64,000 bases of DNA from Acidimicrobiales bacterium (GTDB taxonomy: Bacteria > Actinomycetota > Acidimicrobiia > Acidimicrobiales > SZUA-35), in the NCBI GenBank assembly GCA_020629155.1, contig JAHDDW010000009.1, positions 62,001 to 126,000 on the forward strand. The letters run 5' to 3'. The position numbers and the translations under genes were made by a program. This document shows, piece after piece, positions 1-64,000 of this stretch; the stretch's first letter is position 1, and every line of letters begins with the position of its first letter. The notes below the pieces were generated by a model. That model saw nothing but the letters and a program-made list of their open reading frames with translations, made no database searches and was not told the origin of the DNA.

Positions 1-695
1 AAATAATGTTCTAGTTCTGCCTGGGTATAGCCGCAGATTGTGCCGTAACGAGAATCTAACGTTATATCGTCTAAATTATTTAGTTCGCTAAAAACTGAAA
101 CCCTAGAAAATTTTGAGATTCCTGTCAAAAAAACGAAGCGTAAATGTTTGTCGTGTGCTTTCAACACAGAATAAAAATTTTGCAACCCATGACGTATCTC
201 TTTCACTTCTGGAGTGAGTAATGCGTCGAGCAGCGGCTTATCATATTCGTCGACAAGTACCACCACTCTTTTGTTGTGGGCTTCAAAAGTTTTACGAATC
301 AGCTGCCCGAAAGCAATCGCTACATTTGCTGTCGGTGTTAACGCAAGGTCGACGGCAAGCCGTTCTGCGTTTATAGAAAGAATCTCTCGAAGATGTAAGT
401 CAAGTTCTTCTTTGGATGAAATTTTGCCTTGGGCTAGGTTTATCGAAATAACAGGGTTTGTTTGGGACCAATCCCAAAGCGGCTCTAACGCTAATCCTTC
501 AAAAAGTTCTCTATTGCCAGAAAAAGCTTCATGCAACGTGTCAACAAAAAGTGATTTCCCGAATCGGCGTGGCCGTGACAAGAAATAGTAACTGCCTTGG
601 CTGAGGTTAAAGACATGCGATGTTTTATCGACGTACACATAGTTTCCTTCTCGTATTTTCTTGAACGTGCTAATGCCGATAGGAAGCTGCTGCAT
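1..695 (-). CDS. AAA-ATPase-like protein (pfam09820 type), 3' end cut by window edge
   Basis: The reading frame is open from an ATG at 695 to the window edge, so only the N-terminal 231 residues are visible. It begins MQQLPIGISTFKKIREGNY, followed by YVDKT and the P-loop variant RPRRFGKS around residue 45. A Walker B motif, VDEYDKPLLDAL, lies near residue 150. This order is diagnostic of the AAA-ATPase-like family (pfam09820), which usually carries a C-terminal PD-(D/E)XK nuclease domain; that part would lie outside the window. Biological roles in the family are poorly known, and the genes are patchily distributed and often multicopy, which suggests mobility. The gene stands alone here, upstream of an accessory region. 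Confidence 0.85.
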   Translation of the reverse strand, partial: MQQLPIGISTFKKIREGNYVYVDKTSHVFNLSQGSYYFLSRPRRFGKSLFVDTLHEAFSGNRELFEGLALEPLWDWSQTNPVISINLAQGKISSKEELDLHLREILSINAERLAVDLALTPTANVAIAFGQLIRKTFEAHNKRVVVLVDEYDKPLLDALLTPEVKEIRHGLQNFYSVLKAHDKHLRFVFLTGISKFSRVSVFSELNNLDDITLDSRYGTICGYTQAELEHY

Positions 696-861
696 AGTGA
701 AAGCTTATCGTAAATCCCACTGGTGGAGAAACTGAGCTAATCGTCACAATGCTTCGATGCCCCTTGCTCAAAAGTATTTGGGGCATTGCTATGGTTACTG
801 AATCGACTGGCTTGAAGCTACCGCACAACCACAAAGCCAGGATTGGCTTATTTGGCTAGTC

Positions 862-867
862 TAAGAT
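862..867 (+). promoter_or_regulatory. -10 element TAAGAT, leaderless spacing
   Basis: TAAGAT ends 6 nt before the ATG at 874, so transcription would start at or next to the start codon. No convincing -35 is seen. Confidence 0.4.
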
Positions 868-873
868 TTCCTT

Positions 874-1310
874 ATGACATACCTAGAGAAAAAATATCGA
901 GTGTCCGATTTTCACCAAATTATTGCTCTACTTGAAGCAGCAAATGCCTCTAAAAAACCAACGGTACACACAACTCATTACTACGCAGACACCGCAACGA
1001 ATAATGTAGTTAAAATGGTGGTTGATAAAAAGACAGTGCATATTCATTATCTCGTAGAGCAAAACGGGTTGTTTAAACTTACAAGAAAAATTTCTGTGGC
1101 AACGAAAGGAAAGGGATTTTCTCTTCTTCGGGAGGAAGGTTTCCAACAGTTTCAAACAGTCACTATCACTATCAAGAAGGAACAGTCGGCTTATATCTGC
1201 TCAATGAACGTCTAGCTTCCGTAATCTTATATTTTCCAGCTCAGCAGCATGAAGAAATCGAAAAACGCCTTGATTTAGATAAAGCAGAACAGATAACTGT
1301 CCCCCTATAA
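874..1310 (+). pseudogene. CYTH-domain-like protein, frameshifted
   Basis: Frame 1 runs from the ATG at 874 to a stop at 1213-1215 (113 aa, starting MTYLEKKYRV). Its first ~95 residues resemble a CYTH/triphosphate-tunnel domain: a charged first strand (LEKKYRV), then alternating strands with K and R side chains. The last 15-20 residues (TITIKKEQSAYICSMNV) look unnatural. In another frame, from about 1158 to the TAA at 1308-1310, the DNA encodes HYHYQEGTVGLYLLNERLA and then VILYFP...EKRLDLDKAEQ. That is what a CYTH C-terminus looks like. A single indel near 1150-1165 would restore one protein of ~145 aa. I infer a frameshifted gene or a sequencing error. The CYTH assignment rests on pattern only. 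Confidence 0.55.
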
Positions 1311-1393
1311 CAAGTATGTATCGATTCACAAAGAATAGAACGAGTACGCTCGCTGCGCTAATTTTCTGGCACCGATGCTTTACACTTAACCTG

Positions 1394-2647
1394 ATGGAGT
1401 TATCTAGTTTTGGGCAGCGTTTTCAACAAGAATCTGGGATAGATCGGCTGATGGTCGACCTTGGCGCTGCGATGGCAATGCCTGGCGAAAAATATATGTT
1501 GGGCGGCGGCAACCCTGGACAAGTTCCAGAGGTTGAAGCATACCTGCAACAGCAGCTTGCGTTTATCGCAAACGATACGAAAAAGTTTCGGCAGATGGTC
1601 GGCAACTATGCTGCACCAGCTGGTGAAACACATTTTCGTCGTGCTCTTGCTGCCTTGCTAAGTGAAACCTATGGTTGGCCGCTTACAGAAGAGAATGTGG
1701 CGCTTGTTTCAGGGAGCCAGTCAGGCTTTTTTATGTTGTTTAACGCATTCGCTGGTGAATGCGAAGACAGTTCTAAGCGACACGTGCTACTTCCGCTAAC
1801 ACCAGAATATATTGGCTATGCAGACCAGGGGATAACCGACGATCTTTTTACATCGCAGAGGCCTACTATCGAGCTGCTCGACAACAACCAGTTTAAATAT
1901 GGAATCGACTTTTCGGCGCTTGAAGTAACTGATGAGACTGCTGCGATTTGTGTTTCTCGTCCGACAAACCCAACAGGTAATGTGCTCACTGATGATGAGG
2001 TTTCTCAGCTTGCTGCTTTAGCTGAAACGCACGATATTCCGCTGTTGATCGACAATGCTTATGGTTTGCCGTTTCCGAATATTATTTTTAGCGAAGCAAA
2101 CCCGATTTGGAACGAAAATATTATTTTGTCGATGTCGCTTTCCAAACTAGGGTTGCCTGCCACTCGCACAGGCATTATTGTCGCCAAACCCGAAGTTGTG
2201 CAGCTGATTTCTCGCATGAACGCCATCATGAACCTTACCGTTAGCAGCGTTGGCGCCGTCATGGCGACAGACATGGTTGAATCGGGCCAAATCCTGAAGC
2301 TTTCTAAAGAATGTATCCAGCCGTTTTATAAAGAAAAAGTTGACCAAGCTGTTGAATGGATTAGCGAAGAATTTGAGGGCTTGAACTATCGCATTCACAA
2401 GCCAGAAGGCGCATTGTTTTTGTGGCTATGGTTCCCAGAGCTGTCGATAACGTCGCAAGAACTCTATCAGCGGCTTACCGATAGGGGAGTGCTGGTTGTT
2501 TCCGGGCACTATTTTTATCCAGGTTTAGACGAGCCGTGGGATCATAAAGATCAATGCTTGCGTATAACCTATTCACAAGACCCAGCAACAGTCAAAGAAG
2601 GCATAAAACGCATCGCCACCGAAGTCCGATCGCTTGATACGCTGTAG
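1394..2647 (+). CDS. avtA: Valine-pyruvate aminotransferase family (PLP fold type I)
   Basis: This is a 417-residue class I/II aminotransferase. From MELSSFGQRFQQESGIDRL through the GGGNPGQVPE segment it follows the AvtA pattern. The PLP lysine is in SMSLSKLGLPATRTG and the N-P-T-G turn is SRPTNPTGN. AvtA transfers an amino group between valine and pyruvate (alanine) in the cytoplasm, linking the branched-chain amino acid and alanine pools. The frame extends upstream to 1316, but the extra 26 residues are not part of the family, so I chose 1394. The gene starts 83 bp after the frameshifted CYTH-like gene and faces the AbiE-type pair. Confidence 0.85.
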   Translation: MELSSFGQRFQQESGIDRLMVDLGAAMAMPGEKYMLGGGNPGQVPEVEAYLQQQLAFIANDTKKFRQMVGNYAAPAGETHFRRALAALLSETYGWPLTEENVALVSGSQSGFFMLFNAFAGECEDSSKRHVLLPLTPEYIGYADQGITDDLFTSQRPTIELLDNNQFKYGIDFSALEVTDETAAICVSRPTNPTGNVLTDDEVSQLAALAETHDIPLLIDNAYGLPFPNIIFSEANPIWNENIILSMSLSKLGLPATRTGIIVAKPEVVQLISRMNAIMNLTVSSVGAVMATDMVESGQILKLSKECIQPFYKEKVDQAVEWISEEFEGLNYRIHKPEGALFLWLWFPELSITSQELYQRLTDRGVLVVSGHYFYPGLDEPWDHKDQCLRITYSQDPATVKEGIKRIATEVRSLDTL

Positions 2648-2702
2648 CTATGGCGACAAACTCAGAAACTAAAGGCGCGTCGTTAATCTTGTCACCGCTG
2701 AT

Positions 2703-3581
2703 TTATTCACGACACTGCATTAAAAGCTCAGATACTTCATTTTTTAAGAAGAGCAGAAACTTGGGTTTCTCCAACGTTCTCTCTTGGACCTCTGTTGGAA
2801 GGAATCGTTTTAGCTCGTTACGCAAAGATGCTCCTTCGATGATCGCAGGTAACCGAGTTATCATAGTTTCTAATTTCAATTGATAGTCAGATATGCGGTA
2901 GTCTTCGATTTTTTTCGCAACTAGCTCCTTAGAAACTTCCGCTCCTTGCTGTTTTAACCATCGCAGATCCCAAATATCTCTATGCCGAACATACTTTGAG
3001 GTAGTAACTAGCGAGATGAGTTTATCAGCCATAATTTCTTCTAACGTTTCAACCATAACGAGCGTGTCCTCATAGCCATCTGGTAGAAACGAATAGTTCG
3101 AAAGTAACGCTTTTGGTTCTTTCGTGTGAGCATCAACATTAGCTATCTCTATTTTTATTCGCTGTTTAGGAATGTCTGGCCTGCCTGACGAGGTGATAAT
3201 CGAAACAAGCCATTTGTCGATGTTGAGATCTCGATATGTTGGATCGTCGCGAAGTTCTTTAGGGTTCTTGACGGTAACTTCAAGCCCATAACGATCACCT
3301 ATATACTTCTCTATACATAATTTTAATGATTGCAAAGTCGCACTCGAAAATTGTTTCCCACCTGCAAAATCTAAATCTTCGCTAAATCGAGCCGAGCCAT
3401 AGCAAAGACGCAACGACGTGCCGCCTTGGAACGTGAGCTCATCTAAGATCCCTTCACGATCGAGAGAAAAAAGAATATCATAGTGTAACAATTCCTTGCT
3501 AACTACTGGCCTCATATGAGCACGGCCACCGACCTGCATCGCCTGCTCGACAAGCAATTGATAATCAGCAGAACTATTCAT
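2703..3581 (-). CDS. AbiEii-type nucleotidyltransferase toxin
   Basis: A 292-aa protein of the AbiEii / DUF1814 nucleotidyltransferase family. The diagnostic polymerase-beta motif FQGGTSLRLCYGSARFSEDL lies around residues 52-71. A later IMADKLISLV...VRHRDIWDLRWL block is the second conserved core. In characterised type IV abortive-infection systems AbiEii is a nucleotidyltransferase toxin countered by AbiEi. The ATG at 3581 overlaps the stop of the upstream gene by one base (TAATG), which fixes the start and indicates translational coupling. The longer frame reaching 3650 would lie inside the upstream gene. Phage defence is the likely role by family; the target cannot be read from the sequence. 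Confidence 0.88.
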   Translation of the reverse strand: MNSSADYQLLVEQAMQVGGRAHMRPVVSKELLHYDILFSLDREGILDELTFQGGTSLRLCYGSARFSEDLDFAGGKQFSSATLQSLKLCIEKYIGDRYGLEVTVKNPKELRDDPTYRDLNIDKWLVSIITSSGRPDIPKQRIKIEIANVDAHTKEPKALLSNYSFLPDGYEDTLVMVETLEEIMADKLISLVTTSKYVRHRDIWDLRWLKQQGAEVSKELVAKKIEDYRISDYQLKLETMITRLPAIIEGASLRNELKRFLPTEVQERTLEKPKFLLFLKNEVSELLMQCRE

Positions 3582-4114
3582 TACGCTCCTTCCAAAGCTT
3601 CTAGAGAGACAAGGTGAACATTGCGACCTACTCGCTTTAAGTCGCGCCAAGCTGTAGCGGGTTTTGCAAAGCGCAAAGGTCTACTTTGATCACAAACACC
3701 CTGCAGAATCTGGGCAGCATCTCGTTTTGTATGAGTAAACTCTATTGTCCCGAAACTCGTTTTATATTCCCCTGAACGACCTGTCGTCATGACCGTTAAA
3801 CGATCGATAGGGATTTGCGAAATGGCTCCGTATTCTGACAACGCTGACTCTAAACTGATGTAACTGTAGTGTCCTCGACGCATTGCTTTTGCGATATGTT
3901 CGATGATAAAGCCATCTTGACTGTGTGCAAAGGTATAGAGATAGACGCCTCGCGTCACTTGATCAAGCGTCCCTTCCCCCTTCAGCCGACGAAGCGTTGC
4001 TTGCAATGTTACACCGTCTTCGGAGAACAGTTTACGAAGATCAGCCAAGGTATAGACAAACCGACCTTGTCTGTCCCAATGTGCCAATGTTTGCATTGCC
4101 TGGTTTCGCTTCAC
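3581..4114 (-). CDS. AbiEi-type antitoxin / transcriptional regulator
   Basis: A 177-aa protein with an N-terminal winged helix (WDRQGRFVYTLADLRKLF, then LQATLRRLKGEGTLDQVTRG) and a C-terminal domain containing SLESALSEYGAISQIP. It matches AbiEi-like antitoxins, which neutralise AbiEii and repress their own operon through inverted repeats. I chose the GTG at 4114 because a promoter ends 7 nt upstream (see 4122-4150). ATGs at 4120 and 4141 are possible but would lie upstream of the predicted transcription start. The gene is coupled to the nucleotidyltransferase gene by a one-base overlap. Confidence 0.8.
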   Translation of the reverse strand: MKRNQAMQTLAHWDRQGRFVYTLADLRKLFSEDGVTLQATLRRLKGEGTLDQVTRGVYLYTFAHSQDGFIIEHIAKAMRRGHYSYISLESALSEYGAISQIPIDRLTVMTTGRSGEYKTSFGTIEFTHTKRDAAQILQGVCDQSRPLRFAKPATAWRDLKRVGRNVHLVSLEALEGA

Positions 4115-4121
4115 AAGCATA

Positions 4122-4150
4122 AGCCTACACAAAACAGGCAAATATGTCGA
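4122..4150 (-). promoter_or_regulatory. Promoter of the AbiE-like operon (TCGACA-17-TAGGCT)
   Basis: On the minus strand, -35 TCGACA (4145-4150) and -10 TAGGCT (4122-4127) are 17 bp apart. The -10 ends 7 nt before the GTG at 4114, so the mRNA should be leaderless. Confidence 0.65.
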
Positions 4151-4162
4151 CTTTCTGTTGAC
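4146..4162. promoter_or_regulatory. Candidate AbiEi operator
   Basis: GTCGAC (4146-4151) and GTTGAC (4157-4162) are separated by 5 bp and overlap the -35 of the AbiE-like promoter. They form a near-perfect inverted repeat (one mismatch), as expected for autoregulation by the antitoxin. Confidence 0.4.
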
Positions 4163-4182
4163 TTAACCCTGAAATTGTGATT

Positions 4183-4809
4183 TTAGATAGCCTTAGTTAC
4201 CTGATAAGAAAGGACTGGCAAACTTTCAGTATTAAACCTGGCATGGATTTCTAGATCCCAGATTTCTCCGTTATTGCCTGCTTTATTTTTTTCGAAAACT
4301 GTAAGATACTCATACCTAAGTTTTCGTGGAATCACACAGCTAGCTTTATTTGTTATAGCGATGATAGGAAACAATATCTGCAGATTGAGAAAAGATTTGA
4401 TTTTTTGAGTTTCGTCATAAGCAATAAGCGGACTAGCTAGAACAATCAGCGCTATGAGCATTGCTTTCCAATTATCCATAGGTTCATTTAAAAGGAACAC
4501 TCCTAATAAAGATGAAAATACGATTTGCAGACTAAATAATGGGCTAATCGTCGTGACATCTAACCTGCAATAAGAAAAAGTCAATAACGCATGCAATAAA
4601 GTAAAACTAGACGATAGGAGAATCAACGATAGCCAATCCGTTGGAACCCCTCCACCTAGTAAGAAAGCATAAATCGAGACTAGAGGGATACCTAAAGCCA
4701 CCCACAGCACGTTAAACAACCAAGGATTCAAAGTTTTAGTTGTGGCTTTTATTATCAAAGGTGATATGCCGGAGGCAACAGAAGCGATCCAGGCATAAAC
4801 GATTTCCAT
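4183..4809 (-). pseudogene. Truncated EamA/DMT-type transporter
   Basis: A 208-aa protein. Residues 1-140 hold about four to five hydrophobic helices in the style of one EamA repeat (MEIVYAWIASVASGISPLII, later SPLFSLQIVFSSLLGVFLLN). DMT-family exporters normally have two such repeats and about ten helices in ~290 aa. Here the second repeat stops after one helix (LQILFPIIAITNKA). It is followed by a soluble tail of ~50 residues (RKLRYEYLTVFEKNKAGNNG onward) that is not typical of the family. I infer a 3' truncation joined to foreign or out-of-frame sequence. The start is supported by a TAGGCT -10 7 nt upstream. Confidence 0.55.
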
Positions 4810-4816
4810 ACTAAGA

Positions 4817-4822
4817 AGCCTA
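4817..4822 (-). promoter_or_regulatory. -10 element TAGGCT, leaderless spacing
   Basis: On the minus strand TAGGCT ends 7 nt before the ATG at 4809. Confidence 0.45.
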
Positions 4823-4868
4823 CAACTTCCTTCAACGAAAATGCCTGGTCATGACAAACAGACAATCC

Positions 4869-5339
4869 TCAGTCACCATGGGGATTTGGGATCAAAAGCT
4901 CCGTTTCATGTTTAGCAGCTCGAACTGATTGTCCTATGCACGCAACTGCGATTAGCTGAAAGATAGTGACCATCAGAAAAGCTAGCACAACCAACAGAGT
5001 GAAGTTTTTATCTTCTGAAGTCATAGTAAGCAGACTTGCGGCGCCAAAAAACAGAAAAACTATACAATCAAAAATAAATACAGTCCACGAAAAAAATAAT
5101 GCTGCTTTAGTGCTATCGGCAGCGGCTGAGATTGTTTGAGCTGTAATGCCTAGCCCTAAGATAACAGCAAAGATAGTTATGATGTTAGCTGCTTCTTCAG
5201 AAGCAAATCCTTCTTTAATAACCGTTATCAGCAAGAGAACGAGTGCTGATAATTTAACAGCTGAAATAAAGTAGAGCATTGTTTTTGCTCCAGTTGACAA
5301 ATTTTTCGCTTGGCGTTCTATTCCTGCACTAACATTCAT
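4869..5339 (-). CDS. Small four-helix membrane protein, unknown function
   Basis: A 156-aa protein that I do not recognise. After a polar N-terminus (MNVSAGIERQAKNLSTGAK) come four hydrophobic segments, roughly residues 20-42, 51-72, 78-100 and 111-137. The C-terminus (RAAKHETELLIPNPHGD) is short and charged. No enzymatic motif is visible. It lies 59 bp upstream of the truncated transporter gene on the same strand. A 7-bp-arm palindrome sits a few bases before the ATG. Confidence 0.6.
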   Translation of the reverse strand: MNVSAGIERQAKNLSTGAKTMLYFISAVKLSALVLLLITVIKEGFASEEAANIITIFAVILGLGITAQTISAAADSTKAALFFSWTVFIFDCIVFLFFGAASLLTMTSEDKNFTLLVVLAFLMVTIFQLIAVACIGQSVRAAKHETELLIPNPHGD

Positions 5340-5342
5340 GTT

Positions 5343-5359
5343 TATAGTTGTTAACTATA
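5343..5359. promoter_or_regulatory. Perfect palindrome TATAGTT-N3-AACTATA
   Basis: Seven-base arms flank a GTT spacer, just upstream of the ATG at 5339. On the minus strand the palindrome includes a TATAGTT that can serve as a -10, so a bound repressor would block transcription. Confidence 0.4.
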
Positions 5360-5409
5360 TAGAGAAAAAGATTTTTTGTTGCAAGCAAACTTGGTCCTGT
5401 GACCAAACA

Positions 5410-6435
5410 CTAGCTGGTTTGGATTTCTTTCACGATCGAATCTGGGTTATTTGCGGTCCAAGCCTCTGCTGAAAGTTCTGCCGCTTGTGCATATCCTTCG
5501 TCTAGATGAACAAGGCCTATGTTTGTTTGGAAGAACACTTGCCAGCCGTGGTAGCCATAAAACGCCCGCTCGTCTGATTTCATCACCGCAGCATAGCCCG
5601 ACACTGAATTGACGTAGTATTGCGAATTGTTGTAGCCAAATAATGCTTGATCCATGCTTTCAAGCCCGCCTCTGTCGACAAGATACTTGGCGGCACCCAT
5701 GATTGCGTCTTTGGTGTCGGTTGGGTCTCCTTCGCAACATTCTGCCCAGGTGGTCAGTAGAAACTGCATAGGTCCGACAGCGCCAGCGGTTGAAACTCCG
5801 TCGATCCGACCGACAACTGTCTCTATCAGGTTGACTGCCGCTAAATATTCCCATTCGATACCTGTCGCTGCCTCTGCTTCTTTATAGTAGGCGAGCAGAA
5901 CCTCTGAATCTTCTGGCGCTTGTATCGTCCAGGCCGGCAATGCTTGGCTTGCTTTCTCGGTTTTGACTAGCGCCGACGATTCTTTACGTGCAGCCCAGTT
6001 GTTTGTGAACGCTACGAGCAAATGACTATTGTCTTGTGCGCTCATTTCTGCGACTACGACATCTTCCCAATCTTGAGCCGCCCAAAGCTGCCGATACAGA
6101 ATTTGTTGGCGTGGCCCCCAATAGGTTTGCATCGCAGCCTGGCTAGTTGCATCGTCTATGATTGCTTGTTCAACCTCGATCAGTTCTGCAGCTAGCTGCT
6201 CTGCACTTGCCGGCAAAGCAAAATAGGGATCTGACTGTTGTTTTTCTTTTTGCTCTGCTGTTGAAGCGGGTGCTGTCGGCTGCGCCATGGAACCTTGCGC
6301 TGACGTGCTGGTGTTGGCCTGCTCATTAGTTTCTGCCAAGTCAGAAGCAGATGAGCCCGAACACGCAGCCAGAAGAAGCATTAGCGGAGCCAAAAAGTTT
6401 GGAACAGAAACAGATTTTGTGAACAAGCGATGCAT
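5410..6435 (-). CDS. Lytic transglycosylase-like lipoprotein
   Basis: A 341-aa predicted lipoprotein. The signal peptide ends in a lipobox (LLLAACSGS), followed by a Ser/Thr/Ala-rich linker. From about residue 195 a soluble lytic transglycosylase domain appears: IEWEYLAAVNLIETVVGRID, where a Glu is the expected catalytic acid, then GPMQFLLTTWAE and GYNNSQYYVNSV. Such enzymes cleave peptidoglycan glycan strands outside the membrane, forming 1,6-anhydro ends. Of two tandem ATGs (6438 and 6435) I chose 6435 because the TAGGCT -10 ends 6 nt before it. A 77-bp repeated element lies upstream. Confidence 0.8.
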   Translation of the reverse strand: MHRLFTKSVSVPNFLAPLMLLLAACSGSSASDLAETNEQANTSTSAQGSMAQPTAPASTAEQKEKQQSDPYFALPASAEQLAAELIEVEQAIIDDATSQAAMQTYWGPRQQILYRQLWAAQDWEDVVVAEMSAQDNSHLLVAFTNNWAARKESSALVKTEKASQALPAWTIQAPEDSEVLLAYYKEAEAATGIEWEYLAAVNLIETVVGRIDGVSTAGAVGPMQFLLTTWAECCEGDPTDTKDAIMGAAKYLVDRGGLESMDQALFGYNNSQYYVNSVSGYAAVMKSDERAFYGYHGWQVFFQTNIGLVHLDEGYAQAAELSAEAWTANNPDSIVKEIQTS

Positions 6436-6441
6436 CATCGC

Positions 6442-6447
6442 AGCCTA
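6442..6447 (-). promoter_or_regulatory. -10 element TAGGCT, leaderless spacing
   Basis: On the minus strand TAGGCT ends 6 nt before the ATG at 6435 and only 3 nt before the ATG at 6438. This favours the second ATG as the start. Confidence 0.45.
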
Positions 6448-6496
6448 CTACTAGCTATCTCTATTATTGCTTCTCCGCTGAATCGCTTTATCCAAA

Positions 6497-6573
6497 AACC
6501 GCTAAAAGGTGCGTGTTAACGCTCGGAGCGAAGCGGAAATACAGAGGGCATCTACAATTAGTAGAGAAGCCCT
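6497..6573 (-). repeat. 77-bp dispersed intergenic repeat, copy A, terminator-like
   Basis: By manual ungapped alignment, 60 of 77 positions match copy B at 31760-31836. On the minus strand it reads AATTGTAGATGCCC, then a stem CCGCT...AGCGG (6532-6536 with 6499-6503) followed by a T run. The loop contains smaller hairpins. It starts at the stop codon of the recombinase gene and would end its transcript. Both copies lie in the same place relative to unrelated minus-strand genes. Confidence 0.7.
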
Positions 6574-7600
6574 AGCGTTTGTTTACTTTGCGTAGCAGAG
6601 CGTTGACAGCAGTTGCTTGAGCGGTGTGATGCAACCCGTCAGCAGCCAGGCGTAGATACTGGCTTGTTGTCGCTAAGTTTTTGTGACCTAGCAGGGTTTG
6701 CAGCTCGGCTGGGTTGGTGCCATGGTCAAGTTGAGCAACCGCATAGGTATGGCGAAAAGCATGGGCTTTTTCGCCGTGGGGGAGCGGCACGCCTGCACCG
6801 TTGAGCCAGTTGACAACAAGCGCTTGCAGCGCTTGGTTGTTTAACTGTGCGCCGTTGTTGCGCACAAATACATAGTCTGTTTTTTTGTCGCCTCCAAGGT
6901 TTTTGTCTTTTCGTTCGGAAAGATAGGTGTCAATAGCGGTAAGCACTTCACCAGAAAGGGGGAGTACCCTATCTTTGTTGCCTTTGCCTGTGACACGGAT
7001 TCGCTGCGGCGATTGCCTGTCTATACCTGCGATAGACAGATCGGTAAGTTCGGATGACCGCAACCCGCAGCCTGCAAGTACACCGATCATCGCAACGTCT
7101 CGTTTCGCCCATGTGGCACGCAGGCGTTTATGCGGGTTTGCTGCTGCCTGCAAAATAGCTTCGAGCTGCTCTTCGGTGAACGCCACGGGAAGTTTTTCGC
7201 CAACTTGTGGCGTTTCAAAATCTTCTGTCGGATCAACCTTCAGATGGCCGTTTTTGCAAAGCCAAGCGCACAAGCCACGTAAAGCGCTGAGCATTCTGCC
7301 TCGGCTTGAAGCGGCAGCGTTTTGCTCGATAAGTTTGCCGAAAACTAACGCAAGGTTGGCATCAGTTAGTTCATGAGCGTCGATGCGTTGCAGCTGCTGG
7401 TTTTGTTTCGCCCATCGATCTTGCTTTTTGCCAGAAAGCTCTGGCGTTACTTTCTTTCCGATGTCGGCTAGCGTCCGCGCAAAGGTGGCCAGGTCATTAC
7501 GATAGGCGCGTTCAGTTTGTTCAGAAAAGCCGCGCCTGGCCCTGATTCGGTTATCAACAATCCAAGCATCAACAAGAGCGGTCAGGGGAGTGGAGGACAT
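6572..7600 (-). CDS. Tyrosine recombinase, XerC/XerD-like
   Basis: A 342-aa site-specific recombinase. It has an N-terminal SAM-like core-binding domain (residues ~1-140) and a C-terminal catalytic domain. Visible catalytic residues are Arg in GCGLRSSELTDL, Lys in TGKGNKDR, His-x-x-Arg in HAFRHTYAVAQL, His in LLGHKNLATT and the nucleophile Tyr in SQYL. Size and motifs fit XerC/XerD-like enzymes that resolve chromosome dimers or move cassettes or islands. I cannot tell which; the setting beside toxin modules and gene relics suggests mobile use. The ATG at 7600 was chosen because it follows the upstream gene's stop by 11 bp and starts the family-like part; the frame itself reaches 7669. Confidence 0.85.
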   Translation of the reverse strand: MSSTPLTALVDAWIVDNRIRARRGFSEQTERAYRNDLATFARTLADIGKKVTPELSGKKQDRWAKQNQQLQRIDAHELTDANLALVFGKLIEQNAAASSRGRMLSALRGLCAWLCKNGHLKVDPTEDFETPQVGEKLPVAFTEEQLEAILQAAANPHKRLRATWAKRDVAMIGVLAGCGLRSSELTDLSIAGIDRQSPQRIRVTGKGNKDRVLPLSGEVLTAIDTYLSERKDKNLGGDKKTDYVFVRNNGAQLNNQALQALVVNWLNGAGVPLPHGEKAHAFRHTYAVAQLDHGTNPAELQTLLGHKNLATTSQYLRLAADGLHHTAQATAVNALLRKVNKR

Positions 7601-7611
7601 AGCGAAAGGTA

Positions 7612-7809
7612 TTACTTCTTGCTGGTGGTATATCGATGAGGCTGCTTTTCCATTTTTTCGCCGCAACATTTACAATCAGGCTCGACAGAATGACGAGCTC
7701 TAACAGCTTTGGCCTCATCGCATGAGGGGCAGGCAAACCGTCGATAAAAACTTATAAGAAATGTTATCGAAACGACGCCAATAGCTGCAAAAATAATCGG
7801 CACGATCAT
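7612..7809 (-). CDS. Small membrane protein with zinc-ribbon-like cysteines
   Basis: A 65-aa protein with one N-terminal transmembrane helix (VPIIFAAIGVVSITFLISFY) and a short tail holding CPSC and CKCC pairs 28 residues apart, a plausible zinc knuckle. It is immediately upstream of the tyrosine recombinase gene (11 bp) and probably cotranscribed with it. I do not recognise the family; function unknown. Confidence 0.5.
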   Translation of the reverse strand: MIVPIIFAAIGVVSITFLISFYRRFACPSCDEAKAVRARHSVEPDCKCCGEKMEKQPHRYTTSKK

Positions 7810-7870
7810 AGTTGCAGCGTACCGCGAAAAGATACAAATGAGACTATGCGTTAGTTCTAGCAGGTTTGAT

Positions 7871-8116
7871 TCATGCGAGGAGTTTAGCCGAGTAAACGGT
7901 TTTTGCTACTGCTTTATCGAACGTGAACAAGCTATGTTTATCTACTTCCGTAAGCTTCGGATATTTCACAAAATCTCGTAACGCTAGGAAAAGCAATTTC
8001 TTGTTGAAATAGACTCTACCCAATTGAGATAGAGTCGAAATAGCTGTTTCAATATCGACACGTTTTACTGCTGTACTTTCTTGCAAACGACAAGACACGT
8101 ACGTCCTAGTTGACAA
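7871..8116 (-). pseudogene. Degraded PIN-domain (VapC-like) relic
   Basis: The 81-residue frame ends in HSLFTFDKAVAKTVYSAKLLA, which resembles the last strand and helix of VapC-type PIN domains. Its middle (VDIETAISTLSQLGRVYFNK) resembles the preceding helices. The N-terminal catalytic strand (the usual D-T/S start) and the central acidic residues are missing. The space upstream is occupied by the divergent antitoxin promoter. I infer an inactive toxin remnant with internal deletion. A short unrelated protein remains possible. Confidence 0.4.
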
Positions 8117-8125
8117 ATACGTACG
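8097..8125. promoter_or_regulatory. Twin CGTACG palindromes, candidate antitoxin operator
   Basis: CGTACG at 8098-8103 (inside ACGTACGT) and at 8120-8125 are 22 bp apart, about two helical turns. They flank the -35 of the Phd/PIN promoter, as expected for cooperative binding of an antitoxin dimer pair. Confidence 0.5.
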
Positions 8126-8138
8126 AACACTGTATTAT
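8110..8138 (+). promoter_or_regulatory. Sigma-A promoter TTGACA-17-TATTAT
   Basis: A consensus -35 TTGACA (8110-8115), a 17-bp spacer and -10 TATTAT (8133-8138). The -10 ends 8 nt before the ATG at 8147, so the antitoxin mRNA should be leaderless. Confidence 0.8.
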
Positions 8139-8146
8139 TATGCAAT

Positions 8147-8383
8147 ATGGAAAGCCTAACTACATCAAAACTTCGCGCAAATATTTACAATATATTTGAC
8201 CAAGCACTTGAGTCAGGTCAAGCTATCGAAGTGACCCGCAAAGGCAAAAAACTGCGAATCGTCCCAGAACATACAGTACTCAAAACACAAAGGATAACTC
8301 CTTGGCCAGATGCGATCGTAGGCGATGCTCAAGATTTAGCAAAAATTAGTTGGGAAGATGAATGGAACGGCTCGATCGAATGA
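8147..8383 (+). CDS. Phd/YefM-family antitoxin
   Basis: A 78-aa antitoxin. The N-terminal DNA-binding part MESLTTSKLRANIYNIFDQA is followed by IEVTRKGKKLRIVPE, the usual Phd/YefM signature. The acidic C-terminus (KISWEDEWNGSIE) would wrap the toxin. It is expected to neutralise the downstream PIN toxin and to repress the operon by binding the CGTACG palindromes upstream. The last codons overlap the toxin gene by 4 bp (ATGA). Confidence 0.88.
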   Translation: MESLTTSKLRANIYNIFDQALESGQAIEVTRKGKKLRIVPEHTVLKTQRITPWPDAIVGDAQDLAKISWEDEWNGSIE

Positions 8384-8754
8384 TCTGCCTGGACACACAC
8401 GTAGCGATATGGCTGGCTGCCGATCTTAAACAAGTATCACAACTGGTCCAAGAGAAAGTCAACAATGCAGATATTGTTATTTCGCCAATTGTCAAGTTGG
8501 AACTAGACTACTTAGCAGGAATCGGGAGAATAACCGTTTCAAGCACTGAAATAGTCGAAAAACTCACACGAGAAGCAGACCTTTCTTTATCTTGTGCCAC
8601 CTTTGCTGACGTTATTGACCAAGCAAGTGACCTAGGGTGGACGCGAGACCCGTTTGATAGAATCATAACCGCAGACGCAATCTGCAACGATGCTGAACTG
8701 GCGACAAAAGACAAACTTATTCACAAAAATTACAGCAAAGCAATTTGGGAGTAA
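8380..8754 (+). CDS. PIN-domain toxin (VapC-type ribonuclease)
   Basis: A 124-aa PIN domain. The first strand MICLDTHVAIWLA supplies the first catalytic Asp. Glu in ISPIVKLELDYL and Asp in DPFDRIITADAI complete the acidic cluster that binds Mg2+ or Mn2+. VapC-type toxins cut tRNA or rRNA and stop translation. The start at 8380 overlaps the antitoxin stop (ATGA), a typical toxin-antitoxin arrangement. A longer frame from 8362 would add six residues not seen in the family. Confidence 0.88.
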   Translation: MICLDTHVAIWLAADLKQVSQLVQEKVNNADIVISPIVKLELDYLAGIGRITVSSTEIVEKLTREADLSLSCATFADVIDQASDLGWTRDPFDRIITADAICNDAELATKDKLIHKNYSKAIWE

Positions 8755-8784
8755 GCAATCAGGCAATTTTGAGCCGAAAGCAGG

Positions 8785-8790
8785 TAAAAT
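8785..8790 (+). promoter_or_regulatory. -10 element TAAAAT, leaderless spacing
   Basis: TAAAAT ends 6 nt before the ATG at 8797. The -35 is weak. Confidence 0.4.
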
Positions 8791-8796
8791 CATTCT

Positions 8797-9957
8797 ATGG
8801 CGGCGACCAGCATTCCTCAAAAAGCTCACTCTGGCCTATTCATTTTGGACAAGATTTCTAGTGCCATAGTGAATCAACATGTTACGTCTATGTGGATAAA
8901 CAGGATTGAATCTGAGACACCATCAAACTTAACAAGAAAAGAGCGTAAAGCTGTCGATGCTGTTCTAGAGTCATTAAAGAAAGGTGCTATTCCTGAACCT
9001 TTGCTAAATGAAAAGGAAGATATTTATAGTTCGATTAAGAAAATTCAAGACGCATTGCATTTGTTGGAAGATTTTGAATCTTTTATTTTGAGAATGAATC
9101 ACAATAGAAGCTGTACCGAAGCTGAAGCGATTGATCCAATTGATGCTCAATTTCAGGCAATTTTGGACTCACTAGTTAAGAACAATGTGACTGAAGATTT
9201 ATTTTCGCTTCTTTCCTCGTCACAACTAACTGCCCTAACATCTGGGCAAGCCTTCGATCTAAATCGATTTATCAGTTTTCTACATGGGGATGGACTCCGC
9301 AAACCCCTAACAGTTGCGCTGAAAGGTGCATTGGGTTCAGGAGATAAGAACAAGACAACTTTTACTGGAGAAGAACTAAATGAGCTCATAGCTCGACCTA
9401 GCTTTAGTAATGGAGATTTCTATTTGCCAGCCGATGTAGCGAAGGCACTTATGCATTCAAGAGTAAGACAACCACTTGGAAGTAATTCTTCTACTATCGA
9501 CCTAACTGATTATTTGAAACTGATGGAAGCCAACGGAGCTATTTGCAACCTTCTTGAAAAAGGTCTCCTGCCTGATAAAGAATTCTGGAAAGTCTTTTCC
9601 AAGGATTTAGATGTTCTCTCTACAAACTACATGACTCCCCGCAATCTTGTCTACCTAGAGTACATGCCAGAAGTAGCCATTGATTTTGAGGCAATTTATT
9701 TGTTTCTTACAATGGCAACGGCCGCCCAAGTTGACGATCCAGCACTCAAACGATTCCTTGTCAACACTGTCGTACCAGCTTGTTTAGATCCAAACGTTAG
9801 CAAGTTTTTCCCTGGGGTGGGCAAACCACAGTCACCCTTTGCAAGACAATTTAGGGGGTGGGCAACAGATTCCCTTGACTCGCGAATCGTTGAGGAAGGA
9901 TTTGGCGCAGCAATGCAGAGCGCAGCTGACAACATACGCATTTCCGTGATAAGATAG
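8797..9957 (+). CDS. Uncharacterised 386-aa soluble protein
   Basis: I do not recognise this protein. It is soluble, mostly predicted helical, and has no signal peptide or membrane helix. Residues ~45-110 are charged and coiled-coil-like (TRKERKAVDAVLESLKKGA). The C-terminal third contains an aromatic stretch (YLEYMPEVAIDFEAIYLFL) and SKFFPGVGKPQSPFARQF. No catalytic motif stands out. Codon use looks more AT-rich than the neighbouring core genes, which suggests acquired DNA. It follows the Phd/PIN pair by 42 bp but has its own -10 element. A perfect 15-bp hairpin spans its stop codon. Confidence 0.6.
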   Translation: MAATSIPQKAHSGLFILDKISSAIVNQHVTSMWINRIESETPSNLTRKERKAVDAVLESLKKGAIPEPLLNEKEDIYSSIKKIQDALHLLEDFESFILRMNHNRSCTEAEAIDPIDAQFQAILDSLVKNNVTEDLFSLLSSSQLTALTSGQAFDLNRFISFLHGDGLRKPLTVALKGALGSGDKNKTTFTGEELNELIARPSFSNGDFYLPADVAKALMHSRVRQPLGSNSSTIDLTDYLKLMEANGAICNLLEKGLLPDKEFWKVFSKDLDVLSTNYMTPRNLVYLEYMPEVAIDFEAIYLFLTMATAAQVDDPALKRFLVNTVVPACLDPNVSKFFPGVGKPQSPFARQFRGWATDSLDSRIVEEGFGAAMQSAADNIRISVIR

Positions 9958-9973
9958 ATTATCACGGAAATGC
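9938..9973. terminator. Perfect 15-bp stem hairpin spanning a stop codon
   Basis: GCATTTCCGTGATAA (9938-9952), a 6-nt loop containing the TAG stop, and the exact reverse complement at 9959-9973. There is no T run on either side, so it may be a factor-assisted terminator or an mRNA-stabilising structure. Confidence 0.65.
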
Positions 9974-10040
9974 CTAGAAATTCTTCTTACTGCCAGCTGT
10001 TGGGCTAATGTCTTAGCAAGGTTAGGTCGACAGCTTTAGT

Positions 10041-11866
10041 GTGCGTCGTACACTTCTGCCCAGCGTTATAGGGATAACCATTTTCCTAATTCTTGCTGCG
10101 TTTAGCAATTCACCACTTTTTGCTAGCCTCGTATACATATTTTCTGGTTTTTTTGCAATGCACGCATGCTGGAAAAACCAATCTATTCCTGCAATACGCT
10201 GGTTGACACCGGCTATTTTACTAGCTGTTTTTGGTCAAGTCACACAACCACTAACTCCACAACCTGCACACAACCACTAACTCCACAACCTGCAGCTACC
10301 GCAGAAATGATAGGCACTGGTGTCGCTGTCTTAGTTATTGGTTCTCTGATATGGAAAAAAGTTCAGAAACTTCGCCCAGAAACATTTTTGGAAGCAATAA
10401 CGTTAACCTCCACAACTTCAATACTTGTCGCTATCGGGATTAGCTTTTCGAAAGAGTCACAGTCAGCGCTCTGGGGACTAGTCCCATTGATTGCGGCCTT
10501 TTCTCTTTCTGTCGGCAATATCGAGTTCAAGAAACTACGCGAAAGATTGCTACTCGTCGGTGTTGTGTCTTTCACTGGCATTTTGGTTACAACAGCTTCT
10601 GTAGAGGCCAACACAAACAATAGTAGAGTCATGGTGGCGCTTTCATTTCTCCTCATCGTCTCGCTTGCTTTAAGCAAAAATGATCCGCTTTTCCAAATTC
10701 TGGCCTTAGCAATTGTTGGCCCTCTAGCGAACGAAGTTTTTAACTTTCCACAAGATTCAACATTGCGACTTGTTTTTAGTGCCTCAAGCTTTCTACCTCT
10801 AGGCGTCGCTGGCAGTTTACAAATTCACATAAAACCCACACAGGCCAAACGAGCCGACAAGTTTGATATAAAACATCTCGCTGGTCTTTTCGCTCTCTTG
10901 GCGCTACAACCGCTAGCTTTCTTCCGCTCAGCAGCGACAGACCAACCTATAACGGCTTCTATAGCAACGTTTCTTGGGATTCTCGGCGGAGCAAGCACCG
11001 TCGGGCGCCTTTGGATTCTATTGAAAGAGCGAGACAGAGAACATGCATATGAAAAGCAGCTCAGCCGGCTACAAGAAGCTCTTTTTGAAGCAACAGGTGT
11101 CAATCAAGTCGAGCCGCTTGTTATGCGCTATGTAGAGGATCAGATCGCTGGCGTTCAAAGAATTACAATCTTTGAGCAGACACGAGCCACAAGCCATGCG
11201 ACCGCTCCCCTCTACCCTTTCCGTAAACGTTGGAACCTAGCATTATCAAAGAAAACCTATGTGCTTTCAGTCGAGGCAGACAAACCTCTGGCTTTCGCCG
11301 AGCTTCAAGCACTACGGAAGCTGGCAGATATTTTGCGTACTGTGATTGACCGGCTTGAGATCAGCCAAGAAGCTTTAGACACACTCGCTTATCAAGCACG
11401 TCATGATGCCTTGACAGGTCTTTACAATAGAAGTTATTTCTTTGAACAAGTTGAGAAGCAACGAAAGTTCCATCAACATTGTGTTGTCATGTTTATAGAT
11501 GTTGACCATTTCAAAAACGTTAACGACACCTATGGCCATGAAGCTGGAGATAAAGCGATAAAAAAAATCGCATCCACCATCAAGCGAAATGTACGAGCAA
11601 GCGATTTAGTGGCAAGAGCAGGCGGTGACGAATTTATTGTTTTTATAGGCGGCGTCGAAAAAGTTGCGTCGCTGCAGGACAGAATAGACAAACTGTTACA
11701 TACAACGCTTGAAATAGATAGCCAAACAACGATTGACTTGCATGTCAGCATCGGTGTTGCCAGGATGACTGCAGGTGACACGCTTGCAGAAATAATAAAG
11801 AAAGCCGATACAGCAATGTATAGCAGCAAAAGCAAGGGCGGTAATACTCACACGCTTTTAGTGTAA
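10041..11866 (+). pseudogene. Membrane diguanylate cyclase (GGDEF), broken by a 26-bp tandem duplication
   Basis: An intact version would be ~599 aa, with about eight N-terminal membrane helices, a linker and a C-terminal GGDEF domain. The domain has DALTGLYNRSYF, VDHFKNVNDTYGHEAGD, AGGDEF and SIGVARM. An inhibitory-site RxxD (RASD) sits five residues before GGDEF. The frame from the GTG at 10041 stops at 10280. The rest is read from a second frame (10166-11866). A 26-bp unit, 10241-10266, is repeated exactly at 10267-10292. Removing one copy joins the frames as GQVTQPLTPQPAATAEM with no other change. As given, the cyclase domain is separated from the first two or three helices. Slippage could restore it. 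Confidence 0.85.
10241..10292 (+). repeat. Exact 26-bp tandem duplication
   Basis: Two adjacent identical 26-bp units, 10241-10266 and 10267-10292, each starting CACACAACCACTAACTCCAC. Since 26 is not a multiple of three, the second copy shifts the reading frame of the diguanylate cyclase gene. Confidence 0.95.
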
Positions 11867-11901
11867 ACTTGCCTGCCTACTGAAGGTAGACTATCTGAGA
11901 C

Positions 11902-12519
11902 ATGATTTCACTGCGGTCTACGTTTATCAACAGAAGAAAACTGTTTGAGTCTCAATTATTTGCACTTTGCCGTCGCATCGTTATAGTTTCCCTGGTTGCA
12001 TATGTTGGAGCCATCGCCACGCTTGTATTCGACGGGGTAACAGACTCAGCCCAAGAAAGTGATGTGCTTGTTGTTTTAGGAAATGAAGTCCTTAGCAGCG
12101 GAGAACCATCAGATCGTCTCGCTGCTCGGTTGGATAAGGCAATTGAGCTCTACGACAAATCGTTGGCCCCCACCATCATCGTCAGCGGTGGATTTGGCGT
12201 GTCAGGCTTTGACGAAGCCGAAGTTATGGCAAACTATCTGCTTGCCAATAACGTTCCAGCCGATTCAATTATTCGCGACAATGAAGGAATAACGACAGGC
12301 GCGACAGCCACAAACGTCGCCGCAATAATGGAGCAGCGAAACTGGGATAGCGCTATAGTTGTCAGTCAGTACTACCACATTTCTCGTAGTCGACTTGCGC
12401 ATCGGCGAGCAGGTATCGATTCTGTCACCACCGCCCATGCTAGCTACATAGAGGCAAGAGACGCATACTCTTTACTGCGTGAAGTTCCTGCCTACACTAA
12501 ATACTTCTTCACTAGCTAG
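11902..12519 (+). CDS. YdcF/SanA-like DUF218 protein, membrane anchored
   Basis: A 205-aa protein with an N-terminal transmembrane helix (IVIVSLVAYVGAIATLVF) and a DUF218 domain. Conserved blocks are DVLVVLGNEVLSSGEPSDRL, IIVSGGFGVSGFDEAEVMA, ITTGATATNVA and VVSQYYHISRSRL. DUF218 proteins (ElyC, SanA, YdcF) act in envelope maintenance, with a nucleotide-like binding fold; the precise reaction is unsettled. The domain would face outward. It follows the broken cyclase gene by 35 bp. Confidence 0.8.
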   Translation: MISLRSTFINRRKLFESQLFALCRRIVIVSLVAYVGAIATLVFDGVTDSAQESDVLVVLGNEVLSSGEPSDRLAARLDKAIELYDKSLAPTIIVSGGFGVSGFDEAEVMANYLLANNVPADSIIRDNEGITTGATATNVAAIMEQRNWDSAIVVSQYYHISRSRLAHRRAGIDSVTTAHASYIEARDAYSLLREVPAYTKYFFTS

Positions 12520-12536
12520 CTATTTGCTATTTTCTC

Positions 12537-12567
12537 TTGACTTAAAGTCGGGTTTATATTTTATTAT
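12537..12567 (+). promoter_or_regulatory. Promoter TTGACT-19-TATTAT, leaderless spacing
   Basis: -35 TTGACT at 12537-12542 and -10 TATTAT at 12562-12567, which ends 7 nt before the ATG at 12575. The spacer is 19 bp, on the long side. Confidence 0.55.
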
Positions 12568-12574
12568 CTAGGAT

Positions 12575-13249
12575 ATGAAAAGTACTGAAAAGAATTCAAA
12601 CAACCTCGTCATCGTCGGAGCTAGCAAGGGCTTAGGGCATTGTTTTGCGACAAACCTTGCCCCTCTGTTCACTAAAACACTTACCACGTCTAGAAATGAG
12701 CCAGAGTACGAAAGTAGTAATACCAGGTGGGTCAGATCTGATTTGACTCAACCAGCTGAGGCGGCTGAAAAGGTAGCGGCCGCTCATAGCGATCCGATTG
12801 ATTTGCTTATTTATAATGCGGCTTCTTGGCATGATAAACCGTTTATAGAATCTTCAATAGCTGAAAACGAAGAGATGATAACTGTTAATCTAACTAGCGC
12901 AATTGCTTTCATTCAAACATTATGGCCACAGCTGACAGCAAGAAAAGGTTCACTCATCGTTCTGATTGGTTCGACGAGCGGACTTGATAATAGCGGAGGC
13001 AAATCAGTAACGTATGCCGCTTCTAAATTCGGGCTGCGAGGGCTTGCTCATGCTGTTCGAGAAGAAGGTCGACCGTACATGTTGCGTACGTCAGTCATCT
13101 CACCAGGAGGTTTGACAGCTGAACCCAACTCTGAGATTCGCATACCCTATAACGACATGTCAAACCTGATTCAGTGCATTTATAGTATGTCGCCAGCAAC
13201 ATGCCCTAAGGAAATAATTCTGCCTGCAACATTCGACACGGGTGTATGA
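12575..13249 (+). CDS. Short-chain dehydrogenase/reductase
   Basis: A 224-aa classical-type SDR. The NAD(P) motif is IVGASKGLGHCFA near residue 14; NAA occurs in YNAASWHDK; Ser is in LIGSTSGLDNSG; the catalytic Tyr-x-x-x-Lys is TYAASKFGLRG. The family reduces or oxidises hydroxyl/keto groups. The substrate cannot be predicted. At 224 aa it is slightly short, with a brief C-terminus. It has its own promoter and no operon partner. Confidence 0.85.
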   Translation: MKSTEKNSNNLVIVGASKGLGHCFATNLAPLFTKTLTTSRNEPEYESSNTRWVRSDLTQPAEAAEKVAAAHSDPIDLLIYNAASWHDKPFIESSIAENEEMITVNLTSAIAFIQTLWPQLTARKGSLIVLIGSTSGLDNSGGKSVTYAASKFGLRGLAHAVREEGRPYMLRTSVISPGGLTAEPNSEIRIPYNDMSNLIQCIYSMSPATCPKEIILPATFDTGV

Positions 13250-13290
13250 ACTATCTTGTGCATATTACAGCCCAGTAATATTGATTTGCA

Positions 13291-13315
13291 TAGATAACAA
13301 ATATGTAGTTATCTA
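13291..13315. promoter_or_regulatory. Perfect inverted repeat TAGATAAC-N9-GTTATCTA
   Basis: Eight-base arms at 13291-13298 and 13308-13315, ending 5 nt before the ATG of the HNH gene at 13321. It is either an operator over the promoter or a 5' hairpin. Confidence 0.5.
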
Positions 13316-13320
13316 AAGTC

Positions 13321-13830
13321 ATGAACAGGTTGGCCCAAAAAGTGTTGCTTCTTAACGCAACGTATGAAGTGCTTGGCGCAATGCCATGGCAACGGGCGGT
13401 CTCTATGATTCTGACGCAAAAGTGCCAGGTTGTTGAGCAACATCAAGATGCAGTCATTCGTTCTGCTGGCGGTTTTGTAATGCCACTACCAGCTGTAATC
13501 GCTCTCACAAAGATGGCTCGTGTTCCACGAACAGCCGCTGTGTCTTTAACACGGCAACGGCTGAAAGTGCGCGACAAAAACGTGTGCCAAGTCAAGAAGT
13601 GTCATGCAAAAGGCGCAACGATTGACCACCTACTCCCCCGCTCCCGCGGTGGACAACACACTTGGGACAACGTTGTGCTTATGTGCGCAAAACACAACTC
13701 AACGAAAGGCGACAAGTTGTTATCCGAGTTAGGTTGGAAACTAAAGACGTTGCCGAGGACTCCATCCAAGCATGAGATACTTTCACAAATGAGTGCATCT
13801 TCTAGCTGGGGGAACTGGCTAGCAGCATAA
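13321..13830 (+). CDS. HNH endonuclease family protein
   Basis: A 169-aa protein of the widespread actinobacterial HNH family that begins QKVLLLNATYEVLGAMPWQR. The HNH core is VCQVKKCHAKGATIDHLLPR followed by SRGG, WDNVVLMCAKHNSTKGDK. The usual first Cys-x-x-Cys pair of this family is here C-x4-C (CQVKKC). The His of IDHL and the Asn/His of the last motif are present. Molecular function is inferred as metal-dependent nuclease; the in vivo role of this conserved family is unknown. A strong hairpin follows the stop. Confidence 0.85.
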   Translation: MNRLAQKVLLLNATYEVLGAMPWQRAVSMILTQKCQVVEQHQDAVIRSAGGFVMPLPAVIALTKMARVPRTAAVSLTRQRLKVRDKNVCQVKKCHAKGATIDHLLPRSRGGQHTWDNVVLMCAKHNSTKGDKLLSELGWKLKTLPRTPSKHEILSQMSASSSWGNWLAA

Positions 13831-13859
13831 AGAGGCCAGCATAGTTCTAGCTGGCCTCT
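13831..13859 (+). terminator. Hairpin terminator after the HNH gene
   Basis: AGAGGCCAGC (13831-13840) pairs with GCTGGCCTCT (13850-13859) across a 9-nt loop, directly after the TAA stop. There is no clear T run, so efficiency is uncertain. Confidence 0.65.
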
Positions 13860-13885
13860 GGTGCTGTGAAATAGTTAACAACATG

Positions 13886-13891
13886 TAGGCT
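13886..13891 (+). promoter_or_regulatory. -10 element TAGGCT, leaderless spacing
   Basis: TAGGCT ends 7 nt before the ATG at 13899. Confidence 0.5.
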
Positions 13892-13898
13892 TTAATGT

Positions 13899-14462
13899 AT
13901 GGGAAAGCCACCAACACAGACACCAGATAAGTCAACGCATACAACAGCAGAATCATTAGTGCTTGTGGCAACTGGTGAAGGCAAGGGTAAATCAACCGCA
14001 GCATTTGGTACGGCATTACGGTCACTGGCGCAAGGTTGGAATGTTGCGGTTGTACAGTTTTTCAAATCTGATGGCTGGCATGTCGGTGAAGAAAAAATGT
14101 GTCGCCAGTTAGGCGTCGATTGGTTTGCTGCTGGCGACGGCTTCACCTGGGATAGTGACGATCTTGAAGAAAGCAAAGCAAAAGCTATCGCCGCCTGGCA
14201 ATGCGCAAGCAACCTGATTAAAGCTGGTGAGCACAGGCTCATCATTTTAGATGAGGTCAGCTATGCAATGACATGGCAGTGGATAGACCCGGCTGACGTG
14301 GCCGCGGCTCTCAAAAAGCGCCCTTCAAACGTTAGCATTTTTCTAACAGGTCGTGACATGGCAGGAGAAGTAATCGAAGCAGCCGATACTGTGACTGAAA
14401 TGAAAAATAGCAAACATGCTTTTGATGCTGGAATTATCGCAAAAAAAGGTATCGACTTTTAA
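13899..14462 (+). CDS. cobO: Cob(I)yrinic acid a,c-diamide adenosyltransferase
   Basis: A 187-aa CobA/CobO/BtuR-type ATP:corrinoid adenosyltransferase. The P-loop is ATGEGKGKSTAAFGTAL. VVQFFKSDGWHVGEEK and LIILDEVSYAMTWQWID are the other conserved blocks, and TGRDMAGEVIEAADTVTEM closes the fold. It attaches the 5'-deoxyadenosyl group to cobalt, giving adenosylcobalamin precursors. No other cobalamin gene is visible, so it may serve salvage. It has its own leaderless promoter and ends 4 bp from the convergent coiled-coil gene. Confidence 0.9.
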   Translation: MGKPPTQTPDKSTHTTAESLVLVATGEGKGKSTAAFGTALRSLAQGWNVAVVQFFKSDGWHVGEEKMCRQLGVDWFAAGDGFTWDSDDLEESKAKAIAAWQCASNLIKAGEHRLIILDEVSYAMTWQWIDPADVAAALKKRPSNVSIFLTGRDMAGEVIEAADTVTEMKNSKHAFDAGIIAKKGIDF

Positions 14463-14466
14463 GTCG

Positions 14467-15300
14467 TTATGCAGCAAGCGAAACTTGTGATTTACTCGTG
14501 ACACCCATAACAGCCGCACGGGCCGCTGGCGAAACTTGAAATGCTACGATTGCAAGTCCTGGCATCCTCGACGAAAATAAAGAACTTCTACTTTTTCTAT
14601 TTCGTTTAGCCTCGTTGGGATCTGCCGACGAACTACGGTTAGTAGCTTCCGTTTTAGCGGCGTCTGCTTCAGCCTTTTTGTTTTGAGCCTTTCTTAACTG
14701 CTCATTGCGCTCAGCTGCGCCGCCGATAGGAGACATCGTAGTATTGTTTAGCGATGTTTGTGGCTGCATCGATGAAGGTGGTGGTGGCGAATTCTGAGAT
14801 GAAAGCCTTACATTACTGCTACCTATGCTAGCGATAGCTTTACCGACGCCTTTAAGCGTTGTTTGTAATGTTTTGAGGCGGGCAGCTAACTGTTTGGCTT
14901 TTGTCGCAAAGGCAACCAAAACATTTTGATGAATGGTACTTTTTGCAACCGCGATAGCTTCTGTAAAAGCGGCTTTCAAACGGAGCGCTTCACTGCGAAG
15001 TCGTGATGCATCGCCTGCAACCTGCTGTAAGGATCGATAATTTGGATTTGCAGGATCTTTTTTGGCAGCGGCTGCTTTTTGTTTGGCTAAAGCTTTTGCA
15101 TCTTCTTCTGTTTGCTTAGCTTCTAAAGCTAGTCTATGCATCTCATTTCTAAGTCGTTCCTGCTCTTGCTGCGTATTCAACGCAGCTATCGAAGTTTGTT
15201 GGGCCAAAGCTGCCAGCAAAGCCGCACGCGCTTTCGCAGGATCTTCATGTGGGTGAGGAGGGACTCTTCTGGTATCTGCCGCCAAATTTGCCTTCGCCAT
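14467..15300 (-). CDS. Ala/Lys-rich coiled-coil protein, unknown function
   Basis: A 277-aa low-complexity protein. Residues ~20-155 are rich in Ala, Lys, Glu and Gln with heptad-like spacing (long coiled coil). Residues 160-190 form a Ser/Pro/Asn linker containing PPPPSS. A second charged helix (NEQLRKAQNKKAEADAAKTE) follows, and the C-terminus is mildly hydrophobic. No signal peptide or known domain is seen. I do not recognise it; a structural or scaffold role is only a guess. Confidence 0.6.
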   Translation of the reverse strand: MAKANLAADTRRVPPHPHEDPAKARAALLAALAQQTSIAALNTQQEQERLRNEMHRLALEAKQTEEDAKALAKQKAAAAKKDPANPNYRSLQQVAGDASRLRSEALRLKAAFTEAIAVAKSTIHQNVLVAFATKAKQLAARLKTLQTTLKGVGKAIASIGSSNVRLSSQNSPPPPSSMQPQTSLNNTTMSPIGGAAERNEQLRKAQNKKAEADAAKTEATNRSSSADPNEAKRNRKSRSSLFSSRMPGLAIVAFQVSPAARAAVMGVTSKSQVSLAA

Positions 15301-15434
15301 GGTTCTCCCTGCATCCTGCCGCTACCAGCATACCATCAATACTGACCTGTCGGAAAGACTGGTGCAGGCTATGCCTAGATGTTGTGCACTCGTTAGTTAT
15401 ACTAATTGCAACTAGTCACATTCAAAAGGACTCT

Positions 15435-17933
15435 ATGGAATCGTTGTCGCTTGAAAAATTTTCTTCACTGTTAGGAGGTTCGTTGACGCTTCCGCAAACA
15501 GCAAGCGTTAGTGAATTATCTGTCGAAAATGTTTCGATACATAGTGATCGCATTGCTAGCAACTGCGTCTTTTTTGCTTTGAAAGGAGCACGAGGGGACG
15601 GGCACAACCATATCGACGCTGCGATCGCTAATGGCTGCGCAGCGGTGGTGACAACTGATGAATACCAAAGCACTATAGATAAACAACTAGCAGTTCCACA
15701 CATCGCTGTGCCTGAACCGCTTGCCGCACTGCAAAAACTTGCCGCTTGGTGGCGCACTCAGCTTGACAAGACGAAAGTCATAGCAATCACAGGGAGCACA
15801 GGAAAAACTATCACAAAAGATGCGCTTGTTCATCTTTGCACGCCTCATTTCCGAACGTATGGAAGTCCAGGCAGTTTTAATAGCCAGCTCGGCGTACCAC
15901 TTGCCCTCTTGGAATGTCCACGAACGGCTGAGTTTGCTTTTATCGAAGTAGCGGCGTCGCAGCCAGGCGAAATGGAGACCCTCGCTCCCCTTGTTGCTGC
16001 CGACCATGTGGTTATCACCAACGTCAACACACGATGGCAACACAATTTCACTAGCCGACACCACCAGATCACTGAAATGTTTACCATCGCAAATGTTGGA
16101 TCATCTGGCTGGATAGTTGCTCCAGGTGACGAAAGTGTTGCTCAAGCCGCTAGTAAAGTACCACAAAAACGTTGCTATACAAATATCGATGATCGACTCT
16201 GCCGTTTTGAAAGCAACGCCTACAGTAACGACGGCGTAACAGCAAAAGCTATCTTCCCAAGTGGCGCAAGAGTTCCAGTTACGTTCGCAACCCACCTCAT
16301 TGATTTAGCGCAAGACATACAGCTTGCGGCAAGTGTGGCGCATCTTTTAGGGGTAGATGAATCGTCGATTCTTCGTGGATTGGCTGGCTACTCCCCCACA
16401 GCCATGCGTACTGAGCTGTGGCGGTCTCCTAAAGGTTTCACGATTATGCGTGCTGGCACAACACCTGATCCGCTATCGTTTGCCTCAGCTATCGAAGCGG
16501 CACAAAATATTGTGACACGAACTGGTAAAACCTATTTTGTGTTAGGCATGCCTGAAACACCGTGGACTAGTGATCAGATAGCCGATTTTACTAGCGCACT
16601 TGCAGCTCATCAGCAGCTCTCGGTTTATGGATTCGATACCGAGCTACATCGAACGATAGCTGCTAGCCTGAAATCTTCAGGCCAAAATACGGTCGACCTA
16701 GCATCATCAGTTGAAGCTTTAAGCAAAACCCTTCTCGCTCTTTTAGCTCCAGGCGATGTTTGTCTGATACAAAGCCCAAAAGATAAAGAACTTGCTGAGT
16801 TAGGCAACGTGATCATAGATGCACTGGCACCTAACCGCTTACACGTTGACCTTTCGGCGTTGGAACACAACGTTACTGCGTTTCGAAAAATTGTTGGACC
16901 AAACGTTAAAATAACTGCGATGGTGAAAGCCCTTGCCTATGGTTCAGACGCAACTGCAATAAGCCATGCACTAGAGCGTATCGGTATCGACTATTTTGGT
17001 GTATCGACTATCGACGAAGGAGTCCAGCTTCGTCAAAGTGGCATTAGTAAACCTATTATGGCAATGCTTGCGACCGATACTGAAATAGAAAAAGCCTATC
17101 GCAGTGACATAGAACCAGTGGTCTACTCCCCCGCTGTGCTAGAACTTGTTTTGCAGCAAGGCAATGCTGGGCGCCAAACAACTGTGCATCTAGAAGTTAA
17201 CTCTGGGATGAACCGTGCAGGACTAAAACCTGATGCCGCAAAAGCTGCACTAGACCGTCTAGCGGCGGCACCTAATGTGACAGTAGCTGGTTTAATGACA
17301 CATATGTGTTGTGCTGACGAACCGCAGAAAGACTCTGTAACTGTAATGCAACATGCACGCTACCAAAGCGTTGTCGACTATGCGCACCAAATTGGGTTAA
17401 ACCCTATTTGTCATGCAGCTAATTCAGCTGCCAGTGTTCGATTCAAAGATATGCATTTTGATATGGTGCGCATTGGTTTAGGGCTTTACGGGTTATACCC
17501 AGATCACACTGAAGGCCTTATCGATCTTAAACCAGTGGCTCGTTTTATGAGTCGTCTTGTGCAGATCATCGATGTTCCTGAAGGCGAAGGTGTCGGCTAT
17601 GGGCATACCTTTACTGCCCCATCAGGAGGGGCACGAATTGGGGTTATACCTGCTGGCTATTTCGACGGTATGCAACGGCTTTTTTCAAACAAGAGTTACG
17701 TTGTTATCGCTGGAAAACGTTGCCCTATGGTTGGCAACATTTCGATGGATTCGATGACTGTTGACGTTTCTGACTGTGAAGAAGCGGTGGTCGGATCAGA
17801 TGTTTTACTTTATGGAAAGCTCGACGGTCACAGCGTTGCTATGGAGACAGTCGCCGATTCAGCGCAAACTATCCCTTATGAGCTTGCTGTCAAAGTCGGG
17901 CCTCGTGTCCAACGTATTTTCTCTTGGCATTAA
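15435..17933 (+). CDS. MurF-alanine racemase fusion
   Basis: An 832-aa fusion. Residues ~1-455 are a MurF-like ligase: IHSDRIASNCVFFALKGARG, then ITGSTGKTITKDAL (P-loop) and ITNVNTRWQHNF. The usual D-x-Y-N-A-N-P motif is replaced by RAGTTPDPLSF. Residues ~460-832 are alanine racemase: RLHVDLSALEHN, MVKALAYGSD with the PLP Lys, EGVGYGHTFTAP with the catalytic Tyr, and MVGNISMDSMTVDV. The racemase makes D-Ala; MurF adds D-Ala-D-Ala to the UDP-MurNAc-tripeptide. The ATG at 15435 follows AAAGGA at a 4-nt spacing; an upstream extension to 15249 lacks family sequence. The ligase half may be catalytically weak or structural. Confidence 0.88.
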   Translation: MESLSLEKFSSLLGGSLTLPQTASVSELSVENVSIHSDRIASNCVFFALKGARGDGHNHIDAAIANGCAAVVTTDEYQSTIDKQLAVPHIAVPEPLAALQKLAAWWRTQLDKTKVIAITGSTGKTITKDALVHLCTPHFRTYGSPGSFNSQLGVPLALLECPRTAEFAFIEVAASQPGEMETLAPLVAADHVVITNVNTRWQHNFTSRHHQITEMFTIANVGSSGWIVAPGDESVAQAASKVPQKRCYTNIDDRLCRFESNAYSNDGVTAKAIFPSGARVPVTFATHLIDLAQDIQLAASVAHLLGVDESSILRGLAGYSPTAMRTELWRSPKGFTIMRAGTTPDPLSFASAIEAAQNIVTRTGKTYFVLGMPETPWTSDQIADFTSALAAHQQLSVYGFDTELHRTIAASLKSSGQNTVDLASSVEALSKTLLALLAPGDVCLIQSPKDKELAELGNVIIDALAPNRLHVDLSALEHNVTAFRKIVGPNVKITAMVKALAYGSDATAISHALERIGIDYFGVSTIDEGVQLRQSGISKPIMAMLATDTEIEKAYRSDIEPVVYSPAVLELVLQQGNAGRQTTVHLEVNSGMNRAGLKPDAAKAALDRLAAAPNVTVAGLMTHMCCADEPQKDSVTVMQHARYQSVVDYAHQIGLNPICHAANSAASVRFKDMHFDMVRIGLGLYGLYPDHTEGLIDLKPVARFMSRLVQIIDVPEGEGVGYGHTFTAPSGGARIGVIPAGYFDGMQRLFSNKSYVVIAGKRCPMVGNISMDSMTVDVSDCEEAVVGSDVLLYGKLDGHSVAMETVADSAQTIPYELAVKVGPRVQRIFSWH

Positions 17934-17945
17934 ACGTACCAAGAG
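17921..17945. terminator. Hairpin between convergent stop codons
   Basis: CTCTTGG (17921-17927) pairs with CCAAGAG (17939-17945) over an 11-nt loop containing the murF-alr stop. It lies at the junction with the GH64 gene and may act on both strands. There is no strong T run. Confidence 0.5.
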
Positions 17946-19361
17946 TTACCAGCCAACTTCGATAGTTACTTTTTCTGGGCTTGTTGAATGAAGCGACGGA
18001 CTATATTCAGAAACATCATCGTAAGAGAAACCATATGCTAGGTTGTCGATGCTGTGCCGATGCCAAAATTCTGCGTAAGAATTTGACGCTAGCCCTTCTG
18101 GGTGAAAGGCATCATGGTTCTGCCATTCCTCTGGTGTATCTGCTACTCGCCTGTTGAGAGCTGCAGTCATTTGTGCTTGAATTTGCAGCTGATCAATATG
18201 GCCGTTATCGGCAGGTGCACCTTGTTTATCATCAAGCAGACCATTGCCGAGCATCGCCATTTCGGTTGTTGGCTTGCCGTTAATGAAATATGGCCCAGCG
18301 CCATCGTCTTCGCGAGTGAAAGAAAACACATCTCCCGAAACCCTGCCGCGATAGGTGCCACTTTGAATAGTAAACACAAGATCTTCAGAACGATATTTTT
18401 CCCACACTTCGTCGATATAACTGTCTAAATACGTGCCGTTTGGTTCTCCTACTTTGAAGGTACTGTGGGCTGGCGCTATGATTCTTTGCGGCACCGCAGG
18501 GTCATAGAGGCTTGTAAATTCTGTAGGCACTTCTTCATTAAACGCTTTGATGAGTTCATCTCTTGATTCAAATTCGCCAACAGTCCGGTCATAGCCACCG
18601 CCGCCTTCTAAGCGAAGCCGAACAGGAAACCCAAAATGGTCGACACGAGATGTGTTAACAAATATGCCTAAGTCCTCAACGATAGCCATCTCAGCGAAGT
18701 CAAAATAAATATCATGATTAGGGTCGCTTGGATTCTCAACATTTGCCCCAGCGTACGCTATTTCTCCAGCGTCGTTGACATTAACTTGCAGATACATCGG
18801 TGACCCTACAGAAAGAAACAGCCTAGCTGAATCTATCGGGTCGATTGTGGTGGCATCGAGCTCAGCTATCGTGTGGAAATAATTAGTATAGTCCAGACCA
18901 TCTTTTGTCAAAGCGCCATTATCTGCAAGCGCCATCTCCTTAGCAGAACCATCTTTTTGTATATGAACAAAGTTGCCGCTTGCTGGATCTCTACCCACTA
19001 TGGCCCAATAGATTTGATCGTCGCTGTACTGCGAGTTTGTTTTGTTCAGAATTTCAAAGGTTGTTTTTTTATCCCATGGATAGTCGCCATCGTCACCATC
19101 TGACTGCGTTAACGTTGGCTGTTTTGGTGAATTTTTTTCTTTCTGAACTGAAGTGCCATTAGATGCAGTCGTAGTATCTGCTCCATCTAATGTTGGAGTT
19201 GGCAGCGATTCAGGCGCTGGCACTGTAGGGTTTGCTTTATCATCTGTTTTGATAGAAGAACCGTACAGAACAACCGCCAGAACGGCGACTAGCACAATGG
19301 CGGCGGCACCTACAATAAAGGTGAAGACTTTAGAGTTAGAAGAAGATATATCATCAGACAT
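17946..19361 (-). CDS. Membrane-anchored GH64-type beta-1,3-glucanase
   Basis: A 471-aa protein: a short cytoplasmic N-terminus, one helix (VFTFIVGAAAIVLVAVLAVV), a ~60-residue Pro/Thr/Ser linker, then a ~370-residue extracellular domain. The domain follows glycoside hydrolase family 64: YWAIVGRDPASGNFVHI, DIYFDFAEMAIVEDLGIFVN with the probable catalytic Glu, TSRVDHFGFPVRLR with the Asp, RIIAPAHSTF, and a C-terminal YGFSYDDVSEYSP block. GH64 enzymes cut beta-1,3-glucan, releasing laminaripentaose. Secreted forms are usual; a membrane-tethered one suggests local digestion of algal or fungal glucan. It converges on murF-alr. Confidence 0.8.
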   Translation of the reverse strand: MSDDISSSNSKVFTFIVGAAAIVLVAVLAVVLYGSSIKTDDKANPTVPAPESLPTPTLDGADTTTASNGTSVQKEKNSPKQPTLTQSDGDDGDYPWDKKTTFEILNKTNSQYSDDQIYWAIVGRDPASGNFVHIQKDGSAKEMALADNGALTKDGLDYTNYFHTIAELDATTIDPIDSARLFLSVGSPMYLQVNVNDAGEIAYAGANVENPSDPNHDIYFDFAEMAIVEDLGIFVNTSRVDHFGFPVRLRLEGGGGYDRTVGEFESRDELIKAFNEEVPTEFTSLYDPAVPQRIIAPAHSTFKVGEPNGTYLDSYIDEVWEKYRSEDLVFTIQSGTYRGRVSGDVFSFTREDDGAGPYFINGKPTTEMAMLGNGLLDDKQGAPADNGHIDQLQIQAQMTAALNRRVADTPEEWQNHDAFHPEGLASNSYAEFWHRHSIDNLAYGFSYDDVSEYSPSLHSTSPEKVTIEVGW

Positions 19362-19498
19362 AGTTGTAGAATATCAAATAAAGTAAACCATAAATACCTC
19401 CTAGATTACAAGCATGTAAATTCTCGAACGACTTGCTTCATTTCATCAGAGGATTATCCCAAATAGTCGTGTTACTCTATCCAGGAGAGGCAAGGCTC

Positions 19499-19504
19499 TA
19501 TAGT
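19499..19504 (+). promoter_or_regulatory. -10 element TATAGT, leaderless spacing
   Basis: TATAGT ends 7 nt before the ATG at 19512, so the promoter of the truncated GNAT gene seems preserved. Confidence 0.45.
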
Positions 19505-19511
19505 TAGACAC

Positions 19512-19664
19512 ATGATAGACGTTAGAAAAGCGCAGCCGAAAGATCTTCAAGCTATTCAAAAACTTAACCAGCAGCTATTTTGCTACGAGCTGTCAGAAAT
19601 CGAAAATGATAACTGGAATTTTGACTGGCCATATGGTGAGGACGGCGAGAAGAATTTTAATTAA
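19512..19664 (+). pseudogene. GNAT acetyltransferase fragment, 50 codons
   Basis: The frame reads MIDVRKAQPKDLQAIQKLNQ and continues for 50 residues to a TAA at 19662-19664. This is the first strand and helix of a GNAT N-acetyltransferase (IRKA..DL..I..L...L). The acetyl-CoA binding motif (Q/RxxGxG/A) and the C-terminal strands are absent. The fragment ends 7 bp before the 3' end of the sigma factor gene. I infer a remnant whose 3' part was lost by deletion. Confidence 0.6.
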
Positions 19665-19671
19665 AAGATAT

Positions 19672-20724
19672 CTAAAGCAGGTAGTCGCGCAAACGGTCGC
19701 TACGTAGCGGGTGACGTAACTTCGCAAGTGTTTTGGATTCGATTTGTCGGACTCGCTCCCGGGTGACGCCAAAGGCAGCACCAACTTCTTCTAGGGTGCG
19801 TGGACGGCCGTCTTCGAGGCCGAAACGCAGTCTCAACACGTCAGATTCCCGATCAGAAAGGCCAGCCAACACATCTTCAACAGAATCTTCAAGCAAGCTT
19901 CGAGCTGCCTGTTCTAAAGGCGCTGGCGCTTTATCAGGAATAAAGTCAGCCATCGACCCATCATCATCTTCACCAAGAGGGGTGTCTAAAGAGATAGGGT
20001 CTTGCTTCGCTAGCTGTAAGATTTCGCTGACTTTCGCTTCTGTCATATCGACATGTTTTGCCAGCTCGGCCATCGTTGGCTCTTCGCCAAGTTTCTGACT
20101 CAAACTACGTTTTGTGCGCAGCACACGATTCATTGTTTCAGACATATGAACTGGAATGCGAATCGTTCGTGACTGGTCTGAAATAGCGCGTGTTATAGCT
20201 TGACGGATCCACCAGGTTGCATACGTCGAGAATTTGAACCCTTTCTCATAGTCAAATTTTTGCACTGCACGCATTAAGCCTACGTTGCCTTCTTGGATGA
20301 GGTCAAGCAGCGGCACTCCCCTACCTAAATAACGTTTAGCAATCGAAACAACAAGCCGCAGGTTCGCAGATGTTAACATATCAGTAGCAGCGTCGCCGTC
20401 AGAAACAAGCCGACGCAATCTGCGTTTTTCTTTAATTGGAAATGAATCCCAGCTGTCATCCACTGAGGCTTCAGCCACTTCGTTTGCTGCTTTTAGACCG
20501 TTTTCGATACGCCTAGCCAAATCAATTTCTTCTGCGGCGCTTAAAAGTGGGACTTTGCCAATTTCACGCAGATACATCTTTATCGGGTCTGATGAAAGGC
20601 TTGCCTGTGACAGCGCAGCTGAAGCAACCCGTTTTGTGTCTGTCTTACGGCGGTTTCGTTTCTCTGCACCGTCATGCTTTGTATCAGAGGCGGTATCTGC
20701 TAACTCTTTTTGTTTACTGGCCAT
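19672..20724 (-). CDS. rpoD: Principal RNA polymerase sigma factor (RpoD/SigA/HrdB type)
   Basis: A 350-aa group 1/2 sigma-70 factor. Region 1.2 ([20 protein letters not shown]), region 2 ([20 protein letters not shown], then [20 protein letters not shown] and [13 protein letters not shown]), region 3 and region 4 ([20 protein letters not shown]) are complete. It directs RNA polymerase to -35/-10 promoters, so it should read the TTGACA/TAnnnT promoters seen in this window. The N-terminal region 1.1 is short and Lys/Asp-rich. Its start overlaps the end of dnaG by 11 bp, the classic dnaG-rpoD order. Confidence 0.93.
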
Positions 20725-22489
20725 CGCTAACCTGACTTTCTGGATTTAACCATGCAACCAATGTGTGCACCGCTTCAGCTTGTGTGTCATTTTGACGAAG
20801 CTCCTCTAAACGTAGACGAAACCAGGTGTGTTGAGCAACAACCTCGGAAGAAAATCCGTCAGTGACCATTTCGGCTCGACTTGCATCCATCAAACGCTGA
20901 ATATATGAGCTCCAAAGTAGTGCCGCCACATCGATAGCCTCTGCGTCTGTTTCTTCCACAGAAAGCCGCTGTAACACTTCGGCAACTTCTGGCCCTCCCG
21001 ATGCGATCGCTTCATGGAACGTGGCTGATGTGGCGATGTGATGGTAGGCCGTTGCATACAGCTCATCGGTAAAGAGTTCGGGGGCAAGCACTGCTGCTAT
21101 TTCTTCTTTGCGACTGCTGGCAACTTTCAACGCTTCATACTCTGGGGTGTAGCGAGATGTGCTACTGTCCACATGCTTAGGACGTGCTTGCGATTGCACA
21201 GGCGAGGAAGACCGTTTTTTGAGTTGTTTACGCAAGATATCAGGTTGTAGGCGTGCACGGCTTGCTATCTGCATTGTGTATTGATCTTGCACGAGTGGGT
21301 CAGGATGTTCACGGACCATTTCTAGTGCTTTTTCTGCAAAACGGGCGCGGCCTTCAACGGTGGTGGCGTCTGACTTTTCGAAAAGACGATCGATGCGAAA
21401 TGCTAAAAAAGGTTTCGCTTCTGCAACTGCGCGCTGTAACTCGGCAGGTTTTTTGACCCCTAAATCGCCTGGGTCAACCCCTGGCGGCAGGTCTGCAACA
21501 TACACGTCTATTTCGTAGGATTTTTCCCACTCATAGAAACGCTCAGCAGCGTTCTGGCCAGCTTTGTCGGCGTCGAACGCTAAGATAACTTTGCTGGTGA
21601 ATCGTTTCAACAGCTTTACGTGGTCTTGCGTTAACGACGTGCCACAGGTCGCTACCGCTGTTTGCAAACCAGCACACGAGAACCCGATCACGTCAGTGTA
21701 GCCTTCGCAGATAAGCACCTGGTTTGTAGTAACAATATCTTTCTTAGCGGCATCTAACGAATACAAGATCCGACTTTTGGAATAGATGGTCGACTCGGAC
21801 GAGTTTTTATATTTCGCGGCGTCTGCCGCAGCGCCTGGCATGATGCGTCCACCGAAACCAACAGGTTCGCCTTGCACATCGTTGATAGGAAACATGATCC
21901 GCGCACGAAAAGCGTCTTGTTGGCGGTTGCGGCGGTTCACAAACCCAAGGCCGCTTTCTGTCAAGTCTGTGTTAGAGACCCGCAGCGCTTTGGCGAGTGA
22001 ATCCCAATTGTCGGGTGCCCACCCAATTTGGAAACGGCGTACTATTTCGCCACTCAAACCACGCTGCCGAAGATAGCTTCTGGCTGCGCCAGCGTCTTTA
22101 TCGTTTAGTAGCCGTTCATGATACCACTGTGCTGCTTTGCCAACAATTTTTTGTAGCTCCTTACGGCGACGGCGGTCTTCACCTTCGTTCGAGTCTGTGT
22201 AGCGAAGCGTAACACCTGCTTTGGAGGCAAGAAATTCAACCGCAGCGACAAAATCAAGCTGCTCCTTTTCACGAACAAACGTGATCATGTCGCCTTTGGC
22301 TGCACAGCCGAAACAGTAATACAAGCCTTCTTCAGCGTTTAAAGAAAACGACGGGCTTTTCTCTGAATGAAATGGACACAAACCTTGGAAACGTCGACCG
22401 CTTCGTCGCAGCTGTGTGTATTGAGACACGATTGCAACAGCATCGGTTGTGTCTCTCACTCTTGCTATGTCTTCGTCGACGATACCCAC
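20714..22489 (-). CDS. dnaG: DNA primase
   Basis: A 591-aa primase. The N-terminal CHC2 zinc finger is [11 protein letters not shown]...[11 protein letters not shown] (residues ~40-66). The TOPRIM core has [13 protein letters not shown] and LAFDADKAG, binding Mg2+ for RNA primer synthesis. The C-terminal ~200 residues are the poorly conserved helicase-interacting part. The start is the GTG at 22489, set by a TAGGCT -10 7 nt upstream. It is translationally coupled to the sigma factor gene (11-bp overlap). Primers made here start each Okazaki fragment. Confidence 0.94.
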
Positions 22490-22496
22490 TGCTCTA

Positions 22497-22502
22497 AGCC
22501 TA
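22497..22502 (-). promoter_or_regulatory. -10 element TAGGCT, leaderless spacing
   Basis: On the minus strand TAGGCT ends 7 nt before the GTG of dnaG at 22489. Confidence 0.5.
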
Positions 22503-22610
22503 GCAGGCTCAGCGATTAACTCTGGCCAGTTGCTGAACGATCAGTTGAACCTGCCTCTATCTTTCTTGTCCAGTAGAGAAAAATGCCTGTTGTAGCGAAT
22601 GGCTTCTATC

Positions 22611-23330
22611 TTACGACATTTGGCTATAGACCGCTGACGATGTGAGTTTTCTTTCTATATGTTGCTCTATCATCTGTGACGCAAGCGTTTCAAGCTCGCG
22701 CGCTACTGGGCCTGCTGTTGTTTCAAGAACAGCACGAACTTGACCAGAAAAAATAAGTTCAAGTGCGGCTAACGCTTGCTGAGAAATAGCCGACCCGCGA
22801 CGACAATTTGAGCATAACGCTCCCCCTTCATAGAGCTGAAACGCCACTAACGGACCTTTGCTCCCACAACTTGCACAGTGAGAAACCAGCGGCTGGACCC
22901 CTTCAAGCGCTAAAAGCTTCGCAATAAAAGCTGGGACAAGTACGGAGGTATTTTTACGGTTCAACTCACGAAGCGCCCCAACAAGCAATGTAAACATGGC
23001 AGGGTTCGCTTCTTGTTCTTGGCAGCACCGGTCAACTGATTCTAAAAAAATGGCTGCCTTCGCATAGGCATCAATATCATTACGAATGTCGACATAGGTC
23101 TCGACACGCTCAGCTTGGGTCACAATGTCAAGATTGCGGCCTTCATGCAGCTGCACGCTAATAAACGCGCCTGGCTCTAGTCGAGCACCGAACTTGCTTT
23201 TCGTCCGCCGCACCCCTTTGGCTACTGCACGGACTTTGCCGCGAGCTAGACAAAACAGCACGACAATCTTGTCGGCCTCAGCAAGTTTATAGTTCCTTAA
23301 AACTATCGCTTGATCTCGATACGAAGCCAC
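22611..23330 (-). CDS. recO: DNA repair protein RecO
   Basis: A 239-aa RecO. The N-terminal OB fold starts ASYRDQAIVLRNYKLAEADK; the helical C-terminal domain holds a four-cysteine zinc finger (CASCGSKGP...CSNCRRG, residues ~152-178). RecO loads RecA onto SSB-coated gaps with RecR in the RecFOR pathway. The start is the GTG at 23330. It lies 11 bp after uppS and is probably cotranscribed with it, as in other actinobacteria. Confidence 0.92.
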   Translation of the reverse strand: MASYRDQAIVLRNYKLAEADKIVVLFCLARGKVRAVAKGVRRTKSKFGARLEPGAFISVQLHEGRNLDIVTQAERVETYVDIRNDIDAYAKAAIFLESVDRCCQEQEANPAMFTLLVGALRELNRKNTSVLVPAFIAKLLALEGVQPLVSHCASCGSKGPLVAFQLYEGGALCSNCRRGSAISQQALAALELIFSGQVRAVLETTAGPVARELETLASQMIEQHIERKLTSSAVYSQMS

Positions 23331-23341
23331 AAGACGCTAGG

Positions 23342-24061
23342 CTAGCTGCTTAAACCGCCGAAACGTCGATTCCTGCCCTGGAACTCGACGACAGCATCAA
23401 ACAAATGCGTGCGCCTCATGTCAGGCCAAAACGTTTCTAGAAAAATCAGTTCAGCATACGCCGATTGCCAAATCAGATAGTTCGAAATTCGATATTCGCC
23501 CGATGTTCTGATCCACAAATCGACTTCAGGCATCTCGGGGTCATACAAATGTTTTGAAATCATGTCGGCAGTAACTGAACTAGCAGAAACATTTTTTTCA
23601 ACAATCTGCTTCACTGCATCAACAATTTCGGCTTGCGCCCCATAGTTGAAAGCAATTGTTAACGTCAAACGACGATTGCCAGCAGTCAGCGCTGTTGATT
23701 CGTCCATCTGTTTAAGTAAACGCTTTGGCACTCGGCGATCACGGCGGCCTATAAATCGGATACGAACGCCCATATCGTTGAGCTCATCACGACGACGAAC
23801 AAGAATAGACTCGTTAAACTGCATCAGAAAACGAACCTCATCGACTGGTCGACGCCAATTCTCGGTCGAGAACGCATACAACGTTAGCCATTCGACGCCC
23901 ATATCTAAAGCGCCTTCGATAACGTCCATCAGCGCTTCTTCGCCAGCAGCGTGCCCATCGGTCCGCTTCAGGTTACGTTGCTTAGCCCAACGGCCATTTC
24001 CGTCCATCACACAAGCAATGTGCTTCGGCAAACGCTTTTTATCAACTTTTTCCAAACTCAT
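23342..24061 (-). CDS. uppS: Undecaprenyl (isoprenyl) diphosphate synthase
   Basis: A 239-aa cis-prenyltransferase. HIACVMDGNGRWAKQRNLKR contains the catalytic Asp; YAFSTENWRRP and DLWIRTSGEYRISNYL are the other signature blocks. It condenses isopentenyl diphosphate units into the long-chain polyprenyl carrier for peptidoglycan and polysaccharide precursors. I chose the ATG at 24061 (MSLEKVDKK). A GTG at 24076 would add five residues. It is the first gene of the uppS-recO pair, with the Thr-rich membrane protein gene upstream on the same strand. Confidence 0.92.
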   Translation of the reverse strand: MSLEKVDKKRLPKHIACVMDGNGRWAKQRNLKRTDGHAAGEEALMDVIEGALDMGVEWLTLYAFSTENWRRPVDEVRFLMQFNESILVRRRDELNDMGVRIRFIGRRDRRVPKRLLKQMDESTALTAGNRRLTLTIAFNYGAQAEIVDAVKQIVEKNVSASSVTADMISKHLYDPEMPEVDLWIRTSGEYRISNYLIWQSAYAELIFLETFWPDMRRTHLFDAVVEFQGRNRRFGGLSS

Positions 24062-24126
24062 ACTAAGCCAATGCACACTAGACGACGAAGATTGTTAATT
24101 CTATAGAAAGTATACAGGGTCAGTGG

Positions 24127-25404
24127 TTATTGATTCGATGTCGATGCGATAACCGCTGCTACTGTCGTTGTCTCTTGATCCTCAGCGGCTGTATCGGTGA
24201 GTTCAGAGTCGCAATCTTCGTCACCTTGCGGTAGCGAAATAGTTATAATCGGGGCGAGTATCCCGCCTTCTACTGTGGTTGTGGTTTCTTTTACCTCAGC
24301 ATCTTCGCAAGTATCAACCGTGGTTGTGGTTTCTTCTACCGTTGTCTCAACTGTTGTTACAGGTTCAGTAGTGGTCGGTTTGGCAGTTGTAGTTGGTTTC
24401 ACTGTTGTTACAGGCTGTGGCGTCGTTGGGCTTGTTGTGGTCTGCGGCACTGTCGTCGGCGAAGCTGTCGTTTGCTGCTCGGTTGTTTCTGTAGATGCAA
24501 ACGTTGTCACAGGCGTAGCTGTTGTAGGCAACGTTGTCGCGCTTTGTGGCGGTGGAACAATGCTCGGTGAGGTAACAGGTGGTGCTGTCGTCGTCACAAA
24601 AGAAGAAGTACGCTCAGTGGTTACTGTTTTTTCTGTAGAGACTGCAACTGTTCTAGGAACTTCAGTTGTTGTAGGCTTTTCTGTTTCTTTCTTCATCGCT
24701 GTTACTGACTGTTCCATCCGAGGGAAAACGTTGAGGACTTCTTCAGCTTTTTGTTCTTCTTCAGGAGTTTCTTCTTCAACTTCTCTGCTTGTAGTGGGGC
24801 TAGCTAGCTCTTGAGGTGTCACCGAGCTGTTTTTGATGGCGCTGCTGTCGATTGCAGACTCTTGCGCAGATTCTGTAGGGCCAGATTCACGAAACCCTAA
24901 GACCCAAGCTGCTGAAGCAGCAACCGCCACAACGGCGGCAGCAACAACAGCATTCCAGAAGCGCCTACTTCCAGCTACTGAAGAAAAACGAGATTTCTGT
25001 GGGATATTAATATCTTCCAACAGTTGCTGGTTGCCGAAGTAGCCACCTGCGACAGTGCTTGAATCATCTTCGTCTTCGAACTCTGGTTCATATTCGACAT
25101 GACCAAGATAATCATAGTCTGGAATTTCTGCGACTACGTCAGGTAAATCGTCGGTAAGATTAGAAGAGACAGCAACAGTGTCAGGAGTCACGCCGCCGCC
25201 CCAGAAAGCTTCGGTAACATCAGCCTCTGCAGAAGGCACTATGTGCGTTGTTGTTTCTTCGCTGTTATCAGGAGTTATGGCTGCTAACTGCGAGGTTGGC
25301 TGACTATCTGTAAAGAAATCGTCGAGTTGATTCTCAGGTGCTATTTCGAAATCGCCAAACTGGTCAGGCATATTTTCTGATGGCTCACCGCTATTTTTGG
25401 TCAT
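24127..25404 (-). CDS. Membrane protein with Thr-rich extracellular stalk
   Basis: A 425-aa protein with an acidic cytoplasmic N-terminus (residues 1-148, many Asp/Glu), one helix (WNAVVAAAVVAVAASAAWVL) and a ~250-residue extracellular region. That region is made of Thr/Pro/Val-rich short repeats (TTTxxPTT, VTTV) resembling a mucin-like stalk. It could be O-mannosylated, which some actinobacteria do. Two Cys near the end (TCEDAE and DEDCDSE) might pair. No enzyme domain is seen. Function unknown. Confidence 0.65.
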   Translation of the reverse strand: MTKNSGEPSENMPDQFGDFEIAPENQLDDFFTDSQPTSQLAAITPDNSEETTTHIVPSAEADVTEAFWGGGVTPDTVAVSSNLTDDLPDVVAEIPDYDYLGHVEYEPEFEDEDDSSTVAGGYFGNQQLLEDINIPQKSRFSSVAGSRRFWNAVVAAAVVAVAASAAWVLGFRESGPTESAQESAIDSSAIKNSSVTPQELASPTTSREVEEETPEEEQKAEEVLNVFPRMEQSVTAMKKETEKPTTTEVPRTVAVSTEKTVTTERTSSFVTTTAPPVTSPSIVPPPQSATTLPTTATPVTTFASTETTEQQTTASPTTVPQTTTSPTTPQPVTTVKPTTTAKPTTTEPVTTVETTVEETTTTVDTCEDAEVKETTTTVEGGILAPIITISLPQGDEDCDSELTDTAAEDQETTTVAAVIASTSNQ

Positions 25405-25447
25405 AAATTAAGTCCGCCTTACAAGTCTCTTTATCTATTCTACAGCC

Positions 25448-25453
25448 TAGGCT
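25448..25453 (+). promoter_or_regulatory. -10 element TAGGCT, leaderless spacing
   Basis: TAGGCT ends 7 nt before the ATG at 25461. Confidence 0.5.
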
Positions 25454-25460
25454 TTCACTG

Positions 25461-27326
25461 ATGGGTGACAGCAAGACTAAATTAGGCAGAGTAACTCAAT
25501 CTTTGCATAAAGGTGGTGAGCAACGTGAAGGTCAGATAGAGATGGCCGAAATCGTTGAAAAAGCTATTACTAGTAAAGAAACAGCCTTTATAGAAGCTGG
25601 AACTGGCACTGGCAAATCGTTTGCTTACCTCACACCTGTCGTCGACGCAAAAAAGAAGGCCGTTATAGCAACCGCGACAATTGCGTTACAAAATCAGCTT
25701 CTCGACCAAGATTTACCACAAGTGATAACAGCACTTGAAACAGACACAAAAATAGCTTTATTAAAAGGCAGAAATAACTACATTTGTAATCAAAAACTGA
25801 AAGAATTTACGACAGCGAAAAAAAGCGAACAACTTGATTTAGTAGTCGGCGAAACCAAAAATAAAGATATGAAGATACTCACGAAATGGGCACAAGATAC
25901 TTCCACAGGCGACAAAGAAGACCTGACAATAAGCCCATCGCCACAAGCCTGGAACACGTTATCGATACGTTCCAACGAATGTCCAGGCGCTACACGTTGC
26001 CCATCGGGCGATGTCTGCTTTTCAGAAAAGGCGCGCCATAAAGCATTAGCCGCTGATGTCATCGTGACAAACCATCATTTCTATGGGCTTCATATAGCTT
26101 CTGGAGCGACGCTGCTGCCCGAACATGACGTAGTAGTTTTTGATGAAGCACATCAGCTACCTGAAACGCTCAGCGTAACATGTGGCGCTGAACTTTCTGG
26201 CCCAAAACTTTTTGGGCTCGCGCGCCAGCTACGGCGAGTGCTGGTCAAAGAGCCCCTCGTCGAAGAAATAGATGAAGCCGCTGGGCGCCTAGAAGACATT
26301 TTAGAACCAGTTGCTGGCACAACAGTGGAACGCACCGCAGAGTTATCGACCGCTCTTATTGCAAGCCGAACGTTGGCAGAAAAAGCTATTGCTCTGCTTC
26401 GCAAACTGACAGTGAAAGACGGCAGCGATACCGCTGCGAAAATATCGCGCGCTACAAATAGTGCAACTTCTTTAATAGATACAGTCGACCAGATTATGAG
26501 CGCAAGCGACGACGACGTGTTGTGGGTTGATGCAAGCTATGCAACATGCGTTTTGCGGTTGACGCCTCTTTGGATTGGCGATCAGCTACAAAAATATGTT
26601 TGCGACGATGCCTCAACTATCTTTACAAGCGCGACGATGAGCGACGCCATCGCTCAGCAGCTTGTTGTTGGCGAAACCGAAGTTAAACGGGTTGGTTCTC
26701 CTTTCGATTATAAGAAAGCTGGGCTCCTTTACTGCGCTACCCATTTACCCGCGCCTTCTCACAAAAACTTTCGAGAAGAATGCCACAAAGAGATCCTAAG
26801 CTTAGCTGCCGCGTCGAAAGGACGAGCTTTATGCCTTTTTACAAGCTACTCAGCGATGAAACAGGCCCATGAAGCGTTCGAAGACAGCCCCCATACATTG
26901 TTTTTACAAGGCGAGATGCCCAAAGGCAAACTTATAGAGGCTTTCAAAGCTGCACCAAACGCCTTGCTTCTAGCAACGCTGTCTTTTTGGCAAGGCATTG
27001 ATATTCCAGGGCCTGCGTTAAGTCTTGTTACTATTGACCGGATCCCCTTTCCTCGTCCTGACGAGCCAGTGAACCAAGCACGTCGCGACAAAGCAGGGCG
27101 TACTGCTTTTATGACTGTTGATCTGCCTAGAGCACAAATATTGTTAGCACAAGCTGCAGGTCGACTATTGCGACGTCAAGATGACCGAGGCGTTGTTGCT
27201 GTTCTAGATTCTCGCTTGGCGACCAAAAAAAGTTATCGCTGGGAACTTATACATGCGCTGCCGCCATTTACACGAACAAGCAACAAACAACAAGTCTTAG
27301 ATTTTCTAGAAGAATTAGTAGCCTAG
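25461..27326 (+). CDS. DinG/YoaA-type iron-sulfur DNA helicase
   Basis: A 621-aa superfamily 2 helicase of the XPD/DinG group. Walker A is EAGTGTGKSFAYLTPVV; the DEAH box is VVFDEAHQLPETL. Four cysteines that can hold a 4Fe-4S cluster are in YICNQKL, ECPGATRCPSGDVCFSEK. The C-terminal motif VI is QAAGRLLRRQDDRG. There is no N-terminal exonuclease domain. The family unwinds DNA 5'->3' and clears R-loops or damaged forks. Its 3' end overlaps that of convergent era by 12 bp. It has its own leaderless promoter. Confidence 0.88.
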   Translation: MGDSKTKLGRVTQSLHKGGEQREGQIEMAEIVEKAITSKETAFIEAGTGTGKSFAYLTPVVDAKKKAVIATATIALQNQLLDQDLPQVITALETDTKIALLKGRNNYICNQKLKEFTTAKKSEQLDLVVGETKNKDMKILTKWAQDTSTGDKEDLTISPSPQAWNTLSIRSNECPGATRCPSGDVCFSEKARHKALAADVIVTNHHFYGLHIASGATLLPEHDVVVFDEAHQLPETLSVTCGAELSGPKLFGLARQLRRVLVKEPLVEEIDEAAGRLEDILEPVAGTTVERTAELSTALIASRTLAEKAIALLRKLTVKDGSDTAAKISRATNSATSLIDTVDQIMSASDDDVLWVDASYATCVLRLTPLWIGDQLQKYVCDDASTIFTSATMSDAIAQQLVVGETEVKRVGSPFDYKKAGLLYCATHLPAPSHKNFREECHKEILSLAAASKGRALCLFTSYSAMKQAHEAFEDSPHTLFLQGEMPKGKLIEAFKAAPNALLLATLSFWQGIDIPGPALSLVTIDRIPFPRPDEPVNQARRDKAGRTAFMTVDLPRAQILLAQAAGRLLRRQDDRGVVAVLDSRLATKKSYRWELIHALPPFTRTSNKQQVLDFLEELVA

Positions 27327-28175
27327 GCGGGTTATTTCAGATGGGCGTTGCTGCCAGTTTTTGTTGACTTTTACCATCAGCTCTAGATACGCGCCTTTTT
27401 TCATTGAACGGCGTACAGACGACCCAACTTTTTTGAGCACTTGCCCACCTTTACCGATGACAATAGCCTTTTGAGATTCACGTTCAACCAGAATTTCGAC
27501 CTTGACAACAGGCCACTCCCAGGATACAACTCGTGTTGCAATTGAATGTGGCAGTTCTTCTTTCGCGATATGCAAAAGCTGTTCACGAACTAGTTCAGCC
27601 ACCATAAAAGCGTCTTCTTTATCAGAAATCATCCCTTCAGGAAACCATCTAGGCCCTGGCGGCATTTGTGCAAGTAAATAGTCAACAAGTGGGGTAACAT
27701 TTTTGCCTGTGAAAGCTGAAAGAGGGAAATACTCTTGAAAGTTATGTTCCGAAACAATTTCTAGCTGTTTCACAATTTTTTCGGGAGCGAGGCCATCTAT
27801 CTTGTTGAGGACAATAACTGTTTTCTGAGGGTCTAGCTCTTGCAAAAGAAACTCATCACCACGACCAAAACCAGATTTCGCGTCAATAATGAAACAAACA
27901 ACGTCAACATCTTTACGCGCCTCAGCAGCTGACTCATTTAATCTTGTCCCCAACGGTGTTCTTGGTTTTGAAATACCTGGCGTGTCAACAAAAACAATTT
28001 GACTAGACTCTCGATTTAGAACCCCGTTTATCCTATGTCTTGTTGTTTGCGCTTTGTTCGAAACAATTGAGACTTTCTGATCTAAGATCTGGTTTAGTAA
28101 CGTTGATTTTCCAACATTAGGCCTGCCTGTTAAAGCAACAAACCCAGACGTAAACTCTTTTACCTCATCTGTCAT
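27315..28175 (-). CDS. era: GTPase Era
   Basis: A 286-aa GTPase. G1 is GRPNVGKSTLLN, G2/switch I has TTRHRINGVL, G3 is DTPGIS, G4 is NKID. The C-terminal KH domain contains VIGKGGQVLKKVGSSVRRSM. Era binds 16S rRNA and helps 30S maturation. Its ATG overlaps the corC-like stop by 4 bp, making it the last gene of the phoH-ybeY-corC-era operon. Confidence 0.95.
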   Translation of the reverse strand: MTDEVKEFTSGFVALTGRPNVGKSTLLNQILDQKVSIVSNKAQTTRHRINGVLNRESSQIVFVDTPGISKPRTPLGTRLNESAAEARKDVDVVCFIIDAKSGFGRGDEFLLQELDPQKTVIVLNKIDGLAPEKIVKQLEIVSEHNFQEYFPLSAFTGKNVTPLVDYLLAQMPPGPRWFPEGMISDKEDAFMVAELVREQLLHIAKEELPHSIATRVVSWEWPVVKVEILVERESQKAIVIGKGGQVLKKVGSSVRRSMKKGAYLELMVKVNKNWQQRPSEITRLGY

Positions 28176-29473
28176 GTACTATCCTCATCGCCTTCAGCAG
28201 AAGCAGACTCGATATTTTTGAGCTGAATCCGTGTAATCCTTCGACCTTGCAGCCTCACCACTTTTAGAACACAATCAGAAAAGGTGCAGGTTTCGCCCTT
28301 ACCTGGCACACGGCCAAACGTATCAAAGACAAGACCGCCAACAGTATCCCACGGACCTGTCGGCAGTGTCGTTCCTGCTAAATCGTTTAGTTCGTCTACC
28401 ATAATGCGAGCGTCGACCTCTAACGTGCCGTCAAGCTGACGTTCGACTAACGGCTCCTCAGTGTCGTACTCATCAACAATTTCTCCAACAATTTCTTCGA
28501 TCAGATCTTCTAGTGTGACAAGACCAGCGATTCCGCCATATTCATCGACAGCGATAGCCATATGGAACTTTTCCTGCTGCATCTCTTTGAGAAGTTCGGC
28601 AACCTTTTTGGTTTCAGGCACAAACCGCGAGGGTCGAAGCAAACTTTGAATAGGTTCATCAGAACTGCCAGCGATATCAGCTTTAATCAGATCTTTCACA
28701 TAGATAAGCCCCACAACATCGTCAACGTTTTCTTCAACAACAGGCAAGCGAGAAAACCCAACAGCAGTTGCTTCTTGCAAAGCGTCAGCCACTCTCAGAG
28801 AGCTAACAATAGTTGTCATGTCGGTGCGAGGCATCATAACTTCACGCACAATGGTGTCACCAAATTCGATGACAGATTCTATTAGGTCTCGCTCTTGCGG
28901 TTCTAACACCTCGTCTTCGACTGCAACATCAGCCAGGGCGAGAAATTCTTCGGGGAGAGAAAACGGCCCTTGCTGCAAACCGCCACCTGGAACGATTGCG
29001 TTAGTTAAACGAATGAGAAGTTGCGAAGCAAAACGCATCGGCAACGCTCTGAGCAACACATCTAGCGGGCGAGCAAGCGCCAAAGCCACAGCGTCTGCAT
29101 GTAGAATAGCTAAAGTCCGTGGCACCGACTCGGCAATAACAAAAACAAAAATGATGTTTAGAACAACAGCAAGCGCAGACCAAGGCGGCAGAAAAAATTT
29201 AATCGCCAGAAAAGTCACAAGCGCTGTTTGAAATAGCTGCGACAAAAGCCCAAGTAAACGTAACGCGTTCCGAGTAACGTGAGAGCTGGTAACTAGCCGG
29301 TTAAGCGAAGCAACTTTCTTAGTGCCAACAGTTTCTGCTAACGCTTCGACACGTACCCGATTAAGCCGCGAAAGCGCTTCTTCCAACGCAACAACAGCCA
29401 ATGAGAAACACAACAAAGACAACAAAAGAATGATAAGCAGGCTATCTACTGCTGTGAATCCAACTGCTTTCAT
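28172..29473 (-). CDS. CorC/HlyC-type CNNM-CBS membrane protein
   Basis: A 433-aa protein: an N-terminal membrane domain of about four helices (residues 1-140), a pair of CBS domains (IVREVMMPRTDMTTI..., AIAVDEYGGIAGLVTLEDLI) and a C-terminal CorC_HlyC domain (GPWDTVGGLVFDTFGRVPGKG). The family is linked to Mg2+/Co2+ efflux or tolerance. It lies between ybeY and era with 4-bp overlaps on both sides, a position conserved in actinobacteria. Confidence 0.9.
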   Translation of the reverse strand: MKAVGFTAVDSLLIILLLSLLCFSLAVVALEEALSRLNRVRVEALAETVGTKKVASLNRLVTSSHVTRNALRLLGLLSQLFQTALVTFLAIKFFLPPWSALAVVLNIIFVFVIAESVPRTLAILHADAVALALARPLDVLLRALPMRFASQLLIRLTNAIVPGGGLQQGPFSLPEEFLALADVAVEDEVLEPQERDLIESVIEFGDTIVREVMMPRTDMTTIVSSLRVADALQEATAVGFSRLPVVEENVDDVVGLIYVKDLIKADIAGSSDEPIQSLLRPSRFVPETKKVAELLKEMQQEKFHMAIAVDEYGGIAGLVTLEDLIEEIVGEIVDEYDTEEPLVERQLDGTLEVDARIMVDELNDLAGTTLPTGPWDTVGGLVFDTFGRVPGKGETCTFSDCVLKVVRLQGRRITRIQLKNIESASAEGDEDST

Positions 29474-30012
29474 TGGTTTGCTCTGCGTTCATAGCCAACG
29501 GCTTTTAAAAGAGTTCGTTCTTTCGCTTCCATCTGTTCTCGATCGTGCGCTTCTTGATGATCATATCCAAGGACATGTAACACCCCGTGAATTAGCAGCA
29601 AAGAAATTTCTGACTCTGTTGGCATATCAAACTGGACTGCTTGCTCATTGGCACGCTCTACGTTGATAACTACATCGCCTAGCAAAATAGCTTCGAGATG
29701 GGCAACGGTTTCGATGTCACCTTTCGCTTGCCCAGAGGTTGCAGGTATATCGATTGGAAACGCTAAAACGTCGGTGGGTCCTTCTTTGCCCATATGTTCT
29801 TGATTCAGCCCAGCAATCTCTTCACTTGTGATGAAAGCTACGTCAAGTTGCCCAGCAGAAACATTTTCCGATGCCAAAACAGCTGCCGCTAGCTGCGCCC
29901 AATGAGAAAGCGCTTTGAGCGAAGAGTCGCCAGAGCGGTTACGCACACAAACACTCAAATTGCCGTTCTGAAGGGTGACTTCATCCATGATTTTGTTTGG
30001 TTGTGTCTTCAT
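29470..30012 (-). CDS. ybeY: Endoribonuclease YbeY
   Basis: A 180-aa metalloprotein. The zinc motif LLIHGVLHVLGYDHQE (His-x3-His-x5-His) is intact, preceded by the EIAGLNQEHMGKEGPTDVLA block. YbeY matures the 3' end of 16S rRNA and takes part in ribosome quality control. The ATG overlaps the phoH stop and the stop overlaps the next gene, so translation is probably coupled. Confidence 0.94.
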   Translation of the reverse strand: MKTQPNKIMDEVTLQNGNLSVCVRNRSGDSSLKALSHWAQLAAAVLASENVSAGQLDVAFITSEEIAGLNQEHMGKEGPTDVLAFPIDIPATSGQAKGDIETVAHLEAILLGDVVINVERANEQAVQFDMPTESEISLLLIHGVLHVLGYDHQEAHDREQMEAKERTLLKAVGYERRANQ

Positions 30013-30950
30013 CGGTTTGTGTCCTGATGAGATTCATAGGCATCAACAATATCTTGCACAATGCGGTGGCGAACCACGTCTTGCGACGTTAGTTTAGAAA
30101 AGCCAACACCTTCGACGGAAGACAAAATACTTTCCAGACCAGCTAAACCGCTTTTACCGTTTGCAATATCTAGTTGTGTTCTATCTCCAGTAATAACTGC
30201 TTTAGAACCGAACCCGATACGTGTAAGAAACATCATCATTTGTTGCGGCGACGTATTTTGTGCCTCATCAAGAATAATAAAACTGTTATTTAATGTGCGG
30301 CCACGCATAAACGCTAGCGGCGCAACTTCAACAACATTATCGTTAAACAGTTGTGTCATTTTTTCGGCACCGACAAGGTCGGAAAGAGCATCATACAGAG
30401 GCCGTAGGAAAGGGTCAACTTTCGACATTAGATCACCTGGAAGATAGCCTAACCTCTCGCCTGCTTCGACCGCAGGACGAGTAAGTAGGATGCGACCGAC
30501 TTCTTTATTTTGCAACGCACGCACAGCACAAGCAACCGCAAGCCAGCTTTTCCCAGTCCCAGCAGGGCCTATACCAAATGTCACCATGTTTTTGCTGATG
30601 CAATCTAAATACTTTTTCTGTCCAGCTGTTTTAGGAACAACAGGTTTGCCAGTTGCCGTCGTCAGAATTTGATCAGTGAATATTTTCGCTGGGCTGTCTG
30701 AAGAACGAACCATAGTGATAGAACGACGCACCTTCTCTTTATCCAGCAACTGGCCACTTTCTAACACAGCAATCATTTCTGCGACGACCTCAGCGGCAAG
30801 AGCAGATTCTGGCCCAGTTATGTTTATTTCATTACCGCGTACATTGATTTGAGCCTGCAACCCATCTTCTAGAATCCGCAAATATGTATCTTGTTCGCCT
30901 ACGAGTGACGCTACAAGGCGATTATCTTGAACTTGGATCTTGTTAGACAT
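30009..30950 (-). CDS. phoH: PhoH-like ATPase
   Basis: A 313-aa PhoH-family protein. Residues 1-100 are a KH-like N-terminal domain; the P-loop is FGIGPAGTGKSWLAVACAVR; Walker B is FIILDEAQNTSPQQ. The RPAVEAGERLGYLPGDL block is diagnostic. Members are ATPases, probably RNA helicase-like, and are coupled to YbeY across bacteria. A TATGCT -10 ends 9 nt before the ATG, so the leader would be very short. It heads the phoH-ybeY-corC-era operon. Confidence 0.92.
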   Translation of the reverse strand: MSNKIQVQDNRLVASLVGEQDTYLRILEDGLQAQINVRGNEINITGPESALAAEVVAEMIAVLESGQLLDKEKVRRSITMVRSSDSPAKIFTDQILTTATGKPVVPKTAGQKKYLDCISKNMVTFGIGPAGTGKSWLAVACAVRALQNKEVGRILLTRPAVEAGERLGYLPGDLMSKVDPFLRPLYDALSDLVGAEKMTQLFNDNVVEVAPLAFMRGRTLNNSFIILDEAQNTSPQQMMMFLTRIGFGSKAVITGDRTQLDIANGKSGLAGLESILSSVEGVGFSKLTSQDVVRHRIVQDIVDAYESHQDTNR

Positions 30951-31058
30951 AAGACTTTAAGCATAAAGGAGCCACAACAAAAAAATCAGAACATATCATT
31001 TTGTTGTACATCCTTCAATTATTTCTATCTGCCAGTGAGTAGCACAACGTTTAACAGC

Positions 31059-31586
31059 TCATGCTCGTGTGAGCTTCAGGTCGGCAAGGCGGTCTAGAAC
31101 AAAGTCTATTTCAACGCCAAGAATGCAGGCAACAGCACGAAGGTCATCTTTACGTATAGTAAGAACTTTGCCGTTAAAATCTTGCCGCTGTACCTGAATC
31201 ATAGAAAGGTAGCGGCCTAACATTTCACCCTCAGGTCCTGGGATTTCTTCTAAATGAGCTAGGTCTAGAAGAATACCGCCAATGGCGTGCGTCGAATCTG
31301 TAAGGTCAAGAACATCTGATGAACGTCCACTCGAAACAGAAGAACGTGGTAGGAGCTGGTCAACTGGGACATTGTAATAGGTAGCTAGCCGATGCAGCCG
31401 TGGAACCGAGATAGCGCGTTCACCGCGTTCATATGCGCCGAGAACCGACGCTTTGAACTCGTGGTCAGACTGAGACTCAACATCTTGCAGCGACATCCGT
31501 TTCTGTCGACGGATTGCTCGCAAACGTTCACCAACCTTTTGGCTGTACTCAGAGTCAGTCCCTAGCTCTGACTCATTAACACTCAT
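31059..31586 (-). CDS. bldD: BldD-like XRE regulator with c-di-GMP signature
   Basis: A 175-aa protein. The N-terminal helix-turn-helix has VGERLRAIRRQKRMSLQDVE, YERGERAISVPRLHRLATYY. The C-terminal domain contains RQDFNGKVLTIRKDD, which fits RxD-X8-RxxD, the cyclic di-GMP binding signature of Streptomyces BldD (167 aa, similar layout). BldD dimers held by tetrameric c-di-GMP repress developmental genes. With GGDEF genes in the same window, a c-di-GMP-controlled regulon here is plausible by inference. The ATG at 31586 has a GGAAG about 11 nt upstream. A second ATG lies in no better context. Confidence 0.88.
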   Translation of the reverse strand: MSVNESELGTDSEYSQKVGERLRAIRRQKRMSLQDVESQSDHEFKASVLGAYERGERAISVPRLHRLATYYNVPVDQLLPRSSVSSGRSSDVLDLTDSTHAIGGILLDLAHLEEIPGPEGEMLGRYLSMIQVQRQDFNGKVLTIRKDDLRAVACILGVEIDFVLDRLADLKLTRA

Positions 31587-31759
31587 ATCTGCCTACTTCC
31601 AATTGATTCGTTGCGGCTCCCAGCAACCAAGGTATACCTCACGGAGAGCAAGGTCAACCACTGCCAGTGATATTTTTAGCGCAGCGTCCGAGGTGCCTTT
31701 GATAACGTATATAAACTACCTCGATAGGTATTACTTTTTATCGGATCATTTTGCTAAGA
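31587..31759. promoter_or_regulatory. Intergenic region upstream of the bldD-like gene
   Basis: About 170 bp without a gene. It holds GGTATACC and a small palindrome TACCT-CGAT-AGGTA followed by a T-rich run. These could be autoregulatory BldD sites, but no match to the Streptomyces BldD box was verified. Confidence 0.3.
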
Positions 31760-31836
31760 AACCGCTAAAAGCTGTGTGCTAACGCACCAAGCGCAGCGGG
31801 TACACACTGGGCATCTACAATTTTTAAAGATGTCCT
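31760..31836 (-). repeat. 77-bp dispersed intergenic repeat, copy B
   Basis: Matches copy A (6497-6573) at 60 of 77 positions without gaps. On the minus strand it covers the last codons and stop of rsmE, then CCGCT...AGCGG (31795-31799 with 31762-31766) and TTTCTT. An inner stem GTGC-GTTA-GCAC is perfect. Confidence 0.7.
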
Positions 31837-32492
31837 ATATGTTGTGCTATAGCAGCAGCTGTGATGGCGGCTGTTTCAGCTCGCAGAATATTGCCTGGCA
31901 ATGCCACAAGTTCACCAGCAGCCTTCTCATCATCGCTAAAACCTCCTTCTGGACCGATACAGATCGACCGATCTTCAGCTGTGATTTGACGACCTTCAGG
32001 ATCGGCAAGAACAACAGTCGACATAGCGAGAGAAGACAGCAACGTTACTGGCTCAATAGTGGGGATGTAAAGTGTTCGCGATTGCATTGCTGCTTCCCTG
32101 GCAACTAAACAAAATTTCTCATAATTCTTACTAGCTTTCCGTTCATCCCACCGCACAACTGAGCGCTGCGTTATAAGTGGAATGATTCTAGCAACTCCTA
32201 GTTCAGTAAGTTTTTGCACAATAAAATCTGGCCGCACGTTTTTCACTGGTGTGAAACACACAGTAATGGTAGCGCTGCGTTCGCTAAAGGTAGGTTCGTG
32301 TACCAGTTCAGGCTCTGGAGCAAAGCGAGCTTCAACCCAGTTGCCTACACCGTCGCTTAGCGTAATCGCTGCGCCTTCTTTGAGACGAAGCGATTTAGCG
32401 CCATGCCGATAGTCGACGTCACTGAGAACAGGTACCGCTAGATCATCTACAAAAAATAGTTGCCGTTTGCGCACCAAAGCAAGATGGCTCAT
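31824..32492 (-). CDS. rsmE: 16S rRNA m3U1498 methyltransferase
   Basis: A 222-aa SPOUT methyltransferase. An N-terminal PUA-like domain (SHLALVRKRQLFFVDD) is followed by the knotted SAM-binding domain with CIGPEGGFSDDE and PGNILRAETAAITAAAIA. RsmE methylates U1498 of 16S rRNA in the 30S subunit. The ATG overlaps the dnaJ stop (TAATG), giving the actinobacterial hrcA-dnaJ-rsmE order. Confidence 0.93.
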   Translation of the reverse strand: MSHLALVRKRQLFFVDDLAVPVLSDVDYRHGAKSLRLKEGAAITLSDGVGNWVEARFAPEPELVHEPTFSERSATITVCFTPVKNVRPDFIVQKLTELGVARIIPLITQRSVVRWDERKASKNYEKFCLVAREAAMQSRTLYIPTIEPVTLLSSLAMSTVVLADPEGRQITAEDRSICIGPEGGFSDDEKAAGELVALPGNILRAETAAITAAAIAQHIGHL

Positions 32493-33625
32493 TACGCAAA
32501 CTTAGACTTAAATTTCCCGATTTTTTCGAATAGACCTTCGCCAGGTTCGCTGACTTCTTCTTCGCGGTCTTCGGCGAATTCTCGCAGCAACTGCTCCTGC
32601 TTGTCTGATAGGTCGGTTGGCGTATCAACAATAAGCGTTAACTTTAGGCTGCCTCTACTGCCGCCGCCTTGCAAACGAGGGACACCTTTACCTTTGAAGG
32701 TATAAACATGGCCTGTTTGCGCACCAGGTTTAATTGCCACCTCAATGGCTTCATCAATGGATTCAAAACTCACGACAGCGCCAAGAGCAGCTTGGGTCAC
32801 TGGCACATGAATTTCGGCGAACAAATCGTTGCCTTCACGAGCAAAAACCGGGTGATCTTCAATTCGAACTTGCACATACAAGTCGCCTGCGCCGCCGCCT
32901 CTGCGACCGACCGCACCTTTGCCTGTTAGCCGAAGTGTTGCGCCTAGACCAACGCCAGCAGGAATGTCGACGCTATAGGTTGCGTCTTGCACTTTGCGGC
33001 CTTCACCAGAGCACTCTTTGCATGGCGATTCAACAATTTGCCCTTCGCCAGCGCAACGAGGGCACGCACCAGTTGTTACCATCTGACCTAAAATAGATTG
33101 TCGAACTTGACGAATTTGGCCTGTTCCAGAACATTGATCACACTTGTTAGTGCCAGATCCAGGCTCGGCTCCAGTAGCTTCACACGGATCACACGATAAA
33201 GCTGTCTGTACGTTAACTTTCTTAGTGGCGCCACCAATAACATCTTCGAGCGAAAGGTCAACAACTGTTTCAAGGTCGATACCTTGACTTGCACGGCTTG
33301 CACCGCCGCCGCCACCTTGCGAAAATCCAGAATTCGTGAAGAAAGCATCGAAAAGATCACCAAAACCGCCGCCAGCAAACGGGTCGCCAGCACCACCGCC
33401 AGCCGAACGGCCAGAAGCGGTTGTACCGAAACGATCATAGCTCGAACGTTTCTGTGGGTCGCTTAGCACTTCATACGCTTCAGCAACTTCTTTAAACCTA
33501 GTTTCTGCTTCTTTATCGTCTGGGTTAGCGTCTGGGTGCAGTTCACGCGCCAACTTACGATACGATCGTTTAATCTCATCTTGTGAAGCAGACTTGTCCA
33601 CTCCTAGCGATTTGTAATAATCCAC
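32492..33625 (-). CDS. dnaJ: Chaperone DnaJ (DnaJ2 type)
   Basis: A 377-aa type I Hsp40. The J domain carries HPD in [12 protein letters not shown]; a Gly/Phe-rich stretch spans residues ~75-110. Four zinc-finger repeats follow: [32 protein letters not shown]; the first is slightly off consensus. Substrate-binding domains complete the protein. It delivers clients to DnaK and stimulates its ATPase. It sits 5 bp downstream of hrcA and is probably under HrcA control with it. Confidence 0.94.
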
Positions 33626-33630
33626 AACGA

Positions 33631-34620
33631 TTAGCCTTCACTCAATCTGTTCTCTAAATGTCTACTCACGGCAGCCACAGCAGACATAGCTTGAGGATAG
33701 TTCATCCTCGTCGGCCCTAGGACCGCTATAGCACCGCTATGTTCACCATCTACATTATAAGGCGAAACAACTAGGCTACAGTCTGAAAGCGGCGCTACCC
33801 CCGTTTCAGTGCCAATTGCTACGGTAACCCCTTGATCAGCTATATCAGCAAGAAGTGTAGCTACAACAAGCTGTTGTTCCAGAATCTGCAGAACCTTGCC
33901 GACAGACTCAACCGCTTCGAAAGCATTTACTACATGAGAAGCGCCGTCAACATATAGTTTACCGCCATCAATTTTTGGGTTAGCGATAGTTTCTAAACAC
34001 TGTCGGACGATAGTAGAAGCGCGCGCGTCCAACCCTTGCAGCGAAACGTCAGCAGCTAGCTCCTTTTTTTGTAAAAGGTTCTGCAAGAAAAGATTCGCAG
34101 CAGCTACTTCGTCTTGCGTGTGACTTGTTAACTCTAGGGTGTGTTTGCTTACTTGCCCGTTTGAGAAAACCAGCACAAGCAGAACTGTTGTTTCATGCAA
34201 CGATACGAGCTGCAACGATACCAGCTCGATCGATTCAGCTGGCGTGTCTACAACCACCGCAGTATGGTCGGTCAAGTTAGAAAGCAAACCTGCAGTGTCT
34301 CGAAGCATTTCTTCAATTTCGCCACGCATTTGTGAAAAGAAAGAGGCAACTGTCTGCTTATCGGGCAGCTGCAACTTTGCTCCATCGAGGTGATCAACAA
34401 AATGTCGATAGCCTTTTTCTGTTGGCACACGACCAGCGCTTGTATGAGGTTGTTCCAGGTAGCCTTCGGCTTCGAGAAAAGCCATATCATTACGGACAGT
34501 AGCAGGCGAAACATCAATCCCAGATTTTGAAGCTACAACGCTTGAACCAACTGGAATAGCCGAATCGGTATACGCATTGATAACAGCGCGCAGCACCATA
34601 GATTTTCGGTCATCTAACAT
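33631..34620 (-). CDS. hrcA: Heat-inducible transcription repressor HrcA
   Basis: A 329-aa HrcA. It has an N-terminal winged helix ([20 protein letters not shown], then [20 protein letters not shown]), a central dimerisation domain and the [21 protein letters not shown]-terminal block. HrcA represses chaperone genes by binding CIRCE. The ATG at 34620 follows AAGGGGA by about 11 nt; the frame reaches 34668, but those residues are not conserved. No CIRCE was seen directly upstream, so autoregulation is not evident. Confidence 0.93.
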
Positions 34621-34715
34621 AGCACGTACGTCCCCTTTAGCTTCAGCATAGCTTCTGATCACAATCATTAATAACTACAGCACGAAATAGTCGTTCAGGC
34701 AGTACCAAATTTGCA

Positions 34716-36200
34716 TCAAACCCCGACAGGCTCTTGCCCTATCGACGTTCTCCACGCAGCAATTTTTTCGCCCATAGGTGTTGAAGGACCATTTTCAACA
34801 AACGGCCACAGCTCTCTTGAGATTTGCTGCCAGTTTGCTGTTGCATTTAATTTCGCGAAAATTCCCATTAAGCCAAGCGTTATCCGTTGAACCACAACAA
34901 GTGCAGGTGGAACGTTAAGATTTTTCATTAACTCTCCATACGGGCCCTTCATATCGAATAGATGTGCAACGCCACGTTCTGCATAGGTTTCATCGATCAC
35001 CGTTACAGCATCTTGCAAAACGTATTCATAATAGAAACGGAAGTATTCTTCGACAAGTTCGTCGCTGAAAGGAGCATCAGGAGCCAGAATTGACGCATCC
35101 TCGACTAGTTTTCGAAACACTTTTTTATCTGGATGCAGAACCATCTTTTGGATCAGATCTTCAAATAGTTGTGTCTCTGAGGCATTGAATTTTTTCACTA
35201 GCCCAAAATCGAGAAAGGTTACTTTGCCCCCCTTATGAAAAATATAGTTACCAGGATGAGGGTCGCCGTTAAAAGACGCAAGCTGATAAATCGAACCGAA
35301 TGAGAATCGGTACAACGTTTCAGAGAGCAGATTTCGCTCATCCTGCGACCACTGACAGACCTCATCAAAGGTATAGCCAACAACTAGATCAGAAGTTAAA
35401 ACGGTTTGCGTGCAATAGTTGTGATGAACTTTCGGAACGTTGATATATGGATGACCATCAAAGTAACTATGGAAGTCATCTTGATTTTTAGCCTCAAGAA
35501 CATAGTCAAGCTCTTCTGAAAGCCGCGATCGTATTTCGACGACAATTGGGTCAGGATCTAAGCCAGGGAACATAACGGAGATGGCTTTGAAAAGCCAGTC
35601 AGCTTTAGTTAAATCGCTTGCAATAACTTCTTTGATTCCTGGGTATTGGATCTTTACGGCAACAGCGTCGCCTTCATGGGTCACTGCCTTATGAACCTGC
35701 CCTATCGAAGCTGCTGCTATCGGCGTTTCATCCCACGTGTGAAATAGTTTGTCTGGTGTTTGCCCGAAAGATTTTTCTATTTGCTGTGCAGCTAAAGCAC
35801 CAGACATTGGAGGCGAATCAGACTGCAAAGACGCTAGCGTTGTGCGCACATGGTCAGGCAAACCAGTGTCAAGATAACTGGCGACTTGGCCAATTTTCAT
35901 CATTGCACCTTTCATATGCCCTAGTTCTTTCGTAACGTCAGCCGCTGTTTGCATCTGAAATTTTTCATCTAAAACAAGTTGACGTTTTTCAGAGCTAAAT
36001 TTTTTCTTTGCACGATATACCCCGTATCGGCCAGCTGCTTTAGCCCCTAGTTTCACCATCTGAGAGTCACGCTGCAGGGCCGACAGAAAGCCAAGATTTG
36101 GGGTGTACAGATCTTTCTTATTTCTACCTCTCGCAAACAAAACAGCTGCGGTTACAGCGGCACAAAGAACCGCTGCTTTCTTTTTCGTAAAAAAGTTCAT
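34716..36200 (-). CDS. ABC1/AarF/UbiB-family atypical kinase
   Basis: A 494-aa protein with a possible N-terminal hydrophobic anchor (KKKAAVLCAAVTAAVLFARG). The ABC1 signature KGAMMKIGQVASYLDTGLPD (KxGQ motif) is followed by AAASIGQVHKA, the Lys in VAVKIQYPG, NGDPHPGNYIF and FLDFGLVKKF. UbiB-type proteins bind ATP and assist isoprenoid-quinone or lipid trafficking. A TAGTGT -10 6 nt before the ATG supports the start. It is upstream of, and parallel to, hrcA. Confidence 0.88.
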   Translation of the reverse strand: MNFFTKKKAAVLCAAVTAAVLFARGRNKKDLYTPNLGFLSALQRDSQMVKLGAKAAGRYGVYRAKKKFSSEKRQLVLDEKFQMQTAADVTKELGHMKGAMMKIGQVASYLDTGLPDHVRTTLASLQSDSPPMSGALAAQQIEKSFGQTPDKLFHTWDETPIAAASIGQVHKAVTHEGDAVAVKIQYPGIKEVIASDLTKADWLFKAISVMFPGLDPDPIVVEIRSRLSEELDYVLEAKNQDDFHSYFDGHPYINVPKVHHNYCTQTVLTSDLVVGYTFDEVCQWSQDERNLLSETLYRFSFGSIYQLASFNGDPHPGNYIFHKGGKVTFLDFGLVKKFNASETQLFEDLIQKMVLHPDKKVFRKLVEDASILAPDAPFSDELVEEYFRFYYEYVLQDAVTVIDETYAERGVAHLFDMKGPYGELMKNLNVPPALVVVQRITLGLMGIFAKLNATANWQQISRELWPFVENGPSTPMGEKIAAWRTSIGQEPVGV

Positions 36201-36303
36201 GCCCTAACACTAAAGGCGACATCGAATAATTACTGCATATTGAAACAGTTTGGCAATTGTCTGTTTGAAGCTACGCTTTCCTGTCGATAGAAAAGGAAGC
36301 AGC

Positions 36304-36309
36304 TATGCT
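36304..36309 (+). promoter_or_regulatory. -10 element TATGCT, leaderless spacing
   Basis: TATGCT ends 7 nt before the ATG at 36317. Confidence 0.4.
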
Positions 36310-36316
36310 ATGAATA

Positions 36317-36694
36317 ATGATCCGATTTGGAAGAAGACTGCATCAAAAAGAGCTGGAAGCGTACAACCATATTGCTCCAGCGCTTTTAAAAGATGTTCGG
36401 ATTTTTAGGGTTAAAAAAGTTCTGCCTGCCTATACCGGGATCACTTTGGGCAACTGGATTTTTCTTATGGTTGATCAACCACAAGACGGGACAAGTGTTT
36501 TGCTTGCCCATGAGCTCGTTCATGTACGTCAATGGCAAGAACAAGGAAAAGTGCGCTTTCTAGTTGACTATCTGCGTTGTTTTATCAAAGGATATAAGAA
36601 GCAACGAAGTTGGTCGTGTGCCTATCGCGAAATAGACGCAGAATGTGAAGCTCGCGCAGAAGCGCAACGGTGGGCTGATGAGCATTTTTGCTAA
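36317..36694 (+). CDS. Small zincin-like protein with HELVHxxQ motif
   Basis: A 125-aa protein. LAHELVHVRQWQEQGKVRFL contains a gluzincin-like HExxH (HELVH), and a downstream YREIDAECEARAEAQRWADE offers possible third ligands (Glu). Such small HELxHxxQ proteins are common in actinobacteria and are annotated as putative metallopeptidases or DUF4157-like. Activity is not proven. It is followed by the DUF1800 gene, which has its own promoter. Confidence 0.7.
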   Translation: MIRFGRRLHQKELEAYNHIAPALLKDVRIFRVKKVLPAYTGITLGNWIFLMVDQPQDGTSVLLAHELVHVRQWQEQGKVRFLVDYLRCFIKGYKKQRSWSCAYREIDAECEARAEAQRWADEHFC

Positions 36695-36756
36695 AAACCT
36701 TGAGCAAAAATACCAACTTTTTTACAAACTGCTTACTTTTTTTCATTGAAGTGTCC

Positions 36757-36762
36757 TATAAT
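36757..36762 (+). promoter_or_regulatory. -10 element TATAAT, leaderless spacing
   Basis: A consensus TATAAT ends 8 nt before the ATG at 36771. A weak -35 TTACTT lies 18 bp upstream (36733-36738). Confidence 0.6.
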
Positions 36763-36770
36763 CGTTTTGC

Positions 36771-38096
36771 ATGGCGGCAGAAGAAAGACCTTATAAGGTA
36801 CGAAACGAGCGACGCAATGATGCAGCACGGCTGCTTCGTCGCGCATCACTTCGTGTTGATGCAACAAAGATAGATACCTATGCCAAGAAATCTTGGCCTG
36901 ATGGTGTACGGGCAGTGATGGATCAAGCGCCTAACCCTATTGAACCTCCCGCATTTCAACAAGACCCTGAGGGTGCAGACAACCGTAAGAATCCTGAAGA
37001 TAAATTGATTATCTGGTGGATCAATCAAATGGGCGGCACAAACAGCGGCATTCATGAGCGTATGACATGGTTTTGGCATGGAGTGCTAACAACCCACCGT
37101 GGCGACGTTGGCAAAGATCGTTATCCATTTCTGCATAAGCAACTTACGTTGTTGCGGACCCACGCTCTTGGAAATTATCGCGCCATGATGCAAGCGTTTG
37201 TTATCGACGGCGCATTGTTGCAGTACCTCAATGGGGATGGGTCTAAAGCAGGTAACCCTAACGAAAACCTTAGCCGTGAGCTAATGGAACTTTTCACTCT
37301 CGGCGTTGGTAACTACACCGAAGATGACGTACAAGCTGGTGCCGTCGGTTTAGCTGGCTGGCGAGTAGACCGTCAAGGCGAACGACCACCAGAAGGCCAA
37401 GATGATAACAGGCCGTATGAAGTTAGCTTTGAACGCAAAGACGCTTTTCGTTTGCCGCTGCTTTACCGAGGTATACAAGACAAATGGAATGCTGAAAAAA
37501 TAGTCGATCACCTTTGCGACGATCCTAGGACAGCGGCATACATTTCTCGAAAAGTTTGGCATTATTTAGGCGGCGGCTGGCTTAATGAAAAAGACGCTAC
37601 CAATCTCGGTAAATGGTGGCAAGGTAAGAACCTTGAGATTAAACCGCTTGTAGAAAAAGCATTACTCGACATGCAAAACGGTTCAAACTACACTCGCCCA
37701 CGCGCTGGTTTCGAATTTTATCTAGCACGCTCTATCGTCATGAATGAACCAGTTGCAAACGGCGAATTCAATGGTGACTATAACCCGATGCGAAGCCTAG
37801 GGCAAACACCGTATGAACCGCCAAACGTTGCAGGATGGCCGACAGATAACCGGTGGTTGGAGCCAGGTTCGATGATTATTCGCGGTGGCCAAGTTTTCAA
37901 CAGCGATCTTAAAAATATAGCTGGATGGCAAAATGCTACAGACGATCAAATTCTTGATACTTGTGGCATTCATGCTGTCTCTGATAAAACACGAACCGCC
38001 TTATCCGCCATAGAAACAAAAGAGTTAGGTCCAGAAGATAAAGCTAAGGCCAAATGGTATTTAGCTCTTAGCGCACCGGAGTTTCACCTGATATGA
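36771..38096 (+). CDS. DUF1800 family protein
   Basis: A 441-aa DUF1800 protein. Diagnostic blocks are RMTWFWHGVLTTHRGDVGKD, NENLSRELMELFTLGVGNYT and VAGWPTDNRWLEPGSM. No signal peptide is visible. DUF1800 genes nearly always precede a DUF1501 gene, as here (4-bp overlap, ATGA). The pair occurs widely in planctomycetes, proteobacteria and some actinobacteria. The biochemical role is unknown; the partner is exported. Confidence 0.9.
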   Translation: MAAEERPYKVRNERRNDAARLLRRASLRVDATKIDTYAKKSWPDGVRAVMDQAPNPIEPPAFQQDPEGADNRKNPEDKLIIWWINQMGGTNSGIHERMTWFWHGVLTTHRGDVGKDRYPFLHKQLTLLRTHALGNYRAMMQAFVIDGALLQYLNGDGSKAGNPNENLSRELMELFTLGVGNYTEDDVQAGAVGLAGWRVDRQGERPPEGQDDNRPYEVSFERKDAFRLPLLYRGIQDKWNAEKIVDHLCDDPRTAAYISRKVWHYLGGGWLNEKDATNLGKWWQGKNLEIKPLVEKALLDMQNGSNYTRPRAGFEFYLARSIVMNEPVANGEFNGDYNPMRSLGQTPYEPPNVAGWPTDNRWLEPGSMIIRGGQVFNSDLKNIAGWQNATDDQILDTCGIHAVSDKTRTALSAIETKELGPEDKAKAKWYLALSAPEFHLI

Positions 38097-39529
38097 GCAT
38101 CGACGACAATACTAACTGGCCAGTGAACAAAGCACGAGATTACATCCCTTCGGCTCCCACTACGGCGCCCCCTAAAAAATCTGGCGATGCAGCTGTTGAA
38201 CAAGATATCTTAGCGAAAAAGCCAGCACCTTCAAAGAAACAAGCCAAACCAAAAGGTATAAGCCGACGAACGGTACTTAAAGGAGCGGCAGCTACAGGCG
38301 CTTTTGTTGCTGGAGGAGGGCTTATCGTTGCAAAAAATATGTTTGGGGCTAGCTCTGGCTCTTCAAACACAGCATCTTCTTTTAATGAACAATCATTCAC
38401 AAGTGACCCTGTTGGATCTAAAAAATCTGATGCCGTTGATGGCAGGGTGTTAGTCGTTATCCAGCTTGCAGGTGGCAACGATGGCCTATCGATGGTTGTT
38501 CCTGCTAGCTCTGGTCATTACTACGACCGTAGACCAAACACTGCTGTTTCACCAGAAGAAGTACTCGCACTCAATAACGAAATCGGGCTTCACCCTAATT
38601 TACGACGCTGCTACGACCTTGGCAACATTGCGGTCGTCGAAGGCGTCGGTTCTATAGATGGGGACCTATCACATTTCGGCATGGAAAAATGGTGGGAACG
38701 CGGCGATGTAACAGGTAAAAACAATTATCGCTCAGGCTTCTTATCTCGATGCATAGACCCACTTGATCAAGGGTCGCCTTTAACAGGTCTTGCCACTGGA
38801 GGGCAAACCCCATATTTCAGCGCTTCTAATGCATCTACTTTAGCCATCAGAAACGCTGGGTCGTTAGAATATCTCTCCGCAGACGACTGGGAACTAAAAC
38901 AGGCCTATCATGAAGGACTTCGTGGCTACGGGGCTGATAATACAGGAGAGTTAGAAAGCCTTGTTGGCAACTCGTGGGAGAAACTCTTAGAGCTTGGTCA
39001 GCTAACAGGAAGTGCCACTGAAGACAGCAAAAATCAGAATCTTCAAGACGGTGGAAACCTCGGGGACCAACTTAACTTTGCTGCCGATATGATCGCAGCC
39101 GATGTTGGGGTGCGAGTTGTTCACGCCAAGCTTGGCGGTTTTGACACCCATAATGGCCAAGAAGGACGATACAACCAACTGATGAATACGCTTGATGCCT
39201 CGATCGCTGGTTTTATGCAAAAAGCTGAAGCAAAAGGTTTCGCCGATCGAGTACTCGTCGCTACAGTAAGCGAATTCGGACGACGAGCTGACGAAAACGG
39301 AGACCGAGGCACCGACCATGGTCGTGCCTCGGCAATGCTTGTTGTTGGCGGGAAACAAGGTCGCCTTGGACAAGCTCCTTCATTGACAGCTCTACGAAAT
39401 GATAGCCTTGCCACAACCGTTCCTTTTGATGTGTATCTTGGCAGTCTCGCTTCGTGGCTCGGCGTTGAACCAGGCTCAATTCTGCCGAACGAACCGAAAG
39501 ATATTATCGACTTAGCACGAACTGTTTAG
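38093..39529 (+). CDS. DUF1501 family protein with Tat signal
   Basis: A 478-aa protein. A ~60-residue cytoplasmic lead is followed by a twin-arginine signal (SRRTVLKGAAATGAFVAGGG) and a DUF1501 domain: VVIQLAGGNDGLSMVVP, LHPNLRRCYDLGNIAVVEGV, GGFDTHNGQEGRYNQLM and SEFGRRADENGDRGTDHGRA. The fold is of the alkaline-phosphatase/sulfatase-like type by family, with Asp/His clusters that could bind metal. It is exported folded, in partnership with the DUF1800 protein. The long lead before the Tat motif is unusual. Confidence 0.9.
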   Translation: MSIDDNTNWPVNKARDYIPSAPTTAPPKKSGDAAVEQDILAKKPAPSKKQAKPKGISRRTVLKGAAATGAFVAGGGLIVAKNMFGASSGSSNTASSFNEQSFTSDPVGSKKSDAVDGRVLVVIQLAGGNDGLSMVVPASSGHYYDRRPNTAVSPEEVLALNNEIGLHPNLRRCYDLGNIAVVEGVGSIDGDLSHFGMEKWWERGDVTGKNNYRSGFLSRCIDPLDQGSPLTGLATGGQTPYFSASNASTLAIRNAGSLEYLSADDWELKQAYHEGLRGYGADNTGELESLVGNSWEKLLELGQLTGSATEDSKNQNLQDGGNLGDQLNFAADMIAADVGVRVVHAKLGGFDTHNGQEGRYNQLMNTLDASIAGFMQKAEAKGFADRVLVATVSEFGRRADENGDRGTDHGRASAMLVVGGKQGRLGQAPSLTALRNDSLATTVPFDVYLGSLASWLGVEPGSILPNEPKDIIDLARTV

Positions 39530-39546
39530 CCGATCTTAAATTTGGC

Positions 39547-39552
39547 TATGCT
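39547..39552 (+). promoter_or_regulatory. -10 element TATGCT, leaderless spacing
   Basis: TATGCT ends 6 nt before the GTG at 39559. Confidence 0.4.
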
Positions 39553-39558
39553 CAAGTA

Positions 39559-40890
39559 GTGAATTATCGTAAAGTTTCTCTTCTGCTGTTTTCTAGCTTC
39601 CTTGCTTTTCTTAGCTTTATGCCTGCGGCATATGCGCAGCGGGTTTCGGAAATAGCTGACGATATCGAAGCTGATGGCTATTACAGCGACTTCCCTCTCA
39701 ATGATTCTGAACGGGCCAGTATTAGTCGTGCAAACGAGAAAGCTATTGCTTTTCTGGAACTTGACCAAGATGGAGAGCAAGAAGCCGAGCAGTTAGCTGA
39801 AAGGCTACTGCAAGAGTTTGCTACCCATGACTCGCGGTATGACACAATCATTGTGCTTTTCCAAGACGCTATTTTTGTGGATTCTCTCACGCACTCTTCC
39901 GATGTGCTCGAAAGGTCTGTTAACCCTGGCAACATTGATTTTGAAAACGACTCGTTACATGACTTGATCGATGCAGTTAGCAGCCCTTTTCCTACTAGCG
40001 ATAGAACTACATCGCGCACCGACAACGATCTTGGTAACTCTTCACAAGGTTTAGATGATTCAAGCACGCCTGAAGAAGTTAACTCGGCCACTTCTTCAGG
40101 CGGTTTTAAGCTACGCTATATCCTCGTCCCGCTTTTACTTTTAGGCGGCGTTTTCTGGGTTTTTGCAAGTCGTCGACGTAAGAAAAAAGCAGCACAACGA
40201 CAAGCTGCTGACATGGCTGCTGATAAGGCTGAAATCAGGCAGCAGCTACAAGATAATTCTGACCGTGTAATCGAACTCGGCGACCAAGTTATTGCTTCAA
40301 AAAATAGTGAACTGCAAGGTCTTTACGAGCAAGCTTCACAGAGCTACCAGCAGGTCAGCTTAGAAATTGATGCAGCCGCAACGCCTGCGCAAGTTGACGC
40401 GCTAGACGACAAAATAGATACCGCACAATGGCAGTTTGAAACTATAGAAGCTCGACTTGCAGGACAGCCAGATCCACCTTCCCCACAAGAAATAGAACAA
40501 GAAGCCGCTAAGAAACAGTCTGAAGAAGATACCACGCCTGCCTTGGGTAAAGATGAATCGGTGTTTACCTCGCCACGGTCGGGACGTGAATACCAGCGAC
40601 GCACTAGACGTTCGTCAGGCGGCGGGCTCGGTTCACTTGGCAAAGTGCTTGGCGGTATTCTTATGGGCGGGGGCGGACTTGGAATGCCGTCACGACGTAC
40701 ACAACAGCGGCGTTCAAGTTCTGACGGCTTCGGTTCAAGACCGAAATCTGGTGGATTTGGCCGCAGACAACCGTCTTCTTCAAGAGGCCGTGGCGCTGGG
40801 AGAAGCTTTGGCAGACGTACTACAAGAAGAAGCACAAGTCGTTCAAAAGGTGGAGCTGGCAGAACTTTTTCTCGCCGACGAAGACGATAA
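39559..40890 (+). CDS. Secreted/membrane TPM-like protein with Gly/Arg/Ser-rich tail
   Basis: A 443-aa protein starting with GTG. It has a signal peptide (VSLLLFSSFLAFLSFMPAAY-A), an extracellular N-terminal domain (residues ~25-125) resembling TPM-domain proteins (LNDSERASISRANEKAIAFL...RYDTIIVLFQD), a helix (LRYILVPLLLLGGVFWVFA) and a coiled-coil cytoplasmic part (residues 210-300). The ~115-residue tail is rich in Gly, Arg and Ser and ends FSRRRRR. The tail could bind nucleic acid or acidic lipid. The family may act in membrane-protein quality control. Confidence 0.65.
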   Translation: MNYRKVSLLLFSSFLAFLSFMPAAYAQRVSEIADDIEADGYYSDFPLNDSERASISRANEKAIAFLELDQDGEQEAEQLAERLLQEFATHDSRYDTIIVLFQDAIFVDSLTHSSDVLERSVNPGNIDFENDSLHDLIDAVSSPFPTSDRTTSRTDNDLGNSSQGLDDSSTPEEVNSATSSGGFKLRYILVPLLLLGGVFWVFASRRRKKKAAQRQAADMAADKAEIRQQLQDNSDRVIELGDQVIASKNSELQGLYEQASQSYQQVSLEIDAAATPAQVDALDDKIDTAQWQFETIEARLAGQPDPPSPQEIEQEAAKKQSEEDTTPALGKDESVFTSPRSGREYQRRTRRSSGGGLGSLGKVLGGILMGGGGLGMPSRRTQQRRSSSDGFGSRPKSGGFGRRQPSSSRGRGAGRSFGRRTTRRSTSRSKGGAGRTFSRRRRR

Positions 40891-40931
40891 GCTAACGTCG
40901 TGTCAAGAATGTCACACCTTTGAGGCAAACT

Positions 40932-41780
40932 ATGGTTGTGTTAAAAAATCCTTCGTATATTTCACCTTCATCAGCCAACTCGTTTGATGGTTGTCCGCTG
41001 CGGTGGAAGTTTAAATATGTCGACCGTCTGCCCGATCCTTCTAACCAGCCGGCACTTGTCGGTTCATTTGCACATCTGATTTTGGAGAAGCTCTATGAAC
41101 TTGCGCCGCAGCAACGAACAAAGGAACAAGCCAAAACGCTGGCACGCGAGTTATGGGACGAGTTTGCTTGCGATAAAAATTACCAAGCGTTAGAGCTTGA
41201 TGATGACCAAGCTCGGCTTTTTCGATGGCAAGGATGGCTCGCTATCGAAGGAATATGGAAACTTGAAGATCCAAAAGCTATAGAAGTTATTTCGACTGAG
41301 CAAAAAATTGACACCCACCTTGACGGCGTCCCCTTCCGAGGCATAGTCGATCGGGTTGAGAGGTCAGAACGTGGCGCTTTAATTGTCAGCGACTATAAAT
41401 CTGGCTACTTGCCACATCAGATGTGGCGTAAAGATAAAATTCTGCAGGTGATGCTGTACGCTGCTGCGCTAAACGAAATCAGCGATGAACAGCCAGCCGA
41501 AGCACGCTTGCTTTATCTTGGCAAGCGAACGTTAGATGTCAAAGTGACGCAGCCAAGCATGGCCGAAGCCAGGAAAACAATCAAAAAAACATGGACCGAG
41601 ATCGAAACTGCATGCGATACGCAAACCTTTGAAGCAAAAGCTGGTGTTCTTTGCGGATGGTGTGCCTTCATAGAGCAGTGCCCCACAGGACAAAAACATT
41701 TAGAAGAACGTTCAGCTAAGGGCAAACTGCCAGCGCACGCACCAAACCGTCGCCTCATCGAAACCACTGCATCAGTATAA
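40932..41780 (+). CDS. RecB-like PD-(D/E)XK nuclease
   Basis: A 282-aa nuclease. The N-terminal SPSSANSFDGCPLRWKFKYV, the core FRGIVDRVER...LIVSDYKSGY (D-x13-D-x-K), QVMLYAAAL and a C-terminal CGWCAFIEQCP cluster match Cas4/RecB-type exonucleases with an iron-sulfur cluster. One Cys is in the N-terminal motif and three or so are at the end. It stands outside any CRISPR or AddAB context. The ATG at 40932 follows TGAGG by 6 nt. A common actinobacterial family, likely in DNA repair. Confidence 0.85.
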   Translation: MVVLKNPSYISPSSANSFDGCPLRWKFKYVDRLPDPSNQPALVGSFAHLILEKLYELAPQQRTKEQAKTLARELWDEFACDKNYQALELDDDQARLFRWQGWLAIEGIWKLEDPKAIEVISTEQKIDTHLDGVPFRGIVDRVERSERGALIVSDYKSGYLPHQMWRKDKILQVMLYAAALNEISDEQPAEARLLYLGKRTLDVKVTQPSMAEARKTIKKTWTEIETACDTQTFEAKAGVLCGWCAFIEQCPTGQKHLEERSAKGKLPAHAPNRRLIETTASV

Positions 41781-41794
41781 ACCCAGCGTCTTTC

Positions 41795-43138
41795 CTAGTT
41801 AAGAAGTACGTTCATCGTGTCAAGCCACAAATTTGTTGTAAGTCGCAGCGATTCGACATCTATTCGTTCATTGTTCCCGTGGAAGCGGCTAAAAAACTCG
41901 CCTAACGAAATTTTCTGACTGAGTAAGCCTGCACCATAGACAGGTACGCCTTTATCTCTAAAGAATCTTCCATCGGTGCCGCCTGTTGTTATAGTCGAGA
42001 CAAGATTCGCATTCGGGTAACCCTTTTTAATTGCTCCATCTAGCGCATTCCAAAGCGGTGTCTCTGTTGAAGATTTCGTGGCTTCTGTTGTATGAATATC
42101 GCTTAGCTCTACATGACCAAACCAGTCCCCCAATGCCAGTTTCAAATGGTCACTAATATCTTCAACCGATTCACCTGGCAGCGAACGAACATCAAGATCA
42201 ATCACAACCTTGTCAGGCACTGTATTGGTTTTAGTTCCGCCTACAATCATGTTAGGACTGAAAGTTGTGTGGCAACAAGCGTGCAAATGGCGAGCCACCG
42301 GCATTTCTAAATTCGACAACGCGTCATTCAGGGCAGCTGCATCGCACAGAGAGACTTTAAGCTTGTCATCGATTGCTAGCGAATGTACTATATCTCGCCA
42401 TGTCTCATCGAGCAAAGGTGATGGGCTATAGGCTTGCAACCGTCGAATAACTTCGGCAGCCTTAAGTAACGCATTATCGGCGCCATAAGGTGCTGACCCA
42501 TGGCTCGGGGTGCCTCTTATTGTGAGACGACGCCACATAACGCCTTTTTCAGCAGCTGCTATCATAACAGTTGTTTGGTCATCGTTTTGCAGTACCACAC
42601 CACCATATTCAGTTAAAACATAGTCGCATTGCAAAATATCCCAATGCTTTTTAATTAGCGGCTCAGCGCCTAAACCGCCGCCTGCTTCTTCATCAGCAAC
42701 AGCAAAATAGATAATGTCGCCTCGATAACGCTGCTGTGACTCAGCGATATTTTTGAAAGCCACAGCCATAGAAGCAGTCAGATTCAGCATGTCGACTGCG
42801 CCTCTGCCCCAGACCTCGCCATCGATAAGTTCGCCACCGAAAGGATCATGTCGCCAGCTATCTGCGGTTACTGGAACAACATCGGTATGTCCCATAAGGC
42901 AGAGCGTTGGTGCGCTAGGGTCTGTTCCACGCAACGTCGAGATAAGCGATGTGCGTCCAGGCGCTTGCTCAAAAAGCTGTTGCTCGACACCATCAACAGC
43001 AAGATACTCCTTCAGCAACTGTGCGTTACGAACTTCTTGCCCAGAAGATTTCGTGCCATCATTAACGCAGCGATTACGAATAAGCTGCTGCAGAAGTTCT
43101 ACTGTTTGCCAAGTAAGCGGATCTATACGTTTTGCCAT
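41795..43138 (-). CDS. M20-family metallopeptidase
   Basis: A 447-aa M20 amidohydrolase. Metal and catalytic motifs are LMGHTDVVPV (His), VWGRGAVDM (Asp), FAVADEEAGGG (Glu-Glu), and GGTDGRFF near the end. The insert with SHGSAPYGADNALL is the dimerisation (lid) domain. The family hydrolyses dipeptides or N-acyl amino acids; ArgE/DapE/carboxypeptidase G2-like relatives cannot be separated here. It is divergent from the lipid kinase gene with only 39 bp between starts. Confidence 0.88.
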   Translation of the reverse strand: MAKRIDPLTWQTVELLQQLIRNRCVNDGTKSSGQEVRNAQLLKEYLAVDGVEQQLFEQAPGRTSLISTLRGTDPSAPTLCLMGHTDVVPVTADSWRHDPFGGELIDGEVWGRGAVDMLNLTASMAVAFKNIAESQQRYRGDIIYFAVADEEAGGGLGAEPLIKKHWDILQCDYVLTEYGGVVLQNDDQTTVMIAAAEKGVMWRRLTIRGTPSHGSAPYGADNALLKAAEVIRRLQAYSPSPLLDETWRDIVHSLAIDDKLKVSLCDAAALNDALSNLEMPVARHLHACCHTTFSPNMIVGGTKTNTVPDKVVIDLDVRSLPGESVEDISDHLKLALGDWFGHVELSDIHTTEATKSSTETPLWNALDGAIKKGYPNANLVSTITTGGTDGRFFRDKGVPVYGAGLLSQKISLGEFFSRFHGNNERIDVESLRLTTNLWLDTMNVLLN

Positions 43139-43165
43139 ACAACATCGTATAGGTTAATAAAAAGC

Positions 43166-43171
43166 TATCCT
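43166..43171 (+). promoter_or_regulatory. -10 element TATCCT, leaderless spacing, in a 39-bp divergent region
   Basis: TATCCT ends 6 nt before the GTG at 43178. On the other strand TACGAT (43144-43149) ends 5 nt before the ATG at 43138. Confidence 0.4.
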
Positions 43172-43177
43172 CAAAGG

Positions 43178-44098
43178 GTGAAGATTAGTCTCATCGTTAA
43201 CCCATATGCATCATCAGTTACAAAACGAACTCGCGTTGTTATCCAAAAGGCGCTAGCCGCCGACCATGACATTTCAATCGTCGAAACAGCTCGGCGTGGC
43301 CATGGCACCAGACTTGCACATAATGCAGCTAAATCAGGCGCTGAAGTGGTCATTGCTTTAGGCGGAGATGGCACCATCAACGAAGTGGCAAATGGAGTTC
43401 TCGGCCATGACTGTGCAATAGCCCACCTGCCTGGAGGGTCAACCAACGTGTTCGCTCGCGCCATTGGATTTCCGAATAATACGATTGAAGCTACAAGTGT
43501 CTTACTTGATGCTTTAGACAAAGGGTCGATCCGAAAAGCCAGCGTTGGTATGGCAAATAACCGTGCCTTCCTGTTTCACGTAGGCGCAGGGTTTGACGCA
43601 GCTGTGGTCAGCAAGGTTGAAGAGAAAGGCCAACTGAAGCGCTATATCGGCCACCCACTTTTCATTGCTAGCACTATCGCAACGTGGGCGAAAGGGGTTG
43701 ACCGAAAAAATCCTTGGTTTTCGATCACAACAAGCGATGGTCACCATGTTGACGGGGCGCAGCTTGCAGTTGCCTTAAACTGTAACCCCTACACCTATCT
43801 CGGCAATAAACCCCTTGATTTAGCGCCAGAGACCACGCTAGATTCGCCGCTGTCGATTATCGCTTTAACACAGCTTTCGATTAACAAACTGCTGCCAGCT
43901 GTTGCAAAAGCTCTCCAATCATCGACTGGGATTCCAAACGGCAAATCAACAAAGCACTGGCAAGATATCACAACTGCTGTTATCAAAGGCCATCGCCCTT
44001 TTCCCTATCAACTTGATGGTGAGTTTTTAGAACCTGTGACAGAGCTACAACTTGAACATAAACCAGATGCTATTTCGTTAGTTGTCCCTGCTAACTAG
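43178..44098 (+). CDS. Diacylglycerol kinase family lipid kinase (DagK/YegS-like)
   Basis: A 306-aa lipid kinase. The N-terminal domain has ISLIVNPYASS, VVIALGGDGTINEVANGVLG and LPGGSTNVFARAIGFPNN, the nucleotide-binding signature. A C-terminal beta-sandwich includes GAGFDAAVV. Members phosphorylate diacylglycerol or sphingosine-like lipids, recycling DAG to phosphatidic acid. The frame runs upstream into the divergent peptidase gene; the GTG at 43178 starts the conserved domain and is preceded by a -10. It overlaps the convergent kinase gene by 21 bp. Confidence 0.9.
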   Translation: MKISLIVNPYASSVTKRTRVVIQKALAADHDISIVETARRGHGTRLAHNAAKSGAEVVIALGGDGTINEVANGVLGHDCAIAHLPGGSTNVFARAIGFPNNTIEATSVLLDALDKGSIRKASVGMANNRAFLFHVGAGFDAAVVSKVEEKGQLKRYIGHPLFIASTIATWAKGVDRKNPWFSITTSDGHHVDGAQLAVALNCNPYTYLGNKPLDLAPETTLDSPLSIIALTQLSINKLLPAVAKALQSSTGIPNGKSTKHWQDITTAVIKGHRPFPYQLDGEFLEPVTELQLEHKPDAISLVVPAN

Positions 44099-45544
44099 CG
44101 CAGGTTGCAGCTGCATTGATATCACTTTAATTGTTGCTGTAGTTCCAAATCCGTTAACAGAAGGTTCCAACGTTAAGTCGCCTTTAAAGTCATCTTTGGT
44201 CAACTTCTTGGCCAAAGTCAAACCTAACCCGAAATCTTTTTTGCTGAATGTTTCAGGCAGCCCTTCCCCATCATCTATAACCTTTAGCTGCAACGTCGCG
44301 GGTTTATCTTCAATCTCTATTTTGACTGTCCCACCTTGCGTGCCGCTGTAGCCATGCTCTACAGCGTTTTGCAAAAGCTCAGTAACAACAATGGCTATTG
44401 AGTTGACTAGGCGCTCTGGCAACAATGGGTTATCACCAGAAACTTCAATGCGGATAGGACAATCTGGGCCGACAAGCGCCGACTTTGTCATAGCAACTAA
44501 CGGTTGGATAACATCTTGCAGATGTACATCATCAACACCTTTTTTAGACAATAACTCATGCACAACTGCTATAGAGGCAATACGGCGGACTGAATCGTCG
44601 ATAGCTGCTTTCGCGTCACTGCTTGAAAGCCGACGGCTTTGAAGGCGTAACAATGCCGAAACTGTTTGCAGATTATTTTTGACTCGATGATGGATCTCTC
44701 TTACGGTTGTGTCTAATGAAATAGCTAGACGGTCGTGCTGGCGGATATCTGATATATCACGGATAAGTGCAAGCCCTTCAAACGATTTTTTGTCTTCGAT
44801 AAGCGGCAACAAAAGCAACAGTAACGACTCATCGCCTTTCTGAAACTCGTCGATGCAAGGTTTGCTTGACTCGATAGATGACATAATTTTTTGTCTATCA
44901 AAACCAATATCGTGCAAATGCTTACCTATCAGCGAACCATTAAAACCGATCCGCCGCATTGTCGAAACGCAGTTAGGTGTCACATTCAAAATTTTGCCGA
45001 AACGATTCACATGCAGCGCACCATCGCCTACACGAGGCGCATTTTTTGTGCTTACAGAATGAGCATACGGGAAATCGCTGGCAGCAATCATGTTGATGAA
45101 ACGTTCAGACATTTCCATATAAAGGCCAACGACAAGCGACACGGCATTACGTGGGTTGATTCTCTGAGCAACAAGCACAGCAATGACAGTCCCGTTGTGA
45201 CGTACTGGCACTGCGAAACTTCTTACCGTTCGACCGTACTCAGGGAAATCAAAAATCAATTCTTCTGTCTTGTTGCCGTCGAACGCTTCACCGATGATGG
45301 GCCAGGTAACTTTCATCCCGACTTGGTCTTCGACATAGAGTGTTTTAACCATCAACGATCGAATATGATCTACACAAAGAAACGTCTGCTCCTCAGATCC
45401 ACTATCGCCAGGATCCACAAACAGCATAAGATCACCTAGAAAAAGATCTGCTACTGTCCCCCATGACAGCGTTAACTTCTGCAAATACGCTATTTGTTCA
45501 GGTGATAACCCTGTGTTTTTGTTTAGAAGATCATGGATTAACAT
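44078..45544 (-). CDS. PdtaS-like sensor histidine kinase
   Basis: A 488-aa soluble histidine kinase: GAF-like N-terminal domain (residues ~1-150), PAS-like domain (~165-270), a HisKA_2 dimerisation box with the phospho-acceptor His (VREIHHRVKNNLQTVSALLR) and a HATPase_c domain (VVTELLQNAVEHGYSG, DDGEGLPETF, FGLGLTLAKKLT). It matches actinobacterial PdtaS, which works with the RNA-binding antiterminator PdtaR. No PdtaR gene is in the window. GGAGAG lies just before the ATG. Confidence 0.88.
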   Translation of the reverse strand: MLIHDLLNKNTGLSPEQIAYLQKLTLSWGTVADLFLGDLMLFVDPGDSGSEEQTFLCVDHIRSLMVKTLYVEDQVGMKVTWPIIGEAFDGNKTEELIFDFPEYGRTVRSFAVPVRHNGTVIAVLVAQRINPRNAVSLVVGLYMEMSERFINMIAASDFPYAHSVSTKNAPRVGDGALHVNRFGKILNVTPNCVSTMRRIGFNGSLIGKHLHDIGFDRQKIMSSIESSKPCIDEFQKGDESLLLLLLPLIEDKKSFEGLALIRDISDIRQHDRLAISLDTTVREIHHRVKNNLQTVSALLRLQSRRLSSSDAKAAIDDSVRRIASIAVVHELLSKKGVDDVHLQDVIQPLVAMTKSALVGPDCPIRIEVSGDNPLLPERLVNSIAIVVTELLQNAVEHGYSGTQGGTVKIEIEDKPATLQLKVIDDGEGLPETFSKKDFGLGLTLAKKLTKDDFKGDLTLEPSVNGFGTTATIKVISMQLQPALVSRDN

Positions 45545-45592
45545 AAACTCTCCAACAGCCCACCGCGTTTTATGTGCTCCGTTAACTTTCGA

Positions 45593-45823
45593 TTAAGCTC
45601 CGAAACCTATTTTCCTATCCTTATCAGCTGAACGGATCTCGATGAAAGCTATTTGTTCTCCAGAAATAGCTGTTTCGTTGCCGTCTTTGTCAGCAACCCA
45701 AAGCAGCTCAGAAGCACTTACAGCTTGCTCTACCTCTTTTTTCAAAGCAGTTGCATCTGCTTCTTCTGGTAATGCTAACTCGATAGCTTGCGGGTTCTGT
45801 TTAATTCCAATACGAAGATCCAT
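45593..45823 (-). CDS. DUF3107 family protein
   Basis: A 76-aa protein beginning MDLRIGIKQNPQAIELALPE and ending in a short beta hairpin (IAFIEIRSADKDRKIGFGA). It matches DUF3107, a small family restricted largely to Actinobacteria. Function unknown. It lies 48 bp downstream of the PdtaS-like gene on the same strand. Confidence 0.85.
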   Translation of the reverse strand: MDLRIGIKQNPQAIELALPEEADATALKKEVEQAVSASELLWVADKDGNETAISGEQIAFIEIRSADKDRKIGFGA

Positions 45824-45867
45824 TTACATAAAATAGCCTAAACAAAACGTATTCGGGCGTTGCAACA

Positions 45868-45901
45868 GAAAAAATCTGAAACCAAGGTTGCTTTCAGATT
45901 T
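45868..45901 (-). terminator. Rho-independent terminator downstream of mrp
   Basis: On the minus strand AAATCTGAAA pairs with TTTCAGATTT (10 bp, 10-nt loop), with a run of six T at the end of the stem. It is 60 bp after the mrp stop. Confidence 0.75.
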
Positions 45902-45960
45902 GTTGTGCAAAGTCATTGAGAATCTAAGCCGATACAGGACCAACAAGCTTGTTGCGTTGC

Positions 45961-47100
45961 CTACATAATTTTTAGTTCAGAACGATACCGCTTCTTTGGC
46001 GCCAATTCGACATCAATTTTTTCAGCCAAGTCTGCAAATATAGCTCCTGCTTCGCTGCTTGGATCAGTAGCAACAGGGGCACCATCGTCAGACCCTTCAC
46101 GCAGTGACGTAACAAGTGGGATTTGCGCTAACAACGGAACGTCTAGCTTGTCTGCTAGTTCTTTGCCGCCTCCAGAACCAAAAATTTCATATGTTTTAGA
46201 ATCGTCACCAGTGAACCAACTCATATTTTCGATAACGCCAGAAACACTGATGCGAACTTTGCGAGCCATATAAGCTGCTCGCTGGGCTACTTTCTGTGCT
46301 GCTGCTTGTGGCGTTGTAACAACAAAAAGTTCGGCTTTAGGCAAAAACTTTGCCAGCGAAAGGGCGATATCGCCAGTGCCAGGCGGCAAGTCAACAACAA
46401 GATAGTCAGGGTTATCCCAAAAAACGTCCGTCAGGAACTGTTCTAGCGCTTTGTGAAGCATTGGGCCCCGCCAGATAACAGGTTCGTCTTCGTCAACGAA
46501 GAAGCCCATCGAAATGCATCGCACGCCATGTGCTTCAGGAGGCACAATCATTTCGTCGATAATTGTCGCTTCTCGATCAGTGCCAAGCATGCGAGGGATT
46601 GAAAAACCCCAAACATCTGCGTCAACAACAGCAACTTTTTTGCCTCGTGCCGCTAAAGCCACCGCAACATTTGTGGTAACCGAGCTTTTCCCAACGCCGC
46701 CTTTACCTGAGGCAACCAAAAGCACACGAGTGCGGTTGTCTGGGTCGGCAAACGGGATAGTACGCCCTTCGGCATGACCATGTGCCTCTTGAGAACCAGC
46801 AGTTTCGCTTGGGCTGCCATGCAGCGATTTACGGACAGCTTCACGCTGCTCGTCAGTCATGACGCCAAACGTTATCGCAACTTCGTCGACTCCTTCAAGC
46901 GCTGTAACTGCCGTCGAGACACGCTGTTGAATTTCCGCTTTCAGCGGACACCCTGCGATTGTTAAATCGATGGCTACGGTCACGAGAGGAAGTTCAATTG
47001 TAGTGCTACGGACCATGCCAAGGTCGACAATACTTCTGTGTAATTCTGGGTCTTGCACAGGGCGCAGTGCTTCAATAATTTGTTCTTCAGTTACAGACAC
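45961..47100 (-). CDS. mrp: Mrp/ApbC iron-sulfur cluster carrier ATPase
   Basis: A 379-aa protein. An N-terminal MIP18 domain (EEQIIEALRPVQDPELHRSI) precedes a ParA/MinD-type ATPase with deviant P-loop ASGKGGVGKSSVTTNVAVAL, DADVWGFSIPRMLG and DYLVVDLPPGTGD. The usual C-terminal CxxC is not evident in the visible C-terminus, so cluster binding may differ. The GTG at 47100 follows AGGAAAA by a few nt. The frame extends to 47142 without family sequence. It is divergent from the L,D-transpeptidase gene. Confidence 0.9.
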   Translation of the reverse strand: MSVTEEQIIEALRPVQDPELHRSIVDLGMVRSTTIELPLVTVAIDLTIAGCPLKAEIQQRVSTAVTALEGVDEVAITFGVMTDEQREAVRKSLHGSPSETAGSQEAHGHAEGRTIPFADPDNRTRVLLVASGKGGVGKSSVTTNVAVALAARGKKVAVVDADVWGFSIPRMLGTDREATIIDEMIVPPEAHGVRCISMGFFVDEDEPVIWRGPMLHKALEQFLTDVFWDNPDYLVVDLPPGTGDIALSLAKFLPKAELFVVTTPQAAAQKVAQRAAYMARKVRISVSGVIENMSWFTGDDSKTYEIFGSGGGKELADKLDVPLLAQIPLVTSLREGSDDGAPVATDPSSEAGAIFADLAEKIDVELAPKKRYRSELKIM

Positions 47101-47191
47101 GATTTTCCTAACATGGGAGTGCATGCGACTCAATTCGCACAATGTGAGTTTATCGCTAAAAGTATTTGCTACTTGGGCCGATCAAGTATTT

Positions 47192-48073
47192 GTGAAACGT
47201 TTTTTTCTCTTCTTTCTAGCGATTGCTCTTTTAGCTACTTCGTGTTCCGCAGGTTCGCAAAAAACAGCTTCTTCCGCTACAAAAGATGAGTCGTCGAAAA
47301 ATGTGCTAGCTGAGACTGATGCGGCGCTTTCCTCGTCGACCGCTGCAGGCATTCCTGACGCATTAGCTTTTGACGATCCAACTCTTGACGAGTCTTCTAC
47401 TAGTGACGGCAGGACAACTTCGAGCGACACGGCTAAAGAACCAGCTATTGACTATCGCGATGTCTCGTTGCCAGCCACTTCATGGGTAGCTACCGCAGTT
47501 GGCAGCAACGTTGAGGTATCTGCCCAACCAGAAGGTGCCGTGACAAAAAGTTTCCCGAACCCAACGCAGTTTGGCGGCCCTCGGGTGTTTCACGTTCTTG
47601 ACCTTGCACATCCGACACATGTGAAGGTATCGCTACCGTCAAAACCGAATGGCCAAGAAGGCTGGGTACTGCGAGAAGACATCACACTTGAAGAAATCGA
47701 TTTCAAAGCACTTGTTGATTTACGCAACAACTCGCTAACAGTGTGGGATGGTGATGACATTATTGTTCGCACTCAAGCGGTTACTGGCAAAGCCAGCACA
47801 CCAACACCACTTGGCACCTTCTATGTTCGCGATATCATAAAAAAACCTAACGCAGGTGGGGCCTATGGGCCCTATATTGTTGCCTTGTCAGGTTTCTCAG
47901 AAACATTAGAAACATTCGCTGGCGGTTTGCCTGCGATTGCGATTCATGGCACTAACCAGCCTGGTCTTATTGGCCAGAGCCGCAGCAACGGATGCATCCG
48001 CATCCCGAACGATTTGATAACCCAACTTGCAGGCAACGTCCCGCTAGGCACCCCTGTCACCGTTGTTACTTAA
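47192..48073 (+). CDS. L,D-transpeptidase lipoprotein (YkuD domain)
   Basis: A 293-aa lipoprotein: signal and lipobox ALLATSCSAG, a ~60-residue Ser/Thr linker, an SH3-like segment (WVATAVGSNVEVSAQPEGAV) and a YkuD domain. The catalytic motif is IAIHGTNQPG...SRSNGCIRIPN, with the Cys nucleophile and His. It forms 3-3 peptidoglycan cross-links or attaches proteins outside the membrane. I chose the GTG at 47192, which begins the signal peptide; the frame runs upstream to 46970. Confidence 0.88.
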   Translation: MKRFFLFFLAIALLATSCSAGSQKTASSATKDESSKNVLAETDAALSSSTAAGIPDALAFDDPTLDESSTSDGRTTSSDTAKEPAIDYRDVSLPATSWVATAVGSNVEVSAQPEGAVTKSFPNPTQFGGPRVFHVLDLAHPTHVKVSLPSKPNGQEGWVLREDITLEEIDFKALVDLRNNSLTVWDGDDIIVRTQAVTGKASTPTPLGTFYVRDIIKKPNAGGAYGPYIVALSGFSETLETFAGGLPAIAIHGTNQPGLIGQSRSNGCIRIPNDLITQLAGNVPLGTPVTVVT

Positions 48074-48104
48074 AGTTAATCTTGTGAGTTTTAATTAACA
48101 TAGT

Positions 48105-48192
48105 TATAGTTATCATTATGGATATGGCTTTAAAGAAACGCCTTCTGGATCCAAAACCGCATGATCAAATCTTATTTAGCAGTGTTTACTGA
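48105..48192 (+). other. Short leaderless ORF (24 aa) with intact -10
   Basis: TATAGT (48105-48110) ends 7 nt before the ATG at 48118. The frame reads MDMALKKRLLDPKPHDQILF and ends SSVY at 48192, inside the 3' end of the convergent SGNH gene. It is either a small peptide or the 5' end of a truncated gene. Coding status is uncertain. Confidence 0.3.
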
Positions 48193-49380
48193 GTGAGTTC
48201 CGCCTCTCGCAGTGCTTACCTTTGTCGCAAGATTTTTAGCCGCAAAAGCTGCAGAAGAAACGGATCGTGGAAGTTTTCCTGAGGACGAAACAAGCCACCC
48301 TTTGCCTTCTTGCCTTGCTTGAATAGTTCTTATAACACCGACCCACAAAGATTGCGATTCACCATACTTATTACTAGAAAGCTGAACATTAACCGAATCT
48401 AGAAGCCCCTCGAATACATCCAATACCTTTTGGTTATCAGAAGATGGATTATTCAACAACTCAGACAGTTCTCGCAAGCAGCCGCCAAACTCTTGATCGC
48501 CGATTTCTTTTTCCTGACAATACTTAAAAACCAAGTTAAACTTCGACACTAAAATTGTATTGTCAACAATCCTTAACCTGGTATTGCCATAGTAACTTTT
48601 AGCAAAGGAGAGACACATATAGAGGTCATTTAAAAGGTTCGGGTGATATCCGTCCGGAGCCATTAATGATTTATCTGCCTTGTATGGACCAAATCTGTTG
48701 CACAAGTCTGGAATAGCAGCATTAATCTCGTCAGTATAACTATTAATCGCTGGTGCCTCTGCAACGTAGACTTCACCTTTCTGAGCTAACCTTTTCAAAA
48801 CCTCTTCAAAAATCTTAACTTCCTGAAGGTTTGTAGCCCTTGACAATGCATCATTTCGAATATTATTTCCTCCTATATTCACAATAATGGTCAATGCAGG
48901 GTTTGAACCTTCTGGCAAGCATGCAAGAACGTTATTTAGACGCTCTTCCATCTTAAGCAGAAGGTTAAATGTGGCACCAAAACGAGCGAGGTTCAAAACT
49001 ATTTTATCCGAAAAAATTGAGGACGAAAGAGAACCAGCAAAACCTTGATTATATTTTAGTGTTCCTGCACCCAGATTCGTAGAATCACCTATAACAACTA
49101 CCAGCTCCGCGTCAGGATTATCTAGAAGTTGCCCAAGATTTGAGGAGTTTGCTTCCCAGCATTGTTCATGCAAAGAATCCACTACTTCCAAGATTGGCGC
49201 TGCTGGCCTATATACCCTATAGAACAATCTTCCTAAAGAAAAAGGATCTACTTCGTACGTTCTAGGATCAATCAAACCGCGCCGATCAGGCAAAAACTGT
49301 AAATCTTTTGAGCCTCTAGCCTTACTTGAAAGCCAACCCTGCAAGATTTGTACCTGCTGCCCTAAACCACGTAGTTTCAA
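48172..49380 (-). CDS. SGNH/GDSL-type hydrolase
   Basis: A 402-aa protein without signal peptide. SGNH blocks are visible: block I VVVIGDSTNLGAGTL (Ser), block III IIVNIGGNNIRND (Gly/Asn) and block V APDGYHPNLLND (Asp, His). These are the catalytic triad residues of esterases and acyl-hydrolases. The ~100 residues before block I and the C-terminal 150 residues are not typical. Base use is more AT-rich than fumC beside it. Substrate unknown. Confidence 0.75.
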   Translation of the reverse strand: MKLRGLGQQVQILQGWLSSKARGSKDLQFLPDRRGLIDPRTYEVDPFSLGRLFYRVYRPAAPILEVVDSLHEQCWEANSSNLGQLLDNPDAELVVVIGDSTNLGAGTLKYNQGFAGSLSSSIFSDKIVLNLARFGATFNLLLKMEERLNNVLACLPEGSNPALTIIVNIGGNNIRNDALSRATNLQEVKIFEEVLKRLAQKGEVYVAEAPAINSYTDEINAAIPDLCNRFGPYKADKSLMAPDGYHPNLLNDLYMCLSFAKSYYGNTRLRIVDNTILVSKFNLVFKYCQEKEIGDQEFGGCLRELSELLNNPSSDNQKVLDVFEGLLDSVNVQLSSNKYGESQSLWVGVIRTIQARQEGKGWLVSSSGKLPRSVSSAAFAAKNLATKVSTARGGTHSVNTAK

Positions 49381-49515
49381 TATGAAATCCTAAAGTCTCG
49401 CATAGCTCAGTTTATACAGGAGTCAAAATTCTCACATTCAATTTCACTTTGCTGTCATGTTACGGAACTACTCCATTAGCATTGGTAATGCCAAATCGTT
49501 AGTTGGGAGACTGCC

Positions 49516-50925
49516 GTGACAACAAACAATGAAACACGAATCGAAAAGGACTCAATCGGGGAGATAGCTGTTGCTGCTGACCGTTACTGGGGTGCGCAAA
49601 CGCAACGCAGTATTGAGAACTTTCCTATTGGCCGTGACCGTTTCATCTGGGGTCGTTCAATTATTGAAGGGTTCGGCATTCTTAAAGGTGCTGCTGCACA
49701 GGCCAACGCCGAGTTAGACCAGATCGATAATGATGTCGCTAAGTTTGTCATCGCAGCCGCTAAAGAAGTCGCAGCAGGCGATCTTGATGACCATTTCCCG
49801 CTTGTGGTGTTTCAAACAGGTTCTGGGACCCAGTCAAACATGAATTCAAACGAAGTGATCTCTAACCGGGCGATCGAACTCGCAGGTGGTGAGATGGGGT
49901 CGAAAACACCAGTGCACCCTAACGATCACGTGAATCGAGGCCAGTCATCAAACGATACGTTCCCAACCGCAATGTATGTCGCAACCATGATCGAGCTAGA
50001 ACGGTCGCTTTATGGCAAAGTCAAAACACTACGTGACACCCTCGCTACCAAAGCTGAGCAATATAAAGACGTTGTTAAAGTGGGCCGTACACACTTGCAA
50101 GACGCTACGCCTGTCACGTTAGGGCAAGAAATTAATGCGTGGGTCGCCCAGCTAGACCAGGCTATCGACAACATTAAACAGAATTCCGCTGGCCTGCTTG
50201 AACTTGCTATAGGCGGCACCGCTGTCGGCACAGGCCTCAACGCTCATCCAAAGTTTGGCGATCGAGTGGCTGCGCTGATCGCCGAAGAAACAGGCTTTGC
50301 GTTTGTGAGCGCTGAAAACAAATTCGCAGCGCTCGCAGCTCACGATGCACTTGTTGCCACATCAGCTTCACTGCGCACACTTGCTGGCGTGCTGCTTAAA
50401 GTTGCCAACGACGTTCGTTGGCTGGCAAGCGGACCACGTAACGGCATCGGCGAAATAACCATTCCGGCAAACGAGCCAGGGTCTTCTATCATGCCTGGCA
50501 AAGTAAACCCAACCCAATCAGAAGCTATGACCATGGTTGCCGCCCAGGTGTTCGGCAACGACGCAACAGTGGCGTTTGCTGGCAGCCAAGGCAACTTTCA
50601 GCTCAACGTATTTAAACCAGTGATGGTGCATAATGTGATTGAAAGCATCCGCCTGCTGGGCGACACATGCCAAGCGTTCAACGACAATTGCGCAGAAGGC
50701 TTAGAACCTAACACTGCACGAATTGAAGAAAACCTATCGCAAAACCTTATGCTTGTTACTGCCTTGAACCGCCACATTGGGTATGACAAAGCGGGCGAAA
50801 TCGCAAAAACAGCCCATAAAAATGGTTCAACGCTTAAAGAAGCAGCTATAGGGCTTGGTCATGTCAGCGAAGAAGACTTTGACAAGTGGGTTGTGCCAAT
50901 GTCAATGACTTCCAACAATAACTAG
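49516..50925 (+). CDS. fumC: Class II fumarate hydratase
   Basis: A 469-aa fumarase C of the aspartase/fumarase superfamily. [40 protein letters not shown] and the signature [13 protein letters not shown] are intact. It interconverts fumarate and malate in the TCA cycle, with no iron-sulfur cluster. It starts with GTG after a good GGGAG at 7-nt spacing. The stop overlaps the next start (TAGTG). Confidence 0.95.
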
Positions 50926-51602
50926 TGCCAGCTGCTTTGCTCAACAAAGAGTATTACAGCCTTCTAGGCGTCGCGCCTGGAGCTTCAGATGATGAGCTAC
51001 GCGACGCTTACCGTAAGGTAGCGAGAGAAAATCACCCTGATGTTTCGACAGCCGATCCCTCTATTATGCGCGACATAAATGAGGCGTGGCGGGTGCTGTC
51101 AGACCCGCAGCTGAAAATTTCTTACGACGCTTCATTGGCTGAACCTGTTCCAGTGCCACAACCTATGCCAGCAACAGGTCGAACACGGCGTCAAGCGTGG
51201 GCAGCCGGCGTAGCCGAACAGATCCAGCGTTTGGCGCATCTTTCAGGAAGAAGCGCTACACAAACACTGTTAATGAAGAACCCGTTAGCGCAACGCGAAG
51301 CATATAACCATGTCACCGATACGGTTGCCAAAGCTTTGGCAACCGATGTTGAATCTCGGGTGAGGGCAGCACGCGTCGCAGGTGCCGCTCCTTTAGATCT
51401 GGGCGTTGCTAGCACACTTGTCGGAATACGCACTTTAGCCGATGAGATACGCCGCAATGCGCATTCGCAATTATCACTCGACGTTATGATCAAAGCACAG
51501 CTGCTTGACAGAATGTGGGATGTTTTAGCTCACGAACTGCCGGCTACGCTAACAACATCATTAGGAGGCAACCCTCATATCGCCCGCCAACTGGGTGTGT
51601 GA
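50925..51602 (+). CDS. J-domain protein
   Basis: A 225-aa protein. Residues ~8-70 form a J domain (YYSLLGVAPGASDDELRDAY, then HPD in ARENHPDVSTAD), which stimulates DnaK ATPase. The remaining ~150 residues are helical, with no zinc fingers or substrate domain of DnaJ. The client is unknown. It starts with GTG overlapping the fumC stop, so it is coupled to fumC. Its 3' end overlaps the convergent HD gene by 42 bp. Confidence 0.82.
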   Translation: MPAALLNKEYYSLLGVAPGASDDELRDAYRKVARENHPDVSTADPSIMRDINEAWRVLSDPQLKISYDASLAEPVPVPQPMPATGRTRRQAWAAGVAEQIQRLAHLSGRSATQTLLMKNPLAQREAYNHVTDTVAKALATDVESRVRAARVAGAAPLDLGVASTLVGIRTLADEIRRNAHSQLSLDVMIKAQLLDRMWDVLAHELPATLTTSLGGNPHIARQLGV

Positions 51603-52322
51603 TCTTCCTGCCTGGGAAATCGGCTGGTTGTTGGGTTTCCAAGCCATACAAGATTTAAGACTGTCATGAAGATCTTCAAGATCTGGATTTATACAATCTA
51701 GCTTCAGAAAAGAGTAGGCAACTTTAGGACTGAATTGGGTTCCAGCGTATTTTCTTAACGCATTAATTGCGTCATCATAGGGTAAAGCCACTTTGTACGG
51801 TCGTTTTGAAGTTATGACGTCTATAACATCTCCAGCCGCAATAATCTGACCAGCAAGGGCAATTTTTTCGCCTGTTAGTTCTTGGGGATAGCCTGTGCCA
51901 TCCCACCGTTCATGATGGCATAGTATGCCACTTGAGTGTTCTCCCAACCACTCGACCAGTACGTCACTTAGCAGATACATGCCATTTTGAGGGTGCCGTT
52001 TAATTTCTTCATATTCCTCCAAAGTGGGTTTACCAGGACTATCTAGAATTTCGAGTGGAGTGCATAGCTTTCCAATATCATGCAGCAGAGCTGCACATAC
52101 CAGCTTGACTCTCTCTTCGTCTGACACCCTACTCTGAGCAGCAAAATAGTTGACGTAGGCCGCAACCCGATGCGAATGATAATACGAATCTATATGATAC
52201 TCTCGGAGCAAGCCTAGAAGAGCCCGCATTTCACGTTGGGCTCGTAGAGGAAGCGATTTAGAATCGTTAAGGTTTGATGTTGGTGCATCAACCGAAAATA
52301 ATCTCGCCTCGTACGAATTCAC
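51561..52322 (-). CDS. HD-domain phosphohydrolase (HD-GYP-related)
   Basis: A 253-aa protein. The HD motif is in LVCAALLHDIGKLCTP; CHHERWDGTGYPQELTGEKI carries the extended H-HE-R-DG-GYP signature, so it belongs to the HD-GYP group of c-di-GMP phosphodiesterase-like enzymes. IAAGDVIDVITSKRPY completes the core. The start GTG at 52322 has TAGAGT 6 nt upstream. It neighbours a PAS-degenerate GGDEF gene on the same strand, so it may take part in second-messenger signalling. Confidence 0.85.
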   Translation of the reverse strand: MNSYEARLFSVDAPTSNLNDSKSLPLRAQREMRALLGLLREYHIDSYYHSHRVAAYVNYFAAQSRVSDEERVKLVCAALLHDIGKLCTPLEILDSPGKPTLEEYEEIKRHPQNGMYLLSDVLVEWLGEHSSGILCHHERWDGTGYPQELTGEKIALAGQIIAAGDVIDVITSKRPYKVALPYDDAINALRKYAGTQFSPKVAYSFLKLDCINPDLEDLHDSLKSCMAWKPNNQPISQAGRSHTQLAGDMRVAS

Positions 52323-52388
52323 TCATTTACTCTAAAGCCTACGACATGGCGCGTCTACCTCTGCCAGACAATTCTGCAACAACCAAGC

Positions 52389-53237
52389 TTAGAGCTGCAA
52401 GATATCGGTTCTGCTGCCGCCGCTTGTCGAGGCTCGATTGCCTGATGCTTCTAACAGCGCAAGCAGCTTTTCAATCGACGGTTTTGTATTCATCACCGAT
52501 GTTAACGCCACACTTGTCGTGAACGAAACAAGCTTTTTATCGAAATAGACAGGAAAAGCTATTTCGCCTCGTAAGCGCTCGGCAATCTCAGTTATCTGAT
52601 CTGTGTCAGCGTCTGAGGTAAGCAACGCCAAAAAGCCAGACTTTTCAAACCGGCCAACCAAATCGGGAGACCGCAGCTTTCCTTTAATACGCTCGCCTGA
52701 CTCTTTCACTACCCTCTCAACTTGTTTATCGCCATGCGAAGTAACAAGCCCAGCCAGCTCATCTATCCACAAACAAAGCAACGCCATAGGTTTCGGCTGG
52801 TTCGCGTGCGATCGCCTATAAAGTTCAGACAGCACATGATAATGATCAGGCAAACCTGTAAGCACGTCATGTGTTAAATCGCCTGCGGCTTTAGCAGAAA
52901 GCTCAAATTCGTTTTCCATGCTGCGAACGCCAACTGCCATGTGGTTAGCATCGATCTGTTTAACTGTTAGCTCTAATGGCAATAACGCACGAGAAATACG
53001 CACCGTGACACTTGCTGGCTTTGCACTAGCACCACGCAAAAGCGCTTCCCAACTATCGGAGAACTCAGGAACAAGCAATTCGCCTAATGGAACACCCAGA
53101 AGTTTATCTTCTGGTATTCCCATAACGTCTATTGCCATCTCATTCATCGACGTTACAACACCACCAGAGTCGATAAGAAGACATCCAGTAGGACACGCTT
53201 GCAAAAATTGTAGATACTGACTTGTTTCAGCTGACAT
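52389..53237 (-). CDS. PAS-GGDEF protein with degenerate active site
   Basis: A 282-aa protein. A PAS domain (residues ~5-110; CLLIDSGGVVTSMNEMAIDV) is followed by a GGDEF-like domain with DVLTGLPDHYHVLSE. The catalytic loop is GRFEKSGFLALL, where GGDEF is replaced by EKSGF, so cyclase activity is unlikely. Such domains can act as effectors or receptors. The ATG at 53237 follows GAGG by 7 nt. The HD-GYP-related gene lies 66 bp downstream. Confidence 0.78.
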   Translation of the reverse strand: MSAETSQYLQFLQACPTGCLLIDSGGVVTSMNEMAIDVMGIPEDKLLGVPLGELLVPEFSDSWEALLRGASAKPASVTVRISRALLPLELTVKQIDANHMAVGVRSMENEFELSAKAAGDLTHDVLTGLPDHYHVLSELYRRSHANQPKPMALLCLWIDELAGLVTSHGDKQVERVVKESGERIKGKLRSPDLVGRFEKSGFLALLTSDADTDQITEIAERLRGEIAFPVYFDKKLVSFTTSVALTSVMNTKPSIEKLLALLEASGNRASTSGGSRTDILQL

Positions 53238-53309
53238 ATTCACACCTCGTACCTTCTATTTTTACCGTGAAAGTACTGATGATCCTAGAAGCTACCTCAC
53301 CTAGCTTTC

Positions 53310-53326
53310 TAGGCCTTTTAGGCCTA
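53310..53326. terminator. Tight palindrome TAGGCCT-TTT-AGGCCTA
   Basis: Seven-bp arms with a 3-nt loop in the tgt-PAS/GGDEF spacer. It is downstream of tgt and could end its transcript, though there is no T run. Confidence 0.4.
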
Positions 53327-53392
53327 CCACCAGGGCGTTTTAACTACAGCAGTCACTCTTTTCAGCATCGCAAAGCCTTGACGTGTTGATTC

Positions 53393-54487
53393 TCACGAAT
53401 ACACGGCAGCTACTTTAGCTTTTAACGCAGCAAGTTCACCTTTTTTGATGGCTTCACGCATTTGGGTAACTAAATCGGCAAGCCACGCAAGATTATGCAA
53501 GGTGATTATTTTGCCCGCCGTTGGCTCTTTCGTCACCAAAAGATGGCGTATGTATGCTCGTGAGTACCTTCCTGAAAGATCGTGAACAAAGTCGGGGTCG
53601 ATAGGCCCGCTATCAGTAGCAAACACCTTATTTTTAAGGTTTAATCTCCCTTGCCACGTCAGTGCCGTGCCGTGACGGGCCAGACGGGTGGGCAAAACAC
53701 AGTCAAACATGTCGACACCGTTCTCGACTGCTGTGATCAAGCCAAGCGGGTCGCCTAGCCCCATAAAATAGCGAGGTTTATCCACTGGCAGATGCGCTAT
53801 TGCCGCTTGCAATGCAGGCACCATTTGGTTGCGTGACTCGCCAACAGATAGACCACCAATAGCATAACCATCAAACCCTAGTTCAACTGTCCGCTTGGCT
53901 GACTCTTCACGCAAATCAGTTTCAACGCCGCCTTGGCAGATGCCAAACAATGCTTGCCGATCTAGGCTGTGCGCATCTTTGCAGCGCTGCGCCCAGCGAA
54001 GCGACAGCTCCATGTCGCGCCGCAGGTCAGCCTTTTCGGCTGGCAACGCAGAACATACGTCGAGCACCATCGCGATATCAGAACCAAGGTCTTGCTGAAT
54101 CTCGACAGCCCACTCAGGCGACAAATCGATGTAGCGACCGTCATACACAGATTTGAACCGGGCAGCCTCTTCAGACACCTTCGGTTGTAGAGAGAAAACT
54201 TGAAAACCACCTGAGTCAGTCAAAATATGGCCGTTCCAATCCATAAAAGCGTGCAACCCACCCAAGTCAGCAATAAGTTTCGAACCAGGACGCTCCATCA
54301 AGTGATACGTGTTACCCAAAATAATAGGAGGATCGAGACGTTCAATATCGGCCGTGTCTAGCGTTTTGACCGCAGCGCGAGTGCCCACAGGCATAAACAC
54401 TGGCGTCGCAATTGCGCCCCGAGGCGTCGTGATCTGCCCTGTTCTCGCTTGCCCGTCGCTATGCTCTACTGTCATTGAAATAGTCAT
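53393..54487 (-). CDS. tgt: tRNA-guanine transglycosylase, zinc cysteines replaced
   Basis: A 364-aa TGT barrel. Conserved blocks are FMPVGTRAAVKTLD, ILTDSGGFQVFSL (catalytic Asp region), ICQGGVETDLREESA, YAIGGLSVGES and VDMFDCVLPTRLARHGTALT (second Asp). The usual zinc motif PxDxxCxCxxC reads PIDPDFVHDLSGRYSRAY; all three Cys are replaced (Phe, His, Ser) although the later His (LHNLAW) remains. TGT swaps guanine for preQ1 at tRNA position 34. The fold looks intact; zinc-free function or altered substrate is possible. No queuosine-synthesis gene is nearby. Confidence 0.9.
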   Translation of the reverse strand: MTISMTVEHSDGQARTGQITTPRGAIATPVFMPVGTRAAVKTLDTADIERLDPPIILGNTYHLMERPGSKLIADLGGLHAFMDWNGHILTDSGGFQVFSLQPKVSEEAARFKSVYDGRYIDLSPEWAVEIQQDLGSDIAMVLDVCSALPAEKADLRRDMELSLRWAQRCKDAHSLDRQALFGICQGGVETDLREESAKRTVELGFDGYAIGGLSVGESRNQMVPALQAAIAHLPVDKPRYFMGLGDPLGLITAVENGVDMFDCVLPTRLARHGTALTWQGRLNLKNKVFATDSGPIDPDFVHDLSGRYSRAYIRHLLVTKEPTAGKIITLHNLAWLADLVTQMREAIKKGELAALKAKVAAVYS

Positions 54488-54520
54488 ACGAGTCGCAATT
54501 GTAGCAAGAGTTGCCGACCT

Positions 54521-55126
54521 TTATTTTGCTTTAACACTATGCATCCAAGAAAGGCACGACGGAACTTGCGCCTCAAGCTGCAACTGTGTGCCGCTATTGT
54601 CAATCACATGATCAGCCATAGCTAGGCGAACGTCTCGGCCACATTGCGCTTCAATGCGTTTTTGTGCTTCTGCTTCGTTGAGGCCTCTCGTCACGATAAT
54701 GCGGTTTTTTGCGATTTCAAGAGGGCAATCAACAACAATCACACCACAGCTACGCTCAAGGTAATGATCGTCAGGTTGCAGCAAAGGCAGTTCTAGAACG
54801 ACAAGCGAATCGGTTGCCGCCAACGCTTCTAGCTGTGTCTCGATAGCAGAGCGTACCGCAGGATGAACAATCTGCTCTGCTCGCTTAAGCGCGTCACGAT
54901 CAGAAAAAACAATGCTTCCTAATGCAGCTCGGTCAAGCTCCCCGTTCGCTGCAACAATGTGATCGCCCCACTGTTCGACGAGTGCATCAAAAACAGGTTG
55001 TCCTGGCTGTTGCAGCGTTTTCGTAACTGCATCAGCATCAATACGGACCACACCTTGCGTTTCGAGCATGGATGCAAAAGTAGACTTCCCAGAACCAATG
55101 CCACCTGTCAAACAAAAAACTTTCAT
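54521..55126 (-). CDS. coaE: Dephospho-CoA kinase
   Basis: A 201-aa P-loop kinase. KVFCLTGGIGSGKSTFASML is the nucleotide-binding start; VRIDADAVTK, LDRAALGSIVFSD and VVLELPLLQPDDHYLERSCG follow the CoaE pattern. It phosphorylates the ribose 3'-OH of dephospho-CoA, the last step in CoA synthesis. It lies 33 bp upstream of tgt. Confidence 0.93.
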   Translation of the reverse strand: MKVFCLTGGIGSGKSTFASMLETQGVVRIDADAVTKTLQQPGQPVFDALVEQWGDHIVAANGELDRAALGSIVFSDRDALKRAEQIVHPAVRSAIETQLEALAATDSLVVLELPLLQPDDHYLERSCGVIVVDCPLEIAKNRIIVTRGLNEAEAQKRIEAQCGRDVRLAMADHVIDNSGTQLQLEAQVPSCLSWMHSVKAK

Positions 55127-55183
55127 TGCAACTTTCTAGCATAAACGTCTACTAGCTTACTCGACTTTGCTTCTTATGATTCC

Positions 55184-55253
55184 AGGGTAGTCATCCCCGA
55201 GAAATCGGGGATCTTATCCAGCAGAGATTCTCACTTTCGTAGTAATGACGACC
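55184..55253. mobile_element. MITE/REP-like palindromic element
   Basis: A perfect hairpin ATCCCCGA-GAAA-TCGGGGAT at 55193-55212 sits in the left half. The left end GGTAGTCATCCCCGAGAA is imperfectly inverted at the right end (TTCGTAGTAATGACGACC, 55236-55253). GTCAT plus CCCCG stem-loops are the hallmark of common bacterial REP/MITE families. It occupies the coaE-wzt spacer and holds no gene. Confidence 0.65.
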
Positions 55254-55291
55254 TACATGGGCTCGGAATCAACCATCTAGCGAGAAAATCT

Positions 55292-56482
55292 CTAGACAAG
55301 TTGTCGTTGCACTATTTTGGCGTTTACTGCGACACGGCCTGTATCTGCCGCCTTGTTTTGAACCGTGAACTTTGTGATTTTTTCTACGCGAGCATACGCT
55401 GTTGGCGAAGATGTGTCGCCCATAACAAACGAGATGGTATACACACCTGTTGCCAGCGAAAGTTTCTCTACCTCAAGAACGAGTTCGTTGTCGCCAGCAT
55501 CAAAAGCCAGTGTTTTGCCAAGCAGAATCTGACTTGATAGGTTCACCATTTCGGCGCCTTCATGGTCATGAATCAGTACTCTGGCATCGCCTTCGACTGC
55601 AAAACCGACGTTGAGCTGTAACCGAATCGCTAGAGCCTCGTCAGCCTCAACGATATTCTCCCCCGATGTCGACGTGACTGTTGCTTTTTTGACTGTTATA
55701 CAGTGAGATTCGCTGCCTTCGGTTAGATTAAGTTCGCTGTAAGACTCGCCATGGATAGAGCGACGATAGACAAGTGCCGCTTCATGCACATCGCCAGCAT
55801 AAAGCATATTGCCATGGTCGAGCACGATCGCTCGATCACAAATATCGACAACCTGTTCGGGTGAATGCGTCACAAGCATAAGGGTTTTGCCTTGCTGCTG
55901 AAATTGATTAATACGAGCGATACATTTGCGTTGGAACGCCTCGTCACCGACTGCTAGAACCTCGTCGACAAGAAGCACATCAGGCTGCAAATTGATCGCG
56001 ACAGCAAAACCGAGACGCGCATACATGCCCGAGCTGTAATGCTTTACCTGCGTATGGATAAACTCTTCTAGCTCGGCAAAATCGACGATCTGGTCAAAAA
56101 TTTTATCAATATCTTCTTTTGAAAAACCTAGAACCGAACCGTTTAGGTAAATGTTTTCTTTTCCTGTCAAATCAGGATGAAACCCTGCCCCGAGTTCAAG
56201 CAGCGCAGCTAACGCGCCACGGACTTTCACTGTACCTTTACTTGGTCGAAGCGTTCCAGCAATTGTTTTTAACAATGTGCTTTTCCCAGAACCGTTATGT
56301 CCAAGGATCCCTACTGATTCACCGACGGCTACTTCAAAGTTAATATCAGTTAACGCGTTAAATGTTTTAACTTCTGATTTATGTAAACTAATTAGCCGCT
56401 CTTTTAGGGTTGAGGCGGGCTCGCTATGTCGTTTAAATGTTTTAAAAACGTCTGTGACTTCTATTGCAACTATTTTGCTCAT
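55292..56482 (-). CDS. wzt: Polysaccharide ABC exporter ATPase, Wzt-like
   Basis: A 396-aa ABC ATPase. Walker A is ILGHNGSGKSTLLKTIAG; the signature is VKHYSSGMYARLGFAVA; Walker B is DVLLVDEVLAVGDEAF. The C-terminal ~150 residues are a Wzt_C-like beta-sandwich that recognises the end-modified glycan (VLIHDHEGAEMVNLSSQILL). It exports a lipid-linked polysaccharide with a Wzm permease, which is not in the window. The ATG at 56482 overlaps the rmlB stop by 4 bp; a longer frame to 56536 lies inside rmlB. Confidence 0.9.
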   Translation of the reverse strand: MSKIVAIEVTDVFKTFKRHSEPASTLKERLISLHKSEVKTFNALTDINFEVAVGESVGILGHNGSGKSTLLKTIAGTLRPSKGTVKVRGALAALLELGAGFHPDLTGKENIYLNGSVLGFSKEDIDKIFDQIVDFAELEEFIHTQVKHYSSGMYARLGFAVAINLQPDVLLVDEVLAVGDEAFQRKCIARINQFQQQGKTLMLVTHSPEQVVDICDRAIVLDHGNMLYAGDVHEAALVYRRSIHGESYSELNLTEGSESHCITVKKATVTSTSGENIVEADEALAIRLQLNVGFAVEGDARVLIHDHEGAEMVNLSSQILLGKTLAFDAGDNELVLEVEKLSLATGVYTISFVMGDTSSPTAYARVEKITKFTVQNKAADTGRVAVNAKIVQRQLV

Positions 56483-57534
56483 GCAATGCCGATACGCTGC
56501 GTTGCGCCAGATCCTGACACGATCGGCAGCCACCACTCGCTGTTGGCTAGATACCAGTCAACCGTCAACGCAAGCCCTTGTTCAACAGTTACTCGCGGTT
56601 TCCACCCAAGATCGGCAGCGATGTGGCTCGCGTCTATCGCATAACGCAAATCATGGCCAGGTCGATCCGCTACGAACTCAACCAGCTCTTTGCGTGGATA
56701 CTCACCATCGACTGACAGCTGCGTTATAGCACCAGCTTCGATTCGGCTGTCGATTAGGTCACAAAGTTCATAGACAAGTTCAAGGTTAGATTTTTCGTTC
56801 GAGCCGCCAACAAGATAGGTTTCGCCGACGTCGCCTCGCTCAAGAGCGCTAAGCAATGCTCGGGCATGGTCATCAACATAGAGCCAGTCACGCACATTTT
56901 CGCCTGACCCATAGATGGGGAGTTTTTCTCCAGCGACAGCTTTTGCAATCATCAGAGGAATAAGTTTTTCAGGAAACTGGTATGGCCCATAGTTATTTGA
57001 ACAGTTCGTGACCACAACTGGCAGGTCAAAAGTCGTCGCCCATGCTCTAGCGAAATGGTCTGATGCTGCTTTGCTTGCTGAGTAAGGCGAATGCGGGTTA
57101 TAGGCTGTTGCTTCGTTGAAGGTGCCTTCACCAAGTGGCAGCGCACCGAACACTTCATCAGTCGAGACATGGACAAACTTTTTTAGTCCGTCAATGTGAC
57201 GGGCAGCTTGCAGCAAGTTAAAGGTGCCGCAAACATTAGATTCGAGGAAATCCTTCGGTCCATCAATCGAACGGTCAACATGCGACTCAGCTGCCAAATG
57301 CACAATCGCGTCAGGTTGCGCATCAACTATGGCTTCCAACGTGGCAGCTTCATCAGCAAGGTCACATTTCTTAAACTGGTAACGCTCACTGTGCGCGACA
57401 GCTTCGACAGATCCAAACGTTGACGCATAACTTACTTTGTCGAGATTTATAACGTGATGACGAGTCTCCCCGATCAAAAGACGTACGAGCGCCGAGCCAA
57501 TAAATCCGAGACCACCTGTGACAACTATTCGCAT
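56479..57534 (-). CDS. rmlB: dTDP-glucose 4,6-dehydratase
   Basis: A 351-aa extended SDR. The NAD motif is VTGGLGFIGSALVRLL; STDEVFGALPLGEGTF carries the catalytic Asp-Glu pair; the Tyr-x3-Lys is PYSASKAASDHFARAW. It makes dTDP-4-keto-6-deoxyglucose, the precursor of rhamnose and other deoxysugars. RmlA, C and D are not in the window. A TAGGGT -10 ends 7 nt before the ATG. It is coupled to wzt. Confidence 0.93.
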   Translation of the reverse strand: MRIVVTGGLGFIGSALVRLLIGETRHHVINLDKVSYASTFGSVEAVAHSERYQFKKCDLADEAATLEAIVDAQPDAIVHLAAESHVDRSIDGPKDFLESNVCGTFNLLQAARHIDGLKKFVHVSTDEVFGALPLGEGTFNEATAYNPHSPYSASKAASDHFARAWATTFDLPVVVTNCSNNYGPYQFPEKLIPLMIAKAVAGEKLPIYGSGENVRDWLYVDDHARALLSALERGDVGETYLVGGSNEKSNLELVYELCDLIDSRIEAGAITQLSVDGEYPRKELVEFVADRPGHDLRYAIDASHIAADLGWKPRVTVEQGLALTVDWYLANSEWWLPIVSGSGATQRIGIA

Positions 57535-57600
57535 AACTGCGACCCTAGTACAGGTTCAACACCCCACCAGGTAAATCAAATTTGAATTACTTTCGCAACT

Positions 57601-58092
57601 TTACAAGCCAACAATGTCTTTCACTAAAACCATCAGCGTTAATTCATCAACAGGCGAAGCTACAAAACCAAGGTTTTGATAGAAACTAGCAGCTTCTGCA
57701 TCTTTCGCATGAACAAGAGCGATACGGACTCCAGTGTGTTCTGAAACCTCAATCACTTTTAACAGAAAATGCTTCACCAGAGCAGAGGCAAGGCCCTGTT
57801 TTTGAAACGAAACATCGACTGCCAATCGCCCAAGAAGAAGTGCTGGAAGAGGATCTGGCTGATTACGCGCAACTCTATTTGTTGTCAAAGTTCGAGCAAT
57901 AGCAGCAGCGCTTGAAGCATAAAAAGCAACAACTCGCCCACCTGTTGTCACTACCCATATCCTACTTGAACCGTCTTTCTGATTTTTCAGGGCCCACCTC
58001 TGAAGCCATTGATTCAGCACTTCCACGCCACAATCGAATCCAGCAATATCGTGATGGTTTGAAAGCAGTTCAGGCCCTTGATATGCCGTCAC
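57601..58092 (-). CDS. GNAT-family toxin (TacT-like)
   Basis: A 163-aa acetyltransferase. ALLLGRLAVDVSFQKQGLAS has the acetyl-CoA loop (Q-x-x-G-L/A) and SFYQNLGFVASP the C-terminal motif. The N-terminal FDCGVEVLNQWLQRWALKNQ is typical of TacT-like toxins, which acetylate aminoacyl-tRNA and stop translation. It follows a DUF1778 antitoxin gene with a 4-bp overlap (GTGA), the standard TacA-TacT layout. Confidence 0.88.
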   Translation of the reverse strand: MTAYQGPELLSNHHDIAGFDCGVEVLNQWLQRWALKNQKDGSSRIWVVTTGGRVVAFYASSAAAIARTLTTNRVARNQPDPLPALLLGRLAVDVSFQKQGLASALVKHFLLKVIEVSEHTGVRIALVHAKDAEAASFYQNLGFVASPVDELTLMVLVKDIVGL

Positions 58093-58367
58093 TGAGATTC
58101 AAGCACAGACGGCTTCGAAAGAAGCGCTTGCAATTTGCCATTTACAACAGGCGGTTCATCAAGAAGCGCTTGCAATGCATCCCACTGATCTGCCTCAACA
58201 GCAAAAACTTTGCGATCAGCGAGGTCATTCGCAGCAGCTGCGATTGCGCTAGACACAACATAATCGTTGAGAGACAATCCGCTAGAGGCCACCACTTGAC
58301 GCACGATAGCATCTTGAGCAGGTGTCACACGCATACTCCAACGCCCTGTTTTAGATGCAGTTTCCAT
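58089..58367 (-). CDS. DUF1778 antitoxin (TacA-like)
   Basis: A 92-aa antitoxin with an N-terminal ribbon-helix-helix (GRWSMRVTPAQDAIVRQVVA, LSLNDYVVSSAIAAA) and a C-terminal toxin-binding tail (LLDEPPVVNGKLQALLSKPS). It binds its operator and the GNAT toxin. I chose the ATG at 58367 because a TACAAT -10 (58374-58379) ends 6 nt before it; two other in-frame ATGs upstream (58385 and 58397) precede the predicted transcription start. Confidence 0.85.
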   Translation of the reverse strand: METASKTGRWSMRVTPAQDAIVRQVVASSGLSLNDYVVSSAIAAAANDLADRKVFAVEADQWDALQALLDEPPVVNGKLQALLSKPSVLESQ

Positions 58368-58373
58368 TTCTTC

Positions 58374-58379
58374 ATTGTA
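58374..58379 (-). promoter_or_regulatory. -10 element TACAAT, leaderless spacing
   Basis: On the minus strand TACAAT ends 6 nt before the ATG at 58367. No good -35 is seen. Confidence 0.45.
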
Positions 58380-58408
58380 CACCATAATGACACACAAAGA
58401 AAGGGGAT

Positions 58409-59743
58409 TTAGTCTTTGTCGAGGCGCTTTTCTAGAGAATCGACAGCTTGGGTTGTTGCTTGTTGGAGGGATTCAATATGTTTAACAAGTGGTTCTATCT
58501 GCCAGTTATTACATTTGAAGACAAGTTTTTTGACAAACGCCGCTGCTGGACGATGCGATGTAGGCTCAGGTCGTTTCAGTGAGTTCAACTCATGCAACGA
58601 ATCAGCCGAAATGGTATTCGTAGCAGCAGATGAAACTCGTTGCGCCTTGCCAGCTTCTCGCATTGCCAACTCAATCTCGTCACGGCTTAGTAATGGCACA
58701 GGCTTTTTCTTCGCAGTTGCAGCTTTCTTCAAACCACTTCGTTTCTGAAAAAGCTTTACTAATGCATCATCGGTTGAGAAAAGCTCGGTTCGTGCGTCTG
58801 CCTGGTCGCCAAGCCCGCCAATATCGGCAGCAAAAACCTCTTTCCCAAACAATTTCGCACGCTCTAAAACACCTGAAGACCAAATCTCTCTATATGGCAA
58901 CACCACAGTATCGGCAGCGATAAGCCACATATCAAACGTCGCGTCGCTAACATATTTTTGATGATAAAAAGCGTTAGGCACAGAATTAACCAAGTGACCT
59001 AACCCGTTTGCGTAGTGCAGCAATTCAGGCACATCAACACGAACAGACCCGACGATATGCAACTCGCTTGCGTCAGGATGCGCCGCAGCGAACGCACGAA
59101 CGGCGCGATCGAAACCCTTATGTTCTTGAATAAACCCGATGCAAACATACACATGCTTTTTCGAGTCCAGCCCCAGCTGTGATCGAGCTTCGGCTTGTGT
59201 TAATGATACAGCTGGCGCAAAATTTGCGCCATGGTCGACAACTTCAAAAAGAGTTGATGGCAGCTCTAACCTAGTTGCTAGCTCCTGCGCCTCAGCTTTG
59301 GTATGCACCAAAACCTGTGCTGCTGAAGCCATTGTCCGCTTTGCCATAGCCCGCTCTAAAGGGTTTCTTTCAAGCGGACCATACTCTATCTCATGGACAC
59401 GAAGCTCAAGCGACGTGCGCTTCGTCAACTGATGTAACGCCGTCCACACCCCCACCCGATCGACAGGGTTTGTACATTTTCCAAAAAACAATTCTGGATA
59501 GAACTGCACAACGATGCGACTATATTGCGACGCACGTTTCAGAAGTGACAGCGCTCCACGAGTGTCACCTAACGCAATATGATGCTGCGCCGCAGAAGGC
59601 AAAGGCGAAAGCACTTCAACGTTTTCACCATCATCGATGCGTTGCGCCACTTCCTGAATTGCATACGCTGCTATGCCGTCTCGATACGGGGCATATGGTG
59701 TGACCATCAATGTTTTCGACTGCCTATTTGCCCGTTCTGTCAT
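58409..59743 (-). CDS. GT4-type glycosyltransferase
   Basis: A 444-aa GT-B glycosyltransferase. The N-terminal TLMVTPYAPYRDGIAAYAIQ and the C-terminal domain with VYVCIGFIQEHKGFDRAVRA and DTVVLPYREIWSSGVLERAK fit family 4. A ~110-residue Lys/Ala-rich C-terminal extension ends in a coiled coil (SLQQATTQAVDSLEKRLDKD). The acceptor is unknown. The ATG at 59743 overlaps the upstream stop (ATGA), so the two glycosyltransferases are coupled. Confidence 0.82.
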   Translation of the reverse strand: MTERANRQSKTLMVTPYAPYRDGIAAYAIQEVAQRIDDGENVEVLSPLPSAAQHHIALGDTRGALSLLKRASQYSRIVVQFYPELFFGKCTNPVDRVGVWTALHQLTKRTSLELRVHEIEYGPLERNPLERAMAKRTMASAAQVLVHTKAEAQELATRLELPSTLFEVVDHGANFAPAVSLTQAEARSQLGLDSKKHVYVCIGFIQEHKGFDRAVRAFAAAHPDASELHIVGSVRVDVPELLHYANGLGHLVNSVPNAFYHQKYVSDATFDMWLIAADTVVLPYREIWSSGVLERAKLFGKEVFAADIGGLGDQADARTELFSTDDALVKLFQKRSGLKKAATAKKKPVPLLSRDEIELAMREAGKAQRVSSAATNTISADSLHELNSLKRPEPTSHRPAAAFVKKLVFKCNNWQIEPLVKHIESLQQATTQAVDSLEKRLDKD

Positions 59744-60969
59744 TTCGCTACCGCCTCTTTCACTCGATTTATCTTTACTGACGACAGCGGAAACCACTGC
59801 TCTATCGATGCTTGCATTCTGTCTTCAACCAAATCCCACTGATAATTATCTAGCACATAGCGGCGACCTGGTTCCGCTAGTTTCTCGGCGGATGTCGGAT
59901 TACTTGCGAGCAGCAGCATAGCTTCTGCAAATTCTTCGATATTACGATAACACACCCCTGCTTGCGACCGATCAACATGCCAACGCACTACATTGCTTTT
60001 TGCATTCGCAATAACAGGTGTCCCTGCCAACCACGCTTCCATGATCGAACGAGAGAAGCTTTCCATTGCTGATGGCTGTGCATATGCTAACGCCCCAGCC
60101 ATCGCAGCGTTGCGATCATCTTCTGGCACGTAACCGATATCAACAACTCTGTGGCTCATGTCATCAGGTACACCCATATCGCCAACGCCAGAGGTTACAA
60201 GAAGCAGGTCGCTCGGGCCGGCAGCTACCACGCGACGGAAGGCTTCGGTAAGGTCACCCCAGCCTTTGCCCCATTCACGACGCCCAGCATAAAAAATATA
60301 GGACTGTGATATCGAATATTTTTTCCTGAACGCTTCAACGTCATAGGTTGCAGGCACGTCAACGCCAGCGCCGACGACCTGGTTGTTTTGTGGAAGATCA
60401 AATATTTTTGCTGCAAGCTCAGCTTCAGGGTCAGTTAAAAACCAGATGCCTTTTGCTTCGTTAATCATCGGTTTGAAAAGTTCAAGATAGGCAGGCGGCT
60501 CGTCATGAAGACATGGCATGATAATAGATTTTTCTGGACAGATCTGACTAACAGCAAACGTGGTCCAAAACATATACGGTGCAAAAATTAGACAGCGATA
60601 GTCGTCATGGTTTTGTTTAACATAGTCCCACAAGCCACTGCAACGGACACTGTCGTTAACCCAAAGCTGCTGATCGCTAATGGAAACATATTCGCCGTTG
60701 AGGATGCGCCCACCGATACGTTCACGATGAGTCCCATCGGTTGTCACTTCTGTTAGAAAACGCCTCACAGAAATATTGTCTTCGATTGCTACACCTTGCG
60801 GATACGCGTTTTCCCATGTGTAATGATTTTCAGCGCATGTTGTTAGGATTTCGACGCTATACCCTCGTTTTTGTAACCCTCGCGCCGCTTCAGCAAGCAC
60901 CGCTTCAGCACCACCTTGACCATATCTCGGAGCAACAAACGCTATTTTTTTCGCTTCAGCTATTTTCAC
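59740..60969 (-). CDS. GT4-type glycosyltransferase
   Basis: A 409-aa GT-B enzyme. The N-terminal AFVAPRYGQGGAEAVLAEAA and the C-terminal YIFYAGRREWGKGWGDLTEA and SAMESFSRSIMEAWLAGTPV (the E-x7-E motif of retaining GT4 enzymes) are clear. It likely adds a sugar to the same surface polysaccharide as its neighbour. I prefer the GTG at 60969 because TACTAT ends 7 nt upstream; a TTG at 60975 is the longer alternative. Confidence 0.85.
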   Translation of the reverse strand: MKIAEAKKIAFVAPRYGQGGAEAVLAEAARGLQKRGYSVEILTTCAENHYTWENAYPQGVAIEDNISVRRFLTEVTTDGTHRERIGGRILNGEYVSISDQQLWVNDSVRCSGLWDYVKQNHDDYRCLIFAPYMFWTTFAVSQICPEKSIIMPCLHDEPPAYLELFKPMINEAKGIWFLTDPEAELAAKIFDLPQNNQVVGAGVDVPATYDVEAFRKKYSISQSYIFYAGRREWGKGWGDLTEAFRRVVAAGPSDLLLVTSGVGDMGVPDDMSHRVVDIGYVPEDDRNAAMAGALAYAQPSAMESFSRSIMEAWLAGTPVIANAKSNVVRWHVDRSQAGVCYRNIEEFAEAMLLLASNPTSAEKLAEPGRRYVLDNYQWDLVEDRMQASIEQWFPLSSVKINRVKEAVAK

Positions 60970-60976
60970 AAACAAT

Positions 60977-60982
60977 ATAGTA
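60977..60982 (-). promoter_or_regulatory. -10 element TACTAT, leaderless spacing
   Basis: On the minus strand TACTAT ends 7 nt before the GTG at 60969, heading the two-gene glycosyltransferase unit. Confidence 0.4.
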
Positions 60983-61060
60983 TGTGAACCATTTTGTTGA
61001 ATGTGCGATAGGCGACTACCACTAAGGAAACACGGGTAGCTTTAATTTTGCAAGACACCT

Positions 61061-61297
61061 TTAGTTATCTCGCTTATTTTGTGTAGGTCTTTCATTATTG
61101 ATCGACAACGTTTGCATTAGATAAGGGAGAATACTTCCAGATAAAAAACCAGCAGCCATCAATAAGTTAAACGTGGAAGCAGGTAATCTACTTAACTTGC
61201 GAGGAGTGATATATAAGGCGAATGCGATAGAAGTTAAGACCGCAAAAATAACTCCACCCATTAACTTCAAACCCAATTCTTGATAGATACTCCCCAT
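61061..61297 (-). CDS. Small two-helix membrane protein
   Basis: A 78-aa protein with two hydrophobic segments (LMGGVIFAVLTSIAFALYIT, FNLLMAAGFLSGSILPYLM) separated by a basic loop, and a polar C-terminus. No family recognised. A TATAAT lies only 2 nt before the first ATG, so the true start may be the second Met (61261). Coding status is moderately supported. Confidence 0.45.
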   Translation of the reverse strand: MGSIYQELGLKLMGGVIFAVLTSIAFALYITPRKLSRLPASTFNLLMAAGFLSGSILPYLMQTLSINNERPTQNKRDN

Positions 61298-61382
61298 CTA
61301 TTATAACGTCATTTGTCACGCAAAAATATCGCTATGGCTAACAGACCATAAAGCTACACCATAGAACTTAGCCTTATCCAGA

Positions 61383-61411
61383 TTGACATTCACAAAAAAT
61401 GTGACTACAAT
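61383..61411 (+). promoter_or_regulatory. Sigma-A promoter TTGACA-17-TACAAT
   Basis: -35 TTGACA (61383-61388), 17-bp spacer, -10 TACAAT (61406-61411), ending 6 nt before the ATG at 61418. Leaderless. Confidence 0.8.
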
Positions 61412-61419
61412 AGTCACAT
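61399..61419. promoter_or_regulatory. Inverted repeat ATGTGACT-N5-AGTCACAT over -10 and start codon
   Basis: Perfect 8-bp arms (61399-61406 and 61412-61419). They cover the -10 and the first two bases of the antitoxin ATG, an ideal autoregulatory operator. Confidence 0.7.
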
Positions 61420-61669
61420 GATAACTTCTCTTCGTGAAAGCAAAGCCAAACTGTCGGAGCTTGTTGAGCTGGCTAATAATGGGCAGGACGTTTTGATCAC
61501 TGTACATGGCAAAATTAAAGCCAAATTAACAGCTGCTAGTGATACAGAAGAAACAGATATGCAGCAATGGTCCGACGAACTTAAAGCACTTCAGAATCAG
61601 TATGCAACAACTCAAGAATCCGCGACGATTGAAGCGCTGTTAGAAGAAAGCAGAGAAGATCGCTTGTGA
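61418..61669 (+). CDS. Phd/YefM-family antitoxin
   Basis: An 83-aa antitoxin. MITSLRESKAKLSELVELAN and DVLITVHGKIKAKL are the Phd-type DNA-binding region; the acidic C-terminus (IEALLEESREDRL) binds toxin. The promoter and a perfect inverted repeat lie directly over its start, so it should repress itself. It overlaps the downstream toxin start by 4 bp. Confidence 0.87.
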   Translation: MITSLRESKAKLSELVELANNGQDVLITVHGKIKAKLTAASDTEETDMQQWSDELKALQNQYATTQESATIEALLEESREDRL

Positions 61670-62112
61670 TTTACTGGGATACTTCTGCTCTCTTCAAACT
61701 TTATGTCAAAGAACTTGACTCAAAGTATTTTCTCGACCTTGTTGCCTCAAGTGAGCCGCCTATATTCACTTCTTCGATTACAAGCCAAGAAGTGCTTTGT
61801 AGTCTCTATCGGAAACAGTCGATCGGCGATCTAAAAAACGGTTCAGCAGAGAGACTCTACAATAGATTTACTCAAGACGTTTCATCTGGACGCATCACGC
61901 TGATAACCAACAACTCTCAAGTCATCAGCAAATCTCGAGAACTGGTCACTGCTCTTTATGCTCACGAAGGGGAGGACCCGCTATATCTTCGCAGCCTTGA
62001 TTTAATTCATTTAGCTTCTGCATTGTCTATCAAGACTAAGAAACTGGTGGCAACTGACAAAAGATTGCGAGAAGCCGCAGCTCGAATGAAACTAGAACTT
62101 TTTCCTAAGTAA
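61666..62112 (+). CDS. PIN-domain toxin (VapC-type)
   Basis: A 148-aa PIN domain starting with GTG: MIYWDTSALFKLYVKE gives the first Asp, SSITSQEVLCSLYR the Glu, SLDLIHLASALSI the Asp of the central helix, and LVATDKRLREAA the last Asp. It is expected to be a Mg-dependent RNase. It overlaps the antitoxin stop (GTGA). It converges on fadD with 4 bp between stops. Confidence 0.88.
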   Translation: MIYWDTSALFKLYVKELDSKYFLDLVASSEPPIFTSSITSQEVLCSLYRKQSIGDLKNGSAERLYNRFTQDVSSGRITLITNNSQVISKSRELVTALYAHEGEDPLYLRSLDLIHLASALSIKTKKLVATDKRLREAAARMKLELFPK

Positions 62113-62116
62113 GAAA

Positions 62117-63802
62117 CTAGTCTTGCTCTTCTTGGCGTAGTTCTTTTTTAGAGAGTTTGCCAATTAAACTTTTGGGAAGTTCGTCACGAAACTCGATAAA
62201 CGAAGGAATCTCGACTTTCGACAAGCGAGTCTTCAAAAAGTCAAGCAAGTCATCAGCTGAAACACTGTGACCCTCATGCAGCTTAACGAAGGCTTTTGGC
62301 GCTTCGCCTCGATATTCATCTTCAACGCCGATCACCGTAGCTTCCTCGACGGCTGCATGCTTATACAAAGCATCCTCAATATGGCGGGGGTAGACGTTAT
62401 ATCCTGAGCATAGAATGATATCTTTCAGCCTGTCGACAATAGAAACAAAACCATCTTCTGCCATCACGCCAACATCGCCTGTACGGAGAAAACCATCGAC
62501 AAAAACCGCATCAGTAGCAACTGGCTTTTTCCAATAGCCCTTCATCACCTGCGGACCTTTAACACAAAGCTCGCCGCGCTCTCCCTGAGCTACTTCTTTG
62601 GTTGGGTCTTCCAAATCCCGCAATGACAAAACCGTTTGTGGCATAGGAAGCCCGATGCATTGATCTTTCGGTGGGCCATCTAACGGATTGCACGAAACAA
62701 CAGGTGCTGTTTCAGAAAGGCCGTAGCCTTCGACAAGCTTAGACCCTGTAAGTGCCTCAAACTTTTGCTTTGTAGCAAGCGGCAACGGAGCACCGCCCGA
62801 GAAACAAAACTTTAGCGACGACATATCGACCGATGTGATCTTTTTATGGTTAATAAAAGCGTTAAACAATGTTGGCACGCCAGGCATACAGGTTGGCTTA
62901 TTCTTCGAAATGATTTTCAGCGCTTCGTCAATCTCGAATTTAGGGATAAGTACAAGTTCTGCGGCACGCATAATTGCATAGTTCATCACAACAGTCATGC
63001 CAAACACGTGAAAAAATGGCAAGATAGCCATCATTACCTGTTTACCATCTTCAAGTTCGGGAGCCCAGCTGTTTACTTGTTGCACATTAATAGAAAGGTT
63101 AGAATGTGTTAACATCGCACCTTTGGGAATACCTGTAGTGCCTCCTGTATATTGCAACACCGCGAGATCGTCAACATGTATCTGGGGCTTGTCAAAGCTG
63201 GCATCATTATCACGTACATCAGCATCAAAAATCAGTTTGTCAACAACAGCCGACTTTTTCACATCAGCGAGCTCTTTACGTTTAACAATTTTAAACAGTT
63301 TACTTTTAACAGTGGGCAAGAGCGAAGCGAAATCGCAGACAATAACTTGCTCTAACGAACCATGCTCTAGCAACGACTCGGCTTTATCAAATAATTTTTT
63401 GACGTCAAGCGTAGCCAATAACGACACTTCGCTGTCGACGATCTGCTGCTCTAACTCTTCAACGCTGTAGAGCGGATTGAAGTTGACGACAACAGCCCCC
63501 AATTTCATAACAGCATAATAATAGATGACATAACTTGGGCAATTCGGGAAGAACAAGCCAACTTTCGACCCTTGCGTGACGCCTCGCTGCGCCAAACCAG
63601 CAGCAACATGGTTAACTTCGGTAGCCACCTGGCTAAAGGTTTTTTTCGCACCAAAAAAGTTAGTGCACGTATTGTCTGGGAAACGTTCAACCGCCTGATC
63701 AAGATAGTCACCAAGTGGCTGCGCATCAAACGGCTTGAAAAAATCGTTATTCGATGGGTACGAATCTAGCCAAAGATAGTCGGACTTTTCTGTCTCTGTC
63801 AT
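62117..63802 (-). CDS. fadD: Long-chain fatty-acid-CoA ligase
   Basis: A 561-aa adenylate-forming enzyme. The AMP-binding signature is LQYTGGTTGIPKGAMLTHSN; VEGYGLSETAPVVSCNP and the hinge FLRTGDVGVMAEDGFVSIVD precede the C-terminal Lys (PKSLIGKLSKKELR). It activates fatty acids to acyl-CoA for degradation or lipid synthesis. The ATG has GAGG 7 nt upstream, so this gene is leadered, unlike many neighbours. Confidence 0.9.
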   Translation of the reverse strand: MTETEKSDYLWLDSYPSNNDFFKPFDAQPLGDYLDQAVERFPDNTCTNFFGAKKTFSQVATEVNHVAAGLAQRGVTQGSKVGLFFPNCPSYVIYYYAVMKLGAVVVNFNPLYSVEELEQQIVDSEVSLLATLDVKKLFDKAESLLEHGSLEQVIVCDFASLLPTVKSKLFKIVKRKELADVKKSAVVDKLIFDADVRDNDASFDKPQIHVDDLAVLQYTGGTTGIPKGAMLTHSNLSINVQQVNSWAPELEDGKQVMMAILPFFHVFGMTVVMNYAIMRAAELVLIPKFEIDEALKIISKNKPTCMPGVPTLFNAFINHKKITSVDMSSLKFCFSGGAPLPLATKQKFEALTGSKLVEGYGLSETAPVVSCNPLDGPPKDQCIGLPMPQTVLSLRDLEDPTKEVAQGERGELCVKGPQVMKGYWKKPVATDAVFVDGFLRTGDVGVMAEDGFVSIVDRLKDIILCSGYNVYPRHIEDALYKHAAVEEATVIGVEDEYRGEAPKAFVKLHEGHSVSADDLLDFLKTRLSKVEIPSFIEFRDELPKSLIGKLSKKELRQEEQD

Positions 63803-63838
63803 GCGTTAACCTCAAAACTCGCTTGACAAAGCATACCG

Positions 63839-64000
63839 TTATAGCGAAGAGACCCCACGTTGCGCACCACGGGCTGTTTCTTGGTTTTCTAGGAACCACG
63901 CATAGGTTTCTTCTATGCCTTCACGCAAGCCGCGATTGGCTTTCCAACCTAGTTCGGTGAGCCGTGAAACATCTAAGACTTTTCGTGGCATCCCGTCAGG
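63839..64000 (-). CDS. fcl: GDP-L-fucose synthase, C-terminal end only
   Basis: The minus-strand frame from the window edge reads PDGMPRKVLDVSRLTELGWK and then REGIEETYAWFLENQET, ending VSSL at a TAA (63839-63841). This is the C-terminus of GDP-L-fucose synthase (GDP-4-keto-6-deoxymannose epimerase-reductase), where DGxPRKxLDxSRLxxLGW is diagnostic. It makes GDP-fucose for surface glycans. The NADP-binding part is outside the window. Confidence 0.85.
   Translation of the reverse strand, partial: PDGMPRKVLDVSRLTELGWKANRGLREGIEETYAWFLENQETARGAQRGVSSL

Follow-up and report, generated by a model that had tools for sequence, protein, structure and literature searches.

What does a BldD homologue do in a bacterium of the class Acidimicrobiia? 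In Streptomyces, BldD is known for holding back sporulation in response to c-di-GMP, whereas the Acidimicrobiia lineage is not known for sporulation. We studied a bldD gene found in the window (the whole stretch of DNA analysed, 64,000 nt) together with its relatives. The reading that we favour, with a probability of roughly 0.75, is that this BldD is a c-di-GMP-activated repressor of itself and of one diguanylate cyclase (DGC). The gene, its domains and its neighbours were placed as follows:

31059..31586, minus strand: bldD orthologue, 175 aa, ATG start (profile, structure-database and alignment evidence)
31347..31547, minus strand: N-terminal Cro/C1-type HTH DNA-binding domain, residues 14-80 (HTH_3, PDB 2ewt, fold)
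31080..31274, minus strand: predicted C-terminal c-di-GMP-binding domain, residues 105-169 (PF21179, PDB sequence and fold matches)
31143..31187, minus strand: RxD-X8-RxxD signature RQDFNGKVLTIRKDD, residues 134-148, intact
31824..32492, minus strand: rsmE, upstream neighbour of bldD (Methyltrans_RNA)
30009..30950, minus strand: putative phoH (a sequence-based name), downstream neighbour of bldD; its orthologue in genome G017 is the gene after an alcohol dehydrogenase (see below)

An earlier note on this DNA had recognized here a BldD homologue with an intact signature, and full-domain matches in Pfam, PDB and fold searches confirmed it. The Pfam profile PF21179 (BldD-like_C) matched with 63.4 bits against a cut-off of 27 (E 1.8e-17), and HTH_3 was matched in the same protein. 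PDB entry 2ewt (BldD DNA-binding domain) was a sequence match to the HTH (E 7.8e-18), and 2mc4, 4oaz and 5khd (BldD C-terminal domain) were sequence matches to the C-terminal domain. An AlphaFold2 model built from 16 class sequences reached a mean pLDDT of 76.7 and a pTM of 0.41; all 16 of its 16 PDB matches by Foldseek at E <= 0.001 were BldD structures, and the fold matches to the C-terminal domain included 4oay, 4oaz and 5khd. The two-domain layout and the RxD-X8-RxxD motif are those of Streptomyces BldD (2ewt, 4oaz, 5khd), to which the HTH was ~54% and the C-terminal domain ~38% identical in the fold alignment. The HTH was also invariant at many positions in 16/16 aligned sequences (the protein itself and 15 relatives). 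The NCBIfam BldD equivalog model NF050110 gave 143.8 bits, under its 250-bit cut-off, which we treated as a threshold for transferring a name and not as a defining biological feature; the 175-aa protein is therefore regarded as a divergent BldD orthologue. What we claim for it is BldD orthology, not functional equivalence.

Among the best 80 of 306 relatives, which form our set of named loci, the best ten comprised nine from Acidimicrobiales or Acidimicrobiaceae and one from an uncultured actinobacterium, which points to Acidimicrobiia as the class of this genome. The gene order here is rsmE-bldD-phoH; within the class this place appears conserved, with rsmE and phoH also flanking the corresponding site in G017. 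Convincing bldD orthologues have been described in Acidimicrobium, of the same class as the present protein, and the available part of that paper stresses the local synteny of bldD orthologues and infers that bldD was present in very early actinobacteria (Chater & Chandra 2013, PMC4255298). The protein itself is therefore not new. In its available part, the Acidimicrobium account does not address c-di-GMP binding, operators or targets in the class; the available part of PMC10746217 contains no BldD, and the searched literature, which misses most subscription papers, yielded no description of BldD operators or of the signature in Acidimicrobiia. What is new here, by computation, is the wide conservation of the signature, a predicted BldD-DGC loop and the patterns of loss.

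The same genome held a 488-aa BldD-like paralogue (L002:1198-2664, G000:C39) with an HTH-like N-terminus, a hydrophobic segment, a C-terminal domain that resembles BldD's below the threshold and has no signature and, by eye, a HELGH-like motif near the C-terminus. Lacking the signature, it was set aside. BldD-like matches in longer open frames were seen in several family genomes.

The signature is laid out as R134, D136, eight residues, R145 and D148, and these four residues were invariant in the 16/16 aligned sequences. According to the available part of Tschowri et al. (2014, PMC4151990), the signature occurs throughout sporulating actinomycetes, and c-di-GMP is contacted in Streptomyces BldD by R114, D116, R125, D128, K84, R130, I110, N118 and S123. 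The equivalents in an ungapped alignment were R134, D136, R145, D148, G104, R150, I130, N138 and T143, i.e., 7/9 identical, one conservative change (Ser123 = Thr) and one contact lost (Lys84 = Gly). By analogy with the Streptomyces protein, c-di-GMP made by the cell's DGCs would bind the C-terminal domain through RQD-X8-RKDD and couple two BldD chains, whose paired HTH domains would then bind boxes of the CAC-N5-GTG type.

The ligand has candidate sources in the window, where the earlier note had reported GGDEF proteins and an HD-GYP-related protein. These were located as:

10166..11866, plus strand: GGDEF protein with an intact active site, preceded by an RxxD; its N-terminal half looks hydrophobic on inspection
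51561..52322, minus strand: HD-GYP protein with HDIGK and HHERWDGTGYP motifs (c-di-GMP turnover context)
52389..53243, minus strand: PAS-GGDEF protein whose active site is degenerate

The HD-GYP gene adjoins the degenerate PAS-GGDEF gene (51561-53243, minus strand), and the two neighbours are possibly a regulatory pair. The earlier note had named a genome with no intact diguanylate cyclase elsewhere as one case against its idea; intact GGDEF genes are present. The genome (3.17 Mb in 59 contigs) had 14 GGDEF and 7 EAL matches, and six of eight GGDEF loci scanned showed GGDEF, five of them with an upstream RxxD.

The signature was found in 80/80 named loci, a set that is biased because it holds the best 80 of 306 relatives and because one search peptide overlapped the motif. 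It was also found in 78/79 genomes of a draw from the class, the better-scoring ones, from many families; four of the 79 are also in the named set, and the further genomes with the signature amount to 74/75. The lone exception among the 79 was G319, with a motif ending in RVDE. The letters between the four specifying residues varied among relatives. In the whole class draw (n = 296), BldD was detected in 197 genomes at E <= 1e-25, covering 138/163 genera, and GGDEF in 232. Both were present in 193 genomes, BldD only in 4, GGDEF only in 39 and neither in 60, a co-occurrence with p 4.6e-31 (Fisher test, which ignores phylogeny); the 39 genomes with GGDEF alone weigh against the favoured reading.

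Among the 197 BldD-positive genomes, 99 had their motif read (the G312 protein, probably a paralogue, was excluded). It was missing from 7/9 genomes in which GGDEF was absent or weak versus 3/90 with strong GGDEF (p 2.7e-7, Fisher test ignoring phylogeny), where weak means no match better than E 1e-20 and the nine are all such BldD-positive genomes; the seven losses come from two clades and should not be counted as seven separate events. The four genomes with BldD and no GGDEF belong to one genus (g25), and in 4/4 the HTH was kept and the signature absent. Their bldD follows hrcA-dnaJ in all three loci inspected, and no box was found upstream of these truncated genes. In family f38, a signature-like motif was present in three genomes with strong GGDEF and absent in three with weak matches alone. 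Counter-examples existed in the other direction: G108 and G130 kept the motif with weak GGDEF matches alone, and have congeners in the draw with strong GGDEF.

These patterns bear on an alternative that we consider unlikely, in which the protein is an orthologue that binds DNA and regulates itself, c-di-GMP is not its main signal, and the motif is a relic or belongs to a weak binder. Binding could be weak because the Lys84 contact is missing: this phosphate-contacting position is reported as invariably K or R among the homologues treated by Tschowri et al. (PMC4151990, available part), whereas it is Gly here, K in just 12/80 relatives and R in none. Moreover, G047 and G050 pair a broken motif with many GGDEF proteins (9 and 10 matches, respectively), and G184 and G188 retain the promoter box described below without the signature. 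Against it, the four signature residues have been kept in 80/80 and 78/79 genomes (with the four shared) while the intervening letters vary, and the motif is mostly gone where GGDEF is absent or weak. The BldD relatives in the two genomes with broken signatures amid plentiful GGDEF proteins (L217 in G050, L218 in G047) may sense something else.

The earlier note had proposed looking for a BldD box upstream of the gene itself, and a CAC-N5-GTG site was found there, abutting the putative -35. The promoter elements, putative throughout, were:

31658..31670, minus strand: BldD-box-like operator TCACTGGCAGTGG, CAC-N5-GTG, abutting the -35
31652..31657, minus strand: -35 of the bldD promoter, TTGACC (position and family conservation)
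31639..31651, minus strand: second, weaker box-like site TTGCTCTCCGTGA, within the -35/-10 spacer
31629..31634, minus strand: -10, TACCTT (TANNNT; position and family conservation)

The BldD-box consensus of 2014 is TNAC-N5-GTNA (PMC4151990, available part), and the best sites in this promoter had 5/6 of its specified letters. Within 200 nt upstream of bldD, CAC-N5-GTG occurred in 47/81 loci (our own and the 80 named), against a mean of 6.7 and a maximum of 14 in 200 dinucleotide shuffles; its background was 162/3139 windows elsewhere in the same loci and 6/75 stretches downstream of bldD. The core was missing from 34/81 of the 200-nt upstream regions, 13/31 in the family. The strict published box was found in 14/81 (shuffle mean 2.2, maximum 6). 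In the class-draw genomes CAC-N5-GTG preceded bldD in 35/79 (mean 6.0, maximum 12), a count in which the wrong upstream region was taken for L261. When the spacer was varied across the 81 loci, 5 nt was the main peak and 1 nt a smaller one. The latter, CACNGTG in 23/81 versus a shuffle maximum of 13, was rejected as a separate site; many of these (not all accounted for) are BldD boxes with GGTGC-type middles.

The family set consisted of our own locus and the 30 closest named loci (L049-L078). The promoter pattern TTGANN-N17-TANNNT was present upstream of bldD in 31/31 (shuffle maximum 1), with GTG one base ahead of it in 27/31 (shuffle maximum 0). The full CAC-N5-GTG within 200 nt was present in 18/31, and the weaker site in the -35/-10 spacer in 23/31, our own included. 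With one box abutting the -35 and a weaker one in the spacer, BldD is therefore predicted to repress itself. In S. coelicolor bldD is itself among the genes repressed by BldD (PMC4255298, available part).

A second set of boxes was found outside the window, upstream of a DGC gene (L009:514-1968; G000:C47:40498 on) that encodes 484 aa from a TTG start, with GGDEF, a sub-threshold GAF and an N-terminal part that is hydrophobic by eye. The boxes lie at -34 and -12 from the TTG. An orthologue was present in 38/39 family genomes and was the sole match in 37 of these; GG[DE]EF was read in 30/30 loci. In the 200 nt before the aligned part, CAC-N5-GTG occurred in 28/30, against a mean of 2.8 and a maximum of 7 in 300 shuffles of the 30 regions, in which none of the other spacers from 0 to 13 was enriched. 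Among the eight remaining family genomes the box was present in 6/6 with bldD and in neither G017 nor G018. The totals were thus 34/36 genomes with bldD versus 0/2 without detected bldD (Fisher p 0.0085, uncorrected and ignoring phylogeny).

A first box of the form CAC-N5-GTA, 21 nt ahead of the CAC-N5-GTG, was found in 30/36 genomes with bldD. It overlaps a -10-like TANNNT and often reads YCACGTANGGTA (25/36); in the second box the half-sites were constant and the middle letters variable. From one box over the -10-like element and another 21 nt downstream, we therefore expect high c-di-GMP to shut this DGC down. Shut-off would let c-di-GMP curb an enzyme that makes it, a homeostatic arrangement, and the boxes on bldD and on the DGC together predict a c-di-GMP–BldD–DGC feedback loop.

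The two genomes without detected bldD differ in what they can tell. The gene was found in 37/39 family genomes, edge fragments included. In G017 (94% complete) a zinc alcohol dehydrogenase gene (L131:350-1396) sits between rsmE and phoH in the place of bldD, and 12 GGDEF matches remain. In G018 (55% complete) phoH was not found, bldD was not detected and the locus is unassembled; its absence of bldD is therefore unproven, and G017 is the one assembled loss.

Could a different regulator, in charge of both bldD and the DGC, be the one that uses the CAC-N5-GTG sites, with BldD acting elsewhere? Their assignment to BldD is a prediction from sequence, and the exact TNAC-N5-GTNA was present in just 14 of the 81 bldD upstream regions, which gives this idea some room; nevertheless, spacing and half-sites fit the published BldD box, the HTH domain is largely invariant in the 16 sequences, and G017, the genome that has lost bldD, has no DGC box either, so that we judge it quite unlikely. 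As in Streptomyces, the half-sites are 5 nt apart and boxes mark both the promoter of the regulator itself and a DGC gene; unlike in Streptomyces, the half-sites are mostly CAC/GTG instead of strict TNAC/GTNA.

Even with BldD on these sites, the sign of control is not given by computation, and a positive loop in which BldD activates the DGC gene might be imagined. We hold this, too, to be quite unlikely: in 30/36 genomes the first box lies over the -10-like element and the second just downstream, positions typical of operators, and Streptomyces BldD represses the DGC genes cdgA, cdgB, cdgC and cdgE, as stated in the available part of the source. Repression here would be carried over from that system, as would dimerisation and DNA binding. 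Finally, although a four-residue pattern alone could occur by chance, full-domain homology, fold and synteny refute such an origin in an HTH regulator unrelated to BldD.

The predicted repression of the DGC by BldD, which is the reading retained, seems narrow in its distribution. At E <= 1e-20 the DGC matched in 5/296 class genomes, all of its own family, with at most seven candidates scored per genome, and no target was found beyond that family. The loop with the DGC therefore looks like a trait of the family and not of the class, an apparent difference from Streptomyces BldD. The comparison of signature, GGDEF genes, boxes and co-loss gives good support to the earlier note's suggestion of a c-di-GMP/BldD circuit in this lineage; the presence of bldD had been described already in 2013.

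On a wider scale it is possible, and we put it forward tentatively as something we would rather doubt than assume, that the older, pre-sporulation role of BldD was c-di-GMP homeostasis through repression of itself and a DGC, that lineages in which c-di-GMP synthesis is lost shed the signature and keep the DNA-binding domain, and that the target operators are lost after loss of BldD. If a bare loop repressing itself and a DGC does operate in this sister class, BldD was probably recruited to sporulation later on, and its core logic would be open to study in a simple setting. The natural variants without signature would be ready-made tests of whether the HTH can work without c-di-GMP. RsiG-WhiG is likewise a developmental c-di-GMP effector of Streptomyces that also occurs in unicellular Actinobacteria; according to the available part of PMC8325347 it is tied to type IV pili in Rubrobacter, and RsiG is present in 3/4 Acidimicrobiales. 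Unlike BldD, it is an anti-sigma system, and it has a binding motif of its own (PMC8325347).

We claim no BldD targets beyond bldD and the DGC. A genome-wide regulon search with YCACN5GTGRTTG gave 167 sites with up to one mismatch versus 137 for the reversed control, not clearly enriched, and was abandoned. The genome's c-di-GMP genes were scanned for boxes at 15 loci, including the box-bearing DGC; the upstream sequence visible was 87 nt in L010, 270 nt in L004 and 291 nt in L005, and none in L007 and L207. Among the 12 other genes with some upstream sequence visible, three had a single site and nine had none. There were four exact matches to YCACN5GTGRTTG in the genome, and that of bldD was alone in a clear promoter. 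The matches in L136 (inside a long ORF) and L138 (inside an ORF) were rejected as targets. The remaining one, L135:1501-1516 (G000:C1), is an exact extended-consensus box at the end of one ORF, with the ORF of an ABC-transporter ATPase following after ~70 nt, and may mark a possible further BldD target.

Two other features of the window were recorded. Mycobacterial PdtaS has been linked to c-di-GMP, and a histidine kinase whose GAF domain is of the PdtaS type (44078-45544, minus strand) may therefore be a second c-di-GMP-related sensor. An AbiEii-type nucleotidyltransferase toxin gene (2703-3650, minus strand) has an integrase gene close by (6572-7669), and this stretch is possibly a mobile or defence region.
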